This document shows, piece by piece, positions 1 through 64,000 of a stretch of DNA of 64,000 bases. Source of the DNA: Citromicrobium sp. JLT1363 (GTDB lineage Bacteria > Pseudomonadota > Alphaproteobacteria > Sphingomonadales > Sphingomonadaceae); the NCBI RefSeq assembly GCF_000186705.1, contig NZ_AEUE01000006.1, positions 248,001-312,000 of the forward strand, written 5' to 3'. A model generated the notes under the pieces. The model worked only from the letters and a program-made list of their open reading frames with translations, did no database searches and had not been told where the DNA came from. The first letter of the stretch is position 1; each line of letters begins with the position of its first letter. Both the position numbers and the translations under genes were made by a program.

Positions 1-741
1 CGGGGCATCCTGCGGCAATTGCGCGGGCGCGAAATCGAGCGTGGCGAACATGGCCTCCTGCCCTTCCCCCACCGCGAGCCCGCCGATGGCGTAGCCGTCG
101 AAACCGATCTCGGTAAGGGCCTCGGCGGAGCGCCGCCTGAGGTTCTCGTCGAGAGCGCCCTGCTGAATGCCAAACAGCGCCGCACGGTCAGCATGCTCGC
201 CGCCTGCGTCGAAGCCATCCCGGCTGCGCTTCGCCCAGCGCATGGACATTTCCATGCTCGCCTCGATCTCGGCCAGCGGGCGGTCGGCGCGCGGGCACTC
301 GTCGAAGGCCATCACGATGTCGCTGCCAAGCAGACGCTGGATCTCCATGCTGCGTTCTGGGGTGAGCATGTGCTTGCTGCCATCGAGGTGACTGCGAAAC
401 TCCACCCCCTCCTCGGTCAGCTTGTTGAGATCGGACAGGCTCATCACCTGGTAGCCGCCGCTATCGGTCAGGATCGGGCGGTCCCAGTTCATGAAACGGT
501 GGAGCCCGCCCAGCTTCGCCACCCGCTCCGCCCCCGGACGCAGCATCAGGTGATAGGTATTGCCGAGAATGATGTCGGCACCCGCCGCGCGCACGGCTTC
601 GGGCTTCATGCCCTTCACCGTGGCCGCCGTGCCGACGGGCATGAACGCGGGCGTGCGGATTTCTCCGCGCAGCATGGCAATCGTGCCGGTGCGCGCGGCA
701 CCGCTGGTGGCAGAGATGGTGAAGTCGAAGCGCTTGGTCAT
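1..741 (-). CDS. tgt: Queuine tRNA-ribosyltransferase (partial, 3' end outside window)
   Basis: Swaps guanine 34 for the queuosine precursor in tRNAs with GUN anticodons. The visible 247 residues start MTKRFDFTI and carry TGT hallmarks: [13 protein letters not shown] near residue 34, [10 protein letters not shown], the DSGGYQV block and the FDECP catalytic segment, ending in the IGGLAVGE region. The ATG at 741-739 begins exactly at the conserved N-terminus. The C-terminal zinc-binding part lies beyond position 1, so its integrity cannot be judged. queA, which acts later in the same pathway, is on the same strand 3.3 kb upstream, separated by an ABC exporter and two envelope protein genes. Confidence 0.96.
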
Positions 742-860
742 CGCAAGGGGCGCTAGGATAGCTTGGCGCGCCTGTCGATGCGTGGCGCATCGTCTCATTC
801 ACGATTTGCTCAGTGATTTGGCGCCAGACGGAGCCTCCATCGATCGAGGATGCCGTTACC

Positions 861-1379
861 ATGATCCGCTCTCTCGCCGCCGCCGTCTGCATGTTCGCCG
901 CCAGCACCACCGCCATGGCGCAGACGCCGCAGCCCCGCCCCTGCATCACCCCGGCCGAGAACGAGGCGCTCGTCGCCTATGTCATGCCCGATCTGATCGA
1001 CGCGCTGGAGAGCAGGTGTGCTTCCAGCCTGCCGTCCAGAGCTTTCCTCGGCACACGCTCGGCCGCGCTGCAGAAGAAGCTCGAACCGCAGGCGGATCGC
1101 GCCTGGCCGCGGGCGCGCAACGCGGCGCAGCGTTTCGCCGGCACGCGCCTGCCGGTGGATACCCGGTTCGAAAGCGTCGCCAAGGCCGCGCTCGCACCGG
1201 CAGCCGCCACGCTGATCGCGCGAGGCTTCGATGGCGATCAATGCCGCATGGCCGACCGGCTGCTGGCCGAACTCGCCCCGCTTCCGCCGGAAAACCTTGC
1301 CGGGGTGATGGCGCTGTTCCTGGAAATCGGCATTGCCGAGAACGAGGACGTACCGTTCCGCGTATGCCCGGCAGACTGA
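861..1379 (+). CDS. Secreted hypothetical protein
   Basis: A 172-residue protein starting MIRSLAAAVCMFAASTTAMA, a typical Sec signal peptide with a likely cleavage after AMA. I recognise no family. The mature part has four cysteines (CITPAEN, ESRCASS, DQCRM, FRVCP), which suggests disulfides and a periplasmic location. The in-frame GTG codons upstream of 861 were not used, because only the ATG at 861 puts the signal peptide at the N-terminus. It is convergent with the DUF481 gene, with 4 bp between the stops. Function unknown. Confidence 0.7.
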   Translation: MIRSLAAAVCMFAASTTAMAQTPQPRPCITPAENEALVAYVMPDLIDALESRCASSLPSRAFLGTRSAALQKKLEPQADRAWPRARNAAQRFAGTRLPVDTRFESVAKAALAPAAATLIARGFDGDQCRMADRLLAELAPLPPENLAGVMALFLEIGIAENEDVPFRVCPAD

Positions 1380-1383
1380 CGAA

Positions 1384-2331
1384 TCAGAAACCGTAGACCA
1401 GCGTGAAGCGGGTCAGCGTATCGGTCTTTTCCCGGTTCTGACGGGCGTTGCTGTTATACTCCAGCTGGTAGCTGAGCCGCGAGCGGAGCCGGTTGCTGAC
1501 CTTGAAATCGATCCCGCTCAGCAGGTTGAGCGTGGTGTTGGCGCTGTCCACGATCAGCAGCGCCTCACCCCCGGTCTCAGTCACGGCGTTGGCATCCTGT
1601 GTGAAGGTAACGCGGTCAGCCAATTTCCAGTCGAAATCCGCCCCGAACAGCGCGGCGAGCCGGTCTATGCGGGTCCCGTCGGTCAGCTCGGTCACGCGGT
1701 AGGCCGGGCCCGCCTTGATCGAGAGGGTGGCGGAATCGCTTTCCAGCAGCGTGTAGCCGACCCCGCCCGACACCGCGTAGCGATGGTCGAAACCCTGGAA
1801 CCGGTCATGCTCGTATTGCGCAAGGCCATAGGCAAACAGGTTCTCGCCCATTTCGAAGCGGGGTTCGTACGCGACCAGATAGCGCTCGCGGCTGGTGACG
1901 CCGTTCGACCGCTGGTAATCCGCGCTCACGCGCAGCGCGTGGGTCCAGTCGATGCCCTCGCGCTTCAGTTTGAGCGCGAGCGCCAGGCCCGTATCCTCGC
2001 TGTTGCCGGTCGAGAAGAAGGCACCGACCTGCCCTTCCCCGCTCCACAGGTCGAGCACGCCCGCTTCGCGGATCTGCTCGCGCTGCTCGATTTCCGCCAG
2101 GCGTTTGGCTTCCGCCTGATCCGCGCGCCAGGCGAGCGCGATCTGCTCGATCTCGGCAGCGCTGTCGGGCTGGGTCTGCTTCGCCAGCGCGACAACGGTT
2201 TCCACTTTTGCAGCATCGCCAGTGGCGATGGCAGCGTCGATCATCGCCTGCACGTCGGGCGGAATCTCGGCGAGCGCGGGGGTGGAAACAAGGGCGGCTG
2301 CGGCGGCGGTAATGAGCGTGCGTCTGATCAT
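1384..2331 (-). CDS. DUF481 (YdiY-like) outer membrane protein
   Basis: A 315-residue protein with a signal peptide ending PALA, an alpha-helical linker rich in Glu, Gln and Arg (about residues 40-95) and a long beta-rich C-terminal half ending in phenylalanine (LVYGF), as outer-membrane barrels do. The segment GQVGAFFSTGNSEDTGL matches the start of the DUF481 domain of the YdiY family, whose role is not established (salt-induced in some species). It lies between the secreted hypothetical gene and the ABC exporter pair on the same strand. Export to the outer membrane is inferred from sequence features. Confidence 0.85.
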   Translation of the reverse strand: MIRRTLITAAAAALVSTPALAEIPPDVQAMIDAAIATGDAAKVETVVALAKQTQPDSAAEIEQIALAWRADQAEAKRLAEIEQREQIREAGVLDLWSGEGQVGAFFSTGNSEDTGLALALKLKREGIDWTHALRVSADYQRSNGVTSRERYLVAYEPRFEMGENLFAYGLAQYEHDRFQGFDHRYAVSGGVGYTLLESDSATLSIKAGPAYRVTELTDGTRIDRLAALFGADFDWKLADRVTFTQDANAVTETGGEALLIVDSANTTLNLLSGIDFKVSNRLRSRLSYQLEYNSNARQNREKTDTLTRFTLVYGF

Positions 2332-2350
2332 GGTCGCCGCTCGTAGCGCC

Positions 2351-3118
2351 TCAATCTCGCAGTCGCCAGCCGGTTCGGAAGATGTATGCGATCACCGCAG
2401 TACAGGTGAAAAGAAAGGCCAGCGTAAGCCCCAGCGACACCCAGATGCTGACATCGGCAGAACCGTAGAACGTCCAGCGCAGGCCGCTGACCAGATAGAC
2501 GATGGGGTTGACCAGCGCGACCGTGTCCCACGGCGCGGGAAGGTCCGCGATCGAATAGAACGTGCCGCCCAGAAAGGTCAGTGGGGTCAGGATCAGCATG
2601 GGGATGATGCCCAGCTTCTCGAAGCTGTCCGCCCAGATGCCCAGGATGAAGCCGAACAGGCTGAAGCTCGCTGCAACAAGCAGGATGAAGACAAAGGCGA
2701 AGAACGGATGCGCGATATCGTAGGGCACGAAAATGCGTGCCGTCAGCAGGATGATCGCCGCCAGGATAAGGCTCTTCGTAGCCGCTGCGCCGACGAAGCC
2801 GACCAGCGTTTCTGCCACGCCCACGGGGGCGGAGAGCAGTTCGTAGATCGTGCCGGTGAAGCGCGGCATGTAGATGCCGAAGCTGGAATTGCTGGTCGTC
2901 TCCCCCAGCAAGGTCAGCATCAGCAGGCCGGGAATGATGAAGGCGCCGTAATCGACCGAGCCGACATCCGGCATGCGGTCGCCAATCGCGGAGCCGAAGA
3001 CGAGGATGTAGAGCGCGGTGGTAAGGACCGGGGCGAGTACGGACTGGAATGCAGTGCGCAGGAAGCGCCAAAGCTCGCGTCGATAGATCGACCAGGCGGA
3101 ACGTGCGTTGAAGATCAT
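2351..3118 (-). CDS. ABC-2 type transporter permease
   Basis: A 255-residue inner-membrane protein with about six hydrophobic segments, matching the ABC2_membrane family (YadH/NodJ type). It begins MIFNARSAWSIYRRELWRF and contains the family-typical stretches FGSAIGDRMP and LTPLTFLGGTFYSI. Its start overlaps the stop of the upstream ATPase gene by four bases (ATGA), so the two are translationally coupled and form one exporter. The substrate is unknown; relatives export drugs, polysaccharides or lipids. Confidence 0.92.
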   Translation of the reverse strand: MIFNARSAWSIYRRELWRFLRTAFQSVLAPVLTTALYILVFGSAIGDRMPDVGSVDYGAFIIPGLLMLTLLGETTSNSSFGIYMPRFTGTIYELLSAPVGVAETLVGFVGAAATKSLILAAIILLTARIFVPYDIAHPFFAFVFILLVAASFSLFGFILGIWADSFEKLGIIPMLILTPLTFLGGTFYSIADLPAPWDTVALVNPIVYLVSGLRWTFYGSADVSIWVSLGLTLAFLFTCTAVIAYIFRTGWRLRD

Positions 3119-4062
3119 GCCGCTTCGCCCTCTTCATCGCCCAGCAGCGAGACGAAAATGTCTTCCAGGCTGCTCTCGCGCACGTCGATTCCGACATAGT
3201 CGATCCCGCTCGCGATAAGGGCCTTGGTCAGATCTGCCACTTCCTCGCGGCCCTTGCCCGTGCCGTCGCCGCCGCGATAGCAGATCGAGCGGCCGCCCTC
3301 CTCCAGTTCCACGGGGAACTGCGCAATCGCAGGCGGCAACGCGCCCAGCGGCTCGGCCAGCATGATATGCGCCTCCGTGCGGCCGAGCCGCGCCATCATC
3401 GCGTCCTTCTCGTCCACCATCAGGATGCGGCCCTTGCGGATGATGCCGACGCGGTCGGCCATCTCCTCGGCTTCCTCGATGTAATGCGTGGTCAGGATCA
3501 CCGTGACGCCGCGCGCGCGCATGGCGTCGATCTGGTGCCACATGTCCTTGCGCAGCTCTACATCGACACCCGCGGTCGGCTCGTCGAGGAACAGCAGGTC
3601 CGGCTCGTGCGCCATCGCCTTGGCGATCAGCACGCGGCGCTTCATCCCGCCGGAAAGCTCCATGATGCGGTTGTCGCGCTTGTCCCACAGGCTGAGCGAG
3701 CGCAGGATTTCCTCGATCCGTGCCGGGTCGGGCGCCAGCCCGAAGAGCCCGCGCGAATATTCCACGGCATGTTTCACCGGTTCGAACATGTCGGTGGAGA
3801 GTTCCTGCGGTACCAGCCCGATGCGGGCGCGCGCCTGGCGCCAATCGCCCTGCAAGTCCTGCCCGAAGGCGCGCATGCTGCCCGAAGTGGGGCGCACCAG
3901 ACCGCACACCGCGCCGATCAGCGTGGTCTTGCCCGCCCCGTTGGGGCCAAGCAGCGCGAAAATCTCACCCTTTCGGATCGTCAGATCGACGTCGTCGAGT
4001 GCCTTGAGCCCCCCGGGGTAAACCTTGGTGAGGCCGGACAGCTCTAGGATGGGATCGGACAT
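3115..4062 (-). CDS. ABC transporter ATP-binding protein (YadG-like)
   Basis: A 315-residue ATPase that powers the adjacent permease. It shows Walker A GPNGAGKTT (about residue 39), signature LSGGMKRR, Walker B LLFLDEPTAGVD and the switch histidine in TTHYIEEAE. The C-terminal 80 residues form the extension seen in the YadG/CcmA-type exporter ATPases. The ATG at 4062 directly precedes the conserved DPILELSGLTKVYPG start. The gene lies 9 bp downstream of the queA stop on the same strand, so it may be read through from queA. Confidence 0.94.
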   Translation of the reverse strand: MSDPILELSGLTKVYPGGLKALDDVDLTIRKGEIFALLGPNGAGKTTLIGAVCGLVRPTSGSMRAFGQDLQGDWRQARARIGLVPQELSTDMFEPVKHAVEYSRGLFGLAPDPARIEEILRSLSLWDKRDNRIMELSGGMKRRVLIAKAMAHEPDLLFLDEPTAGVDVELRKDMWHQIDAMRARGVTVILTTHYIEEAEEMADRVGIIRKGRILMVDEKDAMMARLGRTEAHIMLAEPLGALPPAIAQFPVELEEGGRSICYRGGDGTGKGREEVADLTKALIASGIDYVGIDVRESSLEDIFVSLLGDEEGEAA

Positions 4063-4071
4063 GCAACGCAG

Positions 4072-5115
4072 TTAGGGAATCAGCAGCGAGGAGTCACCAT
4101 AGGAATAGAACCGGTACCGGTTCTCTATCGCATGATTATAGGCCGCCAGCATCCGCTCGCGCCCCATCAGCGCGCTGACCAGCATGAACAGCGTGGACTT
4201 GGGCAGATGGAAATTGGTCATCAGGCCGTCGATCGCGCGGAAGCGGTAGCCCGGCGTGATGAAGATGTCCGTGTCGGCAGAGAAGGGCTGGATCGTCCCG
4301 CTTTCGTCCGCTGCGCTTTCCAGCAGGCGCAGGACCGTGGTGCCGACCGCTATCACCCGGCGACCATCCGCCCGCGCGGCATTCAGCCGTTCGGCGGTGT
4401 CGGGGGCGATCTCGCCCCATTCGGCATGCATCTTGTGTTCGGCCGTGTCGCTGGCCTTCACCGGCAGAAAGGTGCCCGCGCCGACATGCAGCGTGAGCGT
4501 TTCGGTCGCGATCCCCGCGTCGGCCAAGCGCGTCATCAGTTCGGCGGTGAAATGCAGCGCAGCGGTGGGCGCGGCGACGGCCCCGGCCTTGTCTGCAAAC
4601 AGCGTCTGGTAGTCCTGCGCATCCCGCTCGTCCGCCGGTCTCTTGCCGGCGATGTAAGGGGGAAGCGGCATCGCGCCTGCGCGTTCCAGCAACAGTTCGA
4701 CGGGCTCGTCGCCCTCGAACGCGAGGGTCCAGCTGCCATCGTCGGCGCGGTTTTCCGCAATGGCGGAAACGCCTTCGGGAAACGCGATCAGGTCGCCTTC
4801 GCGCAGCCGCTTCGCATTGCGCACGAAGGCCTGCCAGCGACGCGCATCGATCCGCTTGTGAAGCGTGGCGCCGATCGCTGCGCCCGAAGCGCCTTCGCGC
4901 ACGCGCTCCCCCTCCAACTGGGCGGGAATGACGCGGGTATCGTTGAAGACGAGGATATCGCCGGCGCGCAGCATATCCGGCAGGTCGTGAACGTGCCGGT
5001 CAGCAAAGGCCCCGTCCCCATCGACGACGAGCATCCTGGACGCGTCCCGGGGGGAAACCGGACGCAGCGCAATCCGATCCTGCGGCAGGTCGAAATCGAA
5101 CAGATCGACTTTCAC
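4072..5115 (-). CDS. queA: S-adenosylmethionine:tRNA ribosyltransferase-isomerase
   Basis: Transfers the ribosyl part of SAM to preQ1 in tRNA to make epoxyqueuosine. At 347 residues it has normal length. It starts [18 protein letters not shown], with [12 protein letters not shown], the [16 protein letters not shown] motif, [12 protein letters not shown] and [16 protein letters not shown], all QueA hallmarks. The start is GTG at 5115-5113, with no better in-frame ATG nearby. A cyclophilin gene lies upstream and the ABC exporter downstream on the same strand. tgt, the earlier step, is further downstream on this strand. Confidence 0.97.
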
Positions 5116-5192
5116 GTGCGCCGGATCCGGTCACTCTTGGCAGGGCGGTACGCGGGCATCGATCCTGTCCATGGCGCCGCGAACGCGCGCCG

Positions 5193-5885
5193 TTACTGGC
5201 CGATCGGCGCGTTGAGATCGTCTGCCGAAATCTCTTCGGAGGGCGGCGAAGCCAGCTGCGCCGGGCTTGGCGCGGGGCGGTTGTCCACCGCCAGCGAAGC
5301 CTGCACGATCCGGGTCGGATTGGTGGGAGGCTCGCCCCTGTTGATCGCATCGACCGCATCCATCCCTGCGATCACCCGGCCGAAATTGGTGTAGTTCTGG
5401 TCCAGGCTGAAGCGCGGGTAGAAGACGATGAAGAACTGGCTGTTGGCGCTGTCTTCGCTCTGCGCGCGCGCCATCGACACCGTGCCGCGCACGTGCGGCA
5501 TCGGGTTGAACTCTTCTTCCAGGTCGGGAAGGTCCGATCCGCCCTGCCCGGTTCCCGTGGGGTCGCCGGTCTGCGCCATGAAGCCTTCTATCACGCGGTG
5601 GAAGATCACCCCGTCGTAGAAACCCTGGCGGGTCAGCCGCTTGATCCGCTCGACATGATTGGGCGCCCAGTCGGGCATCAGGCGGATCGCCACACGCTCG
5701 CCGTTCGAAAGATCGAGGAACAGGATGTTCTCCCGGTCGCTCTGCAGGCTGTAGTCTATCGTGGCGTAGGACGACATCAGGCGCGGCGCCGGTGTCTCCG
5801 CCTCGATATCCTGTGCCATCGAAGGCGAGGCTGCCAGCGCGATCAGCGCGGCGGCGGAGCAAAGTGTCTTGAGCATAAGTCTCAC
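5193..5885 (-). CDS. Periplasmic cyclophilin-type peptidyl-prolyl isomerase
   Basis: A 230-residue protein with a signal peptide ending SMAQ followed by a cyclophilin domain. The active-site stretch FHRVIEGFMAQTGDP lies near residues 95-109, with RGTVSMAR, NSQFFIV and NFGRVIAGMDAV following. It should speed proline isomerisation of exported proteins. The start taken is GTG at 5885, 8 bases after AGGAAA; the ATG three codons later (5876) is the alternative and leaves the signal peptide intact. An acidic, proline-rich tail (PSEEISADDLNAPIGQ) follows the domain. Confidence 0.92.
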   Translation of the reverse strand: MRLMLKTLCSAAALIALAASPSMAQDIEAETPAPRLMSSYATIDYSLQSDRENILFLDLSNGERVAIRLMPDWAPNHVERIKRLTRQGFYDGVIFHRVIEGFMAQTGDPTGTGQGGSDLPDLEEEFNPMPHVRGTVSMARAQSEDSANSQFFIVFYPRFSLDQNYTNFGRVIAGMDAVDAINRGEPPTNPTRIVQASLAVDNRPAPSPAQLASPPSEEISADDLNAPIGQ

Positions 5886-5967
5886 GAACGAAATTTCCTA
5901 GAATGCGGGGGCGATACAAACCGCGCGCTGTCCGCGCAATGAACGATTTGTGCTGGGTGCGAACCGC

Positions 5968-6480
5968 TTAGTAATCGCCCTTCATGCCGATCTTCTCCAC
6001 CCGCGAGACCACGTCGTCGCGAACCGAGGGGCTGACGAAGGCTGCAATATCGCCACCATACACCGCGATTTCCTTGACCAGCTTGGAAGCGATCGGCTGC
6101 AGCGACACGTCGGCCATCAGGAACACGGTTTCGATCTCGTCGTCCAGCTGCTGGTTCATGCCCGCCATCTGGTATTCGTATTCGAAATCCGCGACGGCAC
6201 GCAGCCCTCGCACGATCACGCTGGCCCCTTGCGCCTTGGCGAACTTCATCAGCAGCGCGTTGAAGCCGATCACCTCGACATTGCCGAGGTCCATATCCGC
6301 CACTTCGCGCTTCACCATAGCGAGGCGCTCGTCGGTTTCGAACATGGGGTTCTTGGACGGGTTGGTGGTGACCCCGATGATGAGCCGGTCGACCAGCCGC
6401 GCGGCGCGGCGGATGATATCCGCATGGCCGAGCGTGATCGGATCGAAGGTGCCGGGGTAGATGCCTATGCGCTCACTCAA
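5968..6480 (-). CDS. coaD: Phosphopantetheine adenylyltransferase
   Basis: Adenylates 4'-phosphopantetheine to dephospho-CoA, the penultimate step of CoA synthesis. About 170 residues, the normal CoaD length. IGIYPGTFDPITLGH gives the nucleotide-binding (T/H)xGH motif, with RGLRAVADFEYEYQMA and VSPSVRDDV following. The most likely start is TTG at 6480-6478, which overlaps the ispA stop (TTGA) and places MSERIGIYPG at the N-terminus. The frame runs further upstream, but that part lies inside ispA and shows no homology. Confidence 0.93.
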   Translation of the reverse strand: MSERIGIYPGTFDPITLGHADIIRRAARLVDRLIIGVTTNPSKNPMFETDERLAMVKREVADMDLGNVEVIGFNALLMKFAKAQGASVIVRGLRAVADFEYEYQMAGMNQQLDDEIETVFLMADVSLQPIASKLVKEIAVYGGDIAAFVSPSVRDDVVSRVEKIGMKGDY

Positions 6481-7385
6481 CAATCCCGCTCCACAATATA
6501 ACGCGCAAGGTCGCACAACACGCCCGCGTCTTCACCATAATGCGCCAGATGACCACAGGCCTGTTCCACCAGCGCCTCGGCCTGCTGACGCGCGGCGTCC
6601 GCCCCCATCAACGAAACGAAAGTCTGCTTGCCCTGCTCATCGTCCTTGCGCAGCGCCTTGCCCGCCTTGTCCTCGTCGCCCTCATGGTCAAGCAGGTCGT
6701 CGGCAATCTGGAAGGCGAGGCCGATGTCGCGGGCGTAATTGATCAAGGGACTGCGCGCATCGTGCGGCAGCCTGCCCAGAATAGCGCCCATCTCCACGCT
6801 CGCGGTCAGCAACGCACCGGTCTTGAGCTGCTGCAGGCGGGTGATCGTGTGCAAGTCGTAGGTCGCGCTGTCGGCCGCCATGTCCATTGCCTGGCCGCCT
6901 GCCATGCCGCCCATCCCGCTCGCCAGAGACAGGCACCGGGTCAGCTCCGCCTGTACGAAGGGGTCCGAACTGACACCCTCGAAAGTCAGGATTTCGAAGG
7001 CCAGCGCGTGCAGCGCATCGCCAGCGAGTACGGCGGTCGCCTCGTCGTAGGCCTTGTGGACCGTGGGCTTGCCGCGCCGCATGTCGTCATCGTCCATGCA
7101 CGGCAGATCGTCATGGATCAGCGAATAGACATGGATCGATTCAACCGCCGCACCGGCGAGTATCGCTGCCTCGCGCGAGACATTGAACATCGTCGCGGTG
7201 GCAACCAGCAGCAGCGGGCGTATCCGTTTGCCTCCCCCGATCGCCGCATACCGCATGGCCTCCACCAGCGGCGCACGGGTATCGTCGGGCAGAGGCAGGA
7301 GGCGATCGAACGCCTCGTCGATATCGGTACGGATCGTGGCCAGCGCCATGCGCAAACGCGCGCCCCCGGCCTCCTCGAAATCCAT
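6477..7385 (-). CDS. ispA: Polyprenyl synthetase (farnesyl/geranylgeranyl diphosphate synthase)
   Basis: Condenses isopentenyl diphosphate with allylic diphosphates to make farnesyl-type precursors for quinones, carotenoids and bactoprenol. About 302 residues. The first aspartate-rich motif is DDLPCMDDDDMRRGKPT, the second QIADDLLDHEGD, and GGGKRIRPLL is conserved upstream. The start is ATG at 7385; a GTG at 7403 overlapping the xseB stop by four bases (GTGA) is an equally possible, coupled start adding six residues. It follows xseB, a common arrangement. Product chain length cannot be fixed from this reading. Confidence 0.93.
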   Translation of the reverse strand: MDFEEAGGARLRMALATIRTDIDEAFDRLLPLPDDTRAPLVEAMRYAAIGGGKRIRPLLLVATATMFNVSREAAILAGAAVESIHVYSLIHDDLPCMDDDDMRRGKPTVHKAYDEATAVLAGDALHALAFEILTFEGVSSDPFVQAELTRCLSLASGMGGMAGGQAMDMAADSATYDLHTITRLQQLKTGALLTASVEMGAILGRLPHDARSPLINYARDIGLAFQIADDLLDHEGDEDKAGKALRKDDEQGKQTFVSLMGADAARQQAEALVEQACGHLAHYGEDAGVLCDLARYIVERDC

Positions 7386-7399
7386 TTCAGAGCCGTCCG

Positions 7400-7651
7400 T
7401 CACTCTGGACCATCGAAGCTCTTGGTGCCGCCCGGCTTGCCGCCCGCGTCGAGCACGATCGCCTCGATCCGCGCCTGCGCGGCGTCGAGCCGGGCCTGGC
7501 AGGCCGCGCGCAGCTTCTCGCCGCGTTCGTAGAGCGTGATCGACTGGTCGAGCGGAACCTCGCCGTCCTCCAGCTGGCGCACCACCTGCTGGAGCGCCTT
7601 GAGAGCTTCCTCGAAGCTCATGTCGGAAATATCGGGTGCGTCCTGTGCCAT
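7400..7651 (-). CDS. xseB: Exodeoxyribonuclease VII small subunit
   Basis: An 83-residue protein with the XseB signature FEEALKALQQVVRQLEDGEV and PLDQSITLYERGEKLRAACQ. Several copies bind one XseA to form exonuclease VII, which degrades single-stranded DNA. The ATG at 7651 gives the normal XseB length. It is the first gene of an xseB-ispA-coaD run with overlapping or nearly touching ends. It is divergent from the membrane protein gene at 7733. Confidence 0.95.
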   Translation of the reverse strand: MAQDAPDISDMSFEEALKALQQVVRQLEDGEVPLDQSITLYERGEKLRAACQARLDAAQARIEAIVLDAGGKPGGTKSFDGPE

Positions 7652-7732
7652 TGCAGGCGAGCATTGGCTTGGTGCATGGTACGGGTCAAGCGGGGGCACC
7701 ACGGATCGGGGTGCGCTTGGGGAGAAAAACGC

Positions 7733-8416
7733 ATGTTCATCGGGCATTTTGCCCCGGCCTTCGTGGCTGCGGCGGTCACGCCGGACCGGCCTCGGCTGGG
7801 GATCTACTTCCTTGCGGCGCAGCTGGTGGACTGGGCGTTCTTCGCCTTCGTGCTGATCGGCGTCGAAGATTTGCGGATCGTGCCGGGCATCACCGCGATG
7901 AACCCGATGGACCTCTATCACATGCCCTACACCCACAGCCTGCTGGGCAGCGCGGGCTTTGCCGCAGGCTTCGCGGTCATCGTCTGGCTTGTAACGCGCG
8001 ATCGTGCGGTGGGCCTGCTTGCCGGGGCGGTGGTGCTGTCGCACTGGCTGCTCGATCTGCTGGTTCATCGCCCGGACCTTACGCTGGCGGGCGATCCCCC
8101 GAAATTCGGCTTAGGACTGTGGAATTACCCTGCCATCGAAATGCCGCTGGAACTGGCGCTGACCTTCGGCGCGATGGCTTTCTTTATCTCGCGCACCCGG
8201 GGCTACGTCCTGCCTGCTCTGGTCCTTGCCCTGCTGCTGCTCGCCCTGCAGGCGGTGAACTGGTTCGGGCCGGAACCCGATGAAGTGACGGGGGCGCTGT
8301 CCTACACCGGGTTTTTCGCCTTCGGCCTGCTCACGTTCGCCGCATCGTGGCTGGGGCAAAAGAGGCGTGTGAAAGCGCAGGATGGGGGACTGGCGCGAAA
8401 AGGCGGAGCGGTTTAA
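7733..8416 (+). CDS. Multi-pass membrane protein, metal-dependent-hydrolase-like
   Basis: A 227-residue integral membrane protein with about seven hydrophobic segments. It begins [15 protein letters not shown]. Conserved polar residues within the membrane-near parts ([23 protein letters not shown]) resemble the histidine/aspartate pattern of YdjM-type membrane-bound putative hydrolases, but I cannot assign a substrate. GGAG at 7721-7724 sits 8 bases before the ATG at 7733, which decides the start over the longer frame. It ends 10 bp before purL on the same strand. Confidence 0.75.
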
Positions 8417-8426
8417 GCGGCCTGCC

Positions 8427-10679
8427 ATGTCTGACACCGCACCTGCCATCACCCCCGAAGTCGTCGAACAGCACGGGCTTAGCCCCGAGGAATACGAGCG
8501 TGTGCTGAACGCGCTGGGCCGCGAGCCCAACCTGCTCGAACTCGGCATATTCTCGGTCATGTGGAGCGAGCATTGCTCGTACAAGAGCTCGCGCCTGCAC
8601 CTCAAGAAGCTGCCGACCGAAGCCGAGTGGGTTATCTGCGGCCCGGGCGAGAATGCCGGCGTGATCGACATTGGCGACGGTCAGGCGGCGATCTTCAAAA
8701 TGGAGTCGCACAACCACCCTTCGTATATCGAACCCTATCAGGGCGCGGCGACGGGCGTTGGCGGCATCCTGCGCGATGTCTTCACCATGGGCGCGCGGCC
8801 GGTAGCGAACGCCAACGCGCTGCGCTTTGGGCGGCCCGATCATCCCAAGATGAAGCATCTGGTGCAGGGCGTGGTCGCGGGGATCGGCGGCTACGGCAAT
8901 TGCGTCGGCGTGCCGACTGTCGCGGGCGAGACCAATTTCGACCCGGCCTATGACGGCAATATCCTCGTCAACGCGATGACCGTGGGCGTCGCGGACGCGG
9001 ACAAGATCTTCTATTCCGCCGCAACGGGCGTCGGAAACCCGATCGTCTATGTCGGCTCCAAGACCGGGCGCGACGGAATTCACGGTGCCACGATGGCGAG
9101 CGCGGATTTCGAGGAAGACGCCGAAGCGAAGCGCCCGACCGTGCAGGTCGGCGACCCCTTCACCGAGAAGCTGCTGATCGAGGCGTGCCTTGAGCTGATG
9201 GCGACCGATGCGATCGTCGCTATTCAGGACATGGGCGCGGCGGGGCTGACCAGCTCCAGCGTCGAAATGGCGAGCAACGGTGGCGTCGGCATTCGCCTGA
9301 AGATGGACGACGTGCCCCAGCGCGAAGAGGGGATGACGCCCTACGAAATGATGCTGAGCGAGAGCCAGGAGCGGATGCTCATGGTCCTCAAGCCCGGCAA
9401 GGAAGAGATGGCGCGCGCCATCTTCGAGAAGTGGGAGCTGGACTTCGCGGTGATCGGCGAAGTGACCGATACGGGCCGCATGGTGCTGGAATTCGAGGGC
9501 GAGGATGTATGCGACATCCCGCTCGCCCCCCTCGCCGACGATGCACCGCTGTATGATCGGCCCTACCTGCCGCTCGACGAATATAAGGCATGGGCGGGCA
9601 TCGCGCCGATGAAGGACGTGCCGGACACGTCCGATCCGGGCGCTGACCTGCTCAAGCTGATGGGCAGCCCCGCCCTCGCCTCGCGCCGGTGGATCTACGA
9701 ACAATACGACCGTCAGGTGGGCGCGGACACGCTGCAGACCGGTGGCGATGCGGGCGTGGTGCGCGTGCACGGCACGAAGAAGGCGCTCGCGATCAGCACC
9801 GATTGCACGCCGCGCTATGTCTTCGCGAACCCCTACGAGGGCGGCAAGCAGGCGGTGGCCGAAGCCTACCGCAACCTGTGCTCGGTGGGCGCGAAGCCGC
9901 TCGCGATCACCAATTGCCTCAACTTCGCCAACCCGCAGCGGCCCGAGATCATGGCGCAGATCGTCCACGCCTTGGGCGGCATGGGCGAGGCGTGCCGCAC
10001 GCTCGACTTCCCCGTGGTGAGCGGCAACGTGTCGCTGTATAACGAGAGCAAGGCGACCGGCGGCGGCTCTGCGATCCTGCCCACGCCTGCGATCGGCGGG
10101 GTCGGGCTGGTCGCGGATTACGACAAGCTCACCAGCATCGGCTTCAAGAACGAAGGCGATGCGATCTACCTGATTGCGCCCGAGTTCTGGGCCAAGCCCG
10201 ATCCGGTCCGCTCGCACTTGGGCAAGTCGCTGTGGCTCAAGGAAGTGCATGGCCGCGACGAGGGGCGTGCTCCGCCGGTCGACCTGCTCGCAGAGCGCGG
10301 CGCGGGCGAGATCGTACTCAAGCTGATCGACGAAGGCCTGCTGAGCGCGGTGCACGATTGCTCCGACGGCGGGCTCGCCGTGACGCTGGCCGAAATGGCG
10401 CTGGCAGGTGACATCGGCGCGGAGGTTACCGCGAACGACGCCTATACCGCCGCACAGTGGTGGTTCGGCGAGGACCAGAGCCGCTATGTCGTCACCGTCA
10501 GCCCGGACAAGGTCGAGGCGTTCAACGCCATCGTCGCAGAAGGCCCCGAAAGCGAAGCCGCCGCGCTGGTCGGCTTCCGCAGGCTCGGCACCGTCGGCGG
10601 CGACAGCCTGCTGGGCGTGAAGATCGACGATCTGCGCGCCGCCAACGAGGCTTTCTTCCAGGAGTGGATGGAGGGGTGA
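8427..10679 (+). CDS. purL: Phosphoribosylformylglycinamidine synthase subunit PurL
   Basis: ATP-dependent step four of purine synthesis (FGAR to FGAM), working with PurQ and PurS. It has 750 residues, the length of the small stand-alone PurL. Visible motifs are [15 protein letters not shown] (about residue 36), [41 protein letters not shown] and [15 protein letters not shown]. The ATG at 8427 starts [18 protein letters not shown], the usual N-terminus; the frame upstream of it lies within the preceding gene. purQ and purS are not nearby. Confidence 0.97.
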
Positions 10680-10680
10680 G

Positions 10681-11088
10681 ATGAGCGCGGGCTATTCCGG
10701 CACCCCGCTCGCCAAGAAGCTCAACCTGCGTGACGATCAGCGGGTGTGGTTTCATGCCATGCCCGAGAGCGTGCAGGATGAGATCGGCGAATATGCGCTC
10801 GACCTGATCTTCGTCGCAGACCCGGCAGAGGGGATCGACGCCGCGCATATCTTCGTGACCACGCGCGAGGAACTGGAGAGCCTGCTCCCCACGTTGCGTA
10901 ACCAGATCGCGGTCGATGGGCATATCTGGGTGAGCTGGCCGAAGAAGGCATCCAAGGTGCCAACCGATGTCACCGAAGACACGATCCGCGAGGTCGCGCT
11001 ACCGATCGGGCTGGTCGATACGAAAGTGTGCGCGGTGGACGAGACATGGTCGGGCCTCAAACTGGTGATCCGCAAGGATTTGCGATGA
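10681..11088 (+). CDS. DUF3052 family protein
   Basis: A 135-residue protein starting MSAGYSGTPLAKKLNLRDDQ, the usual opening of DUF3052 proteins. It has no signal peptide or membrane segment, so it is likely cytoplasmic. WVSWPKKASKVPTDVTED and the LVIRKDLR end are family-typical. The family has no known function. It begins one base after the purL stop, and its own stop overlaps the start of the nitroreductase gene (ATGA), so the three genes form a tight operon. Confidence 0.88.
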   Translation: MSAGYSGTPLAKKLNLRDDQRVWFHAMPESVQDEIGEYALDLIFVADPAEGIDAAHIFVTTREELESLLPTLRNQIAVDGHIWVSWPKKASKVPTDVTEDTIREVALPIGLVDTKVCAVDETWSGLKLVIRKDLR

Positions 11089-11765
11089 CCGAAAGGCACC
11101 AGCCTTTCCCCGCTTTGCCCGAATACACCGACGCGCAACGCATCAAGCGCGCCCGCACCGCGTACGAGCGTCTGAAGATCCGCCACTCCTGCCGCAGCTT
11201 TGCCGATACGCCCGTTCCGCGCGAAGTGATCGAGGCCGCGATCCTGGCGGCAGGCACCGCGCCCAATGGCGCGAATCACCAGCCGTGGCATTTCACGGCG
11301 GTTTCCTCGCCCGACAAAAAGCGCGCTATCCGCGAGGCGGCAGAGGCGGCAGAGGCGGAAGAGCGGTCGTTTTACGCCGGTAAAGCGAGCGATGAATGGC
11401 TCGATGCGCTCGCCCCGCTGGGTACGGATGCGGACAAGCCCTTCCTCGAAACCGCGCCGTGGCTGATCGTGTGCTTCGCGCAGCGCAAGGGCGGGATCGA
11501 GGAGGACGGGCAGACGCAGAACTACTACGTCACCGAAAGCGTCGGCATCGCTTGCGGACTGCTGCTGGCGACATTGCACGACGCCGGCCTTGCCACGCTC
11601 ACCCACACCCCCTCGCCCATGGGTTTCCTGCGCGAGATTTGCGGGCGGCCCGAGCATGAGAAACCGCTGATGATCGTGGTTGCCGGGCATCCATCGCCCG
11701 ACGCGAGCGTGCCCGACCACGCGCTTCGCAAGAAGCCGCTCAGCCAGATCGCCAGCTGGCTCTAG
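11085..11765 (+). CDS. Nitroreductase-fold flavoprotein, iodotyrosine-deiodinase-like
   Basis: A 226-residue FMN-binding protein of the nitroreductase fold. IRHSCRSFADTPVP opens the fold, and APNGANHQPWHF, YYVTESVGIACGLLLATLHD and TLTHTPSPMGFL are the pattern of the iodotyrosine-deiodinase (IYD) subfamily rather than NfsB/NfnB nitroreductases. Bacterial IYD-like proteins can reductively dehalogenate halotyrosines, but the natural substrate here is unknown. The ATG at 11085 overlaps the DUF3052 stop by four bases. The stop is 3 bp from the convergent COQ4 gene. Confidence 0.85.
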   Translation: MTERHQPFPALPEYTDAQRIKRARTAYERLKIRHSCRSFADTPVPREVIEAAILAAGTAPNGANHQPWHFTAVSSPDKKRAIREAAEAAEAEERSFYAGKASDEWLDALAPLGTDADKPFLETAPWLIVCFAQRKGGIEEDGQTQNYYVTESVGIACGLLLATLHDAGLATLTHTPSPMGFLREICGRPEHEKPLMIVVAGHPSPDASVPDHALRKKPLSQIASWL

Positions 11766-11768
11766 CCC

Positions 11769-12620
11769 TCAGGCGGTGGCGGGAGCGCCGACTTCGCCCG
11801 GCTCGGTGCCGAGCAGATCATAGGGGTCGATCCCTTCCTCGCGCCAGATGCGGTGGCATTCGCGGTACCAGTGGGGCTCCGGAATATTCAGCTTCTTGCG
11901 CGCTTCCTGCAGGTCCATCGCCAGCAATTCGCGGATCGACATGGCGACCAGCGCCGGGCACGCGGTACCTGTCTTCTGCGCCTGGCGCACGGCTTTGAAC
12001 ACCGGTGCCTTGCTGCCCTTCGCGCCGCGCTTGATGTTGAGCGCCCCGGCATAGCCGATCAGCAGGTGGCCATGGCTCGGCTGCTGGCCGTGAGTAAACA
12101 GCAGCACGCATTGTTCGCCCAGCGCATCGCGGCCATAGCCGGTGAGCACATGCATCAGGTCATGCGTGTCGCGGCTGCGGAAGCCGAACCACTCCACCAG
12201 ATCGCCATACCTGCGGCGACCAAGCTTGTCGGCTTCTGCCACAAGTCCGGCAGCAGACAGGCCTTCGCTTTCCATGAAGTCGCAATAGGCATGCGCGACG
12301 CTGCCCTGCGGTAGCTTGCGCAGGGTCTCGTGATCGTCGAGGATCGGCGGAAGGTAAGGTTCTTCCCTGCGCAGACGCTCCCCGTGCTCGCTCAGCACCA
12401 GGTTGCGGACGCGCGGCATGAAGCTCTTGTGCGGCAGCGCCTCGAAGATGCGGAAGACATGGCTGGTGTCTTCCTTGTCCTTCAGGAGCTCGCGGAAATG
12501 ATGGTACGCGAGCAGGGGACGGTACTTCGGCATCTCCCGGTCGGGATGGCGCAGCGGCGTACCATCGGCCGCGGTTTCCATGTCGGCAGTGGCCTCGGTG
12601 ATCGGACTGGCATCGGTCAT
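11769..12620 (-). CDS. COQ4 family protein
   Basis: A 283-residue protein of the COQ4 family, linked to ubiquinone synthesis (the eukaryotic member scaffolds the Coq complex and removes the C1 carboxylate). The zinc-ligand motif HDxxHx11E is exact: HDLMH followed by 11 residues and E in the segment THDLMHVLTGYGRDALGEQ. FMPRVRNLVLSEHG and HWYRECHR are further matches. The start is ATG at 12620, with AAGGA 8 bases upstream. An inverted repeat lies just upstream, suggesting local control. The bacterial role is not settled. Confidence 0.88.
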   Translation of the reverse strand: MTDASPITEATADMETAADGTPLRHPDREMPKYRPLLAYHHFRELLKDKEDTSHVFRIFEALPHKSFMPRVRNLVLSEHGERLRREEPYLPPILDDHETLRKLPQGSVAHAYCDFMESEGLSAAGLVAEADKLGRRRYGDLVEWFGFRSRDTHDLMHVLTGYGRDALGEQCVLLFTHGQQPSHGHLLIGYAGALNIKRGAKGSKAPVFKAVRQAQKTGTACPALVAMSIRELLAMDLQEARKKLNIPEPHWYRECHRIWREEGIDPYDLLGTEPGEVGAPATA

Positions 12621-12635
12621 GGCAAAATTCCTTAC

Positions 12636-12649
12636 TGACATAGATGTCA
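12636..12649. promoter_or_regulatory. Inverted-repeat operator candidate upstream of COQ4 gene
   Basis: TGACAT-AG-ATGTCA is a perfect six-base inverted repeat with a 2-bp centre, ending 16 bases before the COQ4 start codon. Its TGACA...TGTCA form is like many TetR/MarR-type operators. No such regulator is encoded next to it, so the binding protein is unknown. Confidence 0.45.
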
Positions 12650-12678
12650 ATAAAGCATGAACCAGAAAGTTCCAAGGC

Positions 12679-13563
12679 CTATTTCATGACCCATTTTTCG
12701 CGGTCGATCCCGAGCAGCAACAGGACTGCGGTGAGATCCTCGCTATCCACCCAGCCATTGGCGGCCGCCCGGGTCCTGGGCTTCGCACGAAAGGCTATGC
12801 CGTAATCCGCCGCGAGCAGCATCGGCGTGTCGTTTGCACCGTCTCCCAGCGCAAGCGTTCTTGCGCCCTCCCCCAGCTTCGCAGCCTCTTCGCGCAGGGT
12901 CGCTTCCTTGGTGGTGCTGTCGCAAATCGGCTCCTGCACCGCACCGGTCAGCTTGCCGTCCTTCACCAGCAGCCGGTTGCCGATCACACGATCGAAGCCG
13001 AGCCTTTCCGCGACCGGATCGGCGAAGCGGTGGAACCCGCCCGTCACCAGCACGCTGCGCGCACCATGCGCCGAAAGCGTCGCAATCAGTGTCGCGGCCC
13101 CCGGCGTCGGGCTGATCCGCTCGTCGAGGCACCGTTTGATCGCGCTTTCGTCCAGACCTTCGAGCAGGCCGACACGCTCCTTCAACGCCCCGGCGAAATC
13201 CAGTTCGCCCCGCATCGCGCGCTCGGTGATTTCGGCCACCTGCGGCTTCAGCCCGGCGAAATCCGCCAGTTCGTCGATGCATTCCTGCCCGATCATGGTC
13301 GAATCCATGTCGCTGACGACAAGGCGCGGAATTTCGATCACATCGTCCGCGAAGAGCGCGGCCGAGGGGGCGAGATGTTCTTCCACCAACGGCGCGACCA
13401 CCTCCCGCGTCCCTTCGGGGATCGCGATCTCCAGCACCTCGCCGCAGAAATCGAGCATGGAGGCGCCCGCGAAAGGCTGGCCAGCGTCGGCCAGCGCGGT
13501 TTCCAATGTGCGAAGGCTTGCCTCCGAGGGGACCGGCTCTGATAGGACGCGGACGATGAGCAC
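12679..13563 (-). CDS. serB: Phosphoserine phosphatase
   Basis: Last step of serine synthesis. It has 294 residues: an N-terminal ACT-like part (about 1-75) and a HAD phosphatase domain. Catalytic DMDSTMIG begins near residue 85, followed by [11 protein letters not shown] and [13 protein letters not shown], all diagnostic for SerB. The start is GTG at 13563, with GGAGA 8 bases upstream. A longer frame from an ATG is open but runs deeper into miaA on the other strand. The 5' end overlaps that of the divergent miaA by 8 bp. Confidence 0.95.
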
Positions 13564-14527
13564 GAACGAATTCTCCGATACGGCAGGTGGACCGCTGGCG
13601 CTCATCGCAGGGCCCACTGCCAGCGGCAAGAGCGCGCTGGCGCTAGATCTGGCAGACTCGCTTGCGAAGGCCGGGCGCAGGGGCGTGATCGTGAATGCGG
13701 ACAGTGCGCAGGTCTATGCCGACCTGCGCGTGCTAAGCGCACGCCCCTCCCCCGAAGAGACCGCACGCGCCGAACACCGCCTGTTCGGATCGTGGGATGG
13801 CGCGCAGACCTGTTCCGCAGCGGACTGGGCCGCCGGGGCCAAGCAGGAAATCGCCCAGATCCATGCCGCCGGTGCGGTGCCCATCCTTGTCGGGGGGACC
13901 GGCCTGTACATCCGCACGCTGCTGGATGGGATCGCACCCGTCCCGGCGATAACGCCGCATGTGCGCGACGCGGTGCGCGCCTTGCCGACCGAAGAGGCCT
14001 ACACCGCGCTTTCACACGAAGACCCGGCGAGCCACGCACGGCTCGATCCGGGCGACCGGCAACGCATCGCGCGCGCGCTGGAGGTGGTCCGCGCAACCGG
14101 GCTGACCCTGGGCGAGTGGCAGGAACGGCGCGAGGGCGGGATTGCAGACAAGGTGAATCTTGCGCCCGTCATCCTCCTGCCCGAGCGCGAGTTGCTTTAC
14201 GCACGTTGCGATGCCCGGTTCGAGGCGATGATGGAGCGAGGTGCCGTCGAAGAAGTCGAGGCTCTGCTCGCGCATGAACTCGATCCCGACCTGCCGGTGA
14301 TGCGCGCCATCGGCGTGCGCGAGATTGCCGCATGGCTGGGCGGCGAAATCTCGCGCGATGAAGCCGTGGCGAAAGGGCAGCAAGCGACCCGCAACTACGC
14401 GAAACGACAATATACCTGGCTCCGGCACCAGCCTCCGGAGGACTGGCCGCGGGTCGCGACAGCCGAGGAGGCGCTGGCTTTGCTGGTCGCCGACGCTAGG
14501 CTGGCTCGCGGAGAGGAATCGCAATGA
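13556..14527 (+). CDS. miaA: tRNA dimethylallyltransferase
   Basis: Adds dimethylallyl to A37 of tRNAs reading UNN codons. It has 323 residues. The P-loop GPTASGKS is at about residues 19-26, with [36 protein letters not shown] and [12 protein letters not shown] following, the full MiaA set. The ATG at 13556 has AGGA 8 bases upstream. The open frame continues upstream for over 240 codons, antisense to serB, without homology. Its stop overlaps the start of the amidohydrolase gene by four bases. Confidence 0.96.
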
Positions 14528-15585
14528 ACATGACGACCGAAGAGACCATTCTGGAGCCCGATCTCCCGATCATCGATCCGCACCACCACCTGTGGGACCT
14601 GCGACCGGTGATCCCTGCATTCCCCGAACCCCTCCACCCGTTTCTCGAGACAGTGGCGGGCGCAGCGCATTACACCTTCGATCAGCTGCAGGCGGATACG
14701 CAGTCCGGCCACAGAATCATCGGCACCGTCTTCATGGAGTGCGGCGCCTTCTACGATCCCTCTCGCGGCGAGGACATGAAGGTGGTGGGCGAGGTCGAGT
14801 TCGTGCGCGGTGTCGCGGCGCAGGGCTCAAGCGGCCTGTACGGCCCCTACCGCCCCTGTGCCGGGATCGTGGGCCACGCGGACCTGCGGCTCGGCGCTTC
14901 GGCTGGCGCTGTGCTCGACGCGCTGGCGGAAGCGGGCGGCCCCCGTTTCAAGGGTATCCGACACGCGGGAGCCTGGGATGCGGACCCCGATGTGCTGGGC
15001 CCGGCCTTTCACCATCCCGAAGGGCTCTACCGCGACGCCGCCTTTCGTGAGGGGTTTGCAGAACTGGGCAAACGGGGGCTGAGCTTCGATGCGTGGGTTC
15101 TCGAACCGCAGCTGGGCGATGTGAGCGACCTGGCGAAGGCCTTCCCCAACCAGCCCATCGTCCTCGACCACTGTGGAACCCCGCTGGGCAGTGCCTGCTA
15201 CGCGGGCAAGCTGGACGAGCATTTCGAGCGCTGGCGCGGCTCCATCCGCGAACTGGCGGGTTGCGAGAACGTGGTGGTCAAGCTGGGCGGACTCGCAATG
15301 TCCTTCTGCGGCATGCCAGCGGATGGTCCGACTGATGGCGTTCCATCCCAAGCGCTCGCCGAGATGTGGCGGCCCTACATCGAAACCTGCATTGAGGCCT
15401 TCGGGCCGGATCGGTCGATGTTCGAAAGCAATTATCCCGTCGACAGGTGGGGCGGCAGCTACGCAACCCTCTGGAATGCATTCAAACATCTGGCATCGGG
15501 TGCATCGGAAGAGGAAAAGCACGCGCTGTTCGCCGGCACCGCAGCGCGCACCTACGGCATCGAGCACCTGCTCGAGTTGACGTAA
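14524..15585 (+). CDS. Amidohydrolase family protein (COG3618-like)
   Basis: A 353-residue TIM-barrel hydrolase of the amidohydrolase-2 group, which includes lactonases and the 2-pyrone-4,6-dicarboxylate hydrolase type. Metal-site motifs are [10 protein letters not shown] near residue 17 (HxH), [11 protein letters not shown] and the late [12 protein letters not shown] with its aspartate. The start ATG overlaps the miaA stop (ATGA) and follows a GGAGAGGA ribosome site. The substrate is unknown; lactones or ring-cleavage products are likely from the family. Confidence 0.88.
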
Positions 15586-15654
15586 CGGCAATCTCGACAC
15601 CGCCGGAAGCCGCGCATAGACCCCATCCAGACACGATATCCGGAGAGACGATCA

Positions 15655-16629
15655 ATGCCCCTGCCCGCCCCGTTCGACCGACTGCGCCTGCCGATCATCG
15701 GATCGCCCATGTTCATCGTTTCCGGCCCCGAACTGGTCATCGCGCAGTGCAAGGCTGGGATCGTCGGCAGCTTCCCCGCACTGAACGCGCGGCCTTCGGG
15801 CGTGCTCGACGAATGGCTGCACCGGATCACGGAAGAGCTGGCGGCGCACAATCGCGACAACCCGGATCGCCCCGCCGCGCCCTTCGCGGTCAACCAGATC
15901 GTCCATCGCTCCAATGCGCGGCTCGAAGAGGACATGCAGGTGTGCGAGAAGTGGCAGGTGCCGCTCGTCATCACCTCGCTCGGCGCGCGTGAAGAGGTCT
16001 TTCAGGCGGTCGACAACTGGGGCGGCATCACGCTGCACGACGTCATCAACAACCGCTTCGCGCACAAGGCGATCGAAAAGGGCGCGACCGGTCTCATTCC
16101 TGTGGCCGCCGGTGCGGGCGGCCATGCGGGCACGCAGTCGCCCTTCGCCCTGATGCACGAGATTCGCGAATGGTTCGACGGGCTGGTTGCGCTGTCGGGC
16201 TCCATCGCGACCGGCCGTTCGGTCCTCGCCGCGCAGGCGATGGGCGCCGATTTCGGCTATATCGGCAGCGCCTTCATCGCGACCGAGGAAGCGAACGCGG
16301 ATCAGGGCTACAAGCAGGGCATCGTGGATAGCAGCGCCGAAGGCATCGTCTACACCAACCTGTTCACCGGTGTGCACGGTAACTACCTGCGCAGCTCGAT
16401 CGAGGCCGCCGGGCTCGATCCCGACAACCTGCCCGAAAGCGACCCTTCGAAGATGAACTTCGGCAGCGGCGGCAATTCCAAGGCCAAGGCGTGGAAGGAC
16501 ATCTGGGGTTCGGGCCAGGGCGTGGGCGCGGTAAAGAACGTTGCGACCGTGGCCGAGATGGTCGATCGGCTGGAGCGTGAGTACAAGGAAGCGAAGGCGG
16601 CGCTGGACGAGGCGTCTGCCCCGTACTGA
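15655..16629 (+). CDS. Nitronate monooxygenase family protein
   Basis: A 324-residue FMN-dependent TIM-barrel enzyme of the 2-nitropropane dioxygenase/nitronate monooxygenase family, which oxidises toxic nitronates. It starts MPLPAPFDRLRLPIIGSPMF. FMN-binding AAGAGGHAG, SGSIATGRSVLAAQAMGADF and YIGSAFIATEEA are typical. GGAGAG lies 7 bases before the ATG at 15655. The related enoyl-ACP reductase FabK shares the fold, but it has a different N-terminus. The stop is 3 bp from that of the convergent gene. Confidence 0.9.
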   Translation: MPLPAPFDRLRLPIIGSPMFIVSGPELVIAQCKAGIVGSFPALNARPSGVLDEWLHRITEELAAHNRDNPDRPAAPFAVNQIVHRSNARLEEDMQVCEKWQVPLVITSLGAREEVFQAVDNWGGITLHDVINNRFAHKAIEKGATGLIPVAAGAGGHAGTQSPFALMHEIREWFDGLVALSGSIATGRSVLAAQAMGADFGYIGSAFIATEEANADQGYKQGIVDSSAEGIVYTNLFTGVHGNYLRSSIEAAGLDPDNLPESDPSKMNFGSGGNSKAKAWKDIWGSGQGVGAVKNVATVAEMVDRLEREYKEAKAALDEASAPY

Positions 16630-16632
16630 CGG

Positions 16633-17409
16633 CTAACCGGGCCAGACCCTCACGAAACGCCTGTTGGCCGAGGGTTCCAGCCGGATGGCGTGCCCCTCCG
16701 GCGTGGCGAGCTGCCCGGTCTGATCCTGTTCGCCGGCGTAGAACAGGTGTGTGAACAGCAGCCGCGCCAGCGAATCCCCGTCCCCGCGCAAGAGATTCGG
16801 CTCGATCCGGAATTCCTGCCCGGTGAAGTACCGCAACCCGTGGCTCTGAAGCGCACCGTCGAGCGTCCGGCGGAAGCTGGCGAACAGGCCGACCGGCAAT
16901 TCCCCGCGCCGCTGCCAGGCATCGAAATGACGCCCCAGCCGGTCCGGTTCGATGGCCACCCCGCCGGGCGTCCAGCAGATCGCGGCGCCGCCGAAGGTGT
17001 CGGCAAGCCCATGGGCCAGCACGAACCATTCGCGCAAGATCGACACGCTGTTCCGCCCTGCCGCAACATGCGGGCCGAGCCGCAAGGAGGCGGCCTCGAT
17101 CCTTGCGGGTAGCACCACCTCTTGCAGCGACTGGGAGAGATCGATTCGCGGGATGGCAACCGCCGGGCCGGGCGCCAGACCGACGACGTCGAAAGTAAAC
17201 CCCGCCCGGCCGAGCGAGAGGCCGCAGGGCGGCGCGATGTCGCGCGGGCGGTCGGTTGCCGCAAGATCCGGCCCTATCGAATCGATATATCCGGCATCCG
17301 CGCATTGCTGCCGCACGCGCCGCGCGGTGGGCCGCTCGTCCCGCGCGAACAGGATCAGCAGATCGTCGCCGATTTCCGAAGCATCGGACCGCATCAACTC
17401 ACCGGACAT
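16633..17409 (-). CDS. Conserved hypothetical protein
   Basis: A 258-residue protein I do not recognise. It lacks a signal peptide or clear membrane helices. The N-terminal part reads ILFARDERPTARRVRQQC, and the centre has FVLAHGLADTFGGAAICWTPGG, suggestive of a globular cytoplasmic fold. The ATG at 17409 is preferred because AAGGG stands 8 bases upstream; ATG at 17394 is an alternative, and the frame is open to 17487. It lies between nitronate monooxygenase (convergent, 3 bp) and a flavodoxin-like gene on its own strand. Confidence 0.65.
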   Translation of the reverse strand: MSGELMRSDASEIGDDLLILFARDERPTARRVRQQCADAGYIDSIGPDLAATDRPRDIAPPCGLSLGRAGFTFDVVGLAPGPAVAIPRIDLSQSLQEVVLPARIEAASLRLGPHVAAGRNSVSILREWFVLAHGLADTFGGAAICWTPGGVAIEPDRLGRHFDAWQRRGELPVGLFASFRRTLDGALQSHGLRYFTGQEFRIEPNLLRGDGDSLARLLFTHLFYAGEQDQTGQLATPEGHAIRLEPSANRRFVRVWPG

Positions 17410-17531
17410 GCGCTCATCCCTTCCTGCGCTCCTGCCGCGAGCATGCTTTGCGCGTGTCGCGCGGGCCCGTCGAGGGGGCAGCCGCATGGATTGCTCCGAA
17501 ATGGATCACGGGCCACGCCGGGCGGAAACGA

Positions 17532-18017
17532 TCAGAAGACGCCCATCGCCAAGCCCTCGGCCATCGCCTCGCCCAGCGCTTCGCATTCGTCGAGCCGCCC
17601 CTGCGGCACGGTTTTCTCGGCGAGGATTTCCTCCGGAGTCTGCGCCTCCATGCAGATGATGATGCGATCGGCGACCCGCTTCAGCCGCCATCCCTGTGCG
17701 ATGCGGTCGATCTGCGCCTGCGCGCCCTCCCCGTCCGATCCGGCGGCGATGATGGTGGCGAAGGCACGCCCCTCGATCTTGCCGAGGACGGGGTAGTAAC
17801 AACGGTCGTACATCTCCTTCATCATGCCGGACATGGTGGCGAGGTTTTCGGGGCAGACGAACAGGTAACCTTGCGCAGCCAGCAGGTCGTCGGGCGTCAC
17901 GTCTTCGGCGGCGAGTATCCGCGCGGCATCGCCCGCCCCTTTGGCGGCGGCGCGCGCCATCGCCTCGCTCGCGCCGGTGCGGCTATGCCATGCGATCAGA
18001 AGTGGCTGCTGCGTCAT
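17532..18017 (-). CDS. Flavodoxin-like / NAD(P)H-dependent FMN oxidoreductase
   Basis: A 161-residue flavodoxin-fold protein. LLIAWHSRTGASEAMARAA at the N-terminus is the FMN-phosphate loop, and YLFVCPENLATMSGMMKEMYDRCYYP covers the isoalloxazine-contact loops. Likely a flavin-dependent reductase using NAD(P)H; partner and substrate are unknown. It is divergent from recJ, 80 bp away. Confidence 0.82.
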   Translation of the reverse strand: MTQQPLLIAWHSRTGASEAMARAAAKGAGDAARILAAEDVTPDDLLAAQGYLFVCPENLATMSGMMKEMYDRCYYPVLGKIEGRAFATIIAAGSDGEGAQAQIDRIAQGWRLKRVADRIIICMEAQTPEEILAEKTVPQGRLDECEALGEAMAEGLAMGVF

Positions 18018-18097
18018 GCGCCCAAACTCGGGCCCGGCTGTCGAAAGTCAACGGGGGCGTGCTTTGTTCTTGCTCCGCAACGCGCTAGGCTGATGCG

Positions 18098-19900
18098 ATG
18101 GCGACGACGGCCCCCTCTTCCACTTTCAGCTATGTCTGCGGTGTCGAACGCTCGCTCGGCGGGCGCAGCTGGCGCTGGCGCGGTGGCCACAACCAGTATG
18201 CCGACGCCGCCGGAGGCCTGGGCGACGATATTCTTACCCAGCTGCTGCTCGCGCGAGGGGTGACACGGGACGATCTGGACCGGCAGCGCGAGCCCAAGCT
18301 GTCCGCCTTCCTGCCCGACCCTTCCATCTTCCAGGACATGGACGTGGCGGCGGAGCGCATGGCGCAGGCCATCCTGACGCGCGAAAAGGTGACGATCTAC
18401 GGCGATTACGATGTGGACGGCGCGACCTCGGCCGCGCTTCTGATTCGCCTGTTCCGCATGCTGGGCCACGAAGCGGACTACTATATCCCGGACCGGCTGC
18501 TGGAGGGGTATGGCCCCAGTGGCGAAGCGCTGGTGAAGCTGGGCGAACAGGGATCGAGCCTGGTCGTCACGGTCGATTGCGGAGCGATGGCGCACGAAGC
18601 GCTGGCGGCGGCGCGCGATGCGGGCGTGGATGTAATCGTGATCGACCACCACAAGTGCTCGCCCGAACGCCCTGCGGCCGTGGCGCTGGTCAATCCCAAC
18701 CGCCTGGATGAGGAAGACGAGGCGGCCGCGCATGGCCATCTGGCGGCCGTCGGGGTGGCGTTCCTCGCCGCCATCGCACTGGTGCGCAAGCTGCGCGAGG
18801 GCGGCTATTTCAAGGATCGGAAGGAGCCGGACCTGCGCGGTCTGCTCGATCTGGTGGCATTGGGCACGGTTGCCGACGTCGCTGCCCTGCACGGGCTCAA
18901 CCGCGCATTCGTGGCGCAAGGCCTCAAGGTGATGGCCAAGCGCGCGAACACCGGGATGAGCGCGCTGATCGATGCAAGCCGCCTGACCCGCGCGCCGATA
19001 TCCTCCGATCTCGGCTTCGCGCTCGGCCCGCGAATCAATGCAGGCGGCCGGGTGGGCGAATCGACGCTGGGCGTCCGGCTGCTGACCACCGAGGATCCCG
19101 AGGAAGCCGCTCTGATTGCTGCCCAGCTCTCTCAGCTCAACGATGATCGCCGCGCGATCGAGGCGGAGGTGCAGGAAGCGGGCGAGGCGCAGCTTGCAAG
19201 GCAGGCCAATCGCAACCTGCGAATCGTCCACGGCGATGGCTGGCACCCCGGGGTGATCGGCATTGTCGCCGGTCGCATCAAGGAAAAGACCGGGCGGCCC
19301 AGCATCGTCATCGCGCGCGACCGGAAGACAGGGCTCGGCAAGGGCTCGGGGCGTTCGATCCCGGGCGTCGACCTGGGTGCTGCGATCATGGCCGCGCGCG
19401 AGGAAGGCCTGCTGGAAGCGGGCGGCGGGCACGCGATGGCCGCCGGGCTCACCGTGCGCGAGGACAGGATAGAGGCGCTGGCCGACTGGCTGGAGGCCCG
19501 GCTGGAAAAGCAGGTTTCGGCTGCCAGTGCCGAGGCCTCGCTCGGTTTCGATCTGTCGCTGGGCCCCCGGGGGCTGAGCGTGGATCTGGTCGAAACGCTG
19601 GAAAAAGGCGGCCCCTACGGCATGGGCTGGCCCGGCCCGCGCCTCGCCATCGGGCCGGTGCACATCGTGAAGGTGGACCGGGTCGGCAGCGACCATGTCC
19701 GGCTGGTGGCCGGATCGCGCGAGGGCGGCTCGATCAAGGCGATTGCCTTCAGGATTGCCGATACCGATTTCGGCCAGGCGCTGCTCGCGCTCCATCCGGG
19801 CACGCAGGTATGGCTGGCGGGCCGGGCAAAGGTGGATACCTGGGCCAATACGCCGCGTGCCGAATTGCACCTGGAAGACGCTGCCTTGGCATTGCATTAG
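18098..19900 (+). CDS. recJ: Single-stranded-DNA-specific exonuclease RecJ
   Basis: A 5'-3' ssDNA exonuclease of recombination and mismatch repair. 600 residues, the usual length. The DHH-domain motif YGDYDVDGAT is at 101-110, VIDHHKCS supplies the DHH triad, LVALGTVADV is next, and DHHA1 motif EAGGGHAMAAG appears near 450. All phosphoesterase motifs are intact. The start is ATG at 18098 with only a weak ribosome site. The gene is followed by about 100 bp and then tRNA-Glu on the same strand. Confidence 0.96.
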   Translation: MATTAPSSTFSYVCGVERSLGGRSWRWRGGHNQYADAAGGLGDDILTQLLLARGVTRDDLDRQREPKLSAFLPDPSIFQDMDVAAERMAQAILTREKVTIYGDYDVDGATSAALLIRLFRMLGHEADYYIPDRLLEGYGPSGEALVKLGEQGSSLVVTVDCGAMAHEALAAARDAGVDVIVIDHHKCSPERPAAVALVNPNRLDEEDEAAAHGHLAAVGVAFLAAIALVRKLREGGYFKDRKEPDLRGLLDLVALGTVADVAALHGLNRAFVAQGLKVMAKRANTGMSALIDASRLTRAPISSDLGFALGPRINAGGRVGESTLGVRLLTTEDPEEAALIAAQLSQLNDDRRAIEAEVQEAGEAQLARQANRNLRIVHGDGWHPGVIGIVAGRIKEKTGRPSIVIARDRKTGLGKGSGRSIPGVDLGAAIMAAREEGLLEAGGGHAMAAGLTVREDRIEALADWLEARLEKQVSAASAEASLGFDLSLGPRGLSVDLVETLEKGGPYGMGWPGPRLAIGPVHIVKVDRVGSDHVRLVAGSREGGSIKAIAFRIADTDFGQALLALHPGTQVWLAGRAKVDTWANTPRAELHLEDAALALH

Positions 19901-20007
19901 AAATTGCACGAACTTGGGCTTGACCCATTCCAGTCACCTGCCTAAACGCGCGGCTCGCTTCGGCGCTAACGGCTTTTGCCCGACCGCCAGAAGCTTCTTT
20001 CGGATGT

Positions 20008-20082
20008 GGCCCCTTCGTCTAGCGGTTAGGACGCGGCCCTTTCACGGCTGAAACACGGGTTCGATTCCCGTAGGGGTCACCA
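20008..20082 (+). tRNA. tRNA-Glu (anticodon TTC)
   Basis: A 75-nt cloverleaf with encoded CCA. The acceptor GGCCCCT pairs with AGGGGTC (one G-U). The D arm is GTCT/GGAC, the anticodon arm CGGCC-CTTTCAC-GGCTG puts TTC at 34-36, and the T arm is built on GGGTTCGATTCCC. All stems form. Confidence 0.97.
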
Positions 20083-20155
20083 TCCGGAAGCCTTCGGCTC
20101 ATGCCGATGCAACAAACCCTCCCAGAACCAGTATTGCGCATGCCCTGACGGGAAG

Positions 20156-20173
20156 GCGGGGAAATTTCCCCGC
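20156..20173. other. Perfect 18-bp palindrome between tRNA-Glu and phoR
   Basis: GCGGGGAAATTTCCCCGC reads the same on both strands. As RNA it could fold into a six-pair GC stem with an AAATTT loop, which might end the tRNA transcript, but no T-run follows. It could equally be an operator upstream of phoR, whose ATG is 39 bases further on. Confidence 0.4.
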
Positions 20174-20212
20174 ACTGGCTTAACGCGGCGAATCACCCTA
20201 GGGCCCCTGCCC

Positions 20213-21484
20213 ATGCACAAGCCGCTCGTCTTGCCGTGGGCCGGCCTCATGATCGCCGCCGCCAGCGCCATCCTGATTGCTCTGTCTGGCATACCGGTGG
20301 CCTATTCGCTGGCTATCTGGCTGGTGTGGTCGCTCACGCTGCTGATCAGCCAGCCCCACGAACCGATCGTCGAATCCGATCCGCGCCCGGAAGGCCTATC
20401 GCGCGAGAGTCTGATCGGGATGATCGAGAATGCCCATTCGCCGCTGCTGCTGGTCGATCGCAAACGCGTGCTGATCGCCAATGCGTCCGCGCGGGCGCTG
20501 CTGGGCGAGCATGTGGTGGGCCAGGACGTGCGCGTTGCGATTCGCCATCCGCGCGCCATCGCGCTGATGGACAGCGATACTCATGGCGAAGCGATCGTGA
20601 CCGGTCTTGTCCGGCGCAAGGATGTGTACCGCGTCAGCCGCTATGCGATCGACGATCACACCGCGGTGATCGAGCTGATCTCCAAAACCGCCGAATCCGA
20701 TGTCAGCCGCGCGCACACGGATTTCGTGGCCAATGCCAGCCACGAGCTACGCACGCCGCTATCCTCCATCATCGGCTACGTCGAAACGCTCAGCGAACAT
20801 CCGGAGGACATCGACGAAGCGACGGCGCGCAAGTTTCTCGATACGATTCACCGTGAAGCGCAAAGGCTCCAGAACCTTGTCAGCGACCTGATGTCGCTCT
20901 CGCGGGTCGAGGCGGAGAAACATGACCGGCCGGACGCGCCGGTCGATCTCAACCACCTTGTCGAGCGCGCAGCGCGCGAGGGCGCGGGGGCCAATCGGAG
21001 CGAACGGGTCACTTTCGAGGCGGAAGGCCAGTTCGAAGTGCTCGGCGATACGCAGCAGCTGGAACAGCTTGTGCGCAACCTTGTGGACAACGCGTTGAAA
21101 TACGGCCGTCCGGACAGCCCCGTTGTCCTGCGCCTGACAGAATCCGCACTTGGCGAGGCAAAACTCGAAGTCGTGGACCAGGGTGAGGGAATCGAACCCG
21201 AGCACCTGCCCCATCTGACACGCCGATTCTACCGGACCGATCCGGGGCGCAGCCGCATGTCCGGGGGCACGGGCCTTGGCCTGGCGATCGTGAAGCACAT
21301 TGTCGAACGCCACCACGGACGGCTCGACATAGAAAGCGAGGTCGGGCAGGGAACGACCGTAACCGTTCGCATCCCGCAGTATCACGCGCCCGGCGCCACC
21401 GAAGACACGCAAGCTGCGGAGGAAACCTCCTCCGATAGCGTCACCCAAGTCCCACAGTCGGGGGATGCACCACCCGCAACGTGA
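20213..21484 (+). CDS. phoR: Phosphate regulon sensor histidine kinase
   Basis: The membrane kinase that phosphorylates PhoB under phosphate limitation. 423 residues: two N-terminal membrane helices within the first 45, a PAS-like part (about 65-150), the H-box FVANASHELRTPLSSIIGY with the phospho-accepting His, N-box LVRNLVDNALKYG and G-boxes GEGIEPEH and GGTGLGLAIVKHI. A low-complexity acidic tail follows. The linked pst genes, phoU and phoB make the PhoR assignment firm. It stands 145 bp upstream of pstC, and a Pho box lies in that gap. Confidence 0.94.
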   Translation: MHKPLVLPWAGLMIAAASAILIALSGIPVAYSLAIWLVWSLTLLISQPHEPIVESDPRPEGLSRESLIGMIENAHSPLLLVDRKRVLIANASARALLGEHVVGQDVRVAIRHPRAIALMDSDTHGEAIVTGLVRRKDVYRVSRYAIDDHTAVIELISKTAESDVSRAHTDFVANASHELRTPLSSIIGYVETLSEHPEDIDEATARKFLDTIHREAQRLQNLVSDLMSLSRVEAEKHDRPDAPVDLNHLVERAAREGAGANRSERVTFEAEGQFEVLGDTQQLEQLVRNLVDNALKYGRPDSPVVLRLTESALGEAKLEVVDQGEGIEPEHLPHLTRRFYRTDPGRSRMSGGTGLGLAIVKHIVERHHGRLDIESEVGQGTTVTVRIPQYHAPGATEDTQAAEETSSDSVTQVPQSGDAPPAT

Positions 21485-21488
21485 GCAA

Positions 21489-21506
21489 ATGTCATCACAT
21501 TGTCAC
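21489..21506 (+). promoter_or_regulatory. Pho box (PhoB binding site) upstream of pstC
   Basis: ATGTCATCACATTGTCAC matches the PhoB consensus CTGTCAT-N4-CTGTCAT: two direct 7-bp repeats 11 bp apart. It lies just after the phoR stop and about 125 bp before pstC, so the pst operon probably has its own PhoB-activated promoter here. Confidence 0.8.
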
Positions 21507-21629
21507 GTAGTATCAACAACGCGTGGGCGCTGCCGCTTTCCAATCGGCACCACACACCATTATGCCTGGATCAGAGCCGTTCACTGAAAAGTTGCGGCTG
21601 AATGGGGATTGAGAGGATCCGACCGCAGC

Positions 21630-23015
21630 ATGTCACCTGCGTTTCTTTTTCTGCTTGCGATCGGCCTCGGGCTGGCGGGCTGGCTCGCGGGCCGCGCCAA
21701 GGCTCGCGCCTTCACGCGCGATAGCGAACCGCGCCGGGTGGTGGCCCGGCCAGGCTATCATGCGTGGTTCGTTGCGATCTGGGTCGCGCTGCCGCTGGCG
21801 CTGTTCGCGGTGGTCTGGAGCATCCTGTCGCCGATCCTGGTCGAACAGTGGGTTCTCGCCTCGCCCGCCGCGCAGGATCTGCCCGCCTTCGGTTTCCAGC
21901 GCCAGTCGATGCTCGCGGAGGCACGCGCGGTCGCCAATGGCCACGCAGCCGGCGTGTTCAATCCCGACGCGCAGGCGCTGGTAGAGCCCTTCCGCCAGGC
22001 GGACCGATTCTACAGCCTCGTCGGCTTCGGCTTTGCCCTGGCGATGGCCGCCATCCTGGGACTGTGGGCCTATAGTCGGCTCAAGCCCGCCTTCACTGCG
22101 CGGGTGAAGGTGGAACGCGCGGTGATGGGCCTGCTGCTGCTCGCATCGCTGGTGGCGATCCTGACCACCTTCGGCATTCTCGCCAGCCTGGTGTTCGAGA
22201 CGATCCGGTTCTTCGGCATGGTCTCGCCGATCGATTTCCTGTTCGGGCTGAGCTGGAACCCCGATCCCATGGCAAATCCGGATGCGCCACAGGGCGACCG
22301 ATACGGGGCCATTCCGCTTTTCTGGGGCACGATCTTCATCGGTGCGATCATCGCCATGATCGTGGCCATCCCGCTTGGCATGATGAGCGCGATTTACCTC
22401 ACGCAATATGCCAGCTCGCGCTGGCGCAAGATCATCAAGCCCGCGCTGGAGATTCTCGCGGGCGTCCCGACCGTGGTCTACGGCTATTTCGCGGCGCTGA
22501 CCGTGGCACCCATGATCCGCGATGCGGCGCAGGCGGTGGGCATCACCAATGCCTCTTCCGAAAGCGCGCTTGCCGCAGGCCTGGTGATGGGCGTGATGAT
22601 CATTCCCTTCGTATCCTCGATGGCCGACGACAGTATCGCAGCCGTTCCCGCCTCCATGCGCGATGGCAGCCTGGCGATGGGCGCGACCCAGTCCGAAACG
22701 ATCAAGAGGGTGCTGATTCCGGCCGCCCTGCCCGGCATCGTCGGCGGCGTGATGCTGGCCGTCAGCCGTGCAATCGGCGAAACCATGATCGTGGCGATGG
22801 CCGCATCGACCGCCGCCAACCTTTCCGCCAACCCGCTGGAGGCAATGACCACCGTGACGGTGCAGATCGTCGCCCTGCTAACGGGCGAAGGCAGCTTCGA
22901 TCACCCGGCAACGCTCAGCGCCTTCGCGCTCGGCTTCGTGCTGTTCATGGTCACGCTGCTCCTCAATTTCATAGCCCTGCGCGTCGTCAAGCGCTTCCGG
23001 GAGGCATATGAGTAA
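21630..23015 (+). CDS. pstC: Phosphate ABC transporter permease PstC
   Basis: One of the two inner-membrane channel subunits of the high-affinity phosphate importer. 461 residues, longer than the E. coli protein because of an extended N-terminal membrane part, as usual in alphaproteobacteria. Permease motif GATQSETIKRVLIPAALPGIVGG with SRAIGETMIV is the ABC coupling loop. The ATG at 21630 (AGAGGA 12 bases upstream) is preferred over TTG at 21609. The 3' end overlaps pstA by 8 bp. Confidence 0.95.
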   Translation: MSPAFLFLLAIGLGLAGWLAGRAKARAFTRDSEPRRVVARPGYHAWFVAIWVALPLALFAVVWSILSPILVEQWVLASPAAQDLPAFGFQRQSMLAEARAVANGHAAGVFNPDAQALVEPFRQADRFYSLVGFGFALAMAAILGLWAYSRLKPAFTARVKVERAVMGLLLLASLVAILTTFGILASLVFETIRFFGMVSPIDFLFGLSWNPDPMANPDAPQGDRYGAIPLFWGTIFIGAIIAMIVAIPLGMMSAIYLTQYASSRWRKIIKPALEILAGVPTVVYGYFAALTVAPMIRDAAQAVGITNASSESALAAGLVMGVMIIPFVSSMADDSIAAVPASMRDGSLAMGATQSETIKRVLIPAALPGIVGGVMLAVSRAIGETMIVAMAASTAANLSANPLEAMTTVTVQIVALLTGEGSFDHPATLSAFALGFVLFMVTLLLNFIALRVVKRFREAYE

Positions 23016-24273
23016 CCCCGCACAACTCGAAGGTGCCCAACCCACCCGCACCGAGGCGTTCGAAAAGCGCCTCAAGCAGCGCTATGCCTCCGAACGGCGG
23101 TTCAAGCGCTTCGGGCTGCTGGCGATCCTCGTCTCGATTGCGATCCTGTTCATCCTGCTCGGCAACATGACGATCAACGGCATCGGCGGTTTCCAGCGCG
23201 CGGAGCTGCAGGTGCCGATCGACTTCGCCGAAAGCGGCCTGGCGGGCGATCAGGCAACCCTCAGCCAGCCAAGCGCGATCCAGACGCTGGAAATCCAGGG
23301 CCTGCCTGAGATCGTCGCGTTCTCTGCCGAACAGGCCATGGGCGAAGCGGGCGCCGCTCAGCTGAGCGAAGACGCGTGGCGCGAAGTGGCCGAGACGCTG
23401 ATCGCCGATCCCGGCATGCTGAACCGGCAGGAAACCTTCTGGCTCCCCGCCAGCGGCGACCTTGCCAAGGGCCTGGACGAAGAAGGTTCGCCCGAGATGC
23501 AGGCCCTCGCCCAGGAATTGCAGAGCGCCGGGCATCTCGCAAAGCGGTTCGACGGAGGGTTCCTGACCCGGTCTGACGCAACCGACCCGCAGCAGGTCGG
23601 CGTGTGGGGCGCGCTCAAGGGATCGATCCTGACCATGATCGTCACGCTGGCGCTGGCCTTCCCCATCGGTGTGCTGTCCGCGCTCTACCTCGAGGAATAT
23701 GCCCCCAAGAACCGCTGGACCGACCTGATCGAGGTTTCGATCAACAATCTGGCGGCGGTCCCTTCGATCATCTTCGGCCTTCTGGGCCTGGCGGTGTTTC
23801 TGACGATCTTCCCCAATATGCGATCCGCCCCGCTGATCGGCGGGATGACGCTGGCGCTGATGACCATGCCGGTAATCGTGATTTCGGGCCGCAACGCGAT
23901 CAAGGCGGTGCCTCCTTCGATCCGCGACGGGGCGCTGGCCGTGGGCGCGAGCCCGGTACAGGTGGTGTTCCACCATGTCCTGCCGCTTGCCCTGCCCGGC
24001 ATCCTGACCGGCACGATCATCGGCATGGCGCGCGCGCTGGGCGAAACCGCGCCGCTGCTGCTGATCGGCATGCGCGCCTTCGTGGCAACCCCGCCCGACG
24101 GCTTCACCTCGCCGGCCACCGTGCTGCCGGTGCAAATCTTCCTGTGGTCGGATGAAATCGACCGTGGCTTCATCGAACGGACCAGCGCCGCGATTATCGT
24201 GCTACTGCTGTTCCTGCTCGTCATGAACGCCCTCGCCATTTACCTGCGCAACAAGTTCGAGAAAAGCTGGTGA
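23008..24273 (+). CDS. pstA: Phosphate ABC transporter permease PstA
   Basis: The second channel subunit of the phosphate importer. 421 residues with a long periplasmic insertion (about 55-185) typical of alphaproteobacterial PstA (DUF3333-type N-terminus). Coupling-loop motif [20 protein letters not shown] and [14 protein letters not shown] are clear. The ATG at 23008 lies inside the pstC end, and the stop overlaps the GTG start of pstB, so translation is probably coupled across the operon. Confidence 0.95.
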
Positions 24274-25058
24274 CCGTACTCCACGAAATGGATGAAAAGG
24301 CCGAAGCCAAGATGCGCGCGCGCGACGTCTCGGTCTATTATGGGGACAAGAAGGCGATCGACGATGTCTCGATCGATATCCCGACCAAGTTCGTCACCGC
24401 CTTCATCGGCCCATCGGGCTGCGGGAAATCGACCTTCCTGCGCACGCTCAACCGCATGAACGACACGATTGCGTCGGCGCGGGTGGAAGGCGATATCGAG
24501 CTCGACGGAGAGAATATCTATTCGAGCGGGATGGACGTGGTGCAGCTGCGTGCACGCGTGGGCATGGTGTTCCAGAAGCCCAATCCCTTCCCCAAGTCGA
24601 TCTACGACAACATTGCCTATGGCCCCAAGATTCACGGGCTGGCGAACAGCAAGGGCGATCTGGACGAGATCGTCGAGAAATCGCTGCAGCGCGCAGGCCT
24701 GTGGAACGAGGTGAAGGACCGGCTCGGCGAATCGGGCACCGCGCTTTCCGGCGGCCAGCAGCAGCGCCTGTGCATCGCGCGGGCCATCGCGGTGGACCCC
24801 GAAGTGATCCTGATGGACGAGCCCGCTTCGGCGCTGGACCCCATCGCCACCGCCAAGATCGAGGAGCTGATCGACGAGCTGGCGGGTCGGTACGCCATCG
24901 TGATCGTCACCCACTCCATGCAACAGGCCGCCCGGGTCAGCCAGCGCACCGCCTTCTTCCATCTCGGCAAGATGGTGGAGTATGGACCGACGGACGAGAT
25001 CTTCACCAATCCGTTGGAAGAGCGTACCAAGGACTACATCACCGGACGATACGGATGA
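24270..25058 (+). CDS. pstB: Phosphate ABC transporter ATP-binding protein
   Basis: The ATPase of the phosphate importer. 262 residues with Walker [25 protein letters not shown], signature [14 protein letters not shown], Walker [14 protein letters not shown] and [11 protein letters not shown], the diagnostic PstB pattern. The start is GTG at 24270, overlapping the pstA stop by four bases (GTGA). The stop overlaps phoU by ATGA. Confidence 0.96.
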
Positions 25059-25726
25059 TTGCCGAACACACCGTCAAGGCCTTCGACGAGGATATCACGC
25101 GGCTGCGCGGCCTCATCACCGAGATGGGCGGCCTGGCGGAAACCGCGCTGGAAGGCGCGCTCGATGCGCTGATCCGCGGCGACGAGGTGCTCGCCGAACG
25201 CATCGTTGCAGACGACCGCAAGCTCGATACCCTGGAAATCGAGGTCGACCGGCTGGCGGTGAAAATCATCGCCCTGCGCGCGCCCATGGCGGACGACCTG
25301 CGCGAGGTGATCGCCGCGCTCAAGATCGCGGGCGTGGTGGAACGGATCGGCGACTACGCCAAGAACATCGCCAAGCGCGTGGGCCAGATCGAGGGGCGCA
25401 CCCGGTTCGAACCGCTCACCCTGCTGCCCGCCATGGCCGATCTTGCGGCGGAGATGGTGCACGACGTGCTGACCGCCTACGCCGCGCGCGACCCGGCGCT
25501 GGCGCGGGAGGTGATCGCATCGGACAAGAAGGTCGACGCCTTTTACAACTCGATTTTCCGCAATCTTGTCAGTCATATGGTCGAAAATCCTGCGACCATT
25601 TCCAGTGCGGCGCAGCTGCTGTTCGTGGCGCGCAACATAGAGCGGATCGGCGACCATGCCACGAACGTGGCGGAGATGGTCTACTTCGCCGCGACCGGTT
25701 CCTACCCTCTGGACGACGATAGTTGA
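25055..25726 (+). CDS. phoU: Phosphate signalling regulator PhoU
   Basis: Links PstSCAB activity to PhoR and damps the phosphate response. 223 residues, two similar three-helix repeats. The repeat motifs are visible: [29 protein letters not shown] in the first half and [20 protein letters not shown] in the second, each with the conserved E-R-I-G-D metal-binding core. The ATG at 25055 overlaps the pstB stop. A frame reading further upstream is antisense-free but lies wholly inside pstB. Confidence 0.95.
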
Positions 25727-25750
25727 CACCGTGTCGTCCCGTCGTAACAG
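25723..25750 (+). promoter_or_regulatory. Possible internal promoter ahead of phoB
   Basis: TTGACA at 25723-25728 overlaps the phoU stop and is followed 16 bp later by TAACAG (25745-25750), a weak sigma70-like pair. It would let phoB be made apart from the pst operon. The gap phoU-phoB (55 bp) is the largest inside the operon downstream of pstC. Suggestive only. Confidence 0.3.
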
Positions 25751-25781
25751 ACATGACAGCGAGCGATTTGCGAGACTTCCT

Positions 25782-26471
25782 GTGCCCTCAGCCAAGCTGA
25801 TCCTAGTCGAAGACGATCCGGCGCTTGCCGAATTGCTCGAATTTCGTTTTGCGAACGAGGGCTACCAGGTCCGCGTCACCGCCGATGGCGACGAGGCGCT
25901 CCTGATGGCGAGCGAAGATGTGCCCGATCTCATCATCCTCGACTGGATGATCGAAGGCACCAGCGGGATAGAGGTCTGCCGGCGCCTGCGCCGCGACAAG
26001 GAAACCGCGCATGTCCCGATCATCATGCTCACCGCCCGCGAGGCGGAGGACGACCGCGTGCGCGGCCTGGAAACGGGTGCGGACGATTACCTGACCAAGC
26101 CTTTCAGCCCGCGCGAGCTCCTTGCCCGTGTGGCCGCCGTGATGCGCCGCATCCGCCCCGCCCTTGCCGGCGAAGCGATCGAGGTGGGCGATATCCGGCT
26201 CGATCCCGTGGCGCACAAGGTCGAACGGCGCGGGCGAAGCCTGCAACTCGGCCCGACCGAGTACCGGCTGCTCAAGTTCTTCATGGAAAGCCCGGGGCGC
26301 GTCTTCAGCCGGGGCCAGCTTCTGGACGGCGTCTGGGGCACGGGCAGCGATATCGAACTGCGCACGGTCGACGTCCATATTCGCCGCCTGCGCAAGGCGC
26401 TGGAGCTGGATGGCGCGAAGGATCCGATCCGTACGGTCCGGTCTGCCGGATACGCATTGGAAGCGGTCTGA
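25782..26471 (+). CDS. phoB: Phosphate regulon response regulator
   Basis: DNA-binding activator of phosphate-starvation genes. The GTG at 25782 gives 229 residues, exactly the common PhoB length. The receiver has acidic VEDDP, phospho-acceptor in IILDWMIEG, MLTAR and YLTKPF. The C-terminal winged helix has LGPTEYRLLKFFMESPGRVFSR and VDVHIRRLRKAL. An ATG at 25753 is out of frame and opens only 15 codons. It probably binds the Pho box at 21489-21506. Confidence 0.95.
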   Translation: MPSAKLILVEDDPALAELLEFRFANEGYQVRVTADGDEALLMASEDVPDLIILDWMIEGTSGIEVCRRLRRDKETAHVPIIMLTAREAEDDRVRGLETGADDYLTKPFSPRELLARVAAVMRRIRPALAGEAIEVGDIRLDPVAHKVERRGRSLQLGPTEYRLLKFFMESPGRVFSRGQLLDGVWGTGSDIELRTVDVHIRRLRKALELDGAKDPIRTVRSAGYALEAV

Positions 26472-26473
26472 AA

Positions 26474-26905
26474 ATGAAAGGCGGGGCGCGCTACGCCGTC
26501 CCCGGCCTGCTGATCGCCCTTTGGGCCGTGACACTGTTCCTCCCGGTGGTGACTGTCGATCACGTCAATGAAGATCAGACGTTCCCGGGATTGTGGGTCA
26601 TGCTCCTCGGCACGTTCCTGGGGTGGATGATCTTGCAGTTCGCTGCGTTTGCCAACCCGGTGTTCCTTTTCGCGCTCGGCTACAGCGCCTGGCGCGGTGA
26701 TGCAGCGGAGCGCAGGACAATGCGGGTCAGCGCCGCACTTCTGGCACTGGCGATCGTGAGCGCGATATTCTGGCGCATCCTGCCCGACGATTCGGGTGCC
26801 AATCGCATCATTGCCCGGCATTCGGGATATTATCTCTGGATGGCAGTCATGGCGTGCGCTGCCCTGTGGTTGTGGTTCACGGCGCCGCGCCCGCAAGAGA
26901 CCTAG
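26474..26905 (+). CDS. Hypothetical four-helix membrane protein
   Basis: A 143-residue protein with about four membrane helices (near 8-28, 42-70, 85-101 and 120-138). It starts two bases after the phoB stop, so it is likely co-transcribed with phoB, but no link to phosphate is visible in its sequence. I recognise no family. Its stop and that of the convergent extensin-like gene share the four bases CTAG. Confidence 0.7.
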   Translation: MKGGARYAVPGLLIALWAVTLFLPVVTVDHVNEDQTFPGLWVMLLGTFLGWMILQFAAFANPVFLFALGYSAWRGDAAERRTMRVSAALLALAIVSAIFWRILPDDSGANRIIARHSGYYLWMAVMACAALWLWFTAPRPQET

Positions 26906-27666
26906 CGGCATACTCCGCCGAAGCCGCGGCTTTCCTGATCGAGATGAAAATGGTCGCGGTGGGCCTCGTTGTAATCGGGCGATAACACGGTGCCGAAGGC
27001 CACGCAGGCGCCGTCGCGTACCTCGTGCAGGAATTGCGACCGCTCATCTTCGGTGTCCCAGTCGTTGACGATGGCGATCCGCGTGCCGTCTTCCAGCACG
27101 AAACCTGCGATATCGATTGCGTTGCCGGTGGCGTGCTCGCTCCACGGGCCCTCGTCGCGCCCGTAAAGGCGACGGCAGGAAAAGCTGCCGAAATGCTCGA
27201 TCCGCGCGACATCCTGCCCGAAAATCTCCTGCGCGGCGGGCTGCACGCTATCTCGGCGCCAGATTTCCAAAGCCGCCGCCACCGCGCAGGTGGTGTCGGG
27301 GCGGGGATCGGCATAGGGAAATTCGCTCAGAAGCGTGCGGTCTTCGCGCCGACAGGCCCCCTCGCCCACCGGTTCGAGCGGGGTGAAGTCGACCTCGCTG
27401 CGTTCCAGCACCGCACGGCATTGTGCGGGATCGTCGCGCAGGGCGGCAATCTTGGACTTCGTCGCCCACCCCGGTTCGTCGTTGAGATCGAGCGGTGCCC
27501 ACGGATTGCTGCCGGGGTTCTCGGCCAGCCACGCCCTGCCACCGACGAACAGCGCAATCAGCACGAGAATCGTCAGAACGAGCCGATCGGCAGAGAGCCG
27601 GGCGAGCGGGCGCAACATGCGTGCGGCATTCCTCAGCCTTTCGAAACGGGGATTTGCATCTGCCAT
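26902..27666 (-). CDS. Extensin-like C-terminal domain protein
   Basis: A 254-residue protein with one N-terminal membrane anchor (about 28-46) and a periplasmic extensin-like domain (PF06904 type). SEHATGNAIDIAGF and the end segment HRDHFHLDQESRGFGGVCR carry the His/Asp pattern shared with M15 peptidases (HxxxxxxD, HFH), so cell-wall peptide cleavage is plausible. Conserved cysteines (CRREDR, TTCAVA, SCRRLYG, GACVAF, VCR) suggest disulfides. ATG at 27666 is taken; TTG at 27672 overlapping the dnaE2 stop is the alternative. It follows dnaE2 directly. Confidence 0.85.
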   Translation of the reverse strand: MADANPRFERLRNAARMLRPLARLSADRLVLTILVLIALFVGGRAWLAENPGSNPWAPLDLNDEPGWATKSKIAALRDDPAQCRAVLERSEVDFTPLEPVGEGACRREDRTLLSEFPYADPRPDTTCAVAAALEIWRRDSVQPAAQEIFGQDVARIEHFGSFSCRRLYGRDEGPWSEHATGNAIDIAGFVLEDGTRIAIVNDWDTEDERSQFLHEVRDGACVAFGTVLSPDYNEAHRDHFHLDQESRGFGGVCR

Positions 27667-27668
27667 CC

Positions 27669-30600
27669 TCAATGAAAGTCGCGCGATTTCGGAATGATCC
27701 GCAGATTGCGCGGATGGCCACCCGTGTTGGGCAGTTCGTCAATCAGGTCGCGCGGGCGGATCGCGCTTTCGTGGGCGGGGTCTTCTGCTCCCGATCGCAG
27801 GTCGTCGCGCGGGTTGATCTTGTTGGAAGGCAGCGGCGAATTGACGTGGTCGGCGCGCGCCAGCTGGTATTGCAGCGTCTCGTCGGACAGGCGCGAGAGC
27901 ATATGGCTCGCATCGGTCATGTGGTGCGCGATGACATGGATCACCTCGTCGTCGTACTCCACCCGCCCGCGCACCTCCATCAGCCGCGCCCCCATCACCA
28001 CCTTGCGCTGCTTTTCCTTGAGGTCCGGCCACACGACCAGGTTCACCACCCCCGTCTCGTCCTCCAGCGTGATGAAGCAAACGCCCTTGGCGCTGCCCGG
28101 CCGCTGGCGGATCAGCACCACGCCTGCGACCTGCACCATGGAGCGGAACTTGCGTGTCCGCAGGTCGCAGGCGCGCACGAAGCCGCGCTGCGCCAGATCG
28201 GCGCGCAGAAAGGTCATCGGATGCGCCTTCAGGCTGAGCCGGGTGGTCTGGTAGTCGGCGACCACTTCTTCGCTGAGCGGCATGACGGGCAGCGCGGTGC
28301 GCGCCTTTTCCGCCCCCTCGTCGCGCTCGTCCGCCGCGCGGAACAGCGGCAGGTCGGGCGAGGCGATCAGGCTGCGTGCGTCCCACAGTGCCTGGCGCCG
28401 CGGCAGGCCGAGCGACTGGAAGGCGTCGGCACTGGCGAGCCGCTCGATATGCGAGGGAGCAAGCCTCGCACGGTCGCGTAGTTCCGCGACATCGCGATAG
28501 GGCCCGTTTTCGACCCGCTCCGCCACCAGCTTGGCCGCGACATGCTCAGGGAAACCGTCGATCTGGCGCAGACCAAGGCGCAGGGCCATGGGCTGGTCGA
28601 GGCGGGCCTTGTCCTCGCCCACCCACCCCGTTGCAGCTAGGCTCGCCTCCGGCTCGCCAAGCTTCACTCCCCTCCCGCAAGCGGGAGGGCTAACGAGACT
28701 TGCGTCGACATCGTCGGCGCTAGTCGCAGTGGGGTGGGCCTGTGACAGTTGGAATTCCTCCAACGTACAATCCCAGTCGGACCCATTAACATCCGCCGGC
28801 AGCACCGCGACCCCGTGCTCGGCCGCGTCGCGCACGATCTGAGCGGGTGCATAGAAGCCCATCGGCTGCGAGTTGAGCAGCGCGCAGGCGAAGGCCGCCG
28901 GGTAGTGGCACTTGAGCCAGCTGGAAACGTAGACGAGGTGTGCAAAACTGGCCGCGTGGCTCTCGGGAAAACCGTACTCCCCGAAGCCCTTGATCTGGTC
29001 GAAGCAGCGCTGGGAGAAATCGGGGTCGTAGCCACGCTCTATCATGCGCCCGACCATCATTTCCTCGTGCGCGTGCACCATTCCCCGGCTGCGGAACGTG
29101 GCCATCGCCCGGCGCAGGCGATTGGCCTCCGCCGGAGAGAACTTGGCTGCATCGATGGCGATCTTCATCGCCTGTTCCTGAAAGATCGGCACACCGAAAG
29201 TGCGCCCGAGGATCGAGGAAAGCTCGTCGGACGGGCCATGCTCGGGCGCGGGCGCAGGGAGCTGAAAATCGGTCTTTCCAGCGCGCGCCAACCGCCTCTG
29301 CTTGAGATAGGGGTGAACCATATCGCCCTGGATCGGACCGGGCCGAACGATCGCAACCTGCACCACCAGATCGTAGAATTGGCGCGGTTGCAGACGCGGC
29401 AGCATGTTCATTTGCGCCCTGCTCTCGACCTGGAACACGCCGAGCGAGTCACCCTTGCACAGCATGTCGTAAACCGCCGGATCTTCCTGGGGGACGGTGG
29501 CAAGCGTCAGCGGCCGGTCGTAGTGGTCTTCAAGCAGGTCGAGGCCCTTGCGAATGCAGGTCAGCATCCCGAGCGCGAGCACATCGACCTTGAAGATGCC
29601 AAGATCGTCGATGTCGTCCTTGTCCCATTCGATGAAACTGCGGTCGGGCATTGCGCCATTGCCGATCGGCACGGTCTCGGTCAGCAATCCGTCGGTGAGG
29701 ATGAAACCACCGACATGCTGGCTAAGATGCCGTGGCATTCCAATCATTTGCTGCGTGAGTTTGAGAACTCGCTTCAGGTGCGGATCGGCAATATCCATGC
29801 CCGTTTCCGCCACGTGATCCTCGCCGATCTCCCGGCCCCAGCCACCCCATACGGTACGCGCGAGCGACGCGGTGACGTCTTCCGACAGGCCCATTGCCTT
29901 GCCCACCTCGCGGATTGCCATGCGGGGGCGATAGTGGATGACGGTGGCGCACAAGCCGGCGCGATCCCGTCCATACTCCCTGTAAATGTGCTGGATGACT
30001 TCCTCACGCCGTTCATGCTCGAAATCGACATCGATATCGGGCGGCTCGCTGCGCTCTTCGGAAAGAAACCGGTCGAACAACAACTGGTGCTCGGCAGGAT
30101 CGACGCTGGTTATGCCGAGACAGAAACATACGGCGGAATTGGCTGCGCTGCCCCGGCCCTGGCACAGGATCGGAGGCGTCTGGCTACGCGCGAAATCGAC
30201 GATTTCCTTGATGGTGAGGAAATAGGGGGCCAGATCGAGCTTGCCGATCAGCTCCAGCTCATACTCAAGCGTGGCCTTAACTTTATCCGGTATAATATTG
30301 GAATAACGCCATTTTGCGCCATCCCACGTCTGACGCTCCAGATATTGCTGCGGGGTCATGCCATCGGGATAGGCGCGCCTTGGATACTCGTATTGCAGCT
30401 CGTCGAGGCTGAAGCGGCAGGCATCCGCGATGGCGCGTGACGCCATGATGGCATGGGGCCAGCGCGCGAACAGGCGGACCATCTCTTCGGGCGATTTCAG
30501 GTGCCGTTCGGCATTGGCGTGGAGCAGGTGCCCCGCGGCCTCCACGGTCGTCTTGTGGAGGATTGCCGTCATGACGTCATTGAGCGGACGGCGTTCTGGG

Positions 30601-31400
30601 GCGTGGTAATGCACGTCGTTGGTGGCGAGCAGCGTGAGGTTGTGCGCCCGCGCCATGGCGTCGAGCCGGTCGAGCCGGGCAATATCGTCGCCGCGATAGA
30701 GATAGGCGGCGGCAAGGTGGCGCAGCGTCGGCAATTGCGCAGTCAGATGCGGGAGGAGCTTGGGAAAGGGAGCCCTCAGTTCAACTCTTTCGTCACCCCG
30801 GCCTCCGGGCCGGGGTCCCGCTTCTTCTGCGTCGATGCCGAAAGAAAGGCGGGATCCCGGATCAAGTCCGGGATGACGGAAGGGGATCACGTTGCTCGGC
30901 ACCGCAATCGTGAACCGCGCATCCAGATCGTCGGGCGGCAGCAGCACCAGTTGCACATCCTCGGCATGCTCGGCGAGCATCGCGAGGTCGATCTCGCATA
31001 CACCCTTCTCCTGCCATCCGCCCGAAAGCGTCTGCATCCGGCCCGCGCTGATCAGGCGGCACAGGCGCCCGTAGGCGGCCCGGTCCTTCGGGTAGGCGAG
31101 GAAGGCGAGGCCCTCGACAGTCTCGATCCGGCAGCCGATGACGGGCCGCAGCTTGAGCTTCTTTGCCTCGGTGTGAATGCGAACCACGCCCGCCATGCTG
31201 TTGGCATCGGCAATGCCGAGCGAGTCGTAGCCGAGAGCGCGCGCGGTCAGCACCAGATCGACCGCGTCCGAACTGCCGCGCAGGAAGCTGAAGCACGAGA
31301 CAAGCCCCAATTCGACGAAGGGAGCCCGGGGCGGCGGATCGACGTCATCGGGGTCGATTTCGATCCGGCGCTTGTCGGGAGTAAGCGGACCCTCAGGCAC
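27669..31400 (-). CDS. dnaE2: Error-prone DNA polymerase DnaE2 (ImuC) with two repeat-encoded insertions
   Basis: Translesion polymerase of the ImuA-ImuB-DnaE2 mutasome. 1243 residues, longer than the usual 1050-1160. The PHP-like N-terminus (VELGLVSCFSFLRGSS) lacks the metal-binding histidines, as in other DnaE2. Catalytic acids are in PDIDVDF (454-460) and FKVDVLALGML. ESHAASFAHLVYVSSWLK and the C-terminal OB part (VQVAGVVLIRQRPGSAKG) are typical. Residues about 174-204 and 888-926 are encoded by palindromic repeats that keep the frame open. GTG start at 31400, with GAGGG 7 bases upstream. Probably transcribed with udgX and the radical-SAM gene from the LexA box at 34340. Confidence 0.94.
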   Translation of the reverse strand: MPEGPLTPDKRRIEIDPDDVDPPPRAPFVELGLVSCFSFLRGSSDAVDLVLTARALGYDSLGIADANSMAGVVRIHTEAKKLKLRPVIGCRIETVEGLAFLAYPKDRAAYGRLCRLISAGRMQTLSGGWQEKGVCEIDLAMLAEHAEDVQLVLLPPDDLDARFTIAVPSNVIPFRHPGLDPGSRLSFGIDAEEAGPRPGGRGDERVELRAPFPKLLPHLTAQLPTLRHLAAAYLYRGDDIARLDRLDAMARAHNLTLLATNDVHYHAPERRPLNDVMTAILHKTTVEAAGHLLHANAERHLKSPEEMVRLFARWPHAIMASRAIADACRFSLDELQYEYPRRAYPDGMTPQQYLERQTWDGAKWRYSNIIPDKVKATLEYELELIGKLDLAPYFLTIKEIVDFARSQTPPILCQGRGSAANSAVCFCLGITSVDPAEHQLLFDRFLSEERSEPPDIDVDFEHERREEVIQHIYREYGRDRAGLCATVIHYRPRMAIREVGKAMGLSEDVTASLARTVWGGWGREIGEDHVAETGMDIADPHLKRVLKLTQQMIGMPRHLSQHVGGFILTDGLLTETVPIGNGAMPDRSFIEWDKDDIDDLGIFKVDVLALGMLTCIRKGLDLLEDHYDRPLTLATVPQEDPAVYDMLCKGDSLGVFQVESRAQMNMLPRLQPRQFYDLVVQVAIVRPGPIQGDMVHPYLKQRRLARAGKTDFQLPAPAPEHGPSDELSSILGRTFGVPIFQEQAMKIAIDAAKFSPAEANRLRRAMATFRSRGMVHAHEEMMVGRMIERGYDPDFSQRCFDQIKGFGEYGFPESHAASFAHLVYVSSWLKCHYPAAFACALLNSQPMGFYAPAQIVRDAAEHGVAVLPADVNGSDWDCTLEEFQLSQAHPTATSADDVDASLVSPPACGRGVKLGEPEASLAATGWVGEDKARLDQPMALRLGLRQIDGFPEHVAAKLVAERVENGPYRDVAELRDRARLAPSHIERLASADAFQSLGLPRRQALWDARSLIASPDLPLFRAADERDEGAEKARTALPVMPLSEEVVADYQTTRLSLKAHPMTFLRADLAQRGFVRACDLRTRKFRSMVQVAGVVLIRQRPGSAKGVCFITLEDETGVVNLVVWPDLKEKQRKVVMGARLMEVRGRVEYDDEVIHVIAHHMTDASHMLSRLSDETLQYQLARADHVNSPLPSNKINPRDDLRSGAEDPAHESAIRPRDLIDELPNTGGHPRNLRIIPKSRDFH
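28622..28738. repeat. 117-bp palindromic repeat inside dnaE2
   Basis: Outer arms CCCACCCC (28622-28629) and GGGGTGGG (28731-28738), each followed inward by a TTGCAGCTAG / CTAGTCGCAG-like arm, enclose an inner hairpin CCTCCCGC-AA-GCGGGAGG (28671-28688). The length is 39 codons, so the reading frame is kept. On the coding strand it gives the peptide about residues 888-926, including SLVSPPACGRGVKLGEPEAS, which has no counterpart in ordinary DnaE2. The hairpin is of a kind common in sphingomonad intergenic regions (from memory). Confidence 0.82.
30789..30882. repeat. Palindromic repeat inside the dnaE2 PHP region
   Basis: Two GC-rich hairpins about 30 bp apart: CCCCGGCC-TCC-GGGCCGGGG (30796-30815) and ATCCCGGATCAAGTCCGGGAT (30854-30874, with ATCCCGGA/TCCGGGAT arms). 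The ends TTCGTCA and TGACGGAA are nearly inverted. On the coding strand it reads FRHPGLDPGSRLSFGID and on to GGRGDE, at residues 174-204, between poorly conserved parts of the PHP domain. The unit belongs to the TCATCCCGG...CCGGGATGA class common between genes in alphaproteobacteria. Confidence 0.82.
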
Positions 31401-31414
31401 GGTCGCACCCTCGC

Positions 31415-31498
31415 GTCATCCCTGCGCAGGCAGGGATCCATCCACCCTCACCGATCGGCGAAAGGTTAGCTGGACCCCCGCCTTCGCAGGGGCGACGA
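31415..31498. repeat. Intergenic palindromic repeat, udgX-dnaE2 gap (copy 1)
   Basis: The left hairpin ATCCCTGCGCAGGCAGGGAT (31418-31437) and the right one CCCCCGCCTTCGCAGGGG (31475-31492) are joined by a linker holding GGTTAGCTGGA. It fills most of the 134-bp gap between udgX and dnaE2. The right half closely matches the element at 32998-33085, so both belong to one family. Its left end is about 15 bp from the dnaE2 start codon. Confidence 0.8.
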
Positions 31499-31534
31499 GT
31501 TGGCTTGCGGGGGCGACGAAAGAAATGGAATGGC

Positions 31535-32980
31535 TCATTGCCCGGCCAGCTCCGCCAACCGTGCACGCACTGCCGCGAGGTCGGCATCGAACAGCATGGC
31601 CTGCTTCTCGCGCGCATCGCCATCGAGCCGCAGCAGGTAGGACGGGTGCGCGGTGACCCACAGCTCGCTGCCATCATCCAGCGCAATGGCCTGCCCGCGG
31701 ACCTTGGAAATGCTCACCGTCTTGCCCAGCATCCCGCGCGCCGCGCTGGCGCCCATCGCCAGCACCAGCTTGGGCTTCACCAGCGCGCGCTCGCTCTCGA
31801 TCCACCAGCGGCAGGTGTCGATCTCCTTCGCGGTGGGCGACTGGTGCAGCCGCCTTTTGCCCCTCATTGTGAACTTGAAGTGCTTTACCGCATTGGTGAC
31901 GTAAGCCCGGCCACGGTCGATCCCCGCGCGTTCCAGATGCACGTCGAGCAATTGCCCGGCAGGCCCAACGAAGGGCCGCCCCTCCTGGTCCTCCTGATCG
32001 CCCGGCTGCTCGCCCACGATCATCAGGGCCGCATGCGTTTGCCCGTTCTGGGGCCCCTCGCCCATCACCGCGCGGTTGTCCAAACACCCGATCGGGCACT
32101 TGCGGCACGCTTGAATTGCCTCGCCGATCGCCTCCAGGCTTTCGGGTCGTACGCCGTCGTCGCGTTCGCCAGCTGCCACCATGGCGCTTTCGCGCTGCTG
32201 AGCACTCGCGATCAGCTCCGGGATGAGCGCGGCCTCGGGCAGGTTCTTCCAGTACTTGCGCGGCATTTCGGAGAGCATCGCGCCCACCTTCAGGCGCGCG
32301 GGATTGAAGATCGACGTGTAGTAGGTGCGCCACAGGTCCTCGACCGGATCGCCGTGCGGCGCGTCGGTCTTCTGCGCGGGCGGGCCTTCGCGCATAGTCT
32401 CGCCATCCCAGTGGAGCGTGCCCTGTGGCGTCAGGATCGACCAGCGCATGCTCGCGAACCGGCGCCGGAAGAAGCCCGCATTGGCGCGCAGGATGTGATG
32501 CTCGGGCTCGAACCAGGCAACGTAATGCTCGCCATCCTCTGCTTCGACCTGTCGGAAGCGGACGAAGGCGTGCATCTTGTGGCTGTCGCGCCGGACGTTC
32601 TTGTCGAGTTCCTCGACGCGGCCGACATCCGGATCGGCCTTGTCCTCCATGATCCGCGGATTGCGCTGGAGCCGCCAGAGCAGGCGATAGAGCAGCGTGA
32701 AACGCGCCGGATCGCGGTGCAGCGCGGCATTGCTCGCGAGGCTCAGGTAGCGCTTGCTCGCGCGGACCGGAGGGGCATCGGCGGGCGGCTCTGGCAGGCG
32801 CATGCCGCCGCTCGAAAAGAGATCGTCGGTCCCGCCCGGCTCGACCCACGCGATCTTGTCGGGCGGAATATCGCATTGAATCAGCGCCCGCGCGCGTTCG
32901 CGCCAGAAAGCGAAGTCGTCGCTGCGCGGCAGCTGGACGGTGTAATGCGCGTGGGGTTTGACTTGCTGGAGCGCGGTCAT
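31535..32980 (-). CDS. DUF4130 domain fused to UdgX-type uracil-DNA glycosylase
   Basis: 481 residues. The N-terminal half (about 1-250) is the DUF4130/TIGR03915 domain of unknown role. The C-terminal half is a family-4-like uracil-DNA glycosylase: iron-sulfur cysteines in CRKCPIGC (292-299), uracil pocket GEQPGDQED, TNAVKHFKF and AHPSYLLR. KRRLHQSP (375-382) is the UdgX R-loop; its His379 corresponds to the residue that in mycobacterial UdgX bonds covalently to the abasic site after uracil removal. GGAG lies 8 bases before the ATG at 32980. It lies between the radical-SAM gene and dnaE2, both on the same strand, in an apparent SOS operon. Confidence 0.92.
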   Translation of the reverse strand: MTALQQVKPHAHYTVQLPRSDDFAFWRERARALIQCDIPPDKIAWVEPGGTDDLFSSGGMRLPEPPADAPPVRASKRYLSLASNAALHRDPARFTLLYRLLWRLQRNPRIMEDKADPDVGRVEELDKNVRRDSHKMHAFVRFRQVEAEDGEHYVAWFEPEHHILRANAGFFRRRFASMRWSILTPQGTLHWDGETMREGPPAQKTDAPHGDPVEDLWRTYYTSIFNPARLKVGAMLSEMPRKYWKNLPEAALIPELIASAQQRESAMVAAGERDDGVRPESLEAIGEAIQACRKCPIGCLDNRAVMGEGPQNGQTHAALMIVGEQPGDQEDQEGRPFVGPAGQLLDVHLERAGIDRGRAYVTNAVKHFKFTMRGKRRLHQSPTAKEIDTCRWWIESERALVKPKLVLAMGASAARGMLGKTVSISKVRGQAIALDDGSELWVTAHPSYLLRLDGDAREKQAMLFDADLAAVRARLAELAGQ

Positions 32981-32997
32981 GACGCATGCTCCAAGCC

Positions 32998-33085
32998 CTC
33001 ACCCCCGCGCAGGCGGGGGTCCAGATAAGAGTGGTAGCACGAACCGGCGGTGTTAGCTGGGCCCCTGCTTTCGCAGGGGTGACGG
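32998..33085. repeat. Intergenic palindromic repeat, radical-SAM-udgX gap (copy 2)
   Basis: The left hairpin ACCCCCGCGCAGGCGGGGGT (33001-33020) and the right one CCCCTGCTTTCGCAGGGG (33062-33079) enclose a linker with GTTAGCTGG. It is the same family as the element at 31415-31498: the segment GTTAGCTGG followed by a C-run and TTCGCAGGGG is shared. It occupies most of the 115-bp gap between the two genes. Confidence 0.8.
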
Positions 33086-33095
33086 GAAATGATGG

Positions 33096-34337
33096 TCATG
33101 CCGCAAACAGCTCCAGCTGTTCCTGCTTGGGCGCGAGCAGGCTGCGCAGGTCCGCGCGGTCGGTCAGCAGCGTCGGGCGCCAGTCGACCGTGCAGATGAA
33201 AGGCCGCACCTTGGTGAGCGACACGGTCAGCCGCGCCACATCGTCCAATCGCAGCGTGCGGTGGCGGCGCGAGGCGAGGATGCGTTGCACCGCCTTTACC
33301 CCCAGCCCCGGCACGCGCAGCAGATCCTCGCGGCTCGCGCGGTTGACGTCGACCGGGAAGCGCTCGCGGAATTTCAGCGCCCAGGCCAGCTTAGGATCGA
33401 TGTCAAGCGGCAGGTTCCCGTCGACCCCGGTCGCCTGCATGATTTCCTGCGGGCGGTAATCGTAGAACCGCATCAGCCAGTCCGACTGGTAGAGCCGGTG
33501 TTCGCGGATCAGCGGCGGGCGCTTCAGCGGCAGCACGGCGCTGGCATCGGGGATCGGCGAGAAGGCGCTGTAATAGACGCGGCGCAGGCCGAAACTGTCG
33601 TACAGCCGGCTCGCCCGGCCCACGATATCCGCATCGCTCGCCGCGTCCGCGCCGACGATCATCTGGGTCGACTGGCCCGCCGGCGCGAAGCGCGGCGCGT
33701 GGCGAAAGCGCTTCTTCGCATCCTTCGCCTCGATAATATCGTCCTTGGTCTTGCCCAGCGCGCCCTCGATCTGGCGCGCGTCCTTGTCGGGCGCGAGGCG
33801 GGTCAGCCCGGCATCGGTCGGCAGTTCGACATTGATCGAGACCCGATCGGCATAGAATCCCGCGCGGTGGATGATCTCCGGGTCCGCCTCGGGAATGGTC
33901 TTGAGGTGGATATAGCCGCGAAAATCGTGCTCCTCGCGCAGGATCCGCGCGGCTTCCACGATCATCTCCATCGTGTGGTCCGAACTCTTGATGATGCCCG
34001 AGGAGAGGAACAGCCCCTCGATATAATTGCGGCGATAGAAGCTGAGCGTGAGGTCGGCGACTTCCTGCGGGGTGAAACGCGCGCGCCGCACGTTCGAGCT
34101 CTTGCGGTTGATGCAGTAGTGGCAATCGAAGATGCAGTGATTGGTCAGCAGGACCTTGAGCAGCGAGATGCACCGCCCGTCGGGCGCATAGGCGTGGCAG
34201 ATGCCCATCCCCTCGGTCGAGCCGATCCCGCCCTTCATGCTGTTGCGCCTGGTGGTGCCGGACGACGCGCAGGAAGCATCGTATTTCGCCGCATCGGCGA
34301 GGATCTTCAGCTTTTCGAGAATCGGCGGCCGGCTCAT
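33096..34337 (-). CDS. Radical-SAM putative DNA modification/repair protein (TIGR03916 type)
   Basis: 413 residues. A CX3CX2C cluster motif, CIFDCHYC (C68, C72, C75), binds the 4Fe-4S of radical SAM enzymes. It is preceded by the family-specific GGIGSTEGMGICHAYAPDGR. The C-terminus has a helix-hairpin-helix, VNRASREDLLRVPGLGVKAV, expected to bind DNA. The family (rSAM_link_UDG) is defined by linkage to DUF4130/UDG genes, exactly the neighbour here; its reaction is unknown. The ATG at 34337 stands 2 bases after a LexA box. A frame extending upstream to 34454 would place the operator inside the gene and is not favoured. Confidence 0.9.
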   Translation of the reverse strand: MSRPPILEKLKILADAAKYDASCASSGTTRRNSMKGGIGSTEGMGICHAYAPDGRCISLLKVLLTNHCIFDCHYCINRKSSNVRRARFTPQEVADLTLSFYRRNYIEGLFLSSGIIKSSDHTMEMIVEAARILREEHDFRGYIHLKTIPEADPEIIHRAGFYADRVSINVELPTDAGLTRLAPDKDARQIEGALGKTKDDIIEAKDAKKRFRHAPRFAPAGQSTQMIVGADAASDADIVGRASRLYDSFGLRRVYYSAFSPIPDASAVLPLKRPPLIREHRLYQSDWLMRFYDYRPQEIMQATGVDGNLPLDIDPKLAWALKFRERFPVDVNRASREDLLRVPGLGVKAVQRILASRRHRTLRLDDVARLTVSLTKVRPFICTVDWRPTLLTDRADLRSLLAPKQEQLELFAA

Positions 34338-34339
34338 AT

Positions 34340-34354
34340 GTTCTTTATATGTTC
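34340..34354 (-). promoter_or_regulatory. LexA box upstream of the radical-SAM gene
   Basis: GTTC-TTTATAT-GTTC fits the alphaproteobacterial SOS operator GTTC-N7-GTTC exactly. It ends 2 bases before the ATG at 34337, so repressor would cover the ribosome-site region and probably the promoter. It puts radical-SAM, udgX and probably dnaE2 under SOS control. Confidence 0.88.
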
Positions 34355-34495
34355 TTGCGCAGCTGCTGCCTAGCCCCTCGCCATCATGCGCAGAAAAAAT
34401 CTGCTTTTCAGAAGCTTGCAGACTTGTGCACAGGGGGAGGCCCAGCCTTGCCACGGGCAGGCGATGCGCGCATGATTGACGGGAGGAGAGGCATT

Positions 34496-34810
34496 ATGGA
34501 CGATCTTTCGATCACTTCCGGCCTGACCAACCGACTGTGGCGCGTGGCGCTGTGGGGGACGGTTATCGCCATTCTCATCGCCCCGCTGATCGCCATGCAA
34601 TTTACTGGCGAGGTCCATTGGACCCCCTTCGATTTCGCAGTGGCGACAGTTCTGTTGAGTGCCACCGCGCTGGCGATCGAGCTGGCGATCCGCGTGGTCG
34701 GTCGCCCGACCTGGTGCGTCGCGGCGGTGCTGGCGATCCTGTTTGCGCTGGTGCTGGTGTGGGCGGAGCTGGCGGTGGGCGTTTTCGGCACGCCTTTCGC
34801 GGGCCACTAG
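34496..34810 (+). CDS. Small three-helix membrane protein
   Basis: 104 residues: a short polar start (MDDLSITSGLTNRLWRVAL) and about three membrane helices (19-38, 50-67 and 75-98). A strong ribosome site, GGAGGAGAG at 34482-34490, precedes the ATG at 34496 and decides the start. No family recognised. It is the only plus-strand gene within the damage-response island, divergent from the radical-SAM gene and convergent with imuB (22 bp apart). The LexA box at 34340-34354 lies in the shared upstream region. Confidence 0.72.
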   Translation: MDDLSITSGLTNRLWRVALWGTVIAILIAPLIAMQFTGEVHWTPFDFAVATVLLSATALAIELAIRVVGRPTWCVAAVLAILFALVLVWAELAVGVFGTPFAGH

Positions 34811-34832
34811 GCACCTCGCCCCGGAAAGGGGA

Positions 34833-36389
34833 TCAGGCGCAAAGCCCCTGCAGGAACCATTCGGGCGCGCCGCCGCGCCCGTCGCCTGCGATCCCATAGC
34901 GATAGATCCAGTACCGGCGCCCGGCATCGTCCTCGATCCGGTAATAGTCGCGCAGGCGCGCGGTGCCGCGCTCGCGCCACCATTCGGGTGCGATCCGCTC
35001 CGGCCCTTCCACCCGCGCGATCTCGTGCACGTCGCCGCGCCAGCGGAACCTCTGCGGCAGGCCATCGGGCGTCGCATAAAGCACCGCGATTCTCTCCGCC
35101 CGGTCGAGCAGCTTGAGCGGGCGCGCGTGGAACCGCAGTTCGTCTTGCGAAGGCGGCTCCGGGTCGAGTGGCGGCCGCCAGGCCTGAGAGCGTTCGGGCA
35201 CGTGGCTCCCGCGCAGTACCGGACGGCGGACCGCCTTGGGGCCGAGCCGCGTGGTCAGCCGGTCGACGAAAGCGGAAAGCGCGGTGCCGTGGCGCTCCGC
35301 GGCGACTTCGATGTCGGCCTGGTTGGTGGGCAGCGGCTCCGCCCAGCTGGCGCGCAGGCGGACCAGTTCGATTCCGAAACCCGCGTCGATATCGCCCAGC
35401 TTCTCGCCGAACAGCCGCACGATATGGGCCGGGTCGCGGGTGGCGCCCGCCAGTTCGAGCGTGCGCATGACCACCTCTCCATCGACGCGCCATAGCGCGA
35501 GGTCGAGGCGGCGCGCGCCCTGCCCCACGCCTTCCAGCTCGCGCACCATGTCCGCCGCCAGATCGCCCAGCACGGTATCGAGCAGCGTGCGATGGCGGAT
35601 CGGCTCCATCAGCCGCCGCTGCACCAGCGGAACCTGCTGCGGCACCACCGGCAGCAGCGGTTCGGGCACGCGGCCCAGCAGCTGGTCCATCCGCACCAGC
35701 GGATTGGCGGCGGGAGACTTGCGGTTGCGGAACCGGCGGTGGAGCGCATCGCGGCCCACCGTTCCCAGCTCGCCCAGCCGCTTGAGCCCGAGCCGCCGCA
35801 GCACGGTGAGCACATCCTCGTCGAGCCGCAGAGCGGCCACCGGCAAGCCTGACAGGCGCGCTTCCATGTCGTCTTGCGGGGCAAGAATACTTCTGTCCGG
35901 CCCATAATGCGTCAGCGCCCAAGCTGCACCCGCAGTCGGCGCGATTGCAGCACGGATCGCGAAGCCGCGCGTATCGAAGGCGCGGTGCACATCCGCCAGC
36001 AGCTTCGCCTCGCCGCCGAACAGGTGCGCCACGGCAGTAACGTCGATCAGCAGCCCGTCAGGCGGATCGAGCGCGGACCACGGGCCCCACCGCCGCGCCC
36101 ACACCGCAAGCTTTTCCAGCATGTCGAGATCGCCCGCCGGATCGCCCGGCACCGCCTGGACCGACGGGCACAGCGTGCGCGCGTCGGCCAGCATGGTGCC
36201 GATCCGTGCGCCACTTGCCCGGGCCGCGTTGTTGGTTGCGGCGATGCGTGGCCCATGTGCGGTCTCGGTAATCAGGACCAGCGGCTGCGCATCCGCACCC
36301 TGCCCCCGCGCACAGCTTTCCGTCAGGCGCCAGCGGTCAATCGCGAAAGCGGCGAGCCATATCGAGAGGATGCGGCGGGGCGGTGCCAT
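34833..36389 (-). CDS. imuB: Y-family-like polymerase subunit ImuB
   Basis: 518 residues, the DinB/UmuC-like scaffold of the mutasome, which lacks the catalytic acids but binds the beta clamp, ImuA and DnaE2. RRILSIWLAAFAIDRW opens the palm but without the catalytic Asp pattern. ATNNAARASGARIGTMLADARTLCP, LLIDVTAVAHLFGGE and LGLKRLGELGTV (the helix-hairpin-helix part) are typical ImuB. The C-terminus ends in the conserved RDYYRIEDDAGRRYWIYRYG. ATG at 36389; TTG at 36395, overlapping the imuA stop, is an alternative. Transcribed with imuA. Confidence 0.94.
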   Translation of the reverse strand: MAPPRRILSIWLAAFAIDRWRLTESCARGQGADAQPLVLITETAHGPRIAATNNAARASGARIGTMLADARTLCPSVQAVPGDPAGDLDMLEKLAVWARRWGPWSALDPPDGLLIDVTAVAHLFGGEAKLLADVHRAFDTRGFAIRAAIAPTAGAAWALTHYGPDRSILAPQDDMEARLSGLPVAALRLDEDVLTVLRRLGLKRLGELGTVGRDALHRRFRNRKSPAANPLVRMDQLLGRVPEPLLPVVPQQVPLVQRRLMEPIRHRTLLDTVLGDLAADMVRELEGVGQGARRLDLALWRVDGEVVMRTLELAGATRDPAHIVRLFGEKLGDIDAGFGIELVRLRASWAEPLPTNQADIEVAAERHGTALSAFVDRLTTRLGPKAVRRPVLRGSHVPERSQAWRPPLDPEPPSQDELRFHARPLKLLDRAERIAVLYATPDGLPQRFRWRGDVHEIARVEGPERIAPEWWRERGTARLRDYYRIEDDAGRRYWIYRYGIAGDGRGGAPEWFLQGLCA

Positions 36390-36391
36390 GC

Positions 36392-37258
36392 TCAACCAAG
36401 AACCCTCTCCCCGTCGGGGGAGAGGATGGCGACGCTTGCTCCGAAGGAGCTGGCAGAGCCTGGAGAGGGGGATGCGGCGTTCGAAGCCTCAGTCCGCCCC
36501 TCTCCAACTTCGGCTAGCCCGCTACGCGACCAAACCTTCGTATCCTCTCCCCGCACGGGGAGAGGGACGTATCGCTCCGACACCAATTTCCCCGCATCCT
36601 CGCTCAGCCGCCACACCCCCGGCGGATGGCTGCGCGCGCGAAACAGTTCGGCCTGCCACGCCGGAACGCCCGGTGCCTGCCAGTTCCATTGCGGCTTTGC
36701 CGAGGGTGCAGACCGCACCGCCCAGCGCTGGCGGGCGGAAGAAAGGTCGCGCGTCCCGTCGAGCCGCACCAGCGTCAGCGGCACGCCGTGCTTTTCGGCG
36801 GCAAGCGTCAACCGACGCGAGGCGGTGAAATCGAGCGCGCGCGGGCTGCCCACGACTTCACCGATCACGAAGGCGACATCGCGGCAGCGCACCGCCTCTT
36901 CCAGTGCGAACAACGCATCCTCGTCCCTTTCCGCCAGCACATGGATCAGGCGGTTGCGAATCTCGGGCGGCAGCCCGGCCCGGAACGGGCGACCACCGGC
37001 CTTCACCGCCGCACGGGTCTGCACCCACACCACCGCACGGCGATCCTCTGCCTCCTCACCTTCTTCACGCGGGCGGCAGCGCCACGCATCGAGCGCGAGC
37101 GCCAACGCCGCACCCACCCCGCTGCCCTCGCGCGAGGACGCGAAGATTTCGCTTTGCGCCACCGCGCCCAGCCCCGGCGTCCAGCGCTGGGAGTGGGTTG
37201 CGGTGGCCAGATCGGCAGCGGTTTCGAAAGCATCGTGGATCATGGTGGAACGACTCAT
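36392..37258 (-). CDS. imuA: Mutasome component ImuA, C-terminus made by a repeat
   Basis: 288 residues. The first 230 or so are a degenerate RecA-like ImuA domain: FASSREGSGVGAALALAL at the P-loop position, VVWVQTR, ARALDFTASRRLTLAAEKHGVPLTLVR and LFRARSHPPGVWRLS, where ImuA proteins normally end. Residues about 231-285 are read from a palindromic repeat (36403-36566), and the stop comes just after it. Whether this tail folds or matters is unknown. The ATG at 37258 stands 2 bases after a LexA box whose bases include the AGAGGA ribosome site. Confidence 0.92.
   Translation of the reverse strand: MSRSTMIHDAFETAADLATATHSQRWTPGLGAVAQSEIFASSREGSGVGAALALALDAWRCRPREEGEEAEDRRAVVWVQTRAAVKAGGRPFRAGLPPEIRNRLIHVLAERDEDALFALEEAVRCRDVAFVIGEVVGSPRALDFTASRRLTLAAEKHGVPLTLVRLDGTRDLSSARQRWAVRSAPSAKPQWNWQAPGVPAWQAELFRARSHPPGVWRLSEDAGKLVSERYVPLPVRGEDTKVWSRSGLAEVGEGRTEASNAASPSPGSASSFGASVAILSPDGERVLG
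36403..36566. repeat. Composite palindromic repeat covering the imuA 3' end
   Basis: About 164 bp. It has hairpins at both ends (CCTCTCCCC-GTCG-GGGGAGAGG at 36404-36425 and CCTCTCCCC-GCAC-GGGGAGAGG at 36544-36565) and an inner inverted pair GGAGAGGGG (36462-36470) and CCCCTCTCC (36497-36505). The shared CCTCTCCCCG stems show one repeat family in a back-to-back arrangement. It is read in frame as the last 55 or so codons of imuA. Confidence 0.85.
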
Positions 37259-37260
37259 CT

Positions 37261-37275
37261 GTTCCTCTTATGTTC
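37261..37275 (-). promoter_or_regulatory. LexA box upstream of imuA
   Basis: GTTC-CTCTTAT-GTTC fits the GTTC-N7-GTTC SOS operator. Its distance to the start codon (2 bases) is the same as at the radical-SAM gene. On the coding strand the box contains AGAGGA, the ribosome site of imuA. Confidence 0.88.
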
Positions 37276-37375
37276 CATTTCACCTCCAGCCGCAAGCACC
37301 CGGCGACTACCGTCCTTGGACCCATGTCGAAACCATCCCCCCACCTTGTCCGTTGGGCAAACAAAGGAGATTGCA

Positions 37376-37861
37376 ATGAGATACAACGAAGGCAAAGCCG
37401 ACGAACTGCGGGAAAAATTCTGGAAGGCGCTGGCGGACAGCCCCTACCTGTTCCTGCAGCTGGACAGCGATCCGACAAGCGCCGTCCCGATGGCACCGCA
37501 GCTCGACAAGGATGCCAACAGCTCGATCTGGTTCTTCACCCACACCAAGAGCGCTTTCGCCAAGCTGGGCGCGGCCACCGCGACCTTCGAGGGTGAGGAC
37601 CACAAGATGTTCGCGCGCTTCCACGGCACGCTGACGAAGGAGACGAGCCAGGAGCGATTCGACCACTTCTGGAGCAATTTCGTCGAAGCCTGGTACGATG
37701 GCGGCAAGGAGGATCCCGACATCCTGTTCCTGCGCATGGACCTTGGCGATGCGGAAATCTGGAACGGCGACATGGGCCTGCTCAACGTCGCCAAGATGGC
37801 GCTGGGCATGAATGTGCACGACGATGCGCAAGAGAAGCACGTCAAGGAAACATCGCTGTAA
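37376..37861 (+). CDS. Pyridoxamine 5'-phosphate oxidase-like general stress protein
   Basis: 161 residues with the FMN-binding split-barrel fold of the general stress protein 26 group (COG3871). IWFFTHTKSAFAKLG and PDILFLRMDLGDAEIWNG are characteristic. Likely binds flavin or another cofactor; the reaction is unknown. AAGGAGA lies 6 bases before the ATG at 37376, which decides the start over a long upstream frame. It is divergent from imuA, sharing the 117-bp region with the LexA box, and is followed by a terminator. Confidence 0.88.
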   Translation: MRYNEGKADELREKFWKALADSPYLFLQLDSDPTSAVPMAPQLDKDANSSIWFFTHTKSAFAKLGAATATFEGEDHKMFARFHGTLTKETSQERFDHFWSNFVEAWYDGGKEDPDILFLRMDLGDAEIWNGDMGLLNVAKMALGMNVHDDAQEKHVKETSL

Positions 37862-37884
37862 AGCCCTTCCTGCGAGACAACGAA

Positions 37885-37921
37885 AAGGGGCGCGACCTGC
37901 GAAGGCCGCGCCCCTTCTTTT
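37885..37921. terminator. Bidirectional intrinsic terminator
   Basis: A 13-bp stem (AAGGGGCGCGACC / GGCCGCGCCCCTT, one mismatch) with loop TGCGAA, followed by TCTTTT on the plus strand and TTTTC on the minus strand. It lies between the stop of the stress protein gene and the stop of the convergent NSS transporter gene. Confidence 0.85.
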
Positions 37922-37922
37922 A

Positions 37923-39392
37923 TCACTCCACCACTTCGGCCGACTGGACCTCGCCCCCGCCGAGCGCAGCGAAAAGCTGCGCTGCGCGGTCGGGGAAAAT
38001 CCCGCCCAGCAGGATCAGCAGCAGCGCCAGCGGGCAGAACCAGCGCACGAGGAAGCGCCACAGGTAGTGCAAACCGCCGCTCAGGCCGTTCTCCGAGTCG
38101 ACGAGCCGCTTGTCCGCGATCCAGCCGATGAACACCGCCGTGAACAGGGCGCCGATCGGCATGGTCAGCTTGCTGGTCAGCGTGTCGAGCGTGTCGAGGA
38201 AGCCGAGCCCTTCGAACATCGGCAGGAAACCCAGCGGGTGGAAGCCCGAGAGCATCCCGGTCGACAGGGCGGACAGGGTGCCGAACACCGCCGCCAGCGC
38301 CGTGACCAGCAGAACCGCTGCCGGACGCGGCAGGCGGAACTGGTCGATCACCCATGCCGAGGGCACCTCCATCAGCGCGACCGAACTCGTCAGCGCGGCA
38401 AAGCCCACCATGATGAAGAAGGCGAGACCGATCAGCGAGCCGAAGGGAATTTCCTGGAAAGCGTGCGGCAGGGTCTGGAACATCAGGCCCAGCCCGCCAT
38501 TGGGCGTCAGCCCGGCGGCGATCACGATCGGGAAGATGCACAGGCCCGCGACCAGCGCGACCGAGGTATCGGCCGCCCCGATGATGGCAGACGTGCCCGC
38601 CAGGTTCACCTCGCGCGACACATAGGCACCATAGGTGACCATCCCCGCCACACCCAGCGAAAGCGAGAAGAATGCCTGGCCCACCGCCGCCAGCATGACC
38701 TCGCCGGTCAGCTTCTCGGGCTCGAAGGTGAAGAGGTAGTCGAACGTCTCCTGGCTTGCCCCGCCGATCAGGCTGTAGATCGTGATGCCCACCAGCAGCA
38801 CGAAGAACAGCGGCATCAGATAGACGGCGACCTTCTCGATCCCGCCGGATACGCCGCGGGCAACGAAGAACAGCGTTATCGCCAGGAATATCAGGTTGAG
38901 CACGACGGTGACTGGCCCATTGGCGATCATCGCCGGGAACAGCGCATCGACCGCTTCGAAGCTCATCCCGTCGAATGCGGGGCCGCTGACCCCGGTTGCG
39001 ATCAGATCCGCGACGAAGAGATACATGTAGTACAAAACCCAGCCGCCCAGCACGCAGTAGAAGCTGAGGACCAGGAACGCGGACAGCACCCCCAGCGTGG
39101 CGACCAGTTCCCAGCTCTTCGAGGCGCCCGATTCTTCTGCGACCTTGCGATAGCTTTCCGGCGCGGCGGCCTGCCCGTGCCTGCCGATCAGCGTTTCCGA
39201 CAGCAGAACGGGCAGGCCGATCAGCACGATGCACAGGATGTAGAACAGGACGAACGCCCCGCCCCCGTTGGCCCCTGCCTCCGCCGGGAAGCGAACGAGG
39301 TTACCCAGCCCCACCGCCGAACCGATCGCGGCAAGAATAAAGGCTGAGCGCGAGGACCAGCCATCGCGGCCGGTGGACGTCGTTGCGACCAT
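37923..39392 (-). CDS. Sodium-dependent transporter, NSS (SNF) family
   Basis: 489 residues with about 12 membrane helices, matching the LeuT-type sodium:neurotransmitter symporter family. [20 protein letters not shown] is the conserved helix-1 substrate and sodium site. [20 protein letters not shown] in helix 6 and the [12 protein letters not shown] region are typical. Probably imports amino acids; the substrate is not readable. It is divergent from panB, 134 bp away. Confidence 0.93.
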
Positions 39393-39526
39393 ATAATCAA
39401 ATCTCCCTGCCGCGCCCGGAAAGCACGGTTTACCCTTTGTGTTGGCGATACTTCTGCAATGTTTCCGCGGCCGCGTCGAGACCTGACGCTTTGCGTTTGT
39501 CCCATTGTCGGTCTAGCACGCGCTCC

Positions 39527-40396
39527 ATGTCGACAACCTTTCAGATCGATACGGCCACGAGCCGCGCCACACCCACCCCCCAGCCGATGAAGCGCCTGAC
39601 GGTGCCCAAGCTGCGCGCACGCAAGAAGGACGGGAAGACGGACGAGCCCATCGTCATGCTGACCGCCTATACCGCGCGCCAGGCGCAGTTGCTGGACGAA
39701 CACTGCGATGCGCTGCTGGTGGGCGATTCGCTGGGCCAGGTGATCTACGGCCTGCCCTCCACCATTCCCGTCACGCTGGACATGATGGCCAACCACGCCG
39801 CCGCCGTGGTGCGCGGTAGCTATCACTCCGTCGTGGTGGTCGATATGCCTTTCGGTTCCTACGAGCCTTCGCCGGAGAAGGCCTTCGAAAGCGCGGCCAT
39901 GCTGCTGAAAGCCAGCAACGCGGCTGCCGTGAAGCTGGAAGGCGGGGAAGCGATGGCCGAAACGGTCGAGTTCCTCGTCCATCGCGGCATTCCCGTGATG
40001 GGCCATGTCGGCCTGACGCCGCAGGCGGTGAACGTGCTCGGCGGATACGGCGCGCGCGGCCGCAGCGATGCGGAAGCCGAAAAGATCGTCGCCGACGCCA
40101 AGGCGCTGGAGCGCGCCGGGGCCTTCGCCATCGTGGTGGAAGGCGTGGTGGAGCCGATTGCGATCCAGGTGACGCAGGCGGTCGATGTACCGATCATCGG
40201 GATCGGCGCTTCGGCGCAGTGCGACGGCCAGGTGCTGGTGGTGGACGACATGCTCGGCATGTTCGAGCGTGTTCCGCGCTTCGTGAAGAAGTACGGCGAC
40301 CTCGCCAGCCAGATCACCGGCCATGTCGAAGACTATGCGCGGGATGTGCGGGCCCGCACCTTCCCCACCGAAGACCAGACCTATCAGCCCAAATAG
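39527..40396 (+). CDS. panB: 3-methyl-2-oxobutanoate hydroxymethyltransferase
   Basis: First committed step of pantothenate synthesis, using methylene-tetrahydrofolate. 289 residues. Conserved [62 protein letters not shown] and [22 protein letters not shown] cover substrate and metal sites. The ATG at 39527 gives a slightly long N-terminus ahead of the barrel. The next gene starts 39 bp downstream on the same strand. Confidence 0.96.
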
Positions 40397-40435
40397 ACCG
40401 GCCCCGAGCCGGCATCGCCACGGACAGAGAATGTC

Positions 40436-41490
40436 GTGAACACACTTTTCAAGCATTACTGGGGCTCACTGCTTTTTACGGCGGTGTGCTTCATTGCGGC
40501 GGCTATCTACGCGTGGAGCGGGAGCGGCAGCGTATCGGGCGTGGCGCAGGTGCTGTGGATCGTGCTGGTCCTCTCGATCCTCGAAATATCGCTCAGCTTC
40601 GACAATGCCGTGGTCAACGCCACCGTGTTGCGCGAAATGGACGAGAAGTGGCAGCGGCGCTTCCTCACCTGGGGTATCCTGATCGCGGTATTCGGAATGC
40701 GGATCATCTTCCCGCTCGCCATCGTGGCCATCGCCGCGAAGCTCGATCCGCTGTCCGCCATCAACCTCTCGCTCAACGATCCGCAGCGTTACGAGGAGAT
40801 CGTCAGCGGCGCGCATGTGGGCATCGCGGGCTTCGGGGGCGCCTTCCTTACTATGGTCGGCCTCAGCTTCTTCTTCGATGGCGACAAGGACGTGGACTGG
40901 ATTCGCGGGCTGGAGCTGTGGCTGCGCCGCTTTTCGGAAATCCAGGCGGCGGAAATCGGCATCCTGCTGGTGATCCTCTACACCGTCTCGACCATGCTTT
41001 CGGATGGCGACGCGCTGGTCTTCATGACCGCAGGCGTGCTGGGCCTTGTCACCTACATCGCGGTCGACGCGATCGGTACCGTGCTCGACAAGGTGGAGCG
41101 CAGGAAAATGGCCGAGGGCGCGGTGCGCAGCGGCCTGGGCGGTTTCCTCTATCTCGAGGTGCTGGATGCAAGCTTCAGCTTCGACGGGGTAATCGGCGCC
41201 TTCGCACTGTCCAACAACATGATCATCATCGCCATCGGGCTTAGCATCGGGGCGCTGTTCGTGCGCTCGATGACGGTCCACCTCGTCCGGGCGGGCACGC
41301 TGACCAAGTATCGATTCCTCGAACACGGCGCCTTCTGGGCGATCATCGCGCTTGGCCTCATCATGCTGCTGTCGGCGCAATTCCACATCCCGGAGACCAT
41401 TACCGGCCTGATCGGCGCGGTGCTGATCGGTATCTCGCTGTTGTGGTCCATGCGCTACAACCGCAGGCACGGTGCTGAGGAAGAGAGCGC

Positions 41491-41494
<4 letters not shown>
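40436..41494 (+). CDS. TerC-like integral membrane protein (DUF475)
   Basis: 352 residues with about nine membrane helices. The paired acidic motifs LSFDNAVVNATVLREM (about residue 55) and LDASFSFDGVIGAFALSN are the signature of the TerC/YkoY superfamily, proposed to bind or export divalent metals such as manganese. Start GTG at 40436, with AGAGA upstream. Its TAG stop shares the four bases CTAG with the stop of the convergent prsR gene. Confidence 0.9.
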
Positions 41495-42866
<1,372 letters not shown>

Positions 42867-42867
<1 letters not shown>

Positions 42868-44978
42868 CAGGCGGCCTCGTTGGTAAGTGTGTTCTGGGAT
42901 GTCCTGTCGGGCTCGGCCAGCGGCAGCCGGATCGTGAAGCGCGTGCCCAGGCCCACGCGCGACTGCACCTCCAGCCGGCCGCCCATCGCGCGCACCAGAT
43001 CGCGGGCTTCCATGGCGCCGATCCCGAAGCCGTCGGGCTTCGAGCTGACGAAAGCGGCAAACAGCTTGTCGCGCACGAAGGCGGCATCCATCCCCTCGCC
43101 AACGTCGATAATCTCCAGGATGGCTTCGGATGCGCCCTCCCGAACCGCAACACAGACCGGCGCTTCGAGAGGGCTCGCATCGACCGCATTCTGGACCAGG
43201 TGGACCAGCGCCTGCTCCAGACCCTCAGGATCGCCCGTCACCAAGCAGGGGCCGGTGCAGGCGACATCGATCCGGTGCAGCGGGCCGAAGCGACCGGGAA
43301 TGTCGCGCACCATCCTTGCGAGGTCGAAACTCTCCAGCTGCGTCTCGCGCCCGCTGCCATAGCGCCCCAGCCGCCGGATCAGGGCGTTGAGCTTGCCCGA
43401 ACTGGTCTGGAGGGTCTTGAGCATGTCGGCGTGAAACGCCGGGTTATCCCCATGGCGCTGCGCATTATGCGACAGCAGCGAAAGCTGACTGGCGAGGTTC
43501 TTGATGTCGTGCAGCACGAAGGCCATCCGCCGGTTGAACTCGTCGAACCGCGCGGCTTCCATCAGCGCCCGCTGGCTCGCCTGTTCGGCCAGATAGCTGG
43601 CGAGCTGCCGACCCACCACGGTCAGCAGATCGAAATCCTCCCAGTCCAGCTGGCGGTCGATCAGCGGACGGGCCAGCAGCACGGCGCCCTGCAGCCGGTC
43701 GAAGTGTCGCAGGGGTACGATTGCCCAAGCCGTGCTCGACTGGTCGAGCCATGCAGGCAGCGGCTCTGCCGCACCGGCGGCGGACTTGCCTTTGCGCCAC
43801 TGCTCAAGGTCGATCACGTAGTCGCGCGAGGAAAGGAACGCGGCGATCTGCGAAGGCAGTACCGGCGTTTCGTCCGCCAGCGTGGGCCAGCGCCATGCCT
43901 CTGCAAGAACCAGCGCACCATCGCTGTCCGCCAGGAACAGGGCGGCAGAGGGGCTTTCGGTGATGTCGGCCATCGCCTTGGGAATACGCAACTGCAAGGC
44001 ATCGCCCTCGTCCACCCCGCGCGCGATCGTATCGGCCAGCCGCAGCCATTCGGCACGATAGTCGTAGCGATGGCTGAACAGGTGCTTTTGCGCGGTCACC
44101 TTCGCCCATGCACGAAAGCGGTTGGAAGGCAGCCACAGCGCCATCACGGTCAGCAAGGCGACCAGGAAGCCGACCTGCGCAAGCCGTGCGCCATCCGCCT
44201 CTATCAATGGCAACAGCCGTGCGAGCGCCGCCATCGCAACCAGGTATGCGCCGATCAGAAGCAGCGAGAGAGAGCGAAATGCGACCTTGCGCGAAGCGCG
44301 GAACTGCAACCGGCGCACGTCCGCGCCCAGCGCCATCGCCAGAGGTACGAAGGCAAAGCCGACGACCAGGCCCCGGATTGCCGCAATCTGGCTCGGGATT
44401 TCGCCCGAAAACCATGTGACGGCATAGTGGTTGAGTTCGAACACCCAAAGCGCCGACAGGGATAGCGCCACCCAGCGGGTTCCGGCGCGATCCTGATGCG
44501 ACGCGCCGGTGTAGAGGTTGTGCAGCAGGACCAGCGCCCCGATGGCAACCAGCATGCGCAGCAGCGCGGACACATGCAGCGCCGAGTCCGAAAATGCGGG
44601 CGGCGCGTCGAGCATGAAGACCGCCGCCAGCACCACCCCCTGCAGCAGTTCCACGAAGATCAGGCTGGCAATGACGAAACCGACGCGCTGCGCGGTCTCG
44701 CGGTCCACTCCGCCGGCGAACAGAGCATGCAGCAGGGCAAGCCATGAAAGGTTGCGGACCGCTTCGGCGGCGGCCGTGGCCAGGCTTTGCGGCCCGAGTG
44801 CGGCGAGCACGCCCGCCCACAGGGCCGTAAGGCACAGTGCGGCCAGGCCGGTGATACGCTCCCTGCGCCAGGCCAGCGGCCTTTGCGCAAGCCAGATCGC
44901 GCCCACCGAACAGACGGCGGCGCAGCCGATAGCGCTGACGAGCCCGATCGCTTCCCAGGTCTGCGCGGCTCCGATCAT
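42867..44978 (-). CDS. prsK: XrtA/PEP-CTERM system histidine kinase PrsK
   Basis: 703 residues. The N-terminal 300 have about nine membrane helices, followed by a GAF-like region (about 320-480) and a kinase core: H-box RRMAFVLHDIKNLASQLSLL with the His, N-box LVHLVQNAVDAS, and G-boxes DVGEGMD and GFGIGAMEARDLV. This is the PrsK arrangement. The ATG at 44978 overlaps the sugar-transferase stop (ATGA) and has GAGGGA 5 bases upstream. It should phosphorylate PrsR, encoded next. Confidence 0.93.
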
Positions 44979-46360
44979 CGCGCTCCCTCGGGCCACAGAA
45001 TCACCCGCAGCGTCTGCAGAAGGATCAGCAGGTCGAGGAAAGGGGTGTAGTTCTTGGCGTAGTAGAGATCATATTCCAGCTTGTTGCGCGCATCCTCGAT
45101 GCTGGCACCATAGGGGTAGTTGATCTGCGCCCAGCCGGTGATGCCGGGCTTCACCATGTGCCGTTCGGCGTAGAAGGGCAGCGCCTGTTCGAGCTCGCCG
45201 ACGAACCTGGGCACCTCCGGCCGCGGGCCGACGAAGCTCATCTCGCCCTTCAGCACGCTCCACGTCTGCGGCAGTTCGTCGATGCGCAGCTTGCGGATGA
45301 ACCGGCCGAGCCGGGTGATGCGCGGATCGTCCTTGCAGGCCCATTTCGCGCCGTCCTTTTCCGCATCCGTGCGCATGGAGCGCAGCTTGATGACCGAGAA
45401 CGGGCGCCCGTACAGGCCCACGCGCTGCTGGTGGAAGAAGGCCGGGCCCTTGCTGTCCAGCTTCACCAGCACCGCGAACAGCGCGATGACCGGCAGCGAG
45501 ATCAGCAGCAGCAGGCCGCTGACGACAATATCGAACGTACGCTTGAGGATACTGGAATAGCGCCGCCCGGCGGAAAACCCGTCCGAGAAGATCAGCCAGC
45601 TCGGGTTGAGCGTATCGAGGTCCAGGCGTCCGGTCTCGCGTTCGAGGAAGCTGGAGACCTCGTGCACCGCGTAGCCGCGCGTGCGCACCCGCAGCAGATC
45701 GTTCAGCGGCAAGGCATTGCGCCGTTCCTCCAGCGCCAGCACCACCTCGTTCGCGCGCACCCGCGCGATATACTCGTTCAGATCGCCCAACCCGTCCCGA
45801 GCCACGGCTTCGGGCAGCACGCGGTGCGCTTCGCTCATGGCGACATAGCCTACGATCGCAAAGCCGCTGTCCTCCTGCGCGGAGAGCGCCTTGAGCCGCG
45901 CGGCGCGCGTGCCCGCGCCCAGCACCACGACCCGGCGCTTGAACCGGTCCCGGTCGACTGCGTAGCTGAGCGCAAGCCGCGCGATACCGGTGAACACCAG
46001 CGCGAGCCCCAGCGCATAGAGCAGGGTCGAGCGCCAGAAACCCACCGTCGGAAGCAGAAAGTCGACCACTGCCAGCAGCGTCCCGCCCAGCGAGAGTGCG
46101 ACCAGCGCGCGGGCAAAGGCATAGCGCGGGCTGCGCAGCGCTTCGGGACTGTAAAGGCCGATCGAAATGAAGGAGAGCGCGTTGACGAGGGCGAAGCCCA
46201 AAATGGGCATCAGCCGCTCAGACCACGAACCAGCATCGATCCCGATCTGTATCGCGCGCAGGTGCCAGGCGAGGTCGCCCGCCAGCAGCAGCAGGGCAAG
46301 ATCGCACAGCCCGAACAGCAGGACCGTGTGCGGGATATAGTGCTTGAACAGGCGAAACAT
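44975..46360 (-). CDS. TIGR03013-type sugar transferase (EpsB-like)
   Basis: 461 residues: five N-terminal membrane helices, a nucleotide-binding-like middle (VVVLGAGTRAARL) and a C-terminal polyisoprenyl-phosphate sugar transferase domain. KRTFDIVVSGLLLLISLPV, VGLYGRPFSVIKLRSMRTD, DELPQTWSVLKGEMSFVGPR and KPGITGWAQINYPYG are the conserved blocks. It starts exopolysaccharide repeat units on the lipid carrier in PEP-CTERM/XrtA systems. It is the first gene of the transferase-prsK-prsR operon. The rest of the polysaccharide cluster is not in the window. Confidence 0.93.
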   Translation of the reverse strand: MFRLFKHYIPHTVLLFGLCDLALLLLAGDLAWHLRAIQIGIDAGSWSERLMPILGFALVNALSFISIGLYSPEALRSPRYAFARALVALSLGGTLLAVVDFLLPTVGFWRSTLLYALGLALVFTGIARLALSYAVDRDRFKRRVVVLGAGTRAARLKALSAQEDSGFAIVGYVAMSEAHRVLPEAVARDGLGDLNEYIARVRANEVVLALEERRNALPLNDLLRVRTRGYAVHEVSSFLERETGRLDLDTLNPSWLIFSDGFSAGRRYSSILKRTFDIVVSGLLLLISLPVIALFAVLVKLDSKGPAFFHQQRVGLYGRPFSVIKLRSMRTDAEKDGAKWACKDDPRITRLGRFIRKLRIDELPQTWSVLKGEMSFVGPRPEVPRFVGELEQALPFYAERHMVKPGITGWAQINYPYGASIEDARNKLEYDLYYAKNYTPFLDLLILLQTLRVILWPEGAR

Positions 46361-46468
46361 CGCGCTTTGCCGGGCCCTTTCCTCGCGTTCCTTCGCGAGG
46401 GCCCGGCTTACGCGCGAGTGGTGAAATGTCGGTAAATTTTACAATCCGGCAATTCGGCCCGGTTCGGA

Positions 46469-46759
46469 TTACTCCGAAGGTGCAACGCGGTCCGCCGCCC
46501 CTTCGATCGCTTCGCCCGCCTGATTGGCGGCGTCGCCCACTTCGCTCGCCGCATCGCCGATCGCGTTGTCCTTCGCCACCTCGGCCTCGCTCATGTTGCC
46601 GAAGAAATAGACCGCGACGATGATCGCGACGACGGCCAGGATTACCAGAAGGATGGTCGTTCCGCCGCCGCGCTTGCGTTCCCCGTCGGTAACGATCGTG
46701 TGGGTGGTGTGAGTGTGGCCATCTTCATCGGTATGTTCGGTGATACGTTCTTCGGTCAT
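46469..46759 (-). CDS. Small single-pass membrane protein
   Basis: 96 residues: a His/Thr/Glu-rich cytoplasmic start (about 1-33, including EDGHTHTTHT, possibly metal-binding), one membrane helix (ILLVILAVVAIIVAVYFFG, about 36-54) and an Ala/Asp/Glu-rich tail of heptad-like repeats (DAASEVGDAANQAGEAIEGA). The ATG at 46759 is preferred over the longer frame. The fold resembles small envelope-stress proteins with amphipathic tails, but no function can be given. Confidence 0.72.
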   Translation of the reverse strand: MTEERITEHTDEDGHTHTTHTIVTDGERKRGGGTTILLVILAVVAIIVAVYFFGNMSEAEVAKDNAIGDAASEVGDAANQAGEAIEGAADRVAPSE

Positions 46760-46831
46760 CGGGGCTTCGCCTCGCAGTGGAATGTCTGAATTGCACAAAG
46801 CGCAAGCCGACTTGCAGTTCCCCGCATAGAG

Positions 46832-48154
46832 TTACTCGACCGTGTTCTGGGCCGGCCCGCGCAGCGTCCTTGCCGGACATCCCTTGCGGCGGCAGCTGCG
46901 GCATCCCATGCCGATCGGCGTCGCGTCTTGCGCGCGAAGCGAAACCCCGCGCGCCAGAGCGAAGCTTTCGGCAAAGCGCGCCTCGATCCCCAGAATGACG
47001 ACGTCGTGCCGGTCCTCGTCCGCCAGGACGGGTGCGGACACGTGGGCGATCAGCCAATGGCTCGGCCCAAGCCCGCCATCTTCCATCACGACGGGCTGCA
47101 CCCGCCACTGCGCCGATCCATCGAGCCGCAGCAGAGGGCATGCCGGGCGCCGGTCCAGCAGGCCCGCATCGCTTGCGCCAAGCAGCCTTTCGGCAAGCTG
47201 GTACGACCGGTCTATCCGCCCGAAGAAGAACGGCAGGCCGCGCTGGTTGGTGCGCTGCAGCGTGGTCAGCCGCCGAGCAACCTCGCCCATGTCGGTGCCG
47301 AAACGCCGTGCGAGAACGGGCATGTCGTACCCGGTCGATTCGCACGCGCGCAGGAAGCGGCTGTAGGGCATGATCAGGGCGCGGGCGAAATAGCTGCGCA
47401 GATAGGCGACAAAGGCATCGCGCGCGCCGGGCTGCTCGAAGGTTGCGCCATCGGCGATGCTGGCGATCGTCTCACGCGCCTCAAGCACGGCAATCTGCCT
47501 GGCGATCTCCAGATTTCGTGCCTGGGGCGACAGCATCTCGGACAGCTGCACCTGCCGTGCATGAAGATCGAGCCGACGGTCCGTTTCCGGCAGCACCGCG
47601 CGCGGGAGGTAGCGGATGGCCAGATCGTGGCCTTCGCGCAACCGGTCGGTCAGCGCGGCGCCGATATCGGCCCGTGTCAGGCGCATTTCCTCGGCGATCT
47701 TTTCCGCCGCCTCGTCGAGATCGGCGAAGTGATTGCGCCAGCGCTCTGTCGCGCGCCAGACTTCCTCTTCGAAGCTGGTCTCCTGCAGGCTTGCCCCGCC
47801 CCGTTCGTCGAAAAGCCGGGCGAAGGCCGCAGCGGCCTGCGGGGCCGCGGCGAGGAATTCCGTCACCTCCGCGCGATCGATGCCCAGATCTTCGAACCGC
47901 GCATCGCCAAGCCGACGCGCCAGCCCGTCGATACCGCCGATCGCGCTGTTTTCCTGCAGGCTGCGTGGATCGAAATCGAACTGGTCCACCAGTTCCAGCA
48001 CGACGCGAGCAGTCACGGGGCGCTGGTTGCGCTCGAGCAGGTTGAGATAGCTGGACGAGATCGAAAGCCGCTGTGCCATGCCCGCCTGGGTCAGGCCCTC
48101 GCGGCGGCGCAAGCGGCGCAGCGCTGCGCCCGCATAGACTGATGGTTCGCTCAT
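46832..48154 (-). CDS. ScfR/RamB-type XRE-family regulator (DUF2083)
   Basis: 440 residues. An N-terminal XRE helix-turn-helix (LRRLRRREGLTQAGMAQRLS then SSSYLNLLERNQRPVT, about 10-48), a long helical middle (IrrE-like/DUF2083), and a C-terminal cysteine cluster MGCRSCRRKGCPAR of short-chain acyl-CoA-sensing regulators. The ATG at 48154 has GAGGA 7 bases upstream. It is divergent from aceA across 162 bp with two strong palindromes, so it very likely controls isocitrate lyase and itself, as RamB does in corynebacteria. Confidence 0.9.
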   Translation of the reverse strand: MSEPSVYAGAALRRLRRREGLTQAGMAQRLSISSSYLNLLERNQRPVTARVVLELVDQFDFDPRSLQENSAIGGIDGLARRLGDARFEDLGIDRAEVTEFLAAAPQAAAAFARLFDERGGASLQETSFEEEVWRATERWRNHFADLDEAAEKIAEEMRLTRADIGAALTDRLREGHDLAIRYLPRAVLPETDRRLDLHARQVQLSEMLSPQARNLEIARQIAVLEARETIASIADGATFEQPGARDAFVAYLRSYFARALIMPYSRFLRACESTGYDMPVLARRFGTDMGEVARRLTTLQRTNQRGLPFFFGRIDRSYQLAERLLGASDAGLLDRRPACPLLRLDGSAQWRVQPVVMEDGGLGPSHWLIAHVSAPVLADEDRHDVVILGIEARFAESFALARGVSLRAQDATPIGMGCRSCRRKGCPARTLRGPAQNTVE

Positions 48155-48172
48155 AGCCGCATCCTCGCACAC

Positions 48173-48200
48173 GGATGTAAATATCTTTACATCCTTACAT
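48173..48200. promoter_or_regulatory. Operator palindrome A in the regulator-aceA gap
   Basis: GGATGTAAA (48173-48181), spacer TATC, TTTACATCC (48186-48194): a perfect 9-bp inverted repeat. A further TTACAT follows at 48195-48200. It lies 18 bp upstream of the regulator start, where binding would block its promoter. Confidence 0.7.
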
Positions 48201-48228
48201 AGATGCTCTGCATATACAGCCGGAAAAG

Positions 48229-48242
48229 ACAAGATATCTTGT
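48229..48242. promoter_or_regulatory. Operator palindrome B in the regulator-aceA gap
   Basis: ACAAGATATCTTGT is a perfect 14-bp palindrome about 75 bp upstream of aceA. A further GAATATCT lies just downstream. Its sequence differs from palindrome A, so a second regulator is possible. Confidence 0.6.
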
Positions 48243-48316
48243 AAGAATATCTATTTCTCCGCCCTCTGCGCCCCTATCAGAAGCCCCAGCACGCAATTTC
48301 AATCGGAGTTTCCCCA

Positions 48317-49912
48317 ATGAGCTATCAGCAGAATATCAAGGACCTGCAGGGTCAGATCGAAAAGGGCGGCAAGACCTGGACCGCCATCGATGCCGAATCC
48401 GCCGCCCGCATGCAGATGCAGAACCGCTTCCGCACCGGGCTCGACATTGCGAAGTATACCGCGAAGATCATGCGCGAGGATATGGCCGCCTATGATGCCG
48501 ATCCCGCAAACTACACGCAGTCGCTGGGCGCGTGGCACGGTTTCATCGGCCAGCAGCAGATGATCGCGATCAAGAAGCATTTCGGCAGCACCAAGCGTCG
48601 CTACCTCTACCTGTCCGGCTGGATGGTCGCCGCACTGCGCAGCGACTTCGGCCCCCTGCCCGACCAGTCCATGCACGAGAAGACGGCCGTCCCCGGGCTG
48701 ATCGAGGAGATATACACCTTCCTCAAGCAGGCCGACGCCCGCGAACTGGGCGGCATGTTCCGCGATCTCGATGCGGCGCGCGAGGCGGGCAACGACACCG
48801 AAGCCAAGCGGCTGGAAAACGCGATCGATAACTACGAAACCCACGTGGTTCCGATCATCGCGGATATCGACGCGGGCTTCGGCAATGCCGAGGCGACCTA
48901 CCTGCTCGCCAAGCAGATGATCGAGGCGGGCGCCTGCGCGCTGCAGATCGAGAACCAGGTGTCGGACGAAAAGCAGTGCGGCCACCAGGACGGCAAGGTC
49001 ACCGTTCCGCACGAAGACTTCCTCCAGAAGATCCGCGCGATCCGCTACGCCTTTCTCGAACTGGGCGTGGAAGACGGCATCATCGTCGCCCGCACCGACA
49101 GCCTGGGCGCAGGCCTGACCAAGCAGATCGCCTACTCGACCGAGCCGGGCGACCTTGGCGACCAGTATAACGCGTTCCTGGATGCAGAGCCGGTCGATCC
49201 GGCTCAGGTGAAGAACGGCCAGGTCTTCATCAGCCGCGACGGGCAGCTGATGGCGCCCAAGCGCCTGCCGTCCAACCTGTACCAGTTCCGGCCCGGGACC
49301 GGCGTCGACCGCGTCGTGCTCGACTGCATCACCTCGCTCCAGAACGGCGCGGACCTGCTGTGGATCGAGACCGAGAAGCCGCATGTCGAGCAGATCGCGG
49401 GCATGGTCGACAAGATCCGGGAGACGGTGCCCGATGCCAAGCTGGTCTATAACAACTCGCCCAGCTTCAACTGGACGCTCAACTTCCGCCAGCAAGTGTT
49501 TGATGCGTGGGAAGAAAGTGGCAAGGATGTGAGCGCGTACGATCGCGCGAAGCTGATGAGTGTCGACTATGACGACACCGAACTCGCGCAGGAAGCGGAC
49601 GCGAAGATCCAGAGCTTCCAGGCCGACGCGGCGAAGCGTGCGGGTATCTTCCACCACCTCATCACGCTGCCGACCTACCACACCGCGGCGCTGAGCACGG
49701 ACAACCTCTCCAAGCGCTACTTCGGCGAGGAAGCGATGCTGGGCTACGTGAAGAACGTCCAGCGCGAGGAAATCCGCCAGCAGATCGCCTGCGTGAAGCA
49801 CCAGAACATGGCCGGCTCCGACATCGGGGACGATCACAAGGAGTATTTCGCCGGGGAAGCTGCGCTGAAGGCAGGCGGCAAGGACAACACGATGAACCAG
49901 TTCGCCGCGTAG
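48317..49912 (+). CDS. aceA: Isocitrate lyase
   Basis: Splits isocitrate into glyoxylate and succinate, letting cells grow on acetate and fatty acids. 531 residues, the longer ICL subgroup (as in Pseudomonas aeruginosa) rather than the 430-residue E. coli type. The catalytic loop SDEKQCGHQDGK carries the active cysteine. IIADIDAGFGNAEATYLLAK, IENQVSD, IIVARTDSLGA and YNNSPSFNW are conserved. Malate synthase is not nearby. A terminator-like hairpin follows at 49951-50007. Confidence 0.96.
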   Translation: MSYQQNIKDLQGQIEKGGKTWTAIDAESAARMQMQNRFRTGLDIAKYTAKIMREDMAAYDADPANYTQSLGAWHGFIGQQQMIAIKKHFGSTKRRYLYLSGWMVAALRSDFGPLPDQSMHEKTAVPGLIEEIYTFLKQADARELGGMFRDLDAAREAGNDTEAKRLENAIDNYETHVVPIIADIDAGFGNAEATYLLAKQMIEAGACALQIENQVSDEKQCGHQDGKVTVPHEDFLQKIRAIRYAFLELGVEDGIIVARTDSLGAGLTKQIAYSTEPGDLGDQYNAFLDAEPVDPAQVKNGQVFISRDGQLMAPKRLPSNLYQFRPGTGVDRVVLDCITSLQNGADLLWIETEKPHVEQIAGMVDKIRETVPDAKLVYNNSPSFNWTLNFRQQVFDAWEESGKDVSAYDRAKLMSVDYDDTELAQEADAKIQSFQADAAKRAGIFHHLITLPTYHTAALSTDNLSKRYFGEEAMLGYVKNVQREEIRQQIACVKHQNMAGSDIGDDHKEYFAGEAALKAGGKDNTMNQFAA

Positions 49913-49950
49913 TCCTCACCAAATCGCTTGAGAGCTCGAGAGGCGGGCTT

Positions 49951-50007
49951 GTCACCGGGGCGTCGGGTCGGCATTGCTGTCCGACGACCCCGGGACACCT
50001 GATTTTT
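49951..50007 (+). terminator. Terminator-like hairpin after aceA
   Basis: GTCACCGGGGCGTCGG pairs imperfectly with CCGACGACCCCGGGAC (49981-49996) around a 14-base loop, and TTTTT follows at 50003-50007. A plausible end for the aceA transcript. Confidence 0.55.
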
Positions 50008-50027
50008 CCGATGGAGCGGATGCACTT

Positions 50028-50207
50028 ATGACCGACGAAACCCCCAAAGAACCGGGCCGCGCCCGCGCGCTGCTTTCGACTGCCGACTTCCGCCTGCTGC
50101 GCGCAGCGCTGGCAAGCCACGCGCGCACCACCGAAGACCGCGAGGAGCTGGCCAAGATCAACGCGCTGCACCACCGCCTGGGCACCTACGTTCCCGACGC
50201 GGAGTGA
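50028..50207 (+). CDS. Small hypothetical protein
   Basis: 59 residues: a short charged start followed by a helical part FRLLRAALASHARTTEDREELAKINALHHRLGTYV. No signal peptide or membrane segment. The ATG at 50028 (GGAG 12 bases upstream) begins MTDETPKEPGR. It is followed 18 bp later by a hairpin, consistent with a short stand-alone transcript. Family unknown to me. Confidence 0.55.
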   Translation: MTDETPKEPGRARALLSTADFRLLRAALASHARTTEDREELAKINALHHRLGTYVPDAE

Positions 50208-50225
50208 CATCCTGACGCCAGGCTT

Positions 50226-50261
50226 GCGGGCGCACGAGGGCAAAAACCCCCGTGCGCCCGC
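50226..50261 (+). terminator. Hairpin after the small gene
   Basis: GCGGGCGCACGAGGG and CCCCCGTGCGCCCGC form a 15-bp stem with one mismatch around CAAAAA. Only a weak T-rich stretch (TTGCGTTTG) follows, so it is a likely but not ideal terminator. Confidence 0.6.
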
Positions 50262-50318
50262 TTGCGTTTGTCGCGCCCTGATCTAGAGCGCGTATCCCAT
50301 CAATTCAGGAGACTGCCC

Positions 50319-50960
50319 TTGCCCCGTTTCGCCCGCGGCGTGTTGAAGTTCCAGAACGAAGTTTTCCCTGGCAAGAAGGCCCTCTTCGAAAAATTGAGCG
50401 AGGGCCAGTCGCCCGAAGCACTGTTCATCACCTGCTCCGACTCACGGGTCGAGACCGGAATGATGACCCAGACCGATCCCGGCGAGCTGTTCATCTGCCG
50501 CAATGCCGGCAACATCGTCCCTCCGCATACCAACCAGACCGGCGGCATGACCGCCAGCATCGAGTTCGCCAGCGCCGCGCTGCGCGTGCCGAACATCGTC
50601 GTATGCGGGCATACCGAATGCGGTGCGATGAAGGGCGCGATGGATCTGCACCGGGATCGCAGTTCGCTCGACACCCTGCCCCACGTGCGCGAATGGCTGG
50701 GCTTCAGCCGCGCCGCGGTCGACATCGTCGACGCGCTGGGCGAAGGCAAGAGCGATACCGAGAAGATGCGCATGCTGCTGGAGCAGAACGTGATCCTGCA
50801 GCTGCAGCACCTGCGGACTCACCCCACGGTCGCGCTGCGGCTGGCACAGGGCGAAGTATCCCTGCACGGCTGGGTCTACGACATCGCAACGGGCAAGGTG
50901 GACGCCTACGATCCCGAGAAGGACCGCTTCGTCTCGATCGAGGAACGCTACGGGCTCTAG
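50319..50960 (+). CDS. Beta-class carbonic anhydrase
   Basis: Interconverts carbon dioxide and bicarbonate. 213 residues. The zinc ligands are in ITCSDSR and GHTECGAMKGA (Cys, Asp, His, Cys), with RNAGNIVPP between them. The start is TTG at 50319, supported by AGGAGA 6 bases upstream and by the usual N-terminus PRFARGVLKFQNEVFPGKK. The frame is open back to 50262, but that part overlaps the hairpin. Its stop is 3 bp from the convergent M20 gene. Confidence 0.94.
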   Translation: MPRFARGVLKFQNEVFPGKKALFEKLSEGQSPEALFITCSDSRVETGMMTQTDPGELFICRNAGNIVPPHTNQTGGMTASIEFASAALRVPNIVVCGHTECGAMKGAMDLHRDRSSLDTLPHVREWLGFSRAAVDIVDALGEGKSDTEKMRMLLEQNVILQLQHLRTHPTVALRLAQGEVSLHGWVYDIATGKVDAYDPEKDRFVSIEERYGL

Positions 50961-50963
50961 CCG

Positions 50964-52313
50964 TCAGCCGCCGCTGGCGGGCATCAGGCGGAGCGCCGCC
51001 CCGGCGAGCGCCTCGGCACCCGTAGCGATCACCGCTTCGGCGTCGGGCGCCCAGAACGGGCTGTGGAGCGATGGCAGGGAACCTTCCCCGGCCTGCACCG
51101 CCTGCCACTGCTCCTCAGGCACGCCACCGATCCAGAAGATCAGCGATTCGACACCGTCCGGGTCCGCGCGGCGGAACTGGCCGAAATCCTCGCCCCCCAT
51201 CACGCTGGGCACCTGCATCACGCGATCATCGCCGAACCGCTGGCGGAAGCCCGCCATGACGCCTTCGGTAAATTCGGGATCGTTGAAGGTCGACGGCGTA
51301 TAGGGCTCGGCAACCGTGACGACCGGCAGCTTGTCTTCCGGCATACCCGCCGCGATCGCTTCGCCGCGGGCTATGCGGGCGATCCCGTCGAGCAGCAGCT
51401 TGCGCGCTTCGTCGGTGTAGCTGCGGACGGTCAGTTGCAGCTTCGCCTCGTCCGAGATGATGTTGTGCTTGGACCCTGCGCGAAAACTGCCCACCGTCAC
51501 CACTCCGGGCTCCAGGGGAGAGAGTTCGCGGCTGACCAGCGTCTGCAGCTTCATCACGATGGCGCTGGCGAGCACCACCGGGTCCTTGGTCGTCTGCGGA
51601 TAGGCGCCATGTCCGCCGATCCCGCGCACGGTGACGTCCACACTGTCCACATTCGCCAGCGCGTAGCCGGGCGAATAGCCGATCATGCCCGCAGGAAACT
51701 GCGCGGCATCGTGGAATGCTAGCGCGTAGTCGGGCTTGGGGAAGCGTTCGAACAGACCGTCTTCCAACATGGCCAGTGCACCCTCGCCCAGCTCTTCCGC
51801 CGGTTGCAGGATCATCACCAGCGTCCCGCTCCAGTCGTCTTTTCGATCGACCAGCTGCTGCGCCGCGCCGATCCAGGCGGTCATGTGCGTATCATGGCCG
51901 CAGGCATGCATGACGCCGGTTTCCACGCCCGTCGCGGGCGTGGCCGTGACGGTGGAGGCGAAGGGCAGACCGGTCTGTTCGACCACCGGCAGCGCGTCCA
52001 TGTCCGCACGGATCAGCACGGTCGGCCCTGCGCCGTTTTCCATTACCGCGACCACGCCGGTACGGCCGACGCCTTCGGTCACATCGAAGCCAAGCGCGCG
52101 CATGCGTGCAGCCAGCCTGGCGGCGGTTTCATGCTCTTCGAAGCTGAGTTCGGGATTGGCGTGGAGATCGCGATAGAGCTCCATGAGCTCCGGCATATCT
52201 TCGGAGACAGCCGCCCGCAGACCATCGTCCTGCGCAAGAGCCGCCGTCGAACACAGCAGCGCCCCCGTTACCGCTGCAAATGCTGCCTTCGTTACCCGAA
52301 CCTGCTTACCCAT
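50964..52313 (-). CDS. Exported M20 family amidohydrolase
   Basis: 449 residues with a signal peptide ending AALAQ, then an M20D-type metallo-hydrolase. Metal and catalytic motifs are ADMDALP, MHACGHDTHM, QPAEELGEG, GGHGAYPQTTKDP and GGEDFGQF. Relatives (hippurate hydrolase, IAA-amino acid hydrolase) cleave N-acyl amino acids. The ATG at 52313 follows a GGGGGGA ribosome site 7 bases upstream. Predicted periplasmic. Confidence 0.92.
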   Translation of the reverse strand: MGKQVRVTKAAFAAVTGALLCSTAALAQDDGLRAAVSEDMPELMELYRDLHANPELSFEEHETAARLAARMRALGFDVTEGVGRTGVVAVMENGAGPTVLIRADMDALPVVEQTGLPFASTVTATPATGVETGVMHACGHDTHMTAWIGAAQQLVDRKDDWSGTLVMILQPAEELGEGALAMLEDGLFERFPKPDYALAFHDAAQFPAGMIGYSPGYALANVDSVDVTVRGIGGHGAYPQTTKDPVVLASAIVMKLQTLVSRELSPLEPGVVTVGSFRAGSKHNIISDEAKLQLTVRSYTDEARKLLLDGIARIARGEAIAAGMPEDKLPVVTVAEPYTPSTFNDPEFTEGVMAGFRQRFGDDRVMQVPSVMGGEDFGQFRRADPDGVESLIFWIGGVPEEQWQAVQAGEGSLPSLHSPFWAPDAEAVIATGAEALAGAALRLMPASGG

Positions 52314-52481
52314 TCCCGATTCCCCCCAAGTCTTTCGCCCGGCCTGACACACCTGACACAGTGTCCAGGCACCAAATTCCATCCGATCTTTCGCCGCCGT
52401 TCAATCGATCCAGTCGATGACCCAGAGGCTACACGGCATGTCATATCCCATGCATTGCAGATTTGCAGCGGGTAGGAAATG

Positions 52482-54287
52482 CTACAGCCGGTAGGTCAGC
52501 GCCAGCAGGATGGAGAGGGTCGTCACCATGATGACGACGAGCGGAACGCCTGTGCGGATATAGTCCGAAAACTCGTAGCTGCCCTCGCCCATGATCAGCA
52601 TGTTGGTCTGATAGGCGATGGGCGTCGCGTAACACAGGTTGCAGCCGAACAGCACGGCCAGCACCAGCGGCTCCGGCGGCAGGCCCAGTTCGGTCGCGAT
52701 GCTGAAGGCGATGGGCGTACCCACGGTCGCTGCGGTGGCGTTGGACGCGAAGTTCGTCAGCACCGTCACGAACAGCATGATCGCGGCGAGCACGAGTGCA
52801 GGCGACAGGTTGGACAGGCCGATGGAAAGCGTCACCCCCAGCCAGGCGGCTGCCCCGCTTGCCTCGATGATGGAGCCCACCGCGATGCTCGCCGCCACCA
52901 GCACGATGACCTTGGCGGACAGCGCGCGCCCCACCCGGTCGAACTTCACGCAGCCGGTCAGGAACATGAGGATCGCACCGGCCAGCGCCGAAATCGCGAT
53001 GGGAAACAGGCCGATCGAGGCGGTGAAGATCGCGCCGCCCATGATGACCGCGCTGAGCAATGCCTTGGACCGGCGCGGCAGTTCGCGCATGCCTTCCAGC
53101 ATCAGCAGGCTGTCGCCGCGCGCGAATTCTTCCAGTTCGGCCCGCAGGCCGGTCACCATCAGCACATCGCCTTCGGCAAAGCGCAGGTCACCTTCGGCAT
53201 AGTCGGTCAGTTCGTTCTGGCCACCGGCCCAGCGATCCGGGCGATGCACGCCCAGCACCGCCACCCCGTAGAGATCGGCGATGCCCGAGCTGGGCAGCGT
53301 TCGCCCGATCAGACGCGAATCCGCGGTGACCGCCATTTCCACCACGATGACGTCCTCGTTGCGGGCACCCGCCTGCCGTCTGATGCGCGACAGCACCCAG
53401 TCGGGCGCGGCCTCTCCGCGCAGAGTGCGCATCGCATCCTCGATCCCTTCCTGCGTGCCCGAAATCAGCAGGCGCTGCTGGGGCTGGAGTTCCGCGGTCG
53501 GCGGATCGTGGACGACGACATCGCCGGATAGGCGCGGCAGAATGTCCGACAGCAGTTCGCCCGTCAGCGGCCCGTCCTCGCTCACCCGCAGGCGCGCCTG
53601 GAAACGGCGGCGCGGGCGCGTGTCTTCCTGCCGGTTGTCCTTCAGCAGGCGCGGCATCACCAGCCACAGGTACGGCAGGGCGATGGCGGCCGCGAACAGG
53701 ACGATCGGCGTATAATGGAACACGCCCATTTCGGGCAGGCCCAGATCGCTGGCGATGGATACGACCAGAATATTGGTCGAAGTACCGATCGTCGTCGCCA
53801 TGCCGCCGATCAGCACTGCGGCGTTCAGCGGGATCAGCGTCTTGGAGGCTGGCAGCGCACCGCGCGCGGCCAGGCTGACGAAGATCGGCAACAGCAGCAC
53901 CAGCACCGGCGTGTCGTTCACCGCCATGGACAGGAACATCGCGGCCACCAGCGACACCAGCAGGCCGATCTGGAGGTTCCATTTGAACAGCTGCTCCAGC
54001 GCCCGCGCGGCAGGCTCCAGCGCGCCGCTCACCACAAGGCCCCGCCCCATGATCATCAGCGCGCAGATCGTGATGAGCGCGTAGTGTCCGAAGCCCGAGA
54101 AGGCGAGCGCCAGGCCGTCGGTCGGCTGCGTGTCGGGCAGCGGGAAGAAATAGAGAAACACCGCGATCACCGCGATGGTCATCAGCGACACGATCTCGGT
54201 CGACAGCTTGCTGCGCGCAAAGCCGAGAAACATCGCGACGGTCACGATCATGGCGGCGACCGCGTGAAAGGAGGGGGCTTCGAGCAT
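52482..54287 (-). CDS. SLC13 (DASS-type) transporter with TrkA-C domains
   Basis: 601 residues: about 11 membrane helices in two blocks, split by two cytoplasmic TrkA-C (RCK_C) domains (about 215-395). AVNDTPVLVLLLPIF and TNFASNATAATVGTPIAF are the paired SNT-like motifs of the SLC13/CitT fold, and TTIGTSTNILV is the sodium/substrate loop. Sodium-coupled uptake of dicarboxylates or sulfate is the family role; the substrate is not readable here. It lies 168 bp upstream, in genome order, of the M20 gene start, on the same strand. Confidence 0.9.
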   Translation of the reverse strand: MLEAPSFHAVAAMIVTVAMFLGFARSKLSTEIVSLMTIAVIAVFLYFFPLPDTQPTDGLALAFSGFGHYALITICALMIMGRGLVVSGALEPAARALEQLFKWNLQIGLLVSLVAAMFLSMAVNDTPVLVLLLPIFVSLAARGALPASKTLIPLNAAVLIGGMATTIGTSTNILVVSIASDLGLPEMGVFHYTPIVLFAAAIALPYLWLVMPRLLKDNRQEDTRPRRRFQARLRVSEDGPLTGELLSDILPRLSGDVVVHDPPTAELQPQQRLLISGTQEGIEDAMRTLRGEAAPDWVLSRIRRQAGARNEDVIVVEMAVTADSRLIGRTLPSSGIADLYGVAVLGVHRPDRWAGGQNELTDYAEGDLRFAEGDVLMVTGLRAELEEFARGDSLLMLEGMRELPRRSKALLSAVIMGGAIFTASIGLFPIAISALAGAILMFLTGCVKFDRVGRALSAKVIVLVAASIAVGSIIEASGAAAWLGVTLSIGLSNLSPALVLAAIMLFVTVLTNFASNATAATVGTPIAFSIATELGLPPEPLVLAVLFGCNLCYATPIAYQTNMLIMGEGSYEFSDYIRTGVPLVVIMVTTLSILLALTYRL

Positions 54288-54369
54288 CGCTTTCGCCCGC
54301 GATAGCCGCGAGACCCGCTGCTAGGCAATCATCCTTGACTGCCAAGGCTTCGATTTCACGCGAAAAATG

Positions 54370-54454
54370 TGGTGCCCCTGGCCCGACTCGAACGGGCACT
54401 CCGTAAGGAACTCGATTTTGAGTCGAGCGCGTCTACCAATTCCACCACAGGGGC
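54370..54454 (-). tRNA. tRNA-Leu (anticodon CAA)
   Basis: An 85-nt class II tRNA with encoded CCA. Acceptor GCCCCTG pairs with CAGGGGC. The anticodon arm CTCGA-CTCAAAA-TCGAG places CAA at 34-36, a variable arm TTCCTTACGGAGT follows, and the T arm is CCCGTTCGAGTCGGG. Confidence 0.97.
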
Positions 54455-54623
54455 AAAGCCTAGGCGAAGGCCGTGGCCATTAGCCGAGCGGGCGGATCGC
54501 ATCAACGCCAAAGCGCCATCGCGCCCTTTGTTTCGGACCTCCGGGCCCAGCTCAGGGCGGGCCTGGATGCCGCGGCGCTTGGGTCCAGTATTGCTACAGG
54601 AAGACACGCCAGGAGGCTGGCGA

Positions 54624-56201
54624 TCACGCGGCCTCGCCCACGTCGGACTTCGCCTGCGATTCCTCGCAATCGACCGATCGCGCAGGCTCGGGCCTGCCGT
54701 ACAGGAAGCCCTGCGCGAAATCGCAGCCATAGTCGCGCACGCTTTGCGCGTTCGCCTCGGTCTCGACCCCCTCGACCGTCACCTTCAATCCCAGATGATG
54801 CGCCATGGAGGTGACCGCGCGAACAATGGTCTGGCTGTTCTCGTTGGTGTCGATGTTGGTGATGAACGACCGGTCGATCTTCAGCTTGTCGAACGCGAAC
54901 TCGCTGAGATGGCGCAGGGAGGAATATCCGGTCCCGAAGTCGTCCAGCGAAACAAGGATCCCCTGGTTCTTGAAGCTGGAGATGATCGCTCTCGCGGTTT
55001 CGACCTCGGAGACGAGCGCGCTCTCGGTGATCTCGATTTCGAGCCGTGCGGGCGGCAAGCCTGCCTGCTGGAGCGTCTGCAGGGTACGCTCGACCAGCCA
55101 CGGATCGGAGAATTGCAACGGGGAGAGGTTGATCGACAGGACGCAATCCCCCTCCCACGTGGTCGCCTCTTTTGCCGCCTTGGCGAGCAGGCGGAAATAG
55201 AGTTCGCCGATCATGCCGGACTCCTCGGCAATGGCGATGAATTCGTCCGGCTGCTTTACCCGGCCGTCGCGACCTTCCCACCGGGCGAGTGCCTCGTAAC
55301 CCAGCACCCTGCCCGTCGACAGTTCGATCAGCGGCTGGAAATAGGGTTCGATCTCGTCCGCGTCGATCGCCTCGCGCAGCTTGCGTTCGGTGCGCGCCCG
55401 CCGGGCGACGGCCTCGTCCATCCCCTTTTCGAAGAAGCAGAACGTCTGGTTGGGAGAGGACTTGGCGCGATACATCGCCGCATCCGCCTGCGTGATGATG
55501 CGGTCGGTCGCCAGGCCCGGCCGGTCCACCAGCGTGATGCCGACGCTTGCGCCCACCGTGGCACTCGCTTTCGCGGAGGGCAGATCGACGGGCTTGCCGA
55601 AGGCTTCGACAAGCTCTTCAACTCTCACCACGAGAGATTCGCTGGAGGAAAAGCCGGCCAGCAGAACCACGAATTCGTCTCCGCCCAGCCGCGCCACGAG
55701 ATCGCCCTTGCGCACGTGCGAACACAGGTTCTCGGCCGCTGCCAGCAGCACTTCGTCACCGGCCACGTGGCCGTACAGGTCGTTGATGGCCTTGAACCGG
55801 TCGAGGTCGATCATCGCCAGCGCGAAGGGCTCGGCATCGGCCTTCGCGATGGCTGTCTTGATCGCTTCGTAGGCCTTCCGGCGGTTGGGAAGGCCCGTTA
55901 GCGGGTCGTGAAAGGCAAGCGCGCTCGCCTCCTTCTCGGCCGCGACCCGGCGCCGGAACTCGCGCCGCAATTCGATCAGCCGCCGGACCGCGTAGATCGC
56001 GAAAGCGAACGGCATGATCATCATCACCGTGAGGATTTCGTCGAGTTCCCAGGACTCGTGCGTCGCGGAGAAGTGGACGATGTATTCGAAGCCCTCGACC
56101 GCGATGGATACCGCCAAAAGAAGGCTAAAAAAGCCGAAAATGCTCAGCGCCTCGACCCGGGCGGACCGGCTCAGGAAGGTCTTCTTATCGAGATCTTTCA
56201 T
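54624..56201 (-). CDS. Membrane GGDEF-EAL cyclic-di-GMP protein
   Basis: 525 residues: two membrane helices (about 18-44 and 56-78), a GGDEF domain and an EAL domain. GGDEF is intact (ARLGGDEFVVLL), with the inhibitory RxxD site RKGD five residues before it. EAL is also intact (GYEALARW, NLSPLQF, EITES, DDFGTGYSS, KIDRSFI, VEGVET, QGFLYGRP). It could therefore both make and break c-di-GMP. No sensory domain is apparent beyond the membrane part. It stands alone between tRNA-Leu and the IMPase gene. Confidence 0.94.
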   Translation of the reverse strand: MKDLDKKTFLSRSARVEALSIFGFFSLLLAVSIAVEGFEYIVHFSATHESWELDEILTVMMIMPFAFAIYAVRRLIELRREFRRRVAAEKEASALAFHDPLTGLPNRRKAYEAIKTAIAKADAEPFALAMIDLDRFKAINDLYGHVAGDEVLLAAAENLCSHVRKGDLVARLGGDEFVVLLAGFSSSESLVVRVEELVEAFGKPVDLPSAKASATVGASVGITLVDRPGLATDRIITQADAAMYRAKSSPNQTFCFFEKGMDEAVARRARTERKLREAIDADEIEPYFQPLIELSTGRVLGYEALARWEGRDGRVKQPDEFIAIAEESGMIGELYFRLLAKAAKEATTWEGDCVLSINLSPLQFSDPWLVERTLQTLQQAGLPPARLEIEITESALVSEVETARAIISSFKNQGILVSLDDFGTGYSSLRHLSEFAFDKLKIDRSFITNIDTNENSQTIVRAVTSMAHHLGLKVTVEGVETEANAQSVRDYGCDFAQGFLYGRPEPARSVDCEESQAKSDVGEAA

Positions 56202-56286
56202 AGCAAGTCTCTCTCCGACCGTCTGTTAGACCAGACGGGCGTTAAGATTATCTTGCTATGTTAGAGACTTATTTTACCCCACCCAC

Positions 56287-57105
56287 TCAGCGAAGCGAGG
56301 CGGCGACCACCTTGTGCATCTTGGAATGCAACGCGTCGTTGCCCGCCAGGACCTGCTCGTGAAGGACCGGCTGGCTGCGACCGCGATAATCGGTCACGAA
56401 ACCACCCGCCTCGCGCACCAGCAGGCACCCGGCCGCCGTATCCCACGGCTGCAGGTCGCTTTCCCAGAAGCCATCGAAGCGACCGGCGGCGAGCCACGCA
56501 AGGTCCAGCGAAGCCGCGCCGAACCGGCGGATGCCCGCGACTTCGGGGCCGAGCGCACCATAGATCCGGCTCCACTCGGCAAAGTCGCCGTGCCCCTGAA
56601 AGGGCATGCCCGTCGCAATCAGCGCATCGCTCAGGCGAGAGCGCGAGGATACGCGCAGGCGCGCATCCTGCAGCCAGGCGCCGCGCGTCTTCTCGGCCCA
56701 GAACGTCTCGTCGGTGACCGGCTGGTAGACCACGCCCGCGATGACATCGCCCCAGCCCGAACCGTCCAGCTTGCGCTCCTGCGCGGCGATGGAAATGGCG
56801 AAATGCGGGATGCCGTGCAGGAAGTTGCTCGTCCCGTCGAGCGGATCGACCACCCAGCGGTGGCTTTCATCCTCGCCTTTGATCTCGCCCGCTTCTTCCA
56901 GCAGGAAGCCCCAGCCCGGGCGGGCCTGAAGCAGATCGTCGTAGATCGATCGCTCCGCGCGCATGTCCGCCTTGCTGACGAAATCCGCCGGGCCCTTGCG
57001 GCTGACCTGCAAGTGCTCGATCTCGCCGAAATCGCGCCGCAGCTTGCCACCAGCGCGGCGTGCGGCGCGTTCCATCACGCGAATGAGGCCTGAAATCGCT
57101 GCCAT
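56287..57105 (-). CDS. suhB: Inositol monophosphatase family protein
   Basis: 272 residues of the lithium-sensitive phosphatase family. Metal-binding motifs are EEAGE, DPLDGTSNFLHGIPHF and the late WDTAAGCLLVREAGG. It may dephosphorylate inositol-1-phosphate or assist transcription antitermination, as E. coli SuhB does. The SuhB name rests on family likeness; HisN-type activity cannot be excluded. It starts 6 bp after the efp stop on the same strand. Confidence 0.88.
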   Translation of the reverse strand: MAAISGLIRVMERAARRAGGKLRRDFGEIEHLQVSRKGPADFVSKADMRAERSIYDDLLQARPGWGFLLEEAGEIKGEDESHRWVVDPLDGTSNFLHGIPHFAISIAAQERKLDGSGWGDVIAGVVYQPVTDETFWAEKTRGAWLQDARLRVSSRSRLSDALIATGMPFQGHGDFAEWSRIYGALGPEVAGIRRFGAASLDLAWLAAGRFDGFWESDLQPWDTAAGCLLVREAGGFVTDYRGRSQPVLHEQVLAGNDALHSKMHKVVAASLR

Positions 57106-57111
57106 GACGGG

Positions 57112-57675
57112 TCAGCCAGCCTTCCCGACATAGGATTGTTCGTACACATCGACGATGATGCGCGTGCCGCTTTCGATGTGCGGGGGAACCATGATCCGCA
57201 CGCCATTGTCGAGCACGGCGGGCTTGTAGCTGGAAGAGGCGGTCTGCCCCTTCACCACCGCGTCGGCTTCGACGATTTCCGCCTCGATCTGTTCGGGCAG
57301 CTGCACGGAAATCGGCTTTTCTTCCCACAGTTCCAGCGTCACCGTCATCCCGTCCTGCAGGAAGGGGCGCGCATCGCCGAGCAGGTCGCTGGGCAGGAAG
57401 ATCTGTTCGAAGGTGTCGGAATCCATGAACACCAGATGTTCGCCATCCTCGTACAGGAACTGGTAGTCCTTCGTGTCCAGCCGGACTTTCTCGACCGTGT
57501 CGGCGCTGCGGAAACGCACGTTGGTCTTGCGGCCATCCTGCAGGTTCTTCATCTCAACCTGCATGTAGGCCCCGCCCTTGCCCGGCTGGGTGTGCTGGAT
57601 CTTGGCGACCTTCCAGATGCCGCCTTCATATTCGATGATATTGCCGGGGCGGATATCGACGCCGCTGATCTTCAT
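57112..57675 (-). CDS. efp: Translation elongation factor P
   Basis: Relieves ribosome stalling at polyproline. 187 residues, three beta-barrel domains. [18 protein letters not shown] carries the modifiable lysine of domain I near residue 33, and the C-terminal [15 protein letters not shown] ends as in EF-P. The ATG at 57675 ([12 protein letters not shown]) is the conserved start; the frame upstream is not homologous. Modification enzymes (EpmAB, EarP) are not in the window. Confidence 0.96.
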
Positions 57676-57804
57676 GGGGGTATAACCTTGGCTCTGAGCG
57701 AAATAATGGCTGCACGGGCGACACAAGCCAGCCGACGCAGCAAGGCGCGGGCCTTAGCCGAGCGCTCATGCTCAAGCAAGGTAAGGTGCGCTATAAGGAC
57801 CATC

Positions 57805-58221
57805 ATGAACAGCAGATTCGAAATGAACCCTTCCCGCCTCGCAAAACCGTTCAGGGCAATGGCCCTCACGGCCGCGATCGCGCTGCCTGCCGCCGCGCTG
57901 AGCGCCCAGGCGAACATGCCGCAGTCGGGCCGCATCGATACGCTGCCCATCGGGCAGTACGAATGCGCCCTGCCCGGCGATGCGAGCGGCCCCGCCTGGG
58001 AGCCCGTTCCCCAGCGCGATTTCACGATTCTCAACGGGTCGAGCTACGAAGCCAAGGGCGAACGCGGCATCTATCTGCTGCGCGGCAGCGAAGTGATCTT
58101 CACCGCCGGCCCGCTGAAGGGCAGGATGATGGAGCGCACGGGCCAGCGAATGCTGCGTGAAAAGGCCGCCGACGGCACGCTTGGCCGGATGCGGTGTGTT
58201 CTGGCAGGGCCCGTCAACTAG
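57805..58221 (+). CDS. Exported hypothetical protein
   Basis: 138 residues with a signal peptide (MNSRFEMNPSRLAKPFRAM, then a hydrophobic stretch ending SAQA). The mature part has two cysteines (YECALPG and RMRCVLAG) likely joined by a disulfide. AAGGA lies 5 bases before the ATG at 57805. No family recognised. It is divergent from efp, 129 bp away. Confidence 0.7.
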   Translation: MNSRFEMNPSRLAKPFRAMALTAAIALPAAALSAQANMPQSGRIDTLPIGQYECALPGDASGPAWEPVPQRDFTILNGSSYEAKGERGIYLLRGSEVIFTAGPLKGRMMERTGQRMLREKAADGTLGRMRCVLAGPVN

Positions 58222-58245
58222 GCTGAAAGGCGCGCCGGAGGCCCG

Positions 58246-59013
58246 TCACTCCGCCTCTTTGGCGAGGTAGGGATAGGGATTGATCGCGTTGGTCGGCTCC
58301 CACCACTGCGCGTCCTTGGTCGTGCGCATGATGGAAAAATGGAGATGCGGCGCATCGGGCGCGGCATTGCCGGTCGTGCCCACCGCACCCAGACGCTGGC
58401 CGCGGCGAACCTTCTGGCCTTCCTTCAGGCCCGGCGCATACTTGTCCAGGTGGGCGTAATAGAAGATCGTCTGCTTGTCGGTCGAGCGGATGTAGAGCGA
58501 ATTGCCGCCTGTTTCGGACTGGTAGATGCGCTCTATCGTGCCCGGAGCCGCCGCGATGACGCTGGTTCCCTTGGGGGCCATGATGTCGATCGCCTCGTGC
58601 AGACGCGCGCCGCCGTCACGCTCGGCAAGGAAACTGTCGGACAGGTCGTCGGGCCGCACGTTCAGCACCGGGATCACCAGCTGCCCCAGATCGCTTGAGC
58701 GGGGCCGCGTCGCGCTGGCACGGTCGGGAGAGATCACGTTGCGCTCCCGCTCCGCGAGCGAGGCCTGCGGACGGGTTTCCTCACCCTCGTCCTCGGCGGC
58801 AACCGTTTCCCGGGTCAGCGGCGGGTTTGCGGAGGAAGCCGCCTCGCCCGGGCGAGTCTTCTCGATCTGGCTGTCGGAGTCGGACATTTCGATCAGGCTT
58901 CCGCCCGCAACGATCCACACCATCGAGGTGATGGTGGCGGTCACGATGATCGTCAGGATGCGGTCTACGGCGCCCATGGCCTTGCGTTTAGCAGATTTCA
59001 GCGCCTCAAACAT
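58246..59013 (-). CDS. M23 family metallopeptidase (membrane-anchored)
   Basis: 255 residues with one N-terminal membrane helix (about 21-43), a disordered charged linker and a C-terminal LytM/M23 domain. The zinc motif HEAIDIMAPKGTSV (HxxxD) and the HLHFS (HxH) end are intact, so it is probably an active peptidoglycan hydrolase. AGGGG lies 7 bases before the ATG at 59013. It follows the thiE stop by one base, suggesting coupled expression. Confidence 0.9.
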   Translation of the reverse strand: MFEALKSAKRKAMGAVDRILTIIVTATITSMVWIVAGGSLIEMSDSDSQIEKTRPGEAASSANPPLTRETVAAEDEGEETRPQASLAERERNVISPDRASATRPRSSDLGQLVIPVLNVRPDDLSDSFLAERDGGARLHEAIDIMAPKGTSVIAAAPGTIERIYQSETGGNSLYIRSTDKQTIFYYAHLDKYAPGLKEGQKVRRGQRLGAVGTTGNAAPDAPHLHFSIMRTTKDAQWWEPTNAINPYPYLAKEAE

Positions 59014-59014
59014 C

Positions 59015-59671
59015 CTATTGCCCCTCAAGCACCTTTACGAAGGCCTGAACGGCTGCCGTCTCGTCCCCGTTCCACACCGCTCCGGAAACCGCGAGAAAGT
59101 CTGCCCCGGCCTCGATCAGGGGCCCGCAGTTTTCAGGGCTGATCCCGCCGATGGCGACGCAGGGAAGCTCGAATATCTGCGTCCACCATTCGATGATCTC
59201 GGGCGCCGGACGCTCGGCATCGCTCTTGTCCTTCGTGGTGCTGGGGAAGAACGCGCCGAAGGCGACGTAATCTGCCCCCGCCTCGCCCGCTTCCATCGCG
59301 AAGTGGCGCGATGCGTGGCAGGTCACGCCGATCTGCGCCTGCATGCCCAGCGCGTCGCGCGCTTCCGCCACGGTGCCGTCGTCCTGCCCCAGATGCACGC
59401 CATCCGCCTTCAGCCGCTTGGCCAGCGCAATATCGTCGTTGACGATGAAGGCGACGTCACGCTCGGCACAGATATCGCGCAAAGGCTCTGCCAGGGCAGC
59501 CGCCTCGTGCTGGTCGAAGCCCTTCACCCGAAACTGGAACGCGGTGACATGCCCCTCCCCCGCATCGATCGCGCGGGCGAGCCGGGCCGGGAAATCGCCG
59601 CCTACGTCGAGCGGGGAGATGAGGTAAAGCTGGGTGGGAACGCGCGGGATCGCGCCATTGGTATCGGACAT
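59015..59671 (-). CDS. thiE: Thiamine phosphate synthase
   Basis: Joins the thiazole and pyrimidine phosphates to thiamine phosphate. 218 residues of ThiE type: FQFRVKGFD, FIVNDDIALAKRLKADGVHLGQDD, IGVTCHA and CVAIGGISPENCGPLIEAGADFLAVS. The ATG at 59671 is chosen over an open upstream frame. No thi-box (TPP riboswitch) pattern was seen upstream. The short degenerate forms called TenI share the fold, but the diphosphate-binding residues look intact here. Confidence 0.9.
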   Translation of the reverse strand: MSDTNGAIPRVPTQLYLISPLDVGGDFPARLARAIDAGEGHVTAFQFRVKGFDQHEAAALAEPLRDICAERDVAFIVNDDIALAKRLKADGVHLGQDDGTVAEARDALGMQAQIGVTCHASRHFAMEAGEAGADYVAFGAFFPSTTKDKSDAERPAPEIIEWWTQIFELPCVAIGGISPENCGPLIEAGADFLAVSGAVWNGDETAAVQAFVKVLEGQ

Positions 59672-59751
59672 GGTGGTGTGGCCTAGCGATGGTTGGGCAG
59701 TTCGTCGATATTCAGGCGCAAGCAAGCCGGAAAGGCGCTACTGCAAACGCC

Positions 59752-60147
59752 ATGAAACACGCCCTGCTCCTCGCCGCCATCCTGCCGCTATCGGCCTGCG
59801 CCATCGTGCCCAATTCGCCGATCGTCGATTCCCAGCACGAGGTTGCGCAGCAGGGATCGCTGGTTGGCCTGCTTCGGCCCGTGCAACTGGGCCGCGTGGT
59901 GGTGACGCCGATGCGCGTGACCGAGGACAGCCGCTGCCCGCAGAACGTGCAGTGCGTCCACGCCGGGCGCGTGGTGGTGGAAACGCGGATCGACGGGCCG
60001 GGCTGGCGGCAGACGCAGCCGCTTGTGCTGGGCGAGCCGCATTCGGTGCGTGATGTGCGCGTGACGCTGGTCGAGGTGCAGCCGGCGATGCGGGTCGATC
60101 CCCGCATCACCTCTGCGCAATACCGCTTCCGCTTCAGCCCGGACTGA
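59752..60147 (+). CDS. Putative lipoprotein
   Basis: 131 residues with a lipoprotein signal peptide ending LPLSAC, so the mature protein would start at a lipidated cysteine. The rest is beta-rich, with two further cysteines (SRCPQNVQCVHAG). RCPQNVQC looks like the conserved region of small DUF-type lipoproteins, but I cannot name the family. Start ATG 59752 with no strong ribosome site. Convergent with fda, 2 bp apart. Confidence 0.72.
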   Translation: MKHALLLAAILPLSACAIVPNSPIVDSQHEVAQQGSLVGLLRPVQLGRVVVTPMRVTEDSRCPQNVQCVHAGRVVVETRIDGPGWRQTQPLVLGEPHSVRDVRVTLVEVQPAMRVDPRITSAQYRFRFSPD

Positions 60148-60149
60148 TC

Positions 60150-61043
60150 TCAGCCCGCAACGCTGGCGGCGTGGATTTCGTCGATCGCGCTTTCCAGCGC
60201 ATTGTTGAACTTCTCGTCGTCCATGTGCGCGCGCAGCTCTTCCAGCAGCGCGCGGCTGAAGCTGGCAATCATGCCGGTGTTCTTCGCCAGTTCGCGGCAC
60301 GCCTCGTCCCGGCCATAGCCGCCCGACAGCGCGACGACGCGCAGCACCTTGGGATGCTCGACCAGCGGCAGGTAGAGGTTCGGCTCGCTCGGGATGGTCA
60401 GCTTCAGCATCACCTGCTGGCCTTCGGGCACCCGCTCCAGCTGTTCCTGGAACGCGGCCAGCAGATGCGCCTCCGCCTCGCCGCGTGTTTCTGACTTGAG
60501 GCTCACTTCGGGTTCGAGGATCGGCACCAGCCCGTGGCTGAGGATCTGCAGGCCGAAATCCATCTGCTGGCGGACGGCGTCGGCGATGCCCTGCTGGTTC
60601 GCCTCATGGACCACCGAGCGCATCTTGGTGCCGAACACGCCCAGTTCCTTGGCGCGGGCGCACTGCTCGGCAAGCTGCGGCATGTCCTTCATCAGCTGCA
60701 CGCCATTGGCTTCGTCGTGCATGCCCTTGTCCACCTTCAGGAAGGGAACGATGCCCTTGCCTGCCAGCCGCTCGGGGATCGGCATGCCTTCGGGGTTGCA
60801 GCCTTCCATGGTCTTTTCGAACAGGATCGCGCCAACCACCTTGTCGCCGGTAAAGGCGGGGCTTTCCACGATGCGGCAGCGCATCTCGTGGATCTTGGCG
60901 AACATCTCGTCCTCGCCGGAATATTCGTCTTCGCCGACGCCGTAGCCTGCCAGAGCCTTGGGCGTGGAGCCGCCCGACTGGTCCAGCGCCGCGATAAAAC
61001 CGTTACCTTCGGCGATCTTCGCCTTCATCTGTTCGAAGTTCAT
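60150..61043 (-). CDS. fda: Fructose-bisphosphate aldolase, class I
   Basis: Cleaves fructose-1,6-bisphosphate using a Schiff-base lysine. 297 residues of the short bacterial class I type. FIAALDQSGGSTPKAL, GAILFEKTMEG, GIVPFLKVDKGMH, HGLVPILEPEVSLKSETR and VVALSGGYGRDEACR are conserved. The ATG at 61043 begins MNFEQMKAKI. The gene is in the same general area as pgk and gap, other glycolytic genes, all on the minus strand. Confidence 0.95.
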   Translation of the reverse strand: MNFEQMKAKIAEGNGFIAALDQSGGSTPKALAGYGVGEDEYSGEDEMFAKIHEMRCRIVESPAFTGDKVVGAILFEKTMEGCNPEGMPIPERLAGKGIVPFLKVDKGMHDEANGVQLMKDMPQLAEQCARAKELGVFGTKMRSVVHEANQQGIADAVRQQMDFGLQILSHGLVPILEPEVSLKSETRGEAEAHLLAAFQEQLERVPEGQQVMLKLTIPSEPNLYLPLVEHPKVLRVVALSGGYGRDEACRELAKNTGMIASFSRALLEELRAHMDDEKFNNALESAIDEIHAASVAG

Positions 61044-61129
61044 GGGACCTTTCGCCTCTCTGGGTTCGTTCGATTCCCGGCGGCTTAGCCAGCGCCGCCC
61101 GCACTCGCAAGACACGCAAGGGAGTAAGC

Positions 61130-61888
61130 ATGCTGGACGAAACGCAGGATCGGCTTTGCGCCGGGAACACGACCGACTTCAGCGACCTGAAGGCGATGAT
61201 CGTCAATTGTACGCTGAAGCGCGGCGACGAGCCGAGCCATACCGACACGCTGCTGGACCAGGTGGCAACGATCTTCGAGAAGGTCGGCGTGACGGTGGAC
61301 CGGATGCGCGCGGTGAACCACGATATTGCGCCGGGCGTCTATCCCGACATGACCGAACACGGCGCGGACCACGACGAATGGCCGCAGATCTGGCCGCGCG
61401 TGAAAGCTGCCGACATCCTCGTCATCGGAACGCCGATCTGGCTGGGCGAGAAAAGCTCGATCGCGCAGGGCCTGATTGAGAAGCTCTATGCCCATTCGGG
61501 TCAGACCAACGACAAGGGCCAGTACGTCTTCTACGGCAAGGTCGGCGGCTGTATCGTCACCGGCAACGAGGACGGGATCAAGCATGTCGCTGCAGGCGTG
61601 CTCTACGCCATGAGCCATGTCGGCTACACCATCCCGCCGCAGGCCGATGCGGGCTGGATCGGCGAGGCAGGCCCCGGCCCCAGCTACGGCGACGAGCGCG
61701 AGGATGGCAGCCGCGCCGGCTTCGACAACAGCTTCACCCGCCAGAACACCACCTTCGCCACCTGGAACATGCTGCACATGGCGCGCATGCTGAAGGATGC
61801 AGGCGGCCTGCCCGCCTATGGCAATTCGCAGGAGCTGTGGAGCGACGGGATGCGTTTCGGCAGCCCCGATCCGCAGCACCGCAGCTGA
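61130..61888 (+). CDS. Flavodoxin-fold NAD(P)H-dependent oxidoreductase
   Basis: 252 residues. AMIVNCTLKRGDEPSHTDTLLDQV is the FMN-phosphate loop, ILVIGTPIWLGEKSSIAQGLIEKLYA the flavin-contact part. Related to NAD(P)H:FMN reductases of the WrbA/azoreductase superfamily. The substrate is unknown. AAGGGAG lies 5 bases before the ATG at 61130. It is divergent from fda by 86 bp. Confidence 0.86.
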   Translation: MLDETQDRLCAGNTTDFSDLKAMIVNCTLKRGDEPSHTDTLLDQVATIFEKVGVTVDRMRAVNHDIAPGVYPDMTEHGADHDEWPQIWPRVKAADILVIGTPIWLGEKSSIAQGLIEKLYAHSGQTNDKGQYVFYGKVGGCIVTGNEDGIKHVAAGVLYAMSHVGYTIPPQADAGWIGEAGPGPSYGDEREDGSRAGFDNSFTRQNTTFATWNMLHMARMLKDAGGLPAYGNSQELWSDGMRFGSPDPQHRS

Positions 61889-61897
61889 GGCTGAGGC

Positions 61898-62362
61898 TCA
61901 GCGCTCCCCGCGCACCTTGCGGATGATACCGTCGAAGCGCAGCACCGGCTGTCCGTCGGCCTTGACGATCCCGGCGACGAAGATCGTCTTGCCCCCGGCG
62001 CGCACGACCTCGCCCGTCGCCTCGACCAGCTGGCCGACGCGCACCGGATCGAGGAAATCGCCGGTCAGCGTCAGCGTCACGCCATGGCTGTCGCCCAGCG
62101 CATCGCGCGCGATGGTGAAGATGGCCGAATCGGCGAAGGTCATCAGGCAGCCGCCATGCATGAAGCCAGCGCCGTTCATGTGGCGCTGTTCGGCGCGAAA
62201 GGCGGCGATCATCGAGCCGTCATCGGCCCGCTTTTCGTAGAACGGCCCCGCGCGCTGCTCGAAAGCATCGGACTGCCACACCTGCCAGCCCGCGAATTCG
62301 CCCTCGGTCACATCGACGAGGCCCGTGCCGCTCGTCTCGCCTACGCCCTGGTTCTCGCTCAT
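61898..62362 (-). CDS. PaaI-type hotdog-fold thioesterase
   Basis: 154 residues of the hotdog acyl-CoA thioesterase family. HMNGAGFMHGGCLMTFADSA carries the active-site His-Gly-Gly and the catalytic acid. FDGIIRKVR ends the fold. It probably removes CoA from aromatic or medium-chain acyl groups. The ATG at 62362 is 4 bp beyond the pgk stop, so it is likely in the same transcript as gap and pgk. Confidence 0.9.
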   Translation of the reverse strand: MSENQGVGETSGTGLVDVTEGEFAGWQVWQSDAFEQRAGPFYEKRADDGSMIAAFRAEQRHMNGAGFMHGGCLMTFADSAIFTIARDALGDSHGVTLTLTGDFLDPVRVGQLVEATGEVVRAGGKTIFVAGIVKADGQPVLRFDGIIRKVRGER

Positions 62363-62366
62363 GGGA

Positions 62367-63581
62367 TCAGGCCTGCGACTTTGTCTTGAGGGCATCGACG
62401 CCGGGCAGAGGCTTGCCCTCCATCCATTCGAGGAACGCGCCCCCCGCGGTCGAAACATAGGTAAAGTCGTCCGCGACACCCGCCAGATTGAGCGCGGCGA
62501 CCGTATCGCCGCCGCCCGCGATGGAGACGAGCGAGCCTTCCTTGGTCAGCGCCGCCGCCGTGCGCGCGAGGGTGACGGTCGCCTGATCGAAGGGCGGCGT
62601 TTCGAACGCACCCAGCGGCCCGTTCCAGATCAGCGTGCGGCATGTCTTGAGAACGTCGGCCAGCGCCTCGGTCGCCTGCGCGCCGATATCGAGGATCATC
62701 TCGTCCTCGGCCACCTCGTGAACATTGCTAGTCCGCAGGCTCGCGGGGTTAGCGGCGAATTCCCTGGCCACAACCACGTCGTAAGGCAGATGCACGGTGC
62801 AGCCGGCATGGTCCGCCGCGTCCATGATAGCGTTCGCCTTGTCGACCAGATCGTGCTCAGCCAGGCTCTTGCCCACCGAAGCCCCTCGCGCGGCGAGGAA
62901 GGTATTGGCCATCCCGCCGCCGATGATGAGGTGCTGCACCTTGCCGACGAGGTTTTCCAGCACGTCCAGCTTGGTCGAAACCTTCGCCCCGCCCACGACA
63001 GCCGCCACAGGCGTTTCCGGGTTGCCGAGCGCCGCGTCGAGCGCCTTCAGCTCTGCCTCCATCGAGCGTCCGGCGTAGGAGGGCAGCAGGTGCGCCAGCC
63101 CCTCGGTGCTGGCATGCGCGCGGTGTGCGGCGGAGAACGCGTCGTTCACGTAGATATCGCCATGCGCGGCGATGGCCCTGGCAAAATCGGGGTCGTTGCC
63201 TTCCTCGCCCGGCCAGAAACGCGTATTCTCCAGCAGGCCGATATCGCCATCACGCAGGATGCCGAGCGATTGTTCGACGATCGGGCCGCTGATCTCGGGC
63301 ACGAACATCACTTCCTTGTCCAGCACCCGCTCGACATCGCCCTGCACGTAGGATGTGCTCATGGTCGAATTGCGCTGCCCCTTGGGCCGCCCGAAATGGG
63401 CCAGCAGCAGCACTTTCGCGCCCTTCCCACTCAGTTCGAGGATGGTCGGCTTCGCCGCTTCCACACGCGTTACGTCGGTGGCGGAGCCATCCTTCATCGG
63501 CAGGTTGAGATCGACGCGCACCAGCGCGACCTTGCCGGAAAGATCGGCAGGCAGATCGTCGAGGGTCTTGAAATTCGCCAC
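62367..63581 (-). CDS. pgk: Phosphoglycerate kinase
   Basis: Makes ATP from 1,3-bisphosphoglycerate. 404 residues. [78 protein letters not shown] and [12 protein letters not shown] are all present. Start GTG at 63581, with GGAA 7 bases upstream. gap lies upstream on the same strand behind a palindromic repeat. Confidence 0.96.
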
Positions 63582-63590
63582 AGCGCTGTT

Positions 63591-63679
63591 CCGTTCGTGG
63601 TGAGCCTGTCGAACCGCGAATTGCGGCGGTGTTTAAGGGTTGGGACCGTCCGCCCTTCGACAGGCTCAGGACGAACGGT
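63591..63679. repeat. REP-like inverted repeat between gap and pgk
   Basis: Arms of 23 bp, 63591-63613 and 63657-63679, are complementary with two mismatches. They carry the core GAGCCTGTCGAA and its reverse, a motif seen widely in sphingomonad intergenic regions. The 43-bp centre has no feature I can name. As RNA it would form a long hairpin in the gap-pgk message. Confidence 0.85.
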
Positions 63680-63698
63680 CATCAACGTAGTGAGCGCC

Positions 63699-64000
63699 TC
63701 AGATCAGCTTCGCCATCACACCGGCGGTGTCGATCATCCGGTTGGAGAAGCCCCATTCGTTGTCGTACCAGCTGACCACGCGCGCCAGCTTGCCTTCGAG
63801 AACCGCAGTTTCCAGGCTGTCGACCGTGGAGCTGGCGGGCTGGTGGTTGAAATCGCTGCTGACCAGCGGCTGGTCGGTAAAGTCGAGAACGCCCTTCATG
63901 GCGCCGTTTGCCGCCGCCTTGAGCGCCTCGTTCAGCTCTTCCGCGCTCGTGTCGCGGCCCGGCGTGAACACCAGGTCGATCAGCGACACGTTCGGCGTCG
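63699..64000 (-). CDS. gap: Glyceraldehyde-3-phosphate dehydrogenase (partial, 5' end outside window)
   Basis: The C-terminal 100 residues of GAPDH, beginning at [11 protein letters not shown] and ending [27 protein letters not shown] and [13 protein letters not shown] are the conserved catalytic-domain end. The N-terminal NAD-binding part and the catalytic cysteine lie beyond position 64000. It stands upstream of pgk, the usual glycolytic order. Confidence 0.95.

Follow-up and report, generated by a model that had tools for sequence, protein, structure and literature searches.

The dnaE2 locus and its two in-frame repeats

The window (the whole stretch of 64,000 nucleotides analysed here, from Citromicrobium sp. 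JLT1363) carries on the minus strand the gene for DnaE2, a generally dispensable polymerase. The ORF was identified by family scan as an error-prone DNA polymerase (NCBIfam NF004225, 1357.5 bits against a cut-off of 939), and the scan placed two further genes upstream of dnaE2 on the same strand, one for a protein of the UdgX family and one for a radical SAM repair protein. At this locus (27669–34454) dnaE2 lies downstream of the UdgX and radical SAM repair genes and not of imuA/imuB, and the intergenic gap between the UdgX and radical SAM genes (32986–33095; translation LTPAQAGVQ...WAPAFAGVTGND) looks like a further dispersed palindromic repeat. The features considered below are as follows.

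27669..31400, minus strand: dnaE2, error-prone DNA polymerase; ORF of 1243 aa with a GTG start as called mechanically
28596..28745, minus strand: site 2, a hypervariable loop of DnaE2 and insertion hotspot; residues 886–935 (GTG-start numbering), between CTLE and LRLGLRQI
28622..28738, minus strand: 117-bp palindromic element, family A, AHPTATSADDVDASLVSPPACGRGVKLGEPEASLAATGW; in frame as residues ~888–926, absent or replaced in relatives
28622..28640, plus strand: left outer arm (CCCACCCC...), from inverted-repeat analysis
28670..28689, plus strand: central core hairpin, CCCTCCCGC-AA-GCGGGAGGG, with a perfect 9-bp stem
28720..28738, plus strand: right outer arm (...GGGGTGGG), from inverted-repeat analysis
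30785..30885, minus strand: site 1, second in-frame palindromic repeat; element at residues ~172–206, hotspot at 175–205

The 117-bp element had been picked out in a sequence-only reading as a repeat with outer arms and an inner hairpin, and both are real, the stem of the hairpin being 9 bp. The outer arms (19 nt each) are 79 % complementary, and pairing is perfect over the outermost 8 bp (28617–28624/28732–28739) and in the inner hairpin (28670–28678/28681–28689). The 125 nt from 28618 to 28742 fold at −71.6 kcal/mol on the plus strand (z −6.8) and at −69.7 kcal/mol on the coding strand (z −4.2), a stability reached by none of 200 shuffles. Hence, the inverted-repeat structure is stronger than expected by chance, though its measured strength depends on the window chosen, since the same insert scored only z −2.6 when all inserts were scored together (coding strand, slightly different ends, 60 shuffles). 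The element begins at the second base of codon 888 and ends at the first base of codon 927, and the reading frame passes through it without a stop, leaving the dnaE2 ORF intact, so that it is read through in frame just before RLGLRQI, as had been claimed. A structured RNA family was considered for the repeats and rejected, as the region 28400–31000 has no Rfam match at the gathering score; a single sub-threshold match (19.7 bits against 50) falls on the site-1 element.

The site-1 element contains CGTCACCCC near its end, as do CGTC-type REPs, and is probably one of these, going by their description in the accessible parts of PMC3733652. It has 23 matches at about 14 places in its own genome, including a copy in glyS (G000:C21:197991–198080, L142; gene identity confirmed by family scan) that is in frame, in a different frame from that used in dnaE2, and folds with z −3.8. 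The two elements belong to distinct families, as originally proposed for the 117-bp element and the repeat at 30789, since neither is found in the other's own-genome match list.

There is no second copy of the full 117-bp element in its own genome. The 11 further matches at E ≤ 1 are to the 21-bp core or to weaker partial stretches, and the core region is matched exactly over 21 bp at two further places. In the absence of a full second copy at home, the mobility of this element is deduced from sister genomes.

Family A and the site-2 loop across the genus

Family A matches at E ≤ 0.001 were found in nine of the ten genomes of the genus, the genome of the window (G000) included. Matches to most of the element were confined to dnaE2, in G000, G005 (93 %) and G006 (81 %), and those elsewhere in the genus are limited to ~62–75 bp, made up of the core and one long half, or to the core by itself. 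The 27 loci examined (L013–L039) represent 20 distinct places. To judge from these matches, family A is a repeat dispersed through the genus, and its form in dnaE2 looks like an unusual two-sided version. None of the genus loci that were read outside dnaE2 showed two sides sharing a single core, so this form may have arisen by local rearrangement. Plasmids were considered as a vehicle and rejected; three Novosphingobium plasmids show partial matches.

The site-2 loop holds different DNA in different members of the genus: family A in three genomes (G000, G005 and G006), a different palindromic element, family B, in one (G004), a short hairpin-like stretch in four (G001, G002, G003 and G008) and no repeat in two (G007 and G009). 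The short stretch of G002 and G003, CCTCCCCGTGCCGGGGAGG, has exactly the sequence of one end of the G004 element. Family A was not matched in G004, nor family B in G000 or G005; both families were matched in six genomes (G001, G002, G003, G006, G007 and G008). A family B copy also lies immediately upstream of dnaE2 in G001 (G001:C1:571686–571771, the DnaE2 protein match starting at 571796).

In a tree built from 15 neighbouring genes (17,229 aligned bases), G004 groups with G000 and G005 (support 80/96) and G006 with G001, G002, G003 and G008 (100/100), and by a hand count on this tree the loop has changed at least three times through gain, loss or replacement. The dnaE2 tree, unlike the 15-gene tree, joins G006 to G007 (100/100), so gene transfer may be involved, and the presence of family A in G006 may reflect either shared ancestry or transfer. 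The 117-bp element is in frame, is absent or replaced in relatives and belongs to a family with partial copies in sister genomes. An old protein feature, present in all relatives with a conserved sequence, had been set against a mobile repeat in the sequence-only reading; on comparison the element proved to be neither present in all relatives nor conserved, and the mobile-repeat reading survives.

Core pairs have been lost in the G005 copy (by eye), and compensatory pairing between the G000 and G005 copies was looked for and rejected, several substitutions breaking pairs (by eye), so no RNA-structure constraint is claimed.

Two insertion sites in DnaE2 and controls in other genes

An alignment of 90 DnaE2 proteins (the ten of the genus and 80 named records, the best 80 of 585) was examined for inserts, defined as at least 15 aa between well-filled columns. 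Inserts were present in 34 sequences at alignment residues 179–211, in 27 at 890–941 and in 44 in the C-terminal tail (alignment numbers are the GTG-start numbers plus 5). Only two internal insert sites are therefore seen in the 90 proteins, and they are the positions of the two repeats in the window. None of the 18 records titled as Rhodobacterales-type or Oricola had an insert of at least 15 aa at either site. A fold z below −3 was obtained for 30 of the 61 internal inserts and for two of 244 length-matched control windows from the same genes (Fisher p 3e-22, with rows that are phylogenetically non-independent). The 30 strongly palindromic inserts come from 25 of the 90 proteins; in five of these, both sites are occupied. 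The other 31 inserts, among them the family A inserts of G000 and G005 (z −2.6 and −2.5), are not strongly palindromic, so that a repeat nature is demonstrated for some inserts and not for all. Clustering of 36 inserts (the 30 strongly palindromic ones and six added by hand) gave ten sequence groups, or nine once the hand-added L093 is left out. A further set of six DnaE2 from the family includes one with a CGTC-type site-1 insert (z −4.4), four without an insert and one with a long site-2 insert (z −4.2 for the whole and −0.9 for the piece first cut out). The G018 DnaE2 was left out of the counts, as the available sequence ends at the loop and an apparent truncation there results.

Copies elsewhere than dnaE2 were found for families A, B, C and E and for the L063 family (the own-genome search left out the inserts of L069, L087, L093, L100 and L112). 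Counting self matches and both strands, the L128 insert has 14 matches in its genome and family B has 26 in G004; the L063 insert has 68 (self included, most places on both strands), and other copies of its family are up to 97 % identical. The L084 insert was matched in five of the six genomes tried, the match in G029 being to its own dnaE2 only, with none in G032. Among 12 copies of the L063 family that were read, only that in dnaE2 is clearly inside a conserved gene. These families were chosen for their presence in dnaE2, so how often their copies fall inside genes is uninformative about dnaE2 itself, and the fairer tests are the control windows, DnaE1, UvrC and a set of 30 genes.

These data bear on the explanation that the insert is simply an old protein feature, a conserved disordered loop whose palindromy is incidental. 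A short non-repeat loop extension (GRLD-HIALRLG) is indeed common to many of the aligned DnaE2, as this explanation would have it, but the insert sequence is polymorphic within the genus, where some relatives lack the element altogether, the inserts are often palindromic beyond the controls, and several recur elsewhere. We consider it very improbable.

In the replicative polymerase DnaE1 of the same order (27 sequences, two of them partial) no insert was recognisable as a repeat. Loop extensions at the homologous loop are at most 16 aa, a 26-aa segment is found in G000, G004 and G005 and a 21-aa insert in one genome, and the five longest inserts or variant segments gave z values from −0.7 to 1.4. 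In UvrC (26 sequences aligned, three fragment loci, L296–L298, having been dropped) a single insert was found, in G009 (L015/L295), just before WPDLVLIDGGKGQ; it is a family A copy in frame, identified by sequence match, with an unexceptional coding-strand fold (z −1.0). Across 30 genes of the genus (12,547 aa, dnaE2 included), repeats replacing each other were seen in dnaE2 only, where they make up two variable blocks. Six of the other 29 genes contain nine blocks of at least 12 aa, several of which look like frame or wrong-strand artefacts, and two scored inserts from these six genes gave z −1.9 and 1.4. Hence, dnaE2 is unusual, though not alone, since glyS carries the site-1 repeat.

In-gene copies elsewhere were recognised by an open frame running across them together with third-position GC, dnaE2 and glyS being confirmed by family scan and uvrC by family search and alignment. 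Two other copies are seemingly in frame: one of family B (L243, in G007) in a gene that we take to be methyltransferase-like, and one of family E (L248, in G034) in a linker, presumably acyltransferase-like.

It could also be that the insertion machinery prefers the two places in dnaE2, with, for example, the hairpins of earlier elements serving as landing sites. Nested palindromes among the inserts (e.g. L084, L088, L094 and L106; by eye) would be expected on this account, as would the short hairpins at the loop in G001, G002, G003 and G008 and the similar hairpins that flank the larger element of G004. Against it, the families are also copied at many other places, with few copies in a coding-like spanning frame among the matches listed, and no shared target motif was apparent by eye in insert-free relatives; we regard such targeting as improbable. 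One of the nested cases, L106, is an Erythrobacter DnaE2 with 72 and 93 extra residues at sites 1 and 2, in which the nested palindromes belong to one sequence group.

Constraint on the insert, known repeat systems and interpretation

Between G000 and G006 the insert has dN 0.42 and dS 0.44, and the core of the protein dN 0.096 and dS 0.57. The G000 and G005 inserts differ by eight non-synonymous changes and one synonymous change (dN 0.095, dS 0.034), the corresponding core values being dN 0.017 and dS 0.24. On these comparisons, amino-acid constraint is seen in the rest of the protein but not in the inserted codons. Between G000 and G005, changes in the insert (about nine in 120 sites) are slower than simple neutrality predicts from the core synonymous differences (154 in 749.5).

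The length of the insert had been singled out as exactly 39 codons. This is not special, because an insertion that leaves its gene intact can only have a length divisible by three; it is a survivor effect. Outside dnaE2, 17 of 52 matched stretches from five families have such a length (nine of 17 for family A), which amounts to no general excess of multiples of three, these being BLAST match lengths and not proven element ends, and mean open-frame counts relative to shuffles were higher in two families, lower in one and about equal in two. Of the two interpretations offered at the outset, selection for frame-preserving insertion is not needed, since frame-shifting insertions would break the gene, and it is a locus prone to invasion that the data bear out, with several unrelated palindromic inserts at two internal loops that are polymorphic within the genus.

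A structural model of DnaE2 built with 26 sequences has a mean pLDDT of 63.7 and a pTM of 0.36, so only a local reading is safe. The insert (model residues 843–891; adding 43 gives protein numbering) has pLDDT below 50 and lies between predicted strands at 836–839 and 895–898, and site 1 (131–159) likewise has pLDDT below 50 and lies between strands at 119–125 and 162–168. In a fold comparison the model comes closest to DNA polymerase III alpha-type chains (TM-scores ~0.3), and in the alignment with Escherichia coli alpha (5fku_A) two aligned blocks are separated by 14 residues as against 68 in DnaE2. The insert models as a disordered tip between two strands and, on the predicted strands and this difference in spacing, both insertion sites are probably hairpin tips. 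The surface loop envisaged for the insert fits the low-confidence region between the strands, although the model as a whole is weak.

REPIN/BIME elements, which are associated with a RAYT transposase, are inverted pairs of short hairpins that occur in solo and paired forms. The repeats described here resemble them in having inverted hairpin pairs in solo and paired forms, and differ in that a RAYT-type transposase (Y1_Tnp, PF01797) was detected in none of the ten genomes of the genus (controls were positive in five of 14, including Caulobacter). A genome with RAYT-mobilised REPINs would be expected to encode such a Y1-type tyrosine transposase. No target-site duplication was evident by eye in the flanks of 12 L063-family copies or in the loop alleles of the genus.

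REPs inside DnaE2 and other repair genes were reported in 2013 (PMC3733652), in a study of mostly intergenic repeats whose accessible parts mention those in DnaE2 without giving a site. That study suggested that the repeats occupy neutral flexible loops, speculated about a mutator role and found REPs in genes of one functional category at different sites, except in recB of two Xanthomonas. The CGTC and GTAG REPs it describes resemble the present repeats in being short palindromes, some of them in genes, with DnaE2 named. The differences, as far as its accessible parts go, are that there are two families there and about nine sequence groups on two DnaE2 loops here, and that neither the CGTC nor the GTAG tag is present at the ends of the 117-bp element (CCCACCCC/GGGGTGGG; by reading the sequence).

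In-frame palindromic repeats are best known from Rickettsia, where the palindromic elements (RPE; Ogata 2000, 2002, via the accessible parts of the review PMC10969869) are ~150 bp long and encode a conserved peptide. RPE are found in frame inside unrelated conserved genes, and the 117-bp element also lies in frame inside a conserved gene. They differ in that frames vary here (the CGTC-type repeat in dnaE2 and glyS) and in that the RPE peptide is conserved, whereas the family A peptide appears unconstrained. Searches of titles and the beginnings of abstracts, mostly of papers outside subscription, found no other report of this convergence among the papers listed and no literature on in-frame palindromes in Novosphingobium. 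The new part is the convergence of many families on two fixed DnaE2 loops.

The best explanation for the 117-bp stretch is that it is a palindromic REP/MITE-like repeat in a beta-hairpin tip of DnaE2, and dnaE2 seems to have two spots that repeatedly collect mobile-looking DNA without the protein being broken. Quite probably, palindromic repeats land widely and the in-frame copies in two permissive DnaE2 loops survive. Elements of many families would insert at many places, and any that caused a frameshift, introduced a stop or fell in the folded core would be purged. Two exposed loops of a dispensable polymerase would tolerate almost anything in frame and, because of this tolerance, both would gain, swap and lose elements, sometimes one inside another.

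Another idea considered is that hairpin inserts persist for their effect on DnaE2, whose activity or translation they would reduce or change, thereby setting the mutation rate. According to the accessible parts of PMC3733652, DNA synthesis and repair are the business of many REP-tagged genes, and dnaE2 is hit repeatedly while DnaE1 is not; in addition, the coding strand of the 117-bp element itself folds well, and the insert has changed less between G000 and G005 than core synonymous sites. We nevertheless think such tuning unlikely, given that dN is close to dS in the inserted codons of G000 and G006, that the families and lengths of inserts are interchangeable, that by eye the G005 copy has lost core pairs and that in-frame copies also occur in glyS and uvrC. 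A broader version, in which the two loops are order-wide landing pads whose hairpins or extensions modulate how the polymerase is made or used, the repeats thereby tuning the mutation rate, has a similarly small chance of being right; if it were, selfish repeats would be tuning the mutation rate of their host.

On the preferred reading, survival of in-frame copies in permissive loops, two loops with about nine sequence groups amount to a natural, replicated experiment on the tolerance of a protein to insertion, and isogenic alleles would put to the test a question of longer standing, namely whether repeats in repair genes serve a function or are simply tolerated. Much of the internal length variation of DnaE2 seen here may be repeat DNA and not domain evolution.
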